A stretch of 34,815 nt of DNA, from positions 1-34,815 of the forward strand of contig CATMQD010000008.1 in NCBI GenBank assembly GCA_950073045.1, read 5' to 3'. Each line of letters begins with the position of its first letter. Within the stretch, counting starts at the first letter, position 1. The DNA comes from an uncultured Flavobacteriales bacterium. GTDB lineage: Bacteria; Bacteroidota; Bacteroidia; Flavobacteriales; Schleiferiaceae. The translations under genes and the position numbers were made by a program. The notes beneath the pieces were generated by a model. It was not told the DNA's origin and did not search any database. It saw only the letters and a program-made list of their open reading frames with translations. Shown here in pieces: positions 1 through 34,815 of the stretch.

Positions 1-190
1 TGGCTCAGGTTATATTTTTAGAGCTTATTATGCTCTTCCTCCAATGAGCAGGGCTGATGGTACTCCAGTAAATGCAGTATTTGGATTTACGAATATGCTT
101 GTCAAATTAATAGAAGATTATAGTCAAGAAAAATTAGTAGTAATTTTTGATGCCGCAAGAGAAAATTTTAGAAATAAGATTTATCCTGGT
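1..190 (+). other. N-terminal fragment of a DNA polymerase I 5'-3' exonuclease domain (alphaproteobacterial-like), probably foreign to the rest of the contig
   Basis: Frame open from base 2: GSGYIFRAYYALPPMSRADGTPVNAVFGFTNMLVKLIEDYSQEKLVVIFDAARENFRNKIYP, matching the PolA N-terminal pattern (DGSGxIFRAxxALPPxxRxDGTPVxAVxGFTNML...VIFDAARxxFRNxIYPxYKANR). Hand-counted GC of bases 1-180 is 58/180 (32%) versus 74/180 (41%) for bases 181-360. Confidence 0.8.
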
Positions 191-343
191 GCGAAAGCTC
201 AGAATCCTGATCCTCGTACTACCGATGATAAGTTTTTAATGGAAGTGGTTGCCGGTGGCGATCATAGTAACGAAGATATCATGGCCCTTCTTAAAGAGAC
301 AGGTGCTATTGAAGTAAGTGTAAATTCCGCTGAGCATGCTTAA
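184..343 (+). CDS. actD: C-terminal end of ActD (DUF3341), alternative complex III membrane subunit; 5' part missing
   Basis: PGAKAQNPDPRTTDDKFLMEVVAGGDHSNEDIMALLKETGAIEVS resembles the DUF3341 C-terminus (NPDPRTTDDKF...). It directly precedes and overlaps actE, as in ACIII operons. Confidence 0.75.
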
Positions 344-956
344 AAAAGGTACTATCAATAAATTATTTGCTTTTGCAGTAGCCGGACTAGTATTGGTTGC
401 TTGTAAAAAAGATGAAAACCATCGCGGATGGCAGTATATGCCCGACATGTATGATGGTCCCGCTTTGGAAGCTTATTCGCCAACAGACTTGTTTAGCGAC
501 AGTACTTCGGCTCGTAAACCAGTAGAGGGAACTATTCCACGTGGTTTTATGTCCTACACCGATTATGGTGCAGATGCCGCGGGTTATGATTCTGCTCGTA
601 TGCATTTAGAAATGCCATCTTCTATCATGGCTGATGAGACGACCATGGCTGAAGCTAAAGAGCTGTACACGATTTTCTGTTCTCACTGTCATGGTGATAA
701 AGGAGCAGGCCAAGGTGTATTAGTGAAGAACGAGAAATTTCTCGGTGTGCCTTCTTATGCCGATCGCGACATTAATTATGGAACCATCTTTCACGTAGTA
801 ACCTACGGTAAAGGGGTTATGGGTTCCCATGCTTCTCAGGTTACTCCGGAAGAGCGTTGGAAATTGGCACTGTATGTTATGAAGTTGAAGGAAGACCTTA
901 CTGCTCCTGCAGAAGAGCAAAGCTCCGAAGAAGCTGAAGAAACAACAGAAAGCTGA
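336..956 (+). CDS. actE: Alternative complex III cytochrome c lipoprotein subunit ActE
   Basis: 206 aa, lipobox LVAC, single CxxCH heme motif (FCSHCHGDKGAGQG), downstream Met region (GVMGSHASQV). Located between actD and actF. Confidence 0.9.
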   Translation: MLKKGTINKLFAFAVAGLVLVACKKDENHRGWQYMPDMYDGPALEAYSPTDLFSDSTSARKPVEGTIPRGFMSYTDYGADAAGYDSARMHLEMPSSIMADETTMAEAKELYTIFCSHCHGDKGAGQGVLVKNEKFLGVPSYADRDINYGTIFHVVTYGKGVMGSHASQVTPEERWKLALYVMKLKEDLTAPAEEQSSEEAEETTES

Positions 957-991
957 TAATTAAGCATTAACAATATTTAACGACCGCAGAG

Positions 992-2440
992 ATGTTTGAA
1001 TTTTCAAGTCGCTTAAAAACAATTTCATACGTACTGATTTTAATCGGTGCGATTTCCGTGGGCTTTAGCTTCCTTTCTGGAGGTGGCCACCACGATGACT
1101 CTCATGAGGGCGAACAAGCAGCCATGCACGATGAGCATGCTACTGATGCTGAACACGCTGAGCATGGTGATGCTCACCCTAGTCACGGACATGCTGCCGC
1201 TCATGGCCATGGTCATGATGCCATGCCAGACGCCGACTATTTCACCTACCACAAAGGTGCTTCTCGTGCCATTCCTGAGAATAACCATTTCTATAGCTCA
1301 CCAACCGAACACGATGCTGAGCATGTTCACCATCAAATGGAGAACAAGCCTTGGTCTAACTTATTAGTAAATAGCTTCTGGGCATTAGCCTTAGGATTAG
1401 GAGCCTTATTCTTCATGGCTGTTCAGTATGCCGCGCAAGTAGGCTGGTCGGTTGTTGTTCTACGTATCCTTGAAGCTATGGCTAGCTTTATTTGGATTCC
1501 AGGTGTAATCATTTTAATAATCATAATCACGGGCTGGTTCCATATCGGTGGAAACCATGTTTACCACTGGATGGCCGATGGTATTATGGTAGAAGGTAGT
1601 GCGAACTACGATAGCATTATTGCTGGTAAGCAAGCCTACCTAAATGGTACTTTCTTTACCCTTCGCGCGGTAATCTACCTACTTGGATGGATTGGTGCTG
1701 CCTATATGCTTCGCAAGATGAGTTTGCGCTACAATCAACCCGGAGTTGATTATATGCAGAACTGGAAGAAGATGCGTAACCTAGGTGCAGGTTTCTTAGT
1801 ATTCTTTGCTGTTACTTCATCTACTTCGGCTTGGGATTGGATCATGAGTATCGATACCCACTGGTTTAGCACCTTATTTGGATGGTATGTATTTGCAACC
1901 ATGTTCGTTTCTGCCCTTACAGCATTAATGATGATTGTACTTTACCTTAAAGGGAAGGGTAAATTGCAAGAGGTTAATGACAGCCATATCCACGATATTG
2001 CGAAATTCATGTTTGCCTTCTCCATTTTCTGGACTTACCTATGGTTCTCTCAGTTTATGTTGATCTGGTATTCGAATATCCCAGAAGAGGTAACTTATTA
2101 TATGGCTCGCTTCGGGGAGTACAAAGGAATCTTCTTTACGATGGTAGCCTTGAACTTCCTGTTCCCAGTATTAGTATTAATGAGTCGTGATTCTAAGCGT
2201 AATCGTGGATTTGTATTCACAGCTGGTATTGTGATCTTATTCGGTCACTGGCTGGATATCTTCATCATGGTAATGCCTGGAACAGTAGGATCTAACTGGA
2301 GCCTTGGTTTAATTCAATTTGGAACCCTATTAGGCTTTGTAGGTTTATTTATTAATGTGGTATTCCGCAGTTTGAGCAAAGCTCCACTGATGCCGGAAAA
2401 TCACCCAATGTATGTGGAGAGCAAGCTCTTTCATCAATAA
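992..2440 (+). CDS. actF: Quinol:cytochrome c oxidoreductase quinone-binding subunit 2 (ActF)
   Basis: 482 aa polytopic membrane protein with NrfD/ActC-ActF-like segments (SAWDWIMSIDTHWFSTLFGWYVFA). His-rich region between the first two TM helices; operon position between actE and coxB. Confidence 0.9.
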   Translation: MFEFSSRLKTISYVLILIGAISVGFSFLSGGGHHDDSHEGEQAAMHDEHATDAEHAEHGDAHPSHGHAAAHGHGHDAMPDADYFTYHKGASRAIPENNHFYSSPTEHDAEHVHHQMENKPWSNLLVNSFWALALGLGALFFMAVQYAAQVGWSVVVLRILEAMASFIWIPGVIILIIIITGWFHIGGNHVYHWMADGIMVEGSANYDSIIAGKQAYLNGTFFTLRAVIYLLGWIGAAYMLRKMSLRYNQPGVDYMQNWKKMRNLGAGFLVFFAVTSSTSAWDWIMSIDTHWFSTLFGWYVFATMFVSALTALMMIVLYLKGKGKLQEVNDSHIHDIAKFMFAFSIFWTYLWFSQFMLIWYSNIPEEVTYYMARFGEYKGIFFTMVALNFLFPVLVLMSRDSKRNRGFVFTAGIVILFGHWLDIFIMVMPGTVGSNWSLGLIQFGTLLGFVGLFINVVFRSLSKAPLMPENHPMYVESKLFHQ

Positions 2441-2462
2441 CTTTTGAAACAATAGGATTTAC

Positions 2463-3497
2463 ATGGAGACTTTGTTAGTAATTGTAATTGCACTCCTCGC
2501 AGTTGCCGCCCTTACACAAGCTGTTCGAATCTTCGAGATTTCCTCTCAGATTAAGGATTCCGATAGTGATGTAAAAGTTGATGATCGCGATAATAATACG
2601 CAGGGCTGGTTAATGCTCTTGTTCTTAATATTCTTCTTCGGGGCATTCGCTTGGATGTTATGGGAGTATATGGAACTTACTTTACCGCAGTCGGCCTCTG
2701 AGCATGGTAAGGATGTAGACAACCTTTGGAATATTTCCATGGGTGTAATCATCTTAGCTTTCTTAGTTACTCAACCCCTACTATTTGGTTTTGCCTTCCG
2801 CTTCCGCGGAAATAAAAATCGCAAGGCCACATATATGGAGCACAATAATAAATTGGAGCTCTTCTGGACTGGTATTCCAGCCGTTGTTCTAGCAGGTTTG
2901 ATTCTTTACGGATTAACCACTTGGAGCAATGTTATGAATCCTGATAATGAGCAGGAGCCTATGGTAGTGGAGATTTATGCTAAACAATTTGGATGGCAAG
3001 CTCGTTATGCCGGTGGTGATAACGAGTTGGGTTACGCAAATGTACGCTTAGTAGAAGGTGTTAATACTTTGGGTGTTGATGCCAATGACGAAGCTTCTGC
3101 AAATGATATTGTAACTGGAGAGTTGCACTTACCAAAAGGACGTCCAGTATTATTTAAATTCCGTTCACAGGATGTTATTCACTCTGCTTATATGCCGCAC
3201 TTCCGCATGCAGATGAACTGTGTACCTGGAACTCAAACCCAATTCCAAATTACCCCGAGCTTAACTACAGCTGAGATGCGTCAGGATCCAGAGATCGTAG
3301 CTAAAGTGGCCCGTGTAAATGAGCTTCGTGAAGCTCGTGGAGAGGACCCATGGGAATTTGATTATGTACTCCTTTGCAACAAAATCTGCGGATCTGCACA
3401 CTACAACATGCAAATGAAAGTAGTGGTGCAAACCGAAGAAGAGTTCGATAAATGGATGAAGGAACAGCAAACTTTTGCTGAAATGATGGCAGACTAA
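2463..3497 (+). CDS. coxB: Cytochrome c oxidase subunit II
   Basis: Complete CuA ligand set: DVIHSAYMPHFRMQ plus CNKICGSAHYNM (C-x3-C-x3-H-x2-M). Confidence 0.95.
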   Translation: METLLVIVIALLAVAALTQAVRIFEISSQIKDSDSDVKVDDRDNNTQGWLMLLFLIFFFGAFAWMLWEYMELTLPQSASEHGKDVDNLWNISMGVIILAFLVTQPLLFGFAFRFRGNKNRKATYMEHNNKLELFWTGIPAVVLAGLILYGLTTWSNVMNPDNEQEPMVVEIYAKQFGWQARYAGGDNELGYANVRLVEGVNTLGVDANDEASANDIVTGELHLPKGRPVLFKFRSQDVIHSAYMPHFRMQMNCVPGTQTQFQITPSLTTAEMRQDPEIVAKVARVNELREARGEDPWEFDYVLLCNKICGSAHYNMQMKVVVQTEEEFDKWMKEQQTFAEMMAD

Positions 3498-3536
3498 TTA
3501 GGAAAGAGACAAAAGAACTGAAATCGAAAGAAGCAC

Positions 3537-5297
3537 ATGGAAGCACACGCACACCACAAAGAAACTTTCATAACTAAGTACGTATTCAGCACCGATCATA
3601 AAATGATCGCGAAGCAATTCTTGATCACTGGTATGATCATGGGAATTATTGGCGTTGGAATGTCGCTTTTATTCCGCTTGCAACTAGCATGGCCAGATAA
3701 AGAATGGCCAATCCTAGAAGCATTACTGGGGAAATGGGGAACCGACGGGATTATGGACCCTAATATTTACCTAGCATTAGTTACGATTCACGGTACCATC
3801 ATGGTATTCTTCGTACTTACTGCAGGTTTAAGTGGTACCTTCTCAAACTTGTTAATTCCACTACAGATTGGTGCCCGTGATATGGCATCTGGATTTATCA
3901 ATATGTTATCCTACTGGTTCTTCTTTGCTTCCAGTGTGGTTATGGTAATTTCCCTATTTGTAGAAAATGGACCAGCTTCCGCTGGATGGACGGTTTATCC
4001 ACCACTGAGTGCTCTGCCACAGGCGGTGCCTGGTTCAGGTATGGGTATGACCTTGTGGTTAGTGTCAATGTCACTATTTATCGTATCCTCACTTTTAGGT
4101 GCACTTAATTACATTGTTACCGTATTAAACCTACGTACAAAGGGAATGAGCATGACTCGTCTACCTTTAACAATTTGGGCCTTCTTTGTAACTGCAATTC
4201 TCGGGGTACTTTCATTCCCAGTATTGTTCTCAGCAGCTTTATTATTAATCTTCGATCGTAGCTTTGGAACCAGCTTCTACCTATCCGATATTTTAGTAGC
4301 GGGTGAATTACTTAGTAATCAAGGTGGTAGTCCAATTTTGTACCAGCATTTATTCTGGTTCTTAGGTCACCCTGAGGTATATATTATCCTTTTGCCAGCC
4401 CTTGGTATTAGCTCAGAGGTTATTTCAACCAATTCACGTAAACCAATTTTTGGTTACCGTGCGATGGTAGGTTCCATTATGGCGATTGCTTTCTTAAGTT
4501 TTATCGTTTGGGGTCACCACATGTTCGTTACCGGTATGAATCCATTCCTAGGTTCGGTATTTACTTTTACCACCCTATTGATTGCGATTCCATCTGCCGT
4601 AAAGGCCTTTAACTACATTACTACTCTATGGAAAGGTAATCTTCAGTTTACTCCAGGGATGATGTTCTCTATTGGCTTAGTATCTACTTTCATTACTGGT
4701 GGTCTTACCGGATTGATCTTAGGGGATAGTGCATTGGATATTAATGTTCATGATACTTACTTTGTTGTAGCTCACTTCCATATTGTAATGGGTCTATCAG
4801 CAATCTTTGGTTTATTCGCCGGGGTTTATCATTGGTTCCCAAAATTGTTTGGTCGTCGCATGAACAAGAACTTAGGCTTTATCCATTTTTGGGTAACCTT
4901 TATTGCCGCTTACGGTGTGTTCTTCCCAATGCACTTCTTAGGAATGGCTGGTTTACCACGTCGATACTACACCAATACTGCATTCCCAATGTTTGATGAT
5001 TTAGCAGATATCAATGTATTGGTATCCTATTTCGCAATCATCGGTGGTATTGCGCAGGTAATTTTCATTTACAACTTCTTCTACAGTGCTTTACGCGGTA
5101 AGAAGTCGGAGCAAAACCCATGGCGTTCTAACACATTGGAGTGGACTACTCCAGTAGAGCATATTCATGGCAACTGGCCTGGAGAAATCCCAGAGGTACA
5201 TCGTTGGCCTTATGATTACTCTAAGCCTGGAGCAGAAGAGGATTTTGTGCCTCAAACTGTTCCTATGACTGAGGAAGAAATGGCCAGTGGTCATTAA
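3537..5297 (+). CDS. coxA: Cytochrome c oxidase subunit I (heme-copper oxidase)
   Basis: 586 aa; WFLGHPEVYIILLPALGISSEVI, WGHHMFVTGMNP and DTYFVVAHFHIVMG motifs. Confidence 0.97.
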   Translation: MEAHAHHKETFITKYVFSTDHKMIAKQFLITGMIMGIIGVGMSLLFRLQLAWPDKEWPILEALLGKWGTDGIMDPNIYLALVTIHGTIMVFFVLTAGLSGTFSNLLIPLQIGARDMASGFINMLSYWFFFASSVVMVISLFVENGPASAGWTVYPPLSALPQAVPGSGMGMTLWLVSMSLFIVSSLLGALNYIVTVLNLRTKGMSMTRLPLTIWAFFVTAILGVLSFPVLFSAALLLIFDRSFGTSFYLSDILVAGELLSNQGGSPILYQHLFWFLGHPEVYIILLPALGISSEVISTNSRKPIFGYRAMVGSIMAIAFLSFIVWGHHMFVTGMNPFLGSVFTFTTLLIAIPSAVKAFNYITTLWKGNLQFTPGMMFSIGLVSTFITGGLTGLILGDSALDINVHDTYFVVAHFHIVMGLSAIFGLFAGVYHWFPKLFGRRMNKNLGFIHFWVTFIAAYGVFFPMHFLGMAGLPRRYYTNTAFPMFDDLADINVLVSYFAIIGGIAQVIFIYNFFYSALRGKKSEQNPWRSNTLEWTTPVEHIHGNWPGEIPEVHRWPYDYSKPGAEEDFVPQTVPMTEEEMASGH

Positions 5298-5320
5298 TTT
5301 ATAGAGGTAATAGATTTGGA

Positions 5321-5349
5321 AGTCCCGACCGCTGTGTCGGGACTTTTTA
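5321..5349 (+). terminator. Rho-independent terminator after coxA
   Basis: agtcccgac-cgctgt-gtcgggact followed by T tract (perfect 9-bp stem 5321-5329/5336-5344). Confidence 0.9.
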
Positions 5350-5356
5350 TTTTAGA

Positions 5357-5364
5357 TACCTTTG
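5357..5364 (+). promoter_or_regulatory. Putative Bacteroidota -7 element (TACCTTTG) for ruvB-queG
   Basis: Matches TAnnTTTG, 15 nt upstream of ATG 5379 and just downstream of the coxA terminator; no clear -33 TTG. Confidence 0.5.
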
Positions 5365-5378
5365 TTGAAACGGCTTAT

Positions 5379-6404
5379 ATGACGCGCTTTCTGGACGGAG
5401 AAGGAGAATTGGAAAACGATCAGCAGGATTTTGAGCAGAAACTCAGGCCCTTATCATTTGATGATTTTGCAGGACAGGATAAAGTCCTTGAAAATCTTCG
5501 GGTTTTTGTGGAGGCCGCCAATCAAAGAGAGGAAGCTTTAGATCATGTGCTTTTACATGGTCCTCCCGGCTTAGGTAAAACTACCTTGGCTCATATTATT
5601 GCTAATGAACTTGAGGCTGGCTTAAAATTAAGCTCTGGTCCGGTAATAGATAAACCCGGGGAGCTTGCAGGTTTATTAACCAATCTCGAGGAACGTGATG
5701 TGCTTTTTATTGATGAGATACATCGATTAAGTCCAGTGGTGGAAGAGTACTTATATTCTGCTATGGAAGACTATCGGATCGATATTATGATTGATAGTGG
5801 ACCCGCCGCCCGAAGTGTACAAATAAATCTCAATCAGTTTACTTTAATCGGGGCTACCCCTCGCAGTGGCTTGCTTACGGCTCCTTTGAGGGCTCGTTTC
5901 GGCATCAACAGCCGTTTACAGTATTATTCAGTCGAATTACTTTCGAATATCGTAGAACGTTCTGCACACATTTTAAATGTGCCAATAGACGCCAATGCTG
6001 CGGTTGAGATTGCTAGGCGTAGCAGAGGGACCCCTCGTATTGCCAATGCCCTCTTAAGAAGGATGCGCGATTTTGCTCAGGTAAAAGGGAATGGCACCAT
6101 TACCTTGGAAATCGCCGAATATGGTTTGGAAGCACTTCATGTAGATACCTATGGTTTAGATGAGATGGATCATAAAATCCTACTTTGCCTAATCGAAAAA
6201 TTTAAAGGTGGTCCGGTAGGACTTAACACCGTTGCCACTGCCGTTGGAGAACAGGCCGGTACTTTGGAAGAAGTGTATGAGCCCTACCTTATTCAGCAAG
6301 GCTTTATGGTGCGTACACAAAGGGGACGTATGGTTACCGAGAAGGCTTATCAGCATTTAGATAAAAAGGATCCTAATCTTCAAAACGGATTATTTGACCT
6401 CTAA
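5379..6404 (+). CDS. ruvB: Holliday junction branch migration ATPase RuvB
   Basis: [19 protein letters not shown], Walker [40 protein letters not shown]. Start moved from 5316 to ATG 5379 because the upstream extension reads through the terminator hairpin. Confidence 0.95.
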
Positions 6405-7332
6405 GGCGACTTACTCTACTCAGATTAGGGAAGAGGCGCTTGGTCTCGGTTTCATGGCTTGCGGCTTCGCTAAAGCACGTTATTTAGAGGAGGAGGCCCC
6501 GCGTTTGGAGCAATGGTTAAGTAATAATTATCAAGGGGAGATGGCTTGGTTAGCTAATCATTTCGATAAAAGGCTGGACCCAACCAAATTAGTTCCAGGC
6601 GCAAAAACTGTGGTTTCCTTACTATACAATTATTACCCCGAGGAGCAGCAACACGATTCGGAGGCACCAAAAATTGCTAAATATGCCTACGGGGAAGATT
6701 ATCACTTTGTACTCAAAAGGAAACTAAAGGACCTTTTAGCATTTATTCAAACGGAAATCGGGGAAGTTGACGGTCGAGTTTTTGTGGATTCCGCCCCAGT
6801 TATGGAGCGCAAATGGGCACAGGAGGCTGGTTTAGGATGGCGGGGTAAAAACACCCTATTATTAAACAAGAAGAAGGGATCCTTTTTCTTTCTGGCTCAG
6901 TTGATAATCGACCTGGAAGTTGATTATGACGAGCCCATTAAAACCGATCATTGTGGCACCTGCACGCGTTGTATAGATGCCTGCCCAACCGAGGCTATAC
7001 TAGCGCCCAATTTGCTGGATGCTTCTAAATGCATCTCTTATTTAACTATTGAGCTTAAGGATTCAATTCCGCCCCAGTTTGAAGGTCAGATGGAGAATTG
7101 GGCCTTTGGCTGTGATATTTGTCAGGATGTATGCCCATGGAATCGATTTTCATCTGCCCATCAAGAACCAGCATTTAAACCACAGCCACATCTCTTAGAA
7201 ATGACCAGCGGCGATTGGCATGAAATGACCGAAGAAGTATTTCGGAAGGTATTTAAGAAAAGTGCTGTGAAGCGTACCAAGTACATGGGATTGCAGAGGA
7301 ACTTGCGGTTTTTAAAGGAAGCAGAGGATTAG
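6394..7332 (+). CDS. queG: Epoxyqueuosine reductase QueG
   Basis: Two 4Fe-4S motifs ([26 protein letters not shown]); [26 protein letters not shown] start overlaps the end of ruvB. Confidence 0.93.
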
Positions 7333-7411
7333 GTCTATGTTGATAGTTTAACCATGGAAATAGGATTCCAACATGACCTTGCTTAATTGATCAATGCCAA
7401 ACTCAATGAAT

Positions 7412-7450
7412 AAAAAAAGCCGCCTCCATCAAACAGAAGAGGCGGCTTTT
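7412..7450 (+). terminator. Rho-independent terminator after queG
   Basis: gccgcctc (7419-7426) / gaggcggc (7439-7446) perfect 8-bp stem, A tract before and TTTT after. Confidence 0.85.
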
Positions 7451-7451
7451 C

Positions 7452-8348
7452 GATCTGTCTGCAGCCAATAACGTTTCTAGTCCAGACCCAATTATTGTAG
7501 TCGCGAGTACTCCATTTGGTACTTATTGGTATGAGGACTTTGAGTCTTACGCCCTTTTAGATGATGACTTCCAAAACAGTCATAGCATCAACCCTGAAGG
7601 AAATAGCTTTGGAGTGATGAACGAAACCATTGATCCAAGTATTTCTGGAAACCTTGGTGGTTATGGGAATTCTGCTAACAGCCTTTACTTCGATTTCTAC
7701 AATACCAGTTCTGGTGGTAACATGAGTTTAATGTGGGAGAAATTAGATCTTAGTGCTACTTCTGGTAACTCAATTGTATTTGATATGGCTTATGCTCAGT
7801 ACACTTCTGAGAACGACCGCCTGCAAATTGAAGTTTCTACCGATTGTGGTACTACTTGGAATTCTGTATATAATAAGGCTGGATCACAACTTTCTACCCG
7901 TGGAGCAACAACTTCTTTCTACATTCCTGGTAGCAATGATTGGAGAACTGAAACTGTAGATATCTCTTCTTATGATGGTTCGGCTGAGCTAATGGTTCGC
8001 TTTACCGGTACTTCTAACTACGGTAACAACCTTTATGTTGATAATGTGCAGTTCCGTAACGACACCTATGTAGGTTTAGAAGAAAACAAGTTGACTAATG
8101 ATTTCCGTTTCTATCCAAATCCTGCCGACAAGAATTTAAATATCGAATTCGAATTAGCAGCAGAGGCAGAAGTTTCCATCAAAGTTTTAGATATCACTGG
8201 ACGTGAAGTATTAAAGCTTGCCTCTGAAACTTTAAGCAATGGTAACCATACCCAATCTATCTCTGTAGAGAGTCTTCCTGCTGGAACCTACTTTGTAGAG
8301 CTAAGCATTGATGGAAATGTATCCGTTGAAAAACTAATGGTGAAGTAA
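7452..8348 (+). pseudogene. 5'-truncated T9SS cargo protein fragment with C-terminal sorting domain (start-less reading frame; ORF track begins at internal ATG 7614)
   Basis: Frame open from 7410 with no ATG before 7614 and no signal peptide. Homologous-looking sequence starts near SAANNVSSPDPIIVVASTPFGTYWYEDFES. C-terminus FYPNPADKNLNIEFEL...VLDITGREVLK...LPAGTYFVELSIDGNVSVEKLMVK is a type A T9SS CTD (TIGR04183-like). Confidence 0.7.
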
Positions 8349-8369
8349 AACCCTTCATTATCGATATTG

Positions 8370-8400
8370 AAAAGGGGAGGCTTAGGCTTCCCCTTTTTTT
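8370..8400 (+). terminator. Rho-independent terminator after the T9SS fragment
   Basis: aaaaggggaggc-ttag-gcttcccctttttt, 12-bp stem with one G-T wobble, T7 tail. Confidence 0.9.
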
Positions 8401-8528
8401 GCTTTTAATAAATGGTGAATCCCTTTAATAGACCATGGATAAAGAAAATACTACATCTTAATACTAAACTTAAATTGAGCTCGTTCTACAGCCATCTTTC
8501 CCAAAATGGGGAAGCTTAGATATTTTAA

Positions 8529-8558
8529 TTGCTGCGGTGTATGAAAAACGTATTTTTG
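8529..8558 (+). promoter_or_regulatory. Putative promoter of ruvA-sprA operon
   Basis: TTG (8529-8531), 19-nt spacer, TATTTTTG (8551-8558): both elements of the Bacteroidota -33/-7 consensus TTG...TAnnTTTG. Confidence 0.65.
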
Positions 8559-8600
8559 GCGTTTTTTAAGACCCATCCAAACCCTAGCTCTTAAGCTTTT

Positions 8601-9179
8601 ATGTTACATCACATCCGCGGGAAATTGGTAGAAGTACGACCCACCGAGGCAATTATTGATTGTCAAGGATTGGGTTATGTGGTCAATATTTCATTGCACA
8701 CTTACTCGGCTATCGCTCACGAAAAGGAACTTAGCCTTTTTCTTTTTCCGATTTATAAAGAAGACTCGCAAACCTTGTATGGTTTTGCAAGCAAGCAAGA
8801 GCGTGAGGTTTTCCGCCATTTGATTTCGGTTAGCGGAGTAGGAGGGAATACGGCCCGCACTATTTTAAGTAGCCTCAGTCCAGCTGAAGTAATTGCTGGT
8901 ATAGGACGGGAAGATGTGGACTTATTGAAATCCGTAAAAGGTATCGGTGCTAAAACCGCCCAACGAGTAATTATCGACCTGAAAGATAAATTAGCTCCGA
9001 TGGCTGAAGAAGTAAGCTTAAGCGGTGCTGATCCTGCCGTTAAAAGAGAGGCCATTGCCGCCTTAGAAGTTCTGGGTTATACGGCCCGCCAAACAGAACG
9101 GGTATTAAGCAAACTCCTACAAGAGAACCCCCAATACGGAATTGAAGAACTGATTAAATCGGCCCTTAAAAAGCTTTGA
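8601..9179 (+). CDS. ruvA: Holliday junction branch migration protein RuvA
   Basis: MLHHIRGKLVEVRPTEAIIDCQGLGYVVNIS, YGFASKQEREVFRHLISVSGVGGNTAR, helix-hairpin-helix VKGIGAKTAQRVIIDLKDK. Confidence 0.95.
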   Translation: MLHHIRGKLVEVRPTEAIIDCQGLGYVVNISLHTYSAIAHEKELSLFLFPIYKEDSQTLYGFASKQEREVFRHLISVSGVGGNTARTILSSLSPAEVIAGIGREDVDLLKSVKGIGAKTAQRVIIDLKDKLAPMAEEVSLSGADPAVKREAIAALEVLGYTARQTERVLSKLLQENPQYGIEELIKSALKKL

Positions 9180-12100
9180 GATTCTCCATTAAATATTTCG
9201 CTTTCCCTGCGCTTGCCGCATTATTTCTGATTTACTCCTTTACCTATAGGAGAAATTTTGCTGAGGACCTAATCGATTACCAAGAGGATTCGGAATTAGG
9301 GAAATTAGTTCCCCCATCTGATACTAATGACCCCGATAGTGTTTTGCGCTATCCCTTTGATGGGGGTGAGTCTGGTGGAGTTTTTGGCAATGAGCCCTCC
9401 AATTTTAAAGAAGATGTAGTTTACGATGAAGAATCGGGAAACTACTTTGTGTACCGCACCTATGGTCGTTTTAGTGGAGCCCCACCGGTGGTAATGACCC
9501 CCAGCGAGTACCGCGATTATATTGCCGCTCAACAGGCCCAGGAATACTGGTCGGCAAGAAGTAAAAGCGATGATGCCCAAAAGGCAGAAGGTCGTGACCC
9601 AGCCAGTTCACTTATTCCGCAGATTACCATTAATAGCGACAACTTTGCTAAAATCTTTGGATCGAATACCATTGATATCCGTCCCCAAGGTTTTGCCGAA
9701 TTAACCTTTGGTGGTCGATTCCAGAAAATTGATAATCCGATTATTCCCGAACGAAATCGGAATGTGTTCACCTTCAACTTCGATCAACGCATTCAAATGA
9801 ATGTGAATGGAAGTATCGGAGAAAAGCTTAAGCTGAATGTGAACTATGATACGGAAGCCACCTTCGCTTTCGAAAATCAGGTGAAAACCGAGTTTACCGG
9901 CTTTGAAGATGATATCATTAAAAAAATTGAGCTTGGTAATGTAAACCTCCCGCTAAACTCATCTCTAATTACTGGTGCTCAAAGCTTATTTGGGGTAAAA
10001 GGACAATTCCAGTTTGGAAAGTTGATGTTAACTGGGGTTTTCTCCGAACAACGTAGTCAAACTTCTTCCATAAACATCCAGGGCGGCGCCACCACCACCG
10101 AGTTTGAGATTTGGGGGGATGAGTACGAGGCCAACCGTCACTACTTCCTTTCACATTATTTCCGTGATAACTACGAGCAGTTTTTAGAGAACTCTCCAAT
10201 TATCACCTCACCTGTACAAATTACCAAGGTTGAAGTTTGGGTTACCAATAACCGCCAGAATACTCAGGATACTCGAAATATTGTGGCAATGCTCGATTTA
10301 GGGGAGCGCCAAAATAGAGCATATCGCACTAATGACAAACCTGGTGTAGATATCTTCCCGGGTGATAAAGGAGGCGAATTTCCCGACAACCTGAGCAACC
10401 AGTTAGATCCAGACAATTTAGTGCAATCCTATCCTGGAGTTAGGGATATCTCACAAGTAAACTCTGCTTTAACGGGAGCCGGTTTTGAAGAGGCCACCGA
10501 ATTCGTGGAATTAGCAAATGCCCGAAAGCTTAACCCTAACGAGTTTAACTTCCATCCTCAATTGGGATATATCACCCTGAATACTGCTTTAAATCAGGAT
10601 GAAGTACTGGCCGTTGCCTTCCAATACACCGCAGGCGGACAAACCTTCCAAGTAGGTGAGTTTAGTACCGATGGGGTAAGTCCACCAAATAACCTGGTGG
10701 TGAAAATGCTAAAGAGCTTTATCCTTGATGTTCGAGTTCCCAACTGGGACTTGATGATGAAAAACGTTTATTCATTGAGTGCTTTTCAAGTAGGCTCAGA
10801 AGATTTCCGTTTACAGGTACTTTATCAAAATGACGAAACCGGTACACCGGTGCCATTTTTACCAGAATCTTCCCTGCGTTCAGAACTACTCTTACGAGTG
10901 ATGGAGTTGGATCGCTTGAATCAAAATAATGACGACCAAGCGGATGGTTTCTTTGACTTTATTCCCAATCAAACCATTTATCCCCAAAACGGTAGAATTT
11001 TCTTCCCAGTCTTGGAGCCCTTCGGTTCTAACTTAGCGGAGAAATTAGCCGATGATGATGAACGGGATCGCTTTGTTTTCCAACAGCTCTACGATTCCAC
11101 ACGATTTGTTGCTCAAAATGAAACGCGCCTCAATAAGTATTTAATTAAGGGGCAATTTAAATCCTCATCCAGCAGTGAAATTCAACTGAATGCCTTTAAT
11201 ATCCCTCCCGGGTCGGTGCAAGTTACGGCAGGCGGTACCCGATTAATTGAAGGTCAGGATTACCGTGTAGATTACAATTTAGGTCGGGTTACCATTTTAA
11301 ATGAAGGAATTCTTAATTCTGGTGTTCCCATTAAGGTAGATTTTGAAAACAACGCCCTTTTCAATTTCCAAACTAAGACTTTCATGGGTTTAAATGCGGA
11401 ATACCGCTTTAATGAGAATTTCAATTTGGGAGCTACCATGGTGCACTTAAATGAGCGGCCGTTAACCCAAAAAGTGAATATTGGAGAGGAGCCCATTTCG
11501 AACACCATTGTTGGTTTAAACGGTAACTATTCGAAGGATGCGCCCTACTTAACTCGATTTGTGGATGCGATTCCGTTTATCGACACCAAAGAAAAATCCA
11601 ATATCTTAATTAGTGGTGAGGTTGCCCAAATGATTCCTGGTAGTCCGCGAGGTATCGAGATTAATGGAGAGCAAACCACTTTCCTAGATGATTTCGAATC
11701 GAGTCAAACTACAATTGATATTCGCAATCCATCGGCCTGGCGACTAGCCTCCACACCTGCAGGTCAACCCGATTTATTCCCAGAAGGAAGTGAAAATAGT
11801 GTGGCTTACGGTTTTAATCGTGCCCGCTTGGCTTGGTATACCATCGATCCTCTTTTTCATAATGATGAATCTCGTACGCCGGATAATATTCGGAATAATA
11901 AGGATCTACAATCGACCAATGATGTGCGTGAGGTTTTAGTGGATGAAGTATTTCCAAATTTGGAATTAGATAATAGTCAGCCACGGAATATTGCAACCCT
12001 CGATTTAGCCTTCTATCCGCGTGAGCGTGGTCCATACAATTATGATGTGGAGCCCACGGCATTTTCTGCAGGTATCAACCAAGATGGTAGTTTAAGAGAT

Positions 12101-15100
12101 CCCGAAAGTCGTTGGGGTGGTATTATGCGCGATGTGAGCGTAACCAATTTCGAAGAGCAGAATATTGAGTTTATTCAGTTTTGGGTATTAAACCCATTCG
12201 TGGGAAATGACAATCCTCCTCCCGGTGGTGATTTATACATCAACTTAGGTAGTGTTTCAGAGGATATTCTTCGTGATGGAGTGCAAGCAATTGAGAATAG
12301 TGTGCCAGTAAATGGGGACCTCAGTAAGTTAGACTCTACCCGTTGGGGATATGCCACTAGTGTTCGCCCACCAGTAGTAGCTTTTGACGCTGATCCTTCG
12401 GCACGTGATTTACAGGATGTGGGTTATGACCTATTGAATGATGAGCAAGAGCGCACCTGGGTAAGTGACTCGGCTTATGCCAATTATATCCAAAGGGTGA
12501 TCAATACTTTTGGTCAGGCTTCCCCTGCTTATGCTCAGGCGAATGCCGATCCGGCCTCAGATAACTTCCGTTATTATCGTGGTGATGATCTCGATCAAGA
12601 GGAAGCGAATATTCTAGAACGCTACAAGGCCTTTAATAACCCTCAAGGAAATTCAAATCCTACGCCTGTGGGTGGTGTTTCGGCATTTGCAACCAACTTA
12701 CCAGATATTGAGGATGTAAACCGCGATCAAACCTTAAGTAAGGCAGAAACCTATTATCAGTACCGCATTAGTATGCGTCCTAGCGATTTGCAAACTGAAG
12801 GTCAGAATTACATCACTTCCATCGAGAAAACGAGATCTCCAGACCAGCCTAATGGACAAAGCTATGAAGCAGAATGGATCCAGTTTAAGGTTCCAATCTT
12901 TAATCCAGATTCTAAGGTTGGGCCGATTAACGATTTTCGCTCAATCCGTTTTATCCGCGCTTTCTTAAAGAATTTCCCGGAAGATATCGTTATTCGTTTT
13001 GCACGAATGGAGCTTGTAAGAGGAGAGTGGCGACGTTATCAATTTTCTTTGGATGGCACCCGTGATCGCCTTACCCAAGATGATCAAGAGAATACCATTT
13101 TTGAAGTAAATGCCGTAAACATTGAGCAAAATGGATCGCGTACGCCTGTTCCATATGTATTACCGCCTGGTATTGATCGTCAGGTTTTATTTGGAACAAC
13201 TTCCGCTAACCAGCAAAATGAGCAGGCCCTAAGCTTACGAATTCTTAACCTTGAGGATGGTGATGCGCGTGCCGTATTCCGGAATATCGATTTTGATATG
13301 CGATTATACAAGCGCCTAAAACTGTACACCCACGTTGAATCGGCCACCTTAAATAGTGATGATGTCCAAGATGGTGATTTGAGAGTTTTTATCCGTTTGG
13401 GTAGTGATTACGATCAAAACTATTACGAGTACGAATTACCAATGACCGCTACTCCTCATGGTGTTTCCAATACCGATGTAAATGCGATTTGGCCCTCCGA
13501 AAATCAGATGGACTTTGCTCTTCAGGTTCTGAAGGATGTAAAACTGGAGCGGAATGCCGCCTATCGTAATACGGGTGATCCCATAAATGAACCTTATTCC
13601 GTGAGCCGGGCTGGTGGTCAGGTTACCGTAGTTGGAGCACCTAATTTAGGAAATGTACGCACGGTCTTAATCGGGGTTCGAAATCCTAAACGACGATTTA
13701 TCCCTTCCGATAATGATGATGGACTGCCCAAGAGCGCCGAGGTTTGGATTAACGAATTACGTTTAACCGACTTTGATCAAGATGGAGGCTGGGCCGCCAA
13801 TGCGAGGGTTGCTGCTAAGCTGGCCGATTTCGCCAATGTTAGTGTAACCGGCAGCACCAGTTCTATTGGCTGGGGTTCTTTGGATCAGTCGGTGAGCGAA
13901 TTCCAACAGGAGCAACGTTACGCTTACGATTTACAATCTAATGTAGAGTTAGGAAAGTTCTTTAATAAGGATTACGGTATTCGGATTCCAATGTTCTACG
14001 GGACCAGCGAAACCTGGATTAATCCACGTTTTAACCCGCTAGATTTAGATATTGAGTTCGATGATGCTTTGGATAATGTAGAGGACCCTCTTGATCGTGA
14101 TTCTTTAAGGCAAGCTACTCAGGATTATACCCGCCGCAGATCGATCAACTTTACCAATGTTCGTAAAGAGCGCAGTGCTAATAAAGGGCAAAGAAAGCCT
14201 CAGGTTTACGATATCGAAAACTTCTCAGCTACCTATTCCTTCTCTGAGGTTTTTAGACGAAATATCAATACTCGCTTTGATATTAATCGTCAGCATTCTG
14301 GAAATATTAATTATACCTATCGCACCCGACCCAAGCCCATCAAGCCTTTTAAAAAGGTAAAATGGCTGCAAAGCAATTACTTGGCCTTAATTCGCGACTT
14401 CAACTTTTATCCTTATCCAAAGAGCTTTACGGCTATCGCTAGTTTCGATCGAAATTATACCGCTATGCAAATGCGGAATACTGATGCCATCTTAAATGAT
14501 ATCCCACCGGAGCTCCTAGGAAATATCGAAGCTACTTACAATAAGAACTTTAATCTTAACCGACAGTACACGCTGCTATACGATATTACCGAATCATTGC
14601 GCTTCGACTTTAGTGCAAGGGCTGGTTCTAGGATCGACGAGCTTCCAGGGGCACCAGGAACTCAAGAAAACCGAGATACAATAATTGAGAATCTGCGAAA
14701 CTTTGGTAGACCATTAACCTATCACCAAAAGGTGACCTTAAATTGGCAGGTGCCCATCAATAAATTGCCGCTGATGGACTTCGTTAATTTAACTGCTACT
14801 TATAATGGTGATTACGATTGGCAAGCCCCTTCTTTAGCCAGTACCCGAGGATCGGCAAATGCTCCTGGTAATAGTCAGTTTAATTTGAATTTTGGAAATA
14901 CCATTCAGAACAACCGTCAAATTCAGTTAAACAGTACCCTAAACTTTAATGCCCTTTACAACAAAGTGCCTTATTTGAAAAAGGCTCTATCTGGCGGTAA
15001 TACCAATCGCGGTGAGCGCCGTCGACCAAGAGGAATTCCAACCCCTGGTCGTCGTCAGAATGAAGAAAGTGTTAAGGAAGACGAGAACGAGGAAGAGCCT

Positions 15101-16558
15101 AGCGTTTTTGATAAGATTTTAATGGAATCGGCCAAGTTTATGATGATGGTGAAATCGGGCTCCGTGAATTACAGTAATAGTCAGGGACAAGTTTTACCAG
15201 GCTTCCAGCCCAATCCAACTTTGCTAGGTATGGCCGATGCAGGCGCTGCCCCAGGGTTTTGGTTCACGGTAGGTGATCAAAGTGATATTCGTGGTTTAGC
15301 GGTGGATAATAACTGGCTAATTAGAAACGAGGATCTTAACTCGCAATATTCAAGAACTAGTAATAAGAATTTAAATCTAAGGTTGACCTTAGAGCCACTC
15401 AATTCTTTGCGGATTGTGCTTACTGCTCAAAGACAAGGAAGTAGTAACTTAAATGAGTTCTTCCGTTTTAATGACAGTATTTTCAATCCAAGAACTGGGG
15501 ATTTTGAACCAGGTTTCGAAAGTCAGAATTCTTTCCAAACCCAAACCTTCTCTTCTTCTTGGTTTATGTTGAATACCGCTTTCGAAAGCTTGGAAGCCCC
15601 AGATTATAATTCAGCGACTTACGATGCTTTCCGTGAGAATCGACTAATTATTTCTCAGCGTTTAGCTCAGCAATTGGAGGATGCAGACTCTATAGCCGGA
15701 TATACAGCAGAGTTAACGGGTAACCCAGATTCTAGTAATTATGGTTATCGCTACTACAGTGTAAGCGCTCAGGAAGTAATGATTCCATCCTTTATTGCGG
15801 CCTATACCGGAACGGATGCCAATAATGTGGAACTTGGCTTTGGTAGAGACATTCCATTACCAAATTGGCAAGTAACCTATGATGGATTAAGTAAAATGGA
15901 CTTCTTTAAGAAGTACTTTGCTAGCTTCACCATAAACCATGCTTATCGTTCAAGTTATACCGTAAGCTCTATCAGTACTAATTTGCTAAGGCAGAAGGAG
16001 CTTCAGGATCGTCCCGGAGAAACACCGCTTGATGCGAATGGTGATTTACTTCCCTTAAACCAGATTAATAGTATTTCAATGACCGAGCAGTTTGCTCCAT
16101 TAATTGGGGTGAATACGAAGTTTAAGAATAATATGACGGTTAGGGTAGAGTATAAGAGCGATCGTAATATGATGCTTAGCCTAACTAACAATCAAATTAC
16201 CGAAAACCGCGGTAGCGAGTGGATAATCGGGGCTGGCTATATTATCAAAGATGTTAAACTCCGCTTTATCCGTGTTGGAAAACGCCGTACCAACCCGGTT
16301 GCTAATTTAGAATTACGTGCAGATGTTGGTATCCGCGATAACATTATTTTGATTCGTCGAATTCTCGAGGATGTTGATCAACCAACTTCCGGGCAAAGAG
16401 TAACTACGGTTAAAGTTTCGGCCGATTACCGCTTAAGTCAACGCGTGCAAACAAAGGTGTTTTACGACTTAAATATGTCGCGATTTAAGACCTCCAACGC
16501 CTTCCCGTTAACCACAAACCAATTTGGTATCAGTGTTCGCTTGAATTTGGGTCAATAA
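9176..16558 (+). CDS. sprA: Type IX secretion outer membrane translocon SprA/Sov
   Basis: 2460 aa with N-terminal hydrophobic segment and SprA-family sequence (DFESSQTTIDIRNPSAWRLASTP, GRLPYDVEPTA-type regions, C-terminal beta-strands FGISVRLNLGQ). ruvA-sprA-gcvH-vanZ-tonB order is familiar in Flavobacteriia. TTG start overlaps the ruvA stop. Confidence 0.95.
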   Translation: MRFSIKYFAFPALAALFLIYSFTYRRNFAEDLIDYQEDSELGKLVPPSDTNDPDSVLRYPFDGGESGGVFGNEPSNFKEDVVYDEESGNYFVYRTYGRFSGAPPVVMTPSEYRDYIAAQQAQEYWSARSKSDDAQKAEGRDPASSLIPQITINSDNFAKIFGSNTIDIRPQGFAELTFGGRFQKIDNPIIPERNRNVFTFNFDQRIQMNVNGSIGEKLKLNVNYDTEATFAFENQVKTEFTGFEDDIIKKIELGNVNLPLNSSLITGAQSLFGVKGQFQFGKLMLTGVFSEQRSQTSSINIQGGATTTEFEIWGDEYEANRHYFLSHYFRDNYEQFLENSPIITSPVQITKVEVWVTNNRQNTQDTRNIVAMLDLGERQNRAYRTNDKPGVDIFPGDKGGEFPDNLSNQLDPDNLVQSYPGVRDISQVNSALTGAGFEEATEFVELANARKLNPNEFNFHPQLGYITLNTALNQDEVLAVAFQYTAGGQTFQVGEFSTDGVSPPNNLVVKMLKSFILDVRVPNWDLMMKNVYSLSAFQVGSEDFRLQVLYQNDETGTPVPFLPESSLRSELLLRVMELDRLNQNNDDQADGFFDFIPNQTIYPQNGRIFFPVLEPFGSNLAEKLADDDERDRFVFQQLYDSTRFVAQNETRLNKYLIKGQFKSSSSSEIQLNAFNIPPGSVQVTAGGTRLIEGQDYRVDYNLGRVTILNEGILNSGVPIKVDFENNALFNFQTKTFMGLNAEYRFNENFNLGATMVHLNERPLTQKVNIGEEPISNTIVGLNGNYSKDAPYLTRFVDAIPFIDTKEKSNILISGEVAQMIPGSPRGIEINGEQTTFLDDFESSQTTIDIRNPSAWRLASTPAGQPDLFPEGSENSVAYGFNRARLAWYTIDPLFHNDESRTPDNIRNNKDLQSTNDVREVLVDEVFPNLELDNSQPRNIATLDLAFYPRERGPYNYDVEPTAFSAGINQDGSLRDPESRWGGIMRDVSVTNFEEQNIEFIQFWVLNPFVGNDNPPPGGDLYINLGSVSEDILRDGVQAIENSVPVNGDLSKLDSTRWGYATSVRPPVVAFDADPSARDLQDVGYDLLNDEQERTWVSDSAYANYIQRVINTFGQASPAYAQANADPASDNFRYYRGDDLDQEEANILERYKAFNNPQGNSNPTPVGGVSAFATNLPDIEDVNRDQTLSKAETYYQYRISMRPSDLQTEGQNYITSIEKTRSPDQPNGQSYEAEWIQFKVPIFNPDSKVGPINDFRSIRFIRAFLKNFPEDIVIRFARMELVRGEWRRYQFSLDGTRDRLTQDDQENTIFEVNAVNIEQNGSRTPVPYVLPPGIDRQVLFGTTSANQQNEQALSLRILNLEDGDARAVFRNIDFDMRLYKRLKLYTHVESATLNSDDVQDGDLRVFIRLGSDYDQNYYEYELPMTATPHGVSNTDVNAIWPSENQMDFALQVLKDVKLERNAAYRNTGDPINEPYSVSRAGGQVTVVGAPNLGNVRTVLIGVRNPKRRFIPSDNDDGLPKSAEVWINELRLTDFDQDGGWAANARVAAKLADFANVSVTGSTSSIGWGSLDQSVSEFQQEQRYAYDLQSNVELGKFFNKDYGIRIPMFYGTSETWINPRFNPLDLDIEFDDALDNVEDPLDRDSLRQATQDYTRRRSINFTNVRKERSANKGQRKPQVYDIENFSATYSFSEVFRRNINTRFDINRQHSGNINYTYRTRPKPIKPFKKVKWLQSNYLALIRDFNFYPYPKSFTAIASFDRNYTAMQMRNTDAILNDIPPELLGNIEATYNKNFNLNRQYTLLYDITESLRFDFSARAGSRIDELPGAPGTQENRDTIIENLRNFGRPLTYHQKVTLNWQVPINKLPLMDFVNLTATYNGDYDWQAPSLASTRGSANAPGNSQFNLNFGNTIQNNRQIQLNSTLNFNALYNKVPYLKKALSGGNTNRGERRRPRGIPTPGRRQNEESVKEDENEEEPSVFDKILMESAKFMMMVKSGSVNYSNSQGQVLPGFQPNPTLLGMADAGAAPGFWFTVGDQSDIRGLAVDNNWLIRNEDLNSQYSRTSNKNLNLRLTLEPLNSLRIVLTAQRQGSSNLNEFFRFNDSIFNPRTGDFEPGFESQNSFQTQTFSSSWFMLNTAFESLEAPDYNSATYDAFRENRLIISQRLAQQLEDADSIAGYTAELTGNPDSSNYGYRYYSVSAQEVMIPSFIAAYTGTDANNVELGFGRDIPLPNWQVTYDGLSKMDFFKKYFASFTINHAYRSSYTVSSISTNLLRQKELQDRPGETPLDANGDLLPLNQINSISMTEQFAPLIGVNTKFKNNMTVRVEYKSDRNMMLSLTNNQITENRGSEWIIGAGYIIKDVKLRFIRVGKRRTNPVANLELRADVGIRDNIILIRRILEDVDQPTSGQRVTTVKVSADYRLSQRVQTKVFYDLNMSRFKTSNAFPLTTNQFGISVRLNLGQ

Positions 16559-16602
16559 TCCCCAAAAAAAGCTTTTAATTTGCTGCATCAAAAAAGCGAG
16601 GC

Positions 16603-16980
16603 ATGAATATTCCATCCGATTTAAAGTACACTAAAGACCACGAGTGGATTCGTTTAGAAGGCGATGTAGCCACTGTTGGTATTACCGATTTCGCACAAGG
16701 TGAGTTGGGCGACATTGTTTTTGTAGAAGTAGAAACTGAAGGCGAGACCTTAGACCGCGAAGAAACCTTTGGTTCGGTTGAGGCAGTAAAAACCGTTTCT
16801 GACCTTTTTATGCCAGTATCTGGCGAGGTTACTGAGTTTAATGAGGAAATTGAAAGCAGTCCTGAATTGGTAAACGAAGATCCTTACGGTAAAGGATGGA
16901 TGGTTAAGATAAAATTAAGTGATAGCGGTGAGCTAGATGATTTGCTAGACGCTGATGCTTATAAAGAGCTTATAGGTTAA
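16603..16980 (+). CDS. gcvH: Glycine cleavage system H protein
   Basis: [37 protein letters not shown]...[21 protein letters not shown], containing the lipoylation lysine motif. Confidence 0.97.
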
Positions 16981-17369
16981 TGAGCCCAAAGCTTAAAGCA
17001 AAAATTCTTTCTTATACCCCAGCATTGTTCTGGGGTTTTTTGATTTCTATCCTCACCCTGATGCCTCAAAGTAAAATTCCGAGAGAATTGGCCGATATGA
17101 ACGACAAGCTCATTCACGGTGGGATTTATTTTTTAACGGCACTTCTAATAATCTTTGCATCCCTTCGTTATAATTTCAAGAACGTTCTTACAAGAGCTAG
17201 AATGATGACCATTTGGCTCTTTTGTGTTTCGTTTGGAGGAGTGATTGAGCTTCTTCAAGCTAATTTGGTCCCCGGACGCCATGGTGATTGGTTAGATTTT
17301 TTAGCAAACTCCTTTGGCGCATTGTTAGCGGTGCTATTGTGGTTCATTTATCAGAGCCGCAAGGCCTGA
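16980..17369 (+). CDS. VanZ-like family membrane protein
   Basis: MPQSKIP...DKLIHGGIYFLTALL...GGVIELLQANLVPGRHGDWLDFLANSFGALLA, typical VanZ-like architecture. ATG overlaps the gcvH stop. Confidence 0.85.
   Translation: MSPKLKAKILSYTPALFWGFLISILTLMPQSKIPRELADMNDKLIHGGIYFLTALLIIFASLRYNFKNVLTRARMMTIWLFCVSFGGVIELLQANLVPGRHGDWLDFLANSFGALLAVLLWFIYQSRKA
17016..17041 (+). terminator. Intrinsic-terminator-like hairpin inside the 5' coding region of the vanZ-like gene
   Basis: accccag-cattgtt-ctggggt followed by six T (17036-17041), perfect 7-bp stem. Confidence 0.6.
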
Positions 17370-17410
17370 TTGATCGACAGATCTAAAAAACGAACTCAAA
17401 CACCACTAGT

Positions 17411-18139
17411 ATGGAAATCAAAAAAGACTGGAAAAAGAATCTTGAGAATTATAGAAGCCTTTTCTTTTTGGGCGGAATAGCCTTAAGCTTAATCGCAACC
17501 ACCGAAATATTGCAAATGCAAAGTGAAGTTTATATTCCAGAGGAACCAAAACCTGAGGTAGAAGAGACAGCTTCCATTATAAATATCCCCATCACCATAC
17601 GTGAAAAACCTGAAATTCCAGAACCGGTAAAAAACGAACCAGAGCCAGATCCCATTCTAAAGCCCACTGATAAGTGGAAAATGGTGGATGATAATACCAA
17701 ACTTAAAACCTTCACTATTGAGCCTAGTAGCGTCTTAGATACTATAGAATATGTTCCTTTGCAAGGCTTTGAAGTGCCAGAGCCAATTGAAGCGGTTAAT
17801 GTGGAGAATATGGCTCGGCCAAAAGACTGTGAAGATTTACGGGGTAAGGATGCACAGATGAACTGCTTTAACCAATGGATTTCGCGTTATATCGCCGATG
17901 AAGTAGAGTTTCCGAATATACCGAGCTTCATGGCCCAAAGTGAGAAGATCTTTGTGGAGTTTGTAATCGGTGCCGACGGTAAGGTTGGCGATGTGTCGAT
18001 CATTCGCGGGCAAACTCAGGAGTATCGCGATGAAGCCAAACGGGTTATTGAGAGTTTACCAGAATTAGTACCCGCTAGTCAGCTTGGTAGAAAGGTGCCT
18101 GTGCGAGTTCGAGTACCAGTTAATTTTAAGATTAGGTAA
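17411..18139 (+). CDS. TonB family energy transducer (divergent paralogue 1)
   Basis: N-terminal TM anchor, PEPKPEVEE...PEPDPILKP spacer, TonB_C-like FVEFVIGADGKVGDVSIIRGQTQEYRDEAKRVIESLPELVPASQLGRKVPVRVRVPVNFKI. Confidence 0.85.
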   Translation: MEIKKDWKKNLENYRSLFFLGGIALSLIATTEILQMQSEVYIPEEPKPEVEETASIINIPITIREKPEIPEPVKNEPEPDPILKPTDKWKMVDDNTKLKTFTIEPSSVLDTIEYVPLQGFEVPEPIEAVNVENMARPKDCEDLRGKDAQMNCFNQWISRYIADEVEFPNIPSFMAQSEKIFVEFVIGADGKVGDVSIIRGQTQEYRDEAKRVIESLPELVPASQLGRKVPVRVRVPVNFKIR

Positions 18140-18207
18140 ATTAGGCCATATAGATTGTAGCTCCTTTTAGTTTTTCTTTAATTTAGCGAACTGCTAATCC
18201 ATCGAAT

Positions 18208-18915
18208 ATGCAAGCAAAAAAATCAGAAAAGGCAGATTTGGAGAACATCCGGAGTATGTTCCTCCTTGCTGGACTTGTAACGTCCCTGCTCTTATGTGTC
18301 ATTCTCATCGAATGGAAAACTTACGATCAGTCGGTAGCCAACCTTGGTGAGCTGGACGTAGAAGTCGACGATGAAATTATTCCGATTACCAATCGTGATG
18401 TAGCTCCACCACCCCCGCCACCGCCACCCCCACCGGAGGTAATCGAAGTTGTGGAAGATGACGTGGAACTAGAAGAGGAATTGGAAATCCAAACTACCGA
18501 AACCGACATGATGGAGGAAGTTGAGGTAATTGAAATGGAAGCAGAAGAATCGGATGAGGTTCTGAGTTTCGCAGTTGTGGAGTCGGTTCCGATTTTCCCC
18601 GGCTGTGAAGACGCTAAGGATAATGCTGAGCGTAAATTATGTTTCCAGCAAAAGATTCTTCAGTTTGTAGGTCGCGAGTTTAAGTTTCCTGAAATGGCCC
18701 GTCAAATGGGAATCCAAGGAAAGGTTTACGTAAACTTCGTAATTGAAAAAAACGGTAAAATCACTAATGTTGAGGTGATTCGTGGTCCTGATCAACTTTT
18801 AAATGATGAGGCCGTGCGAGTTGTAAAAATGCTTCCTCAACTAACTCCCGCGAAGCAAAGAGGTAAACCTGTTCGTATGAGCTTTACTTTACCGATAAAC
18901 GCTAAGCTTCAATAA
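18208..18915 (+). CDS. tonB: TonB family energy transducer (paralogue 2)
   Basis: TM anchor, ten consecutive prolines, acidic spacer, TonB_C FPEMARQMGIQGKVYVNFVIEKNGKITNVEVIRGPD...PVRMSFTLPINAKL. Confidence 0.92.
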   Translation: MQAKKSEKADLENIRSMFLLAGLVTSLLLCVILIEWKTYDQSVANLGELDVEVDDEIIPITNRDVAPPPPPPPPPPEVIEVVEDDVELEEELEIQTTETDMMEEVEVIEMEAEESDEVLSFAVVESVPIFPGCEDAKDNAERKLCFQQKILQFVGREFKFPEMARQMGIQGKVYVNFVIEKNGKITNVEVIRGPDQLLNDEAVRVVKMLPQLTPAKQRGKPVRMSFTLPINAKLQ

Positions 18916-18935
18916 ACAATACTTTGTAATTTTAT

Positions 18936-18967
18936 AGCCGTTCCAGTAATGCTGGAGCGGCTTTTTT
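18936..18967 (+). terminator. Rho-independent terminator after tonB
   Basis: agccgttccag (18936-18946) / ctggagcggct (18952-18962), 11-bp stem with one wobble, followed by T6. Confidence 0.9.
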
Positions 18968-18996
18968 ATTTCCACCAATTCTCAAAACAATATACC

Positions 18997-19818
18997 ATGG
19001 ACCGTATCGAAATTAAGGTCTTAGCCTACGACGCCATTTTAGCCGCTATTGAAGCAGGCAAGGAAATTCTAGATGTGTATGAAAATACCTTTGAAGTTGA
19101 ATATAAAGATGATAAGTCGCCTTTAACTATTGCCGATAAACGAGCGCATCAGAAAATCGTGCACATGCTTAAGGAGACTGGAATTCCAGTATTAAGCGAA
19201 GAAGGACGGGAACTTGCGTACAGCGAGCGTAAAGATTGGCAACTTTTGTGGGTTGTAGACCCATTAGATGGCACCAAAGAGTTTATTAAGCAAAATGGGG
19301 AGTTTACCGTTAACATTGCCTTAATCGAAAAGGGTAGTCCTATAATGGGCGTAGTTTATGTTCCCGTAGATGAAACCCTATATGTAGGTGCACCCGAATT
19401 TGGTGCTTACAGAATTGACAAGGCTGCACATATTACAGATACCGATAATTTAGAGGACTGGATGGCCAAAGGTGTTTCCTTGCCTGAAAAACAAGATCGT
19501 CCCTACACAATGGTGGGTAGTCGTTCACATATGAGCGATGAAACTGCTGCCTTCTTTGACGAAGTGCGTCGTGATTATCCCGATTCTGAAGTAATCAGTA
19601 GAGGCTCTAGCCTTAAAATTTGCATGGTTGCAGAAGGGTCAGCTGATGTTTATCCACGTTTTGCTCCTACCATGGAGTGGGATACGGCAGCCGGACATGC
19701 TTTAGCGAAAGGTGCTGGTTTTGAGATCTATCAGGCAAAAAATGATGGCGAACCCTTGCAATACAATAAGGAGGATTTACTAAATCCTTGGTTTATCGTT
19801 AAAAAGCCACTTAGTTAG
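18997..19818 (+). CDS. cysQ: 3'(2'),5'-bisphosphate nucleotidase CysQ
   Basis: DDKSPLTIADKRAHQ, VVDPLDGTKEFIKQNGEFTVNIALIEKGSPIMGVVYVP, TMEWDTAAGHALAKGAG. Start moved from 18949 to ATG 18997 since the extension lies in the terminator. Confidence 0.92.
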   Translation: MDRIEIKVLAYDAILAAIEAGKEILDVYENTFEVEYKDDKSPLTIADKRAHQKIVHMLKETGIPVLSEEGRELAYSERKDWQLLWVVDPLDGTKEFIKQNGEFTVNIALIEKGSPIMGVVYVPVDETLYVGAPEFGAYRIDKAAHITDTDNLEDWMAKGVSLPEKQDRPYTMVGSRSHMSDETAAFFDEVRRDYPDSEVISRGSSLKICMVAEGSADVYPRFAPTMEWDTAAGHALAKGAGFEIYQAKNDGEPLQYNKEDLLNPWFIVKKPLS

Positions 19819-19830
19819 AACCATTCTATT

Positions 19831-19861
19831 TTGTTTGGGCGGGCTGTGAAGTGTATTTTTG
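19831..19861 (+). promoter_or_regulatory. Putative promoter of ctaB-cox3 operon
   Basis: TTG (19831-19833), 20-nt spacer, TATTTTTG (19854-19861), matching the Bacteroidota consensus. Confidence 0.6.
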
Positions 19862-19878
19862 CGGCCCAAACAAGCCCA

Positions 19879-20781
19879 TTGAACAGCACACCAGAAATCA
19901 AAGCACAAGAATCTAGCTTTAGCCAAAAGGCTTCGGCCATTATGGAGCTTACCAAGGCACGCCTCAATATGAGTGTAGTGTATTCGGCCTTGGCAGGATA
20001 TTTCTTGGGAGCGAATGAAGTTTCCTTCTGGAATATCATTGCCTTAGCTTTTGGTGGATATTTGGTAGTAGGCGCCGCAAATGGTTTTAATCAAGTAATT
20101 GAGAAGAACCGTGATGCGCTCATGGACCGAACTAAAAATCGTCCACTTCCGTCTGGCAGATTGAAAGTCTCGGAGGCGATGTTGGCCTCTTCTATTATGG
20201 CCTTTGTGGGGCTTATTTTGTTGTATTACATCAACCCTTTAACCCTGGGTTTTGGTGCCTTTGCGCTTTTTGTTTACGTATTAGTTTACACACCGCTTAA
20301 AGCCCGCGGACCAATTGCCGTGTTTGTAGGCGCTTTCCCGGGTGCTATTCCGGCACTTTTAGGATGGGTGGCCGCTACTGGCGATTTTGCCATTGAGCCG
20401 GGAACTTTATTCGCAATACAGTTTTTGTGGCAGTTCTCTCACTTTTGGGCTATTGCCTGGATTGCAGATGACGATTACAAAAAAGCAGATTATGTGCTCT
20501 TACCTTCAGGGAATAGAGATGGTAAAAGTGCCTTGCAAATTCTGATTTACACCTTTTTCCTTATCCTGGTAAGTTTATTACCCGCATTTGGCTTAAGTGG
20601 CAGTCTAAGTCTCTCAATTGTAGGGATCGTAATTACTGCACTCTTAGGTGCGGCCTTTATGTACTTTGCTTGGAATTTATATCGTGAAAGAAGTATTCCA
20701 TCTGCTCGAAAGCTGATGATATATAGTATTATCTACCTGCCTTTGCTGCAACTTTTACTGGTGATTGATAAATATATTTAG
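19879..20781 (+). CDS. ctaB: Protoheme IX farnesyltransferase (heme O synthase)
   Basis: NGFNQVIEKNRDALMDRTKNRPLPSGRL, LVYTPLKARGPIAVFVGAFPGAIPALLGW, FLWQFSHFWAIAW. The ORF-track TTG at 19831 coincides with the promoter -33; TTG 19879 is preferred. Confidence 0.93.
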   Translation: MNSTPEIKAQESSFSQKASAIMELTKARLNMSVVYSALAGYFLGANEVSFWNIIALAFGGYLVVGAANGFNQVIEKNRDALMDRTKNRPLPSGRLKVSEAMLASSIMAFVGLILLYYINPLTLGFGAFALFVYVLVYTPLKARGPIAVFVGAFPGAIPALLGWVAATGDFAIEPGTLFAIQFLWQFSHFWAIAWIADDDYKKADYVLLPSGNRDGKSALQILIYTFFLILVSLLPAFGLSGSLSLSIVGIVITALLGAAFMYFAWNLYRERSIPSARKLMIYSIIYLPLLQLLLVIDKYI

Positions 20782-20783
20782 AC

Positions 20784-21362
20784 GTGGGAAAATTAACTGC
20801 TGCAGAAAAGAGAAAGGTCCAAATGCCACTTTTGTGGATTGGCCTTGCCAGTATTTTGATGACCTTCGCTGGTTTAACAAGTGGCTATATCGTTAGTCGG
20901 TCAGCCTTATCGGCAGAGAATCGCTGGTTAGAATTTGCCTTGCCTCAAGAATTTCTATACGCTACTATTGTAATTGTTATCAGTAGTGCAACCATGTACC
21001 TAGCGGCCCAAAGCTTAAAAAAGAATTTGATTTCCAGAGCTGGTGGCCTTACTCTAATCAGTTTATTACTAGGAATTAGCTTCTTGGTTTTACAAATTAA
21101 AGGAGCACAGGACCTAGTAGATAGAGGTATGTTTTTTACCGGTGGCAACTCCGCAAGTAGCTGGGTTTATGTTATCGCTGGTTTACATTGGCTTCACGTT
21201 GTTTCCGGTATTATTGTTTTACTTTATACCTGGTATCGCACCGCAATATTAAAGGTTCATTCCGCCACCGATCATCAAGGATTTGCTGTAAGTGCACTTT
21301 ACTGGCATTTCCTCGACGCTCTCTGGCTCGGATTGTACCTATTTTTATTTTTTTATCGCTAA
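20784..21362 (+). CDS. Cytochrome c oxidase subunit III family protein (short paralogue)
   Basis: 192 aa, 5 TM; GGNSASSWVYVIAGLHWLHVVSGIIVLLY...ALYWHFLDALWLGLYLFLFF. GTG start. Confidence 0.88.
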   Translation: MGKLTAAEKRKVQMPLLWIGLASILMTFAGLTSGYIVSRSALSAENRWLEFALPQEFLYATIVIVISSATMYLAAQSLKKNLISRAGGLTLISLLLGISFLVLQIKGAQDLVDRGMFFTGGNSASSWVYVIAGLHWLHVVSGIIVLLYTWYRTAILKVHSATDHQGFAVSALYWHFLDALWLGLYLFLFFYR

Positions 21363-21382
21363 ACTTGCAAAAATTTTAATGC

Positions 21383-22342
21383 ATGGCTAACGGAGCTGCT
21401 TTAGAACAAAACACGACCGCCATTTGGGGCGGAGGACGCCAACCATTCGGCGTTAGCTATGGCAAAATGATGATGTGGTTCTTCCTATTGTCAGATGCCC
21501 TTACCTTTTCCGGTTTCCTAACCGCGATGGGTTTGTATCGTTTTAAGTTTGAAACAACTTGGCCGGTGGCAGAGGATGTCTTCACCCACTTCCCCTTCCT
21601 ACACGGAGAGCATCCCTTGCTTTTTGTGGCCTTGATGACTTTCATCCTTATCCTTAGTTCTGTAACCATGGTAATGGCGGTTAATGCCGGCCATAAAATG
21701 AACACCAAAGGAGTAACCCTCTGGCTTGGCTTAACCATCGTTGGTGGCTTTACCTTCTTGGGTTCACAGGCTTGGGAGTGGTATCACTTCATTCATGGCG
21801 ATAAAGGAGCAGTAATTCTTCAGGATAATACTGTGATGTATGTAACTCCTATTGAAGGCGTGAAAGCTGGAGAGATTATTAGCATTTACGAGCTCATTAC
21901 CGGCCAAGAGAAGCCTCATGGTGATCATTCTGAATTTCAAACTGCGGATATGATTGCAGCCTTTGGACTAAATGAAAACATGACTTTACGTATGCCTGGT
22001 AAAGGTGTGCAAGATGAAGCTACTGGAAAAGCTACTCCTATCACCCTTAGTCGCGCCGAAGCCTTAAGCAAAATGAAGAACGCAAAAGTTCTTCAAGGAG
22101 CGGGAATGCAAGCTAATGAGTACGGAAATGTATTGTTTGCCGACTTCTTCTTCTTTGTAACCGGTTTCCACGGAACTCACGTATTCTCAGGTGTAGTACT
22201 TAACATCATCATTTTCATTAATGTATTAATGGGTACTTACGAGCGTCGTGGACATTATGAAATGGTTGAAAAGGTTGGTTTGTACTGGCACTTTGTAGAC
22301 CTTGTATGGGTATTCGTATTTACCTTCTTCTATCTAGTTTAA
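21383..22342 (+). CDS. Cytochrome c oxidase subunit III (long paralogue with ~110-aa insertion)
   Basis: MMMWFFLLSDALTFSGFL, LGSQAWEWYHFIH, TGFHGTHVFSGVVLNIIIF, VGLYWHFVDLVWVFVFTFFYLV. Confidence 0.92.
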   Translation: MANGAALEQNTTAIWGGGRQPFGVSYGKMMMWFFLLSDALTFSGFLTAMGLYRFKFETTWPVAEDVFTHFPFLHGEHPLLFVALMTFILILSSVTMVMAVNAGHKMNTKGVTLWLGLTIVGGFTFLGSQAWEWYHFIHGDKGAVILQDNTVMYVTPIEGVKAGEIISIYELITGQEKPHGDHSEFQTADMIAAFGLNENMTLRMPGKGVQDEATGKATPITLSRAEALSKMKNAKVLQGAGMQANEYGNVLFADFFFFVTGFHGTHVFSGVVLNIIIFINVLMGTYERRGHYEMVEKVGLYWHFVDLVWVFVFTFFYLV

Positions 22343-22363
22343 TCTTATTTAGCACCTTATATC

Positions 22364-22720
22364 ATGTCCGATAATAACGCATATCCAAGCGAGCATCACG
22401 AAAGCCCAGAAGGCACCAAGTGGATCTGGAAGGTATTCTGGATTCTATTAATCGTGACTACTGTAGAGGTAGTGCTCGGTATCATTAAGCCAGAAGCGCT
22501 AACCGATACCCACTTATTAGGAACCTCATTATTAAACATCATCTTTATTGTTCTTACCATTGGTAAAGCATATTACATCGTTGCCGAGTTTATGCACTTA
22601 GGTCACGAGCGTAAAAACTTTATCTGGGTAATTACCTTACCAATTGTTATCCTTATTCCTTACTTAACCTTCATCTTACTAACTGAAGGTGGGTACTTGA
22701 ATACCATGATGAACATGTAA
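22364..22720 (+). CDS. Cytochrome c oxidase subunit IV family (prokaryotic caa3 type) protein
   Basis: 118 aa, 3 TM helices, WKVFWILLIVTTVEVVLGI...YYIVAEFMHLGHERKNFIWVI, directly after cox3. Confidence 0.85.
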   Translation: MSDNNAYPSEHHESPEGTKWIWKVFWILLIVTTVEVVLGIIKPEALTDTHLLGTSLLNIIFIVLTIGKAYYIVAEFMHLGHERKNFIWVITLPIVILIPYLTFILLTEGGYLNTMMNM

Positions 22721-23469
22721 TGGCAACAAAATCTTCAATAACGAAGGCAGTACTAATTTCAGTTTTAGTACTGCCTTCGGTGCTTTATTTCGTCTTTGTT
22801 TATGGCGCAGAAGGCAACTTCTTCCAAACCTTAGATTACGTAGGGCCTAAAACAATTGTAGAAAAAGAAGTGGATGGCGAATTAGTGCCCGACACCCTGC
22901 ATTATTCCATTCCCCCTTTCGAATTCCGTACCCAGGATGATACCCTCTTGAGCTCCGAGGAAATGAAGGGGAAAATTTATGTAGCTAACTTTTTCTTTAG
23001 CACTTGCCCTACGGTTTGCCCCGCCATGAACTATAATGTTCAACAGGTGCAAGATCGTTTTTTAGGTTACGAGCATATCTATTTCTTATCCTTCACGGTA
23101 GATCCAGAGCATGATAGCGTACCCGTTTTGAAGGCTTATGAGCAGAAAATTGGCGCAGAATCTGGACGATGGTTTTTCCTAACCGGAGAAAAGGAGGAAC
23201 TTTATAAAACAGCTTCCGACTTTTTCCTTTCCGCACAAGTGGATTCGGCAGCTGCCGGTGGATTCTTACATTCAGAGAATCTAGTTTTAGTAGACTGGGA
23301 AGGTCGAATTCGTAGTCGCAGAGATGAACAAGGTAACCTTAAGGCGGTTTATTCTGGTACTTCACCGGTGGAGGTGAACGACCTAAAAGATGATATAAAG
23401 ATTCTGATAGCGGAGTACGAAAAAACCAAATCGGTGAACGAGTACAAAGCTTCTAAAGCAGATAAGTGA
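22720..23469 (+). CDS. SCO1/SenC/PrrC copper chaperone for cytochrome oxidase assembly
   Basis: Copper-binding CxxxC (FFFSTCPTVCPAMNYNVQQVQ), SFTVDPEHDSVPVLKAYEQKIG, distal His in GGFLHSENLVLVDWEGRIR. Confidence 0.93.
   Translation: MATKSSITKAVLISVLVLPSVLYFVFVYGAEGNFFQTLDYVGPKTIVEKEVDGELVPDTLHYSIPPFEFRTQDDTLLSSEEMKGKIYVANFFFSTCPTVCPAMNYNVQQVQDRFLGYEHIYFLSFTVDPEHDSVPVLKAYEQKIGAESGRWFFLTGEKEELYKTASDFFLSAQVDSAAAGGFLHSENLVLVDWEGRIRSRRDEQGNLKAVYSGTSPVEVNDLKDDIKILIAEYEKTKSVNEYKASKADK
22742..22779. repeat. Perfect 15-bp inverted repeat (8-nt loop) within the 5' end of the SCO gene
   Basis: cgaaggcagtactaa (22742-22756) - tttcagtt - ttagtactgccttcg (22765-22779). Confidence 0.95.
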
Positions 23470-24029
23470 TGGGAGAAATTCGTGAATTGAAAACGGCTAA
23501 CCGAAAATCCGACCGGGTGGCCATTCCCGTGATAATAGTTTTATCCGTTCTGGTGCCTGTAGCCGTGGCCTTATTGATTTTATTTCCAGACACCTTTAAA
23601 GCGGATATGGGAATAGAACGTAGCACGCTACCCGCATTTCACGCTATTTTAAATGGCACCACCGCTTTCTTACTATTACTGGGTCTATTCTTTATTATGC
23701 GAAAGAATATTGCGGCTCACCGTTTTTCAATGATGGCTGCTTTTGGTCTATCGGCCGTATTCTTAGTTTCCTATGTTATTAGCAAGCTTAATGCAGATCC
23801 TATCCCTTACGGGGGAGAAGGCTTTTTACGAGGATTGTATTTCTTTATCCTCATTTCTCATATTCTTTTAAGTGTTCCGGTGCTACCCTTGGCCATGCTA
23901 GCTATTTACCGAGGATTTACCCAGGAGTATGCTCGTCATCGAAAATTGGTACGATATACATTCCCTATCTGGCTATATGTAGCAGTTACTGGTGTTCTGG
24001 TATATTTATTCATGCAACCCTATTATTAG
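23466..24029 (+). CDS. DUF420 family membrane protein
   Basis: Four or more TM helices; STLPAFHAILNGTTAFLLLLGLFFIMRKNIAAHRFSMMAAF...SHILLSVPVLPLAMLAIYRGF; follows SCO in the cox assembly cluster. Confidence 0.88.
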   Translation: MMGEIRELKTANRKSDRVAIPVIIVLSVLVPVAVALLILFPDTFKADMGIERSTLPAFHAILNGTTAFLLLLGLFFIMRKNIAAHRFSMMAAFGLSAVFLVSYVISKLNADPIPYGGEGFLRGLYFFILISHILLSVPVLPLAMLAIYRGFTQEYARHRKLVRYTFPIWLYVAVTGVLVYLFMQPYY

Positions 24030-24030
24030 T

Positions 24031-24279
24031 ATGAAGCTTCAAAAACTACTTCTTAGTCTGGCCTTTATTTTTCTCTTTAGCCTTTCGGCTGATGCGCAAT
24101 GTGCTATGTGTAAAGCGGTTGCAGAGTCAGGAACCAAAGCTGGTAGTACCATGGCAACGGGCCTCAATGGCGGAATTTTATACCTTATGATTTTTCCGTA
24201 TTTGATTCTTACCGGGCTTGGGATTGCCTTTTATCGCCATAAAAAAGCACAAAGCACGGAAGCCACGCCGGAAGAATAG
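24031..24279 (+). CDS. Small secreted/membrane protein with N-terminal CAMC motif and C-terminal TM helix (uncharacterised)
   Basis: ATG 24031, 1 nt after the DUF420 stop. Signal peptide ...LFSLSADA then QCAMCKAVAESGTKAGSTMATGLNGGILYLMIFPYLILTGLGIAFYRHKK. Confidence 0.85.
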   Translation: MKLQKLLLSLAFIFLFSLSADAQCAMCKAVAESGTKAGSTMATGLNGGILYLMIFPYLILTGLGIAFYRHKKAQSTEATPEE

Positions 24280-24289
24280 CGCGAAAAAC

Positions 24290-24297
24290 TATCTTTG
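24290..24297 (+). promoter_or_regulatory. Putative -7 element (TATCTTTG) for the tolC-like/hlyD-like operon
   Basis: Matches TAnnTTTG, 31 nt upstream of ATG 24329; no clear -33 TTG. Confidence 0.45.
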
Positions 24298-24328
24298 TAG
24301 GGCTACTTGAACGGGTCAATTCCCTACT

Positions 24329-25759
24329 ATGCAAAAGTCTATTTCTGCCTTAGTCCTATTTCTACTTACTACCCAGCTTAGTTTTGGGCAAGTTCCCTTA
24401 CCTGAAATTTGGACTTTACAAGACTGCGTTAATCACGCATTCGAAAACAATATTACCGTTGAACAAGCCAGGTTAAGAGCCGAAATTGCTCGTAATAATC
24501 TGCAAACTGCTCGTTACGATTACCTCCCCAATTTAAGTTTGGGTAATAATATATTCTGGAATTTTGGTCTTAACATTGACCCGGTAACTAACCAGATTTC
24601 TAGGGATTCACGTCAAACCGTAAATTTCCAACTAAGCTCTAATTGGACCCTCTATAATGGAGGTGCCAAGTACAATACCATTGCACAGAGAAATCACGAT
24701 TTAAAGGCTGCCCAATATGATTATGAGGCCGCACGAAATGACATTGGCTTAATGGTGGCTTCGGCCTACCTTCAAATTTTGCTTAATAAAGAAATCGCGG
24801 CCGTAGCGCGGGAGCAAGTACGCATCACCAATCTACAAGTGGGCCGAACCGATAAACTGGTAAAGGCGGGTACCCTTCCTGAGGGCGAACGCCTGCAACT
24901 AGAAGCACAATTAGCCCGCGATCAACAAAACCTCATTGCCAGTGAAAATGCAGTAATGATTAGCCGATTGCAATTGGCCAATTTATTACAGCTCCAAGAT
25001 CCTGCAGACTTTGAGGTAGGTAGTCCACAATTAACATTACCCGATTCTTCAATTTTGGAACGACCCGCAGCCAATGTATATCAAGTGGCCGTAGACCGTC
25101 AACCCAATATTCGTGCGGCAGAAATGCGTGTTTTATCTGGTGAAGAAGCCATTGATGTGGCCTACAGTGGCTATTTGCCAACGGTAAGCTTAATTGGTCA
25201 AGTGGCCACAAACTATTCCGACCAAATTCCAAACATAAATGGAAGCTCAACGCAGATTTTACCTTTTGGTTTTGTGCAGGGTACCGGTCAAAGAGTCGTG
25301 GTACCTCAGGAAGTCCCAATACAAAACGGAATTAAGCCTTTTAACGACCAGGTATCCGATAACTTAAACGAAGTGGTGGGCGTAAGTTTAAGCATCCCGC
25401 TTTTTAGCAGAAGAGCAGTGGCCAATAACTTGCAAAACGCTAAGATAAACGCCGATATCAATCGTCTGAATTTAGAGCAGGTAAAGAACGATTTGCGGCA
25501 AACTATCTTCCAAGCGCATAATGATGCCCGAGCGGCCAAATTGCAATTTGAGGCTGCACAAAAGTCGGTAGATGCGAATAGTAAGGCCTTCGATTATGCG
25601 CGCCAACGTTTTGAAGTTGGAGCCCTAAACCAAGTAGATTTTGAAACGGCTAAGAACAATTTGGCCTCTGCACAATCTCAATATGCTCAGGCCAAATACG
25701 ATTATATCTTTAAAATCAAGGTCCTCGAGTTTTACCTAAGCAACCAAGTAATCCTGTAA
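24329..25759 (+). CDS. TolC family outer membrane efflux protein
   Basis: Signal peptide; WTLQDCVNHAFENNITVEQARLRAEIARNNLQTARYDYLPNLSLG; coiled-coil repeats; FDYARQRFEVGALNQVDFETAKNNLASAQSQYAQAKYDYIFKIKVLEFY. Confidence 0.93.
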   Translation: MQKSISALVLFLLTTQLSFGQVPLPEIWTLQDCVNHAFENNITVEQARLRAEIARNNLQTARYDYLPNLSLGNNIFWNFGLNIDPVTNQISRDSRQTVNFQLSSNWTLYNGGAKYNTIAQRNHDLKAAQYDYEAARNDIGLMVASAYLQILLNKEIAAVAREQVRITNLQVGRTDKLVKAGTLPEGERLQLEAQLARDQQNLIASENAVMISRLQLANLLQLQDPADFEVGSPQLTLPDSSILERPAANVYQVAVDRQPNIRAAEMRVLSGEEAIDVAYSGYLPTVSLIGQVATNYSDQIPNINGSSTQILPFGFVQGTGQRVVVPQEVPIQNGIKPFNDQVSDNLNEVVGVSLSIPLFSRRAVANNLQNAKINADINRLNLEQVKNDLRQTIFQAHNDARAAKLQFEAAQKSVDANSKAFDYARQRFEVGALNQVDFETAKNNLASAQSQYAQAKYDYIFKIKVLEFYLSNQVIL

Positions 25760-25762
25760 ACC

Positions 25763-27031
25763 ATGAGCAAGACTTTAAAAATCATCCTAATAGCGGTAGT
25801 ACTGCTTATTATTTTCTTGGTGATTGGCAAACAGGCGGGCTGGCTAGGTAAAGAGGAAGGGCTTGCAGTAGAATTCGGGACGGTAGAGAAAATGACCATC
25901 ACCGAAACGGTGGTAGCCAGCGGAAAAATTCAACCAGAAGTGGAAGTGAAAATTTCCGCCGAAGTTTCGGGCGAAATAATCGAATTACCCTTTAAAGAAG
26001 GCGCCGCGGTTAAAAGGGGCGACCTTTTGGTGAAGATAAATCCTGACTTATTTGTAGCCGCAGTAAATCGCAGCCTGGCATCAGTTAATACGGCTAAAGC
26101 GGCCTTAGCTTCCTCTAAAGCTCAATTTTTAGAAGCCGAAAGGAATTATAATCGTAATCAAAGCTTACATAATGATGGTGTAATTAGCGATGCTGATTTT
26201 GATGCTATCAAACGTGCCTACCAAGTAGCGCAATTAGGGGTAGAAAGTGCCAAATACCAATTGCAAAGTGCGGAAGCTACCTTACAAGAAGCGCGCGATA
26301 ACTTGTCCAGAACTACCATTTACGCTCCCATGGATGGTACCATCAGCATGCTAAACTCGGAAGTGGGCGAGCGTGTTGTGGGAACCGCTCAAATGACCGG
26401 TACCGAAATCTTACGGGTGGCAAACCTCGATTTAATGGAGGTTTTAGTGGAAGTGAACGAAAATGATATCATTCAAGTGGAATTGGGTGACACGGCCCTA
26501 ATTGAAGTGGACGCCTACCTGAATAAAGAGTTTAAAGGCGAGGTTACAGAAATTGCTAACTCTGCCAATTTACAAGGTACCTCCATCGACCAGGTTACTA
26601 ATTTCGAGGTGAAGGTGAGAATCTTAAAGTCCACCTATGCCTCTTTGATGAAAGATTCTACCATGAGTCCTTTTCGTCCTGGTATGACCGCCTCTTTAGA
26701 TATTCTTACCGATCGTAAGCAGGGAGTACTGGCGGTACCCATTCAAGCGGTAACTACCAGAGCGGACACTTCGGATGTTCCAGAATACAAGCGAAAGAAG
26801 GAGACAGATGTAGATGATGATGAAATCTTCGAAATTGTATTCGTGAATAATGGAGGTGAAGCTGAATTACGGGTGGTGGAAACCGGAATTCAGGATGATG
26901 AAAATATTGTGATATTATCTGGGCTACAAGAAGGAGAGGAGATTATTACTGGTCCTTGGTCGGCAGTTTCTAAAACGCTAAGACCTAATTCTAAAATCCG
27001 AGCTAAGGAAGATCAACCTGAAGAGGAATAA
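25763..27031 (+). CDS. Efflux periplasmic adaptor subunit (HlyD/MacA-like)
   Basis: TM anchor, lipoyl/barrel-sandwich KISAEVSGEIIELPFKEGAAVKRGDLLVKINPD, coiled coil, TTIYAPMDGTISMLNSEVGERVVG. Confidence 0.92.
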   Translation: MSKTLKIILIAVVLLIIFLVIGKQAGWLGKEEGLAVEFGTVEKMTITETVVASGKIQPEVEVKISAEVSGEIIELPFKEGAAVKRGDLLVKINPDLFVAAVNRSLASVNTAKAALASSKAQFLEAERNYNRNQSLHNDGVISDADFDAIKRAYQVAQLGVESAKYQLQSAEATLQEARDNLSRTTIYAPMDGTISMLNSEVGERVVGTAQMTGTEILRVANLDLMEVLVEVNENDIIQVELGDTALIEVDAYLNKEFKGEVTEIANSANLQGTSIDQVTNFEVKVRILKSTYASLMKDSTMSPFRPGMTASLDILTDRKQGVLAVPIQAVTTRADTSDVPEYKRKKETDVDDDEIFEIVFVNNGGEAELRVVETGIQDDENIVILSGLQEGEEIITGPWSAVSKTLRPNSKIRAKEDQPEEE

Positions 27032-27034
27032 GTC

Positions 27035-27712
27035 TTGATACTAGCATTAGAAACCTCCACAAAAAACTGTTCTGTGGCCTTGATAGAAGGAGCAGAAATA
27101 AAGGCTTTAAAAGAGGCACATTCCGATCAATACATCCACTCCGAGAAATTGCATCTTTTTATTGAAGAGGCTCTGAATCAAGCAGGGTGTAAGCCATCCG
27201 ATTTGGAGGCCATTGCCGTTGGTGCGGGCCCTGGTTCTTATACCGGACTACGCATTGGTGTAACATCAGCGAAAGCACTAGCCTACAGTTTACAAATACC
27301 GCTAATAGGTGCGCGTGGACCAGAGCTGCTCGTGGCAGAGGCCATAAAGCAATTTGAGTTTCCTGAGCAGGCGATTTTGCATCCAATGATTGATGCACGT
27401 CGTATGGAAGTTTATACCGCTGATTATAATGTTCTTGCCATTCCATCTAGAGAAATTGAGGCTCGTATAATTGATGAAGACTCTTATAGCGAGCCCGGAG
27501 AGCATTTTTTCTTTGGTGATGGAGCGCCTAAGTTTAAATCGGTTTTAAATGGCCCACAGCATCATTTTTTGGATTTGGAATTACCTTCGGCGGCCCATTT
27601 CTGCCATCTGCTAAACGCTAAAATGACGAATAAAGAATTTGAGGATGTGGCCTACTTTGAGCCTTTCTACCTCAAGGAGTTTCAGGCGATAAAGCCTAAA
27701 AGCGTATTTTAG
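27035..27712 (+). CDS. tsaB: tRNA t6A biosynthesis protein TsaB
   Basis: ILALETSTKNCSVALIEG...EAIAVGAGPGSYTGLRIGVTSAKALAYSLQIPLIG...MIDARRMEVYTA. TTG start. Confidence 0.94.
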   Translation: MILALETSTKNCSVALIEGAEIKALKEAHSDQYIHSEKLHLFIEEALNQAGCKPSDLEAIAVGAGPGSYTGLRIGVTSAKALAYSLQIPLIGARGPELLVAEAIKQFEFPEQAILHPMIDARRMEVYTADYNVLAIPSREIEARIIDEDSYSEPGEHFFFGDGAPKFKSVLNGPQHHFLDLELPSAAHFCHLLNAKMTNKEFEDVAYFEPFYLKEFQAIKPKSVF

Positions 27713-27718
27713 GAAAAG

Positions 27719-29521
27719 ATGTTTAGCGACTTAAGTTTTAATATTTTCTCTTTAAGTCTGATTACTTCGGGTGGCTTTGCATTTATACTGGCCGCTTGGA
27801 TTATGCGGAAGCGCCGGCAAACCTTTAATTGGTTTAGTGTAATGCTTCTTGCCTCAGCTTGGTGGGCAGTAGCTTATGGCTTCGAGCTATCCACAAGCAG
27901 CATGGATCAAATGCTGATGTGGATTAAGGTGGAATACCTCGGGATTGCCTGCTTGCCTTCGCTTTGGCTGATTTTCTGCTACAGCTTTATTGGTCGCGAT
28001 AATAGTCTGAATAACCTCACCTTTATTAGCCTTTTTGCTTATTCGGCAGTTACCTATTTACTAATGCTCACTAATGAGCAGCACCATTTATTTTATCAAA
28101 GTACTTCAATCGACAAAAGCGGTCCATTTCCACTTTTGGCAATTGAGCCCGGACCTTGGTATCGACTGCATACCGTGGTTTTTTACAGTTTAGTGGTGGC
28201 AGGTTATTGGGCGCTGATCTCTCATTTACGACATACCAAGCCAGTTTTTAAGGCCCAAAGTCGACTGCTTATCATCGGGACATTAATCCCCTTGGCGGTA
28301 AATTTCGGATACATATTTTTAGATTTCCGCCCCTATGGACATATCGATTTAACACCCTTTGCTTTCTTACTTACCTCCTTTATAATTGCGGTGGGCCTAA
28401 TGCGATTTGGACTTTTTGATATTAGTCCATTAGCTCGCTCTAAGGTTATTCAGGAGCTAGGTGATGGGGTTGCCGTATTAGATGCCCGAGGTCGCTTAAT
28501 TGATTTTAATCCCGCTTTTGAAGATATCGTTCAACATGATGGCGAGCTCTTTGGCTATAGTTTGCAAGAGTTATTACCTCATGGAAAAGTGGAGGAAGAG
28601 TTCCCGATTTTAAAGGAAGAGGGAATTAAAGACTACCACATGAACTTGAAAGATGGTCGAGTTTTCGAAGTAACGGCCAATGGTATGTTCGAAAAAACTG
28701 GATTGTTTAATGGTAGTGCGGTACTCTTTAAAAATGTTAGCCAGCGTGTAGAAAGTCAAAGAAGCTTGGAGGAGAAGAACGATCAATTGGAAAAGTTGAA
28801 TGCTTTAAAAGATCGATTGTTTTCCATTATAGCCCATGATTTACGGGGCCCGCTTTTAAATCTACGTGAAACTCTAAAATTGGTTAACTCTGATGCGCTA
28901 AACGATGAGGAGCGCAACCAAGTGATGAAGCTCCTTACTGGCGAAGTAGATCAAAGTGTGGGGCTCATGCAAAATCTATTAGATTGGGCTCAGAGTCAGC
29001 AACAAGGAGAAAGATTGGAATTAAGCTTATTCGACGCGGAGGATGTTTTTCTAGAGGCCATAGAACCCTTGAAGGCATCTATGAAAAAGAAGCGTCAAGA
29101 ATTAGTAGTTAATTTTAAAGATGCAACTTCGGTGTATGCCGATTGGGACCGGATAAAAATCGTTTTGCGTAACCTGGTCAACAACGCTGTGAAGTTTACT
29201 TCAGAAGATGGTAAAATTCATTTGTGGATTGAGGCAGTTGGCGATAAAGTGTGGTTTTGTATACAAGATAATGGGGTTGGGTTAAGTGAGGAGCAAATGA
29301 AGAAGCTTAGGGAAAATGCTCCCTTAGAAAGTACCTATGGAACTCTAAATGAAAAGGGATCAGGTATAGGTCTTATGCTGATTAGAGATTTTTTAAAGCA
29401 ACATGGATCCCGCTTGGAAATTGAAAGTGAAATGGGATTTGGATCAACCTTTAGTTTTGGCCTACCAAGAATTCCCAATGAGAGTCACCCTTCTGACCCA
29501 GATCTTTATAAATACCAATAA
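27719..29521 (+). CDS. Sensor histidine kinase with N-terminal 7TM domain and PAS domain
   Basis: Seven-helix N-terminus, PAS-like VIQELGDGVAVLDARGRLIDFNPAFEDIV, H-box FSIIAHDLRGPLLNL, N-box NLVNNAVKFT, G boxes DNGVGLS and GSGIGLML. Confidence 0.9.
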   Translation: MFSDLSFNIFSLSLITSGGFAFILAAWIMRKRRQTFNWFSVMLLASAWWAVAYGFELSTSSMDQMLMWIKVEYLGIACLPSLWLIFCYSFIGRDNSLNNLTFISLFAYSAVTYLLMLTNEQHHLFYQSTSIDKSGPFPLLAIEPGPWYRLHTVVFYSLVVAGYWALISHLRHTKPVFKAQSRLLIIGTLIPLAVNFGYIFLDFRPYGHIDLTPFAFLLTSFIIAVGLMRFGLFDISPLARSKVIQELGDGVAVLDARGRLIDFNPAFEDIVQHDGELFGYSLQELLPHGKVEEEFPILKEEGIKDYHMNLKDGRVFEVTANGMFEKTGLFNGSAVLFKNVSQRVESQRSLEEKNDQLEKLNALKDRLFSIIAHDLRGPLLNLRETLKLVNSDALNDEERNQVMKLLTGEVDQSVGLMQNLLDWAQSQQQGERLELSLFDAEDVFLEAIEPLKASMKKKRQELVVNFKDATSVYADWDRIKIVLRNLVNNAVKFTSEDGKIHLWIEAVGDKVWFCIQDNGVGLSEEQMKKLRENAPLESTYGTLNEKGSGIGLMLIRDFLKQHGSRLEIESEMGFGSTFSFGLPRIPNESHPSDPDLYKYQ

Positions 29522-30501
29522 TCGCTGCCGGGTTTTAAGTGTCGACTGAGCAGAAAGGCTTCTAAATCTTTCCGCTCGGCAGGGTTGGGGTAAACGCCAA
29601 TTAAGACTTTTATTCCTGACCGACTTTCTAATTTTCGGTAATCTTCAATTGGAAAACCGAGGATACCTTCTGGGAATCGATGGGGCTCTAAATCCATCCA
29701 GCGAAAGCGAATTCCTTTTTTCTTAAGTAAAGCTGCAGTAATGCGTGCTTTTCTGCCAGAACCCCACAGCACCAATTCTTCAAAGCTTTCTAGTTCAATA
29801 AATCGTTGGAGCTTTAAGGTGAAGAAGGACTCTTGTTGATAATGGGCTGAATTTCGAGAAGTGCGATTAGGATGTTCTCGCCATAAAAGGGTAGTAGAAC
29901 TTAGGCAATGAACCTCAAAATTATGCTGATAGCAGCGGAAGCACCAATCGTAATCTTCGGGGTACTCTAAATTATTGAAACCACCAATATTTAGCAATTC
30001 CTCTCGTCGCATCAGCCAATTAGGCGAAGCTATTACACACTCACGGTAGATGTCGGTCCAGGTTTGCCCATTTAAGTTTAGCTCATTTAGCCAATCTTGA
30101 TATTTAGCATAACCTGTGGAAATGGGTCGATCAGAAAAATACTGCACTAAACCCGTAACAATGGTTTTGGCGGATGAACCTTCCAGGAGGTTTAGCATTA
30201 AACGCAAGCGATCGGGAGGTAAAAGGTCGTCGGCATCAAAACGACCAACATATTCTCCCTTTGCTTTACGCAGGCCTAATACTAGGGCAGGGATAATACC
30301 TTTTTCTTTATTGATGAAAAGTCGAATTCTGCTATCATCTGCTGCTAGCTCTTCCACTACCGAACGGCTATGGTCACTAGATTGATCGTCCACTGCAATT
30401 AATTCCCAGTCGCTAAAATCTTGATCCATAAGGGATAGAATCGCCTCCCGAATGAAATCCCCGGCCTGGAAAAAGGGCATGATTAAGGAGATTTTAGGCA
30501 T
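29506..30501 (-). CDS. Glycosyltransferase family 2 with C-terminal Rossmann-like extension
   Basis: MPKISLIMPFFQAGDFIREAILSLMDQDFSDWELIAVDDQSSD, GRFDADDLLPPDRL, EDYDWCFR; C-terminal ELVLWGSGRKARITAALLKKKGIRFRWMD. Confidence 0.88.
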   Translation of the reverse strand: MPKISLIMPFFQAGDFIREAILSLMDQDFSDWELIAVDDQSSDHSRSVVEELAADDSRIRLFINKEKGIIPALVLGLRKAKGEYVGRFDADDLLPPDRLRLMLNLLEGSSAKTIVTGLVQYFSDRPISTGYAKYQDWLNELNLNGQTWTDIYRECVIASPNWLMRREELLNIGGFNNLEYPEDYDWCFRCYQHNFEVHCLSSTTLLWREHPNRTSRNSAHYQQESFFTLKLQRFIELESFEELVLWGSGRKARITAALLKKKGIRFRWMDLEPHRFPEGILGFPIEDYRKLESRSGIKVLIGVYPNPAERKDLEAFLLSRHLKPGSDYWYL

Positions 30502-30643
30502 GGAATTATAGTCTTTGCATAACCCGAGGAAATAGGCTTGGTGTGAACAGGAATAATCTGAGCACCAGAGGGGCTTTTTTAATTTAGCCTTAAAAATATC
30601 CAGATTTACGGGATTTTAAATCATTTTACCGAATTTCATAGGC

Positions 30644-31825
30644 ATGAATATCAAAGCATTAATTCTGTTTTTGGGTTTAGCACTAATCTTGGGTTCTTGT
30701 CGCTCCTCGGCTAGTTTATTTAGCATGGGTAAGGTTCAGTATAGCCCAAACAGTAAAGAAGTTTGCGAACTGCCGATTCGTATCGATCGAAACCTGTTTT
30801 TTGTAGATGTGGAAATAGAAGGGGAAACCTATAATTTCCTTTTCGACTCTGGAGCGCCGATGGTAATTTCCCAGGAGTTGGCCGAAAAGTATCAATGCAA
30901 GGTTTTAAGGACTAGTAATATCCGCGATTCCCAAAATCAGGTTCGTAAGCAGGATTATGTTTTGCTTCCCGATTTACAAATTGGCGATCGTGTTTTTAGC
31001 GGTTTAGCGGGCTTATCCAGCGACCTCAAAGCATCAGCAATTTTAAACTGCTTAAACCTTGATGGAATTATTGGTGCTAATGCAATGGCCATGCAATATT
31101 GGGATTTCTCGGTAGCCGATTCCATTATGCGAATCAGTAAAACCAAGGCACACTGGCCGGAAGGAAAGAAATACGTTTTTCATTTTGCCATGAAAAGTAC
31201 CCGTACACCATTAATTAAGCTAAAGGTTAACAATACTGATGTTTCGGGGATTACCTTCGATACAGGCTCTAGCGGTATTCTTTCATTTAATAAAAAAATG
31301 AGTAGCAGCTTTAAGGCTGAAGAGGCCCATTTTTCAGCCTATGGTTATTTAAGTGGAGGACTATTTGGCAGCGCTTTAGATACCGCTCATGAGTTTATGA
31401 TGACCTTCAATTTTCCGGATACCAATTTGCGTATTCCCATAGAACAGGAAATGAATAAGAAAGGTAAATTACTGGGTATGGGCTTTTTAAGAGACTACCA
31501 CGTTTTTTTCGATTATCCTCAAAAGGAGATCTTACTCTTGCCAAAATCGGCCGGTGCTCGAAGACCAAGTTTTCCATTTGCTCCAATTTATGAAAAGGAG
31601 CAAATAATTATTGGGATGGTAAATACGCTCATGCCCGATTCACTTAGTCATTTGCAGGTGGGAGATACCATAAGCGCAGTTAATGGTAGAGCTTTATCTA
31701 ATTCGCCAGCAGTGGCTGATTATTGTTCTATTATTCAGGATATGCGCGGTTCAGAAGTGGAAATCACCATAAAGGGAAAGGGAATTTATACTTTCCGTCG
31801 TAAAGCAATTCCACGACCAGACTAG
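30644..31825 (+). CDS. Aspartyl protease family lipoprotein with C-terminal PDZ domain
   Basis: Lipobox LGSC; FLFDSGAPMVIS and ITFDTGSSGILSF active-site-like motifs; PDZ-like HLQVGDTISAVNGRALSNS. Confidence 0.82.
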   Translation: MNIKALILFLGLALILGSCRSSASLFSMGKVQYSPNSKEVCELPIRIDRNLFFVDVEIEGETYNFLFDSGAPMVISQELAEKYQCKVLRTSNIRDSQNQVRKQDYVLLPDLQIGDRVFSGLAGLSSDLKASAILNCLNLDGIIGANAMAMQYWDFSVADSIMRISKTKAHWPEGKKYVFHFAMKSTRTPLIKLKVNNTDVSGITFDTGSSGILSFNKKMSSSFKAEEAHFSAYGYLSGGLFGSALDTAHEFMMTFNFPDTNLRIPIEQEMNKKGKLLGMGFLRDYHVFFDYPQKEILLLPKSAGARRPSFPFAPIYEKEQIIIGMVNTLMPDSLSHLQVGDTISAVNGRALSNSPAVADYCSIIQDMRGSEVEITIKGKGIYTFRRKAIPRPD

Positions 31826-33843
31826 CCCCTGAAATCCCTTTGAAAATCCTGAACCGAATTATAAGGAAGTTGACAACTACCCTGCTGACAGGGGTATATT
31901 AATGTCTTTCCTTCTTGAAGCCTTCCCGCAAAAACGGCAAGCTCCGACGCTACTGAGCTGTGAAAATAAAATTCCAAGGGACTAAACTTCAAGTCCAGTT
32001 CCTTTTGAAATTCTTCAGCCTCTGCTCCAATAATGGCTATTTCATAATAGTTGTTGGCTTCATATAATGCTAATCGAGCCCAGTTTGCAAAGCTCTCTCC
32101 ATAATCGATTACTTGCTTTTTAAGATGCGCAAGGTTTTGCTTCGCTTGCTCTAGCCAGGCACTTTTCCCGTAAATTAAGCCGAGCTTATATAAATTATGC
32201 GCCATTACGGAGTTGGCCGAAGCCATCACATTATCTTGGGTTTCCATTCCTTTACTTATTAGGGCTTCACTATTTTTTGCCCGGGTAAGAAATAGGCCGC
32301 TCTCCCGATCTTCAAAGTGCTTTAACACATAGCTTAACCAAAGCTGGGCTTGATGGAGATAGTTCTCATCAGCGCTAAGCTGCCAAAGATTTATAAAGGC
32401 TTCAATGCAAAAAGCATAATCTTCTAGTAGGCCATCAATATGACTTTCGCCTTTTTGCCAAGCGTGCATTAGCATGCCATCTTCTTTTTGCTGGCTGCTC
32501 AAAATCCAGGCGGCAGTAGACTTGGCTTTATTTAAAAACTTATCATCAGGAAAGGCTCTGTAGGCATCACAAGCAGCAGTTATCATCAGGGCATTCCAGC
32601 TGCAAAGAGCCTTGTCGTCTAATCCAGGTTTTATACGCTCTTTCCGCTTTTCGAGTAAAAGCTTTTGCCAGGTCTTTACTTTCGATTTTAAATCGCTTAA
32701 AGCGAAATTGAAACCTTGGGCAATATCTTCATCCTTAGCCCGACGTAATAGAATGTAGTTCTCATTTTCCCAATAGCCATCTTCATTAATGCTATAATAG
32801 GCTGCAAAAATTGGCCACTCGGTATTGGGGATTAAGCTTTGAAGTTCTTCTTTTTTCCAGATGTAGTATTTTCCTTCTTCACCTTCGCTATCGGCATCTA
32901 AGGCAGAGTACCAGGCACCACTGGGGTCTAGCATCTCTCTTTCCAAAAACTGCCAACTTTGTTGCAGGGTTTCTTCGTATAAAGGCTTTTTAAAATGTCG
33001 ATAGGCTTTCGAGTAAAGGCTAATCAGCTGGGCATTATCATAAAGCATTTTTTCAAAATGGGGAACTTTCCAAAGGGCATCCACCGAATAGCGTGCAAAG
33101 CCACCACCAATTTGATCGTAAATACCACCCATGGCCATTTTATCTAAACTAAGCTCTACCTGAGTTAGAGCTTCGGAATTATTCTGAGCCAAACCGTATT
33201 CCAATAAGAAGTTTAGGTTTACCGGCATAGGGAATTTAGGAGCTCTTTTCGGACCTCCTTCCAAATTGTCGAAACTCTTCGACCATTCCTGTACTAATTC
33301 ATCGAGCTCCTTTGGCTCAATTTGTAAAGGAGAGCGATTTAGCTTTACCAGCATACTCTGTTGGATTCCTTGGGTTAATTGCTCGCCATAGTTCCGAACC
33401 TGATCTTTATCCTCGCGGTACATTTCGGCCAATTGTTGTAAAACCTCCAGCCACTTGTTAAGTGGAACATAAGTAGCTCCCCAAACTGGTTTTCCATCAG
33501 GTAAACAAACCACATTGAGGGGCCAGCCACCTTGGCCTTTCATTAATTGCAAGGCTCGCATGTAAATCTCATCGATATCTGGTCTTTCCTCACGATCCAC
33601 CTTTATTGGGATGAAATGGGCGTTCATTACCTCCGCAGCTTCATTTTTCTCAAAAACTTCTGCCTCCATTACATGGCACCAATGACAAGCGCTGTATCCA
33701 ATACTTACAATTAAAAGTCGATCAAGCTCCACAGCTTTCTCTAAAAGCTCCGGACTCCAAGTTTGCCAGTTAACCGGATTATTTGCATGTTGCTGTAAAT
33801 AAGGACTTTTAGAGCTGGATAGCTCGTTTTTATAGATGTTCAT
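31822..33843 (-). CDS. Thioredoxin domain-containing protein (DUF255; YyaL/SPATA20-like)
   Basis: SSKSPYLQQHANNPVNWQTW, SIGYSACHWCHVMEAEVFE, FIPIKVDREERPDIDEIYM, KFPMPVNLNFLLEYG, WYSALDADSEGEEGKYYIW. Confidence 0.94.
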   Translation of the reverse strand: MNIYKNELSSSKSPYLQQHANNPVNWQTWSPELLEKAVELDRLLIVSIGYSACHWCHVMEAEVFEKNEAAEVMNAHFIPIKVDREERPDIDEIYMRALQLMKGQGGWPLNVVCLPDGKPVWGATYVPLNKWLEVLQQLAEMYREDKDQVRNYGEQLTQGIQQSMLVKLNRSPLQIEPKELDELVQEWSKSFDNLEGGPKRAPKFPMPVNLNFLLEYGLAQNNSEALTQVELSLDKMAMGGIYDQIGGGFARYSVDALWKVPHFEKMLYDNAQLISLYSKAYRHFKKPLYEETLQQSWQFLEREMLDPSGAWYSALDADSEGEEGKYYIWKKEELQSLIPNTEWPIFAAYYSINEDGYWENENYILLRRAKDEDIAQGFNFALSDLKSKVKTWQKLLLEKRKERIKPGLDDKALCSWNALMITAACDAYRAFPDDKFLNKAKSTAAWILSSQQKEDGMLMHAWQKGESHIDGLLEDYAFCIEAFINLWQLSADENYLHQAQLWLSYVLKHFEDRESGLFLTRAKNSEALISKGMETQDNVMASANSVMAHNLYKLGLIYGKSAWLEQAKQNLAHLKKQVIDYGESFANWARLALYEANNYYEIAIIGAEAEEFQKELDLKFSPLEFYFHSSVASELAVFAGRLQEGKTLIYPCQQGSCQLPYNSVQDFQRDFRG

Positions 33844-33922
33844 CTAGATGCTATTTTCGCGCTCAATTTACAGGACAATTAATGGATTGCATTGTTCACC
33901 TTCGGTAAAGCGCTTACTTAAC

Positions 33923-33951
33923 TTGGAGGTAACATTAGAATTCAATTTTTG
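33923..33951 (+). promoter_or_regulatory. Possible promoter of the PiT gene
   Basis: TTG (33923-33925), 18-nt spacer, AATTTTTG (33944-33951), one mismatch to TAnnTTTG. Confidence 0.35.
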
Positions 33952-33980
33952 CACAAAATCATTTCACCCGGAAATACTTC

Positions 33981-34815
33981 ATGGATATCTATTTCATTCT
34001 AGTAATCGCCCTATTAATTCTTGCTGTTGGTGACTTGGTAGTGGGTGTAAGCAATGATGCTGTGAACTTCCTTACTTCGGCTATTGGCTCTCGGGTGGCA
34101 AGTCAGCGCACAATTTTAATTATCGCAGCCGCTGGCGTTTTTGCGGGCGCGGCCTTTTCTAGTGGAATGATGGAGGTTGCTCGAAAGGGAATCTTTAATC
34201 CAAGCTTTTTTAGTTACGCCGATGTAATGGTGGTTTTTATGGCAGTAATGATTACTGATATCATTCTGCTGGATGCTTTCAATAGCTTTGGAATGCCAAC
34301 TAGCACCACAGTTTCGATAGTATTTGAATTGCTCGGTGCCAGTGTTATGGTAGGCTGGTTAATGCTTCGCGATGGTCAGCACGCTGATATGAATCTCTTA
34401 GATGTAATAAATACTTCTAAAGCCAGTCAAATTATAGCCGGTATATTTCTGTCCATTGGCGTAGCCTTTTCTGTGGGGGCATTATCGCAATGGGTTTCTC
34501 GTTTGTGGTTTACCTTTAATATTCGTCGGGGAGTGAATAAGTACGGGGCCCTTTTTGCGGGGATTTGTATGACAATCATTATCTACTTCCTACTCATTAA
34601 AGGAATAAAAGGGGCCAATTTCGGGAAAGACGTAAATGCCTTTTTTAAGGAGCAAGCGATGATGATTGTAGCGGCCTCCTTTATAGGTAGTACCTTAATT
34701 CTTTGGCTGTTGCAAAAAACACTTTCGGTAAATCCATTAAAGGTGGTGGTTTTAACGGGTACCTTTTCCCTAGCTATGGCTTTCGCCGGAAACGATTTAG
34801 TGAACTTTATCGGTG
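33981..34815 (+). CDS. Inorganic phosphate transporter, PiT family (partial, runs off right edge)
   Basis: Absent from ORF track (no stop). Own translation: MDIYFILVIALLILAVGDLVVGVSNDAVNFLTSAIGSRVASQRTILIIAAAGVFAGAAFSSGMMEVARKGIFNP...FAGNDLVNFIG, with two PiT signature GxNDxxN-type repeats. Confidence 0.93.
   Translation, partial: MDIYFILVIALLILAVGDLVVGVSNDAVNFLTSAIGSRVASQRTILIIAAAGVFAGAAFSSGMMEVARKGIFNPSFFSYADVMVVFMAVMITDIILLDAFNSFGMPTSTTVSIVFELLGASVMVGWLMLRDGQHADMNLLDVINTSKASQIIAGIFLSIGVAFSVGALSQWVSRLWFTFNIRRGVNKYGALFAGICMTIIIYFLLIKGIKGANFGKDVNAFFKEQAMMIVAASFIGSTLILWLLQKTLSVNPLKVVVLTGTFSLAMAFAGNDLVNFIG

What the first reader, a model, noticed from the sequence alone, without database searches (positions are those of the whole stretch)
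1..343. In-frame chimera: PolA 5'-exonuclease N-terminus joined to the ActD C-terminus
One open frame reads as alphaproteobacterial-type PolA up to ...ARENFRNKIYP, where PolA would continue YKANRPPPPEDL. It then switches to ActD/DUF3341 sequence (PGAKAQNPDPRTTDDKFLMEV...). GC by hand count rises from 32% (1-180) to 41% (181-360). Both families plausibly share a P-G/D-x-K-A-like stretch at the junction (about 183-195), which suits microhomology-driven misassembly or chimera formation. ActD would lose its TM helices, so a functional fusion is unlikely. The first ~190 bp probably do not belong to this genome, and annotating 44..343 as one gene would be wrong.
Basis: partly seen in the sequence, partly recalled or inferred. 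Interest (0 to 1): 0.7.

Follow-up and report, generated by a model that had tools for sequence, protein, structure and literature searches.

The report
Mis-joined contig end: polA onto actD
The apparent fusion of a DNA polymerase I start with the end of a respiratory-complex gene is almost certainly an assembly error: about 170 bases from an unrelated marine alphaproteobacterium were glued onto the broken end of a Bacteroidota contig at a short stretch that both genes happen to share.

Summary
Observation confirmed. The open frame 2..343 matches 5'-3' exonuclease/PolA (residues 1-69, E 7.6e-20) and the C-terminus of ActD (residues 58-106, E 1e-7). It lies at base 1 of contig C8, so it is a contig end.

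From base 173 to 34813 the contig is collinear with two same-genus genomes in which ActD is intact. Bases 1..~172 match alphaproteobacterial polA only: marine single-cell genomes, up to 89% aa and 84% nt identity, about 30% after base 187. None of 59 other genomes of the family has the fusion. The genome has its own full-length polA on C71.

A same-genus actD and marine alphaproteobacterial polA genes share an exact 23-mer there, the longest match among 480 locus pairs: enough to merge them in a k=21 assembly graph.

actB, actC and the ActD N-terminus are missing from this assembly. Verdict: assembly artefact, no biological fusion.

The parts
1..172 (+). foreign fragment: internal piece of the 5'-3' exonuclease domain of an alphaproteobacterial polA (about codons 12-68 of a 913-codon frame in L033)
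   Evidence: up to 89% aa and 84% nt identity to marine Alphaproteobacteria single-cell genomes; 12-34% identity to actD relatives over 1-160
167..188 (+). junction: stretch shared by both genes (FRNKIYP codons), within which the switch of source cannot be placed further; best-fit cut 172-177
   Evidence: exact shared 23-mer CTTTAGAAATAAAATTTATCCAG between actD of G006 (L009) and polA of L035/L040 at the homologous position
173..343 (+). native 3' end of actD (alternative complex III subunit D), last ~58 codons; the N-terminal two thirds are missing
   Evidence: 100% aa identity over residues 56-113 to intact ActD in G001 and G005; DNA collinearity begins at base 173
336..956 (+). actE-like mono-haem cytochrome c subunit, next gene of the same operon
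   Evidence: Cytochrome_CBB3, E 1.9e-12; 86% aa identity to G005 and G001
992..5297 (+). rest of the native operon downstream of actE: 992-2440 probably actF, and two further frames (2463-3497, 3537-5297) that read as cytochrome c oxidase subunits II and I (assigned by eye from the translations)
   Evidence: translations; 82-94% aa identity and same order in G001 and G005

Best explanation
The first ~170 bases of the window are a misassembled tip. The true genome continues upstream from base ~173 into the N-terminal part of actD, then actC, actB and actA, as in its sister species. A metagenomic de Bruijn-graph assembly reached the FRNKIYP codons of actD, where the sequence is (nearly) identical over 21 bases or more to the same codons of polA from a co-occurring marine alphaproteobacterium. 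The walk stepped onto that polA path and stopped about 170 bases further at the contig end. The 113-codon open frame is an accident: both genes encode FRNKIYP, so crossing within those codons keeps the frame open. Shown here: two sources, location of the switch, intact operon in relatives, missing act genes and a contig break in this assembly, shared 23-mer between the two gene families. Inferred: the k-mer step itself, and the co-occurrence of the two organisms in one sample.
For: The window is the whole contig C8, base 1 being the contig end. Two Pfam families meet at residues 58-69. DNA collinearity with G005 (single-contig genome) and G001 begins at base 173 and runs to base 34813. Relatives have full-length ActD and never the fusion. 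The polA half is nearest to marine Alphaproteobacteria, while the genome's own PolA is full length on C71 and only 33% identical to the fragment. A 23-mer shared at the homologous position is the longest exact match over 480 locus pairs; away from this position the longest was 17. ActB, ActC and the ActD N-terminus are not found in G000, and the neighbouring upstream piece (nusA-infB) ends at the end of contig C102, so the assembly is broken exactly here. GC of 1-166 fits the donor gene (29-35%) and not the contig (42%).
Against: No raw reads, coverage or assembly graph were available. The donor's exact polA was not among the sequences searched (best about 84% nt identity over bases 1-187), so the 21+ base identity between this genome's actD and the true donor's polA is inferred from relatives. 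The native sequence of this genome just upstream of base 173 is unknown.
Confidence: 0.87

Rival explanations
1. A physical chimera: template switching or ligation during library PCR or whole-genome amplification joined the two molecules at the short shared stretch, and a few such reads extended the contig end.
For: The join sits in a ~20-base shared stretch, and the foreign part (~170 bases) is about the length of one short read.
Against: Such molecules are rare and a contig needs coverage; nothing here can tell it from a graph error, but a graph error needs no rare event.
Confidence: 0.11
2. A real gene fusion after horizontal transfer of a polA fragment into actD, giving a truncated or re-purposed protein.
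For: The frame stays open across the join.
Against: The exonuclease part is a fragment (7-75 of 164 profile positions) that begins at the contig end; ActD would lose about two thirds of its length; none of 59 other family genomes has it; ActB and ActC also vanish from the assembly at the same point, which a fusion does not predict; the open frame follows from the shared codons.
Confidence: 0.01
3. Contig C8 is correct and continues into a second polA locus of this organism, brought there by a genomic rearrangement.
For: None beyond continuity of the sequence.
Against: The fragment is 33% identical to the genome's own PolA and up to 89% identical to another phylum's; no other copy of this stretch was found in the genome, though the query covers only 62 residues of PolA.
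Confidence: 0.01

Closest known systems
Chimeric contigs from k-mer (de Bruijn) metagenome assembly
   Same: Two unrelated genomes joined at a short identical stretch. [quoted passage not shown]
   Different: Here the shared stretch is protein-coding in both genes and in the same frame, so the error passes for an open reading frame.
ActD, alternative complex III subunit D (Pfam PF11821)
   Same: Residues 56-113 are a normal ActD C-terminus, identical to two sister species.
   Different: The first ~two thirds are absent at the contig end.
DNA polymerase I, 5'-3' exonuclease N-terminal domain (PF02739)
   Same: Residues 1-62 are a normal piece of the domain, nearest marine Alphaproteobacteria.
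   Different: Only 62 residues, without the gene's start and without the remainder of the gene.

Membership tests
Assembly chimera at a shared k-mer | two parts with different nearest relatives | tested here: met
Assembly chimera at a shared k-mer | identical stretch of at least the smallest usual k (21) at the join | tested here: met
   23-mer between L009 and L035/L040 at the homologous position; shown in relatives, not in the two source genomes themselves
Assembly chimera at a shared k-mer | join absent from independent genomes | tested here: met
   none of 59 other family genomes; one search likewise
Assembly chimera at a shared k-mer | no single read across the join, or a coverage step there | not testable with these tools
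   no raw reads held
Genuine PolA-ActD fusion protein | recurrence in related genomes | tested here: not met
Genuine PolA-ActD fusion protein | complete domains on both sides | tested here: not met
   5_3_exonuc_N 7-75 of 164 positions; ActD 116-169 of 170 positions
ActD (PF11821) | score above the curated cut-off | tested here: met
   32.2 bits against a cut-off of 25.7
ActD (PF11821) | location between actC and actE | tested here: inconclusive
   actE follows at 336-956; the upstream side is cut off here but is actC in G001 and G005

The most novel reading that the evidence does not exclude
This one strain carries a real in-frame polA-actD join made by recombination at about 20 bases of microhomology with marine alphaproteobacterial DNA.
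Probability: 0.01. Interest if true: 0.45.

Novelty: not a real feature. Interest (0 to 1): 0.08.

Why it matters
It matters only for data quality. A gene call at 44..343 would enter databases as a PolA-ActD fusion, and the missing act genes could be read as loss of alternative complex III. The case shows neatly how a seven-residue motif shared by two unrelated proteins can produce an in-frame chimera that looks like an ordinary open frame.

Tried and rejected
Looked for the fragment in phage records (blastn) and, with bases 1-500, in plasmid records: no match. Virus contigs gave only 59% and 47% hits to the exonuclease half, so a phage polymerase source was dropped. Looked for the rest of ActD and for actB and actC elsewhere in the same genome: not found, so the contig cannot simply be re-joined; a positive control for those searches is that the same kind of search finds ActD and PolA in G000. 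Checked the other end of the contig for a similar foreign tip: none, it is collinear with relatives to base 34813. Checked the end of contig C102, the next piece upstream: it stops about 70 bases after the collinear infB match; those last bases have no match in the relatives and cannot be judged.

Full report
What is there. The window is contig C8 of an assembly of 348 contigs (96% complete, 2.6% contaminated), complete from base 1 to 34815. The frame 2..343 is open. Pfam finds the N-terminal 5'-3' exonuclease domain of PolA on residues 1-69 and the C-terminal end of ActD on residues 58-106. The two halves keep their family matches when scanned alone. NCBIfam supports the polA half, and the Protein Data Bank sequences support both (bacterial DNA polymerase I chains, and the alternative complex III subunit D chain 6btm_D).

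Native side. Six genomes of the same genus carry ActD in a 194-198-aa open frame, and in two of them (G001, G005) residues 56-113 of the window frame are matched with 100% identity. DNA alignment to these two genomes starts at window base 173 and follows the contig, in the same gene order, to base 34813. In G001 an actC-like frame precedes actD. In G005 the genes upstream are a multihaem/cytochrome c protein (actA), an iron-sulphur protein (actB) and an NrfD protein (actC), preceded by a large HYR/SprB-repeat protein, infB and nusA. In the window's own genome nusA-infB lie at the end of contig C102 (11,280 bases; the match ends at 11,210), and no ActB, ActC or ActD N-terminus is found. The assembly is therefore missing the interval that holds the act genes up to the start of actD (about 12 kb in G005), and C8 begins at the far side of that gap.

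Foreign side. The 62-residue exonuclease part has its best matches in uncultured marine Alphaproteobacteria single-cell genomes (up to 89% aa identity). DNA identity to the closest of them is 84% over 1-187 and about 31% over 188-343. In L033 the match lies in an intact 913-codon frame. GC of the homologous 187 bases in those genomes is 29-35%, against 33.7% for window 1-166 and 42.4% for the rest of the contig. The window's genome has its own full-length polA (934 codons, C71:6892-9696, TIGR00593 997 bits), only 33% identical to the fragment.

The junction. Position by position, polA relatives explain the window up to about 175 and actD relatives from about 173 on, with a best-fit cut at 172-177. 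ActD of the genus reads FF-FRNKIYP-GAKAQ and PolA reads EN-FRNKIYP-EYKAN, so both encode the same seven residues. ActD of G006 (L009) and polA of L035 and L040 share the exact 23-mer CTTTAGAAATAAAATTTATCCAG at precisely this position. This is the longest exact match among 480 pairs of actD and polA loci, and away from this position the longest was 17. A graph assembler with k=21, a usual smallest value (PMC8172020), can step from one gene to the other there, and because the codons are in phase the frame stays open.

Occurrence elsewhere. In the other 59 genomes of the family searched, the query's two halves hit separate places, PolA frames (mostly 860-1050 aa, some shorter) and ActD frames of about 185-207 aa; none spans both.

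Conclusion. The finding's observation is correct and its interpretation, a microhomology-driven chimera at a contig end, is supported, with the junction moved to the FRNKIYP codons. Bases 1-172 should be regarded as foreign and 173-343 annotated as a partial actD. Whether the join arose in the assembler or in the library cannot be told without reads; the former is the simpler.

Noticed in passing
L026 (G024), 910-2016, minus strand: In one genome of the same order ActD and the following cytochrome c subunit ActE read as one 368-aa frame, a possible natural ActD-ActE fusion (or a lost stop codon).
   Followed up: partly
G000:C102:11210-11280 (L127): The contig that carries nusA-infB stops about 70 bases past the collinear infB match, after a GC-rich hairpin followed by T (terminator-like), on the other side of the act gap; its last bases have no match in the sister genomes.
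   Followed up: partly
window 336-34814: Ordinary Bacteroidota-type gene order (actE, actF-like and cytochrome c oxidase-like genes, ruvB, QueG-like, ruvA, sprA, then further genes), collinear with two sister genomes.
   Followed up: partly
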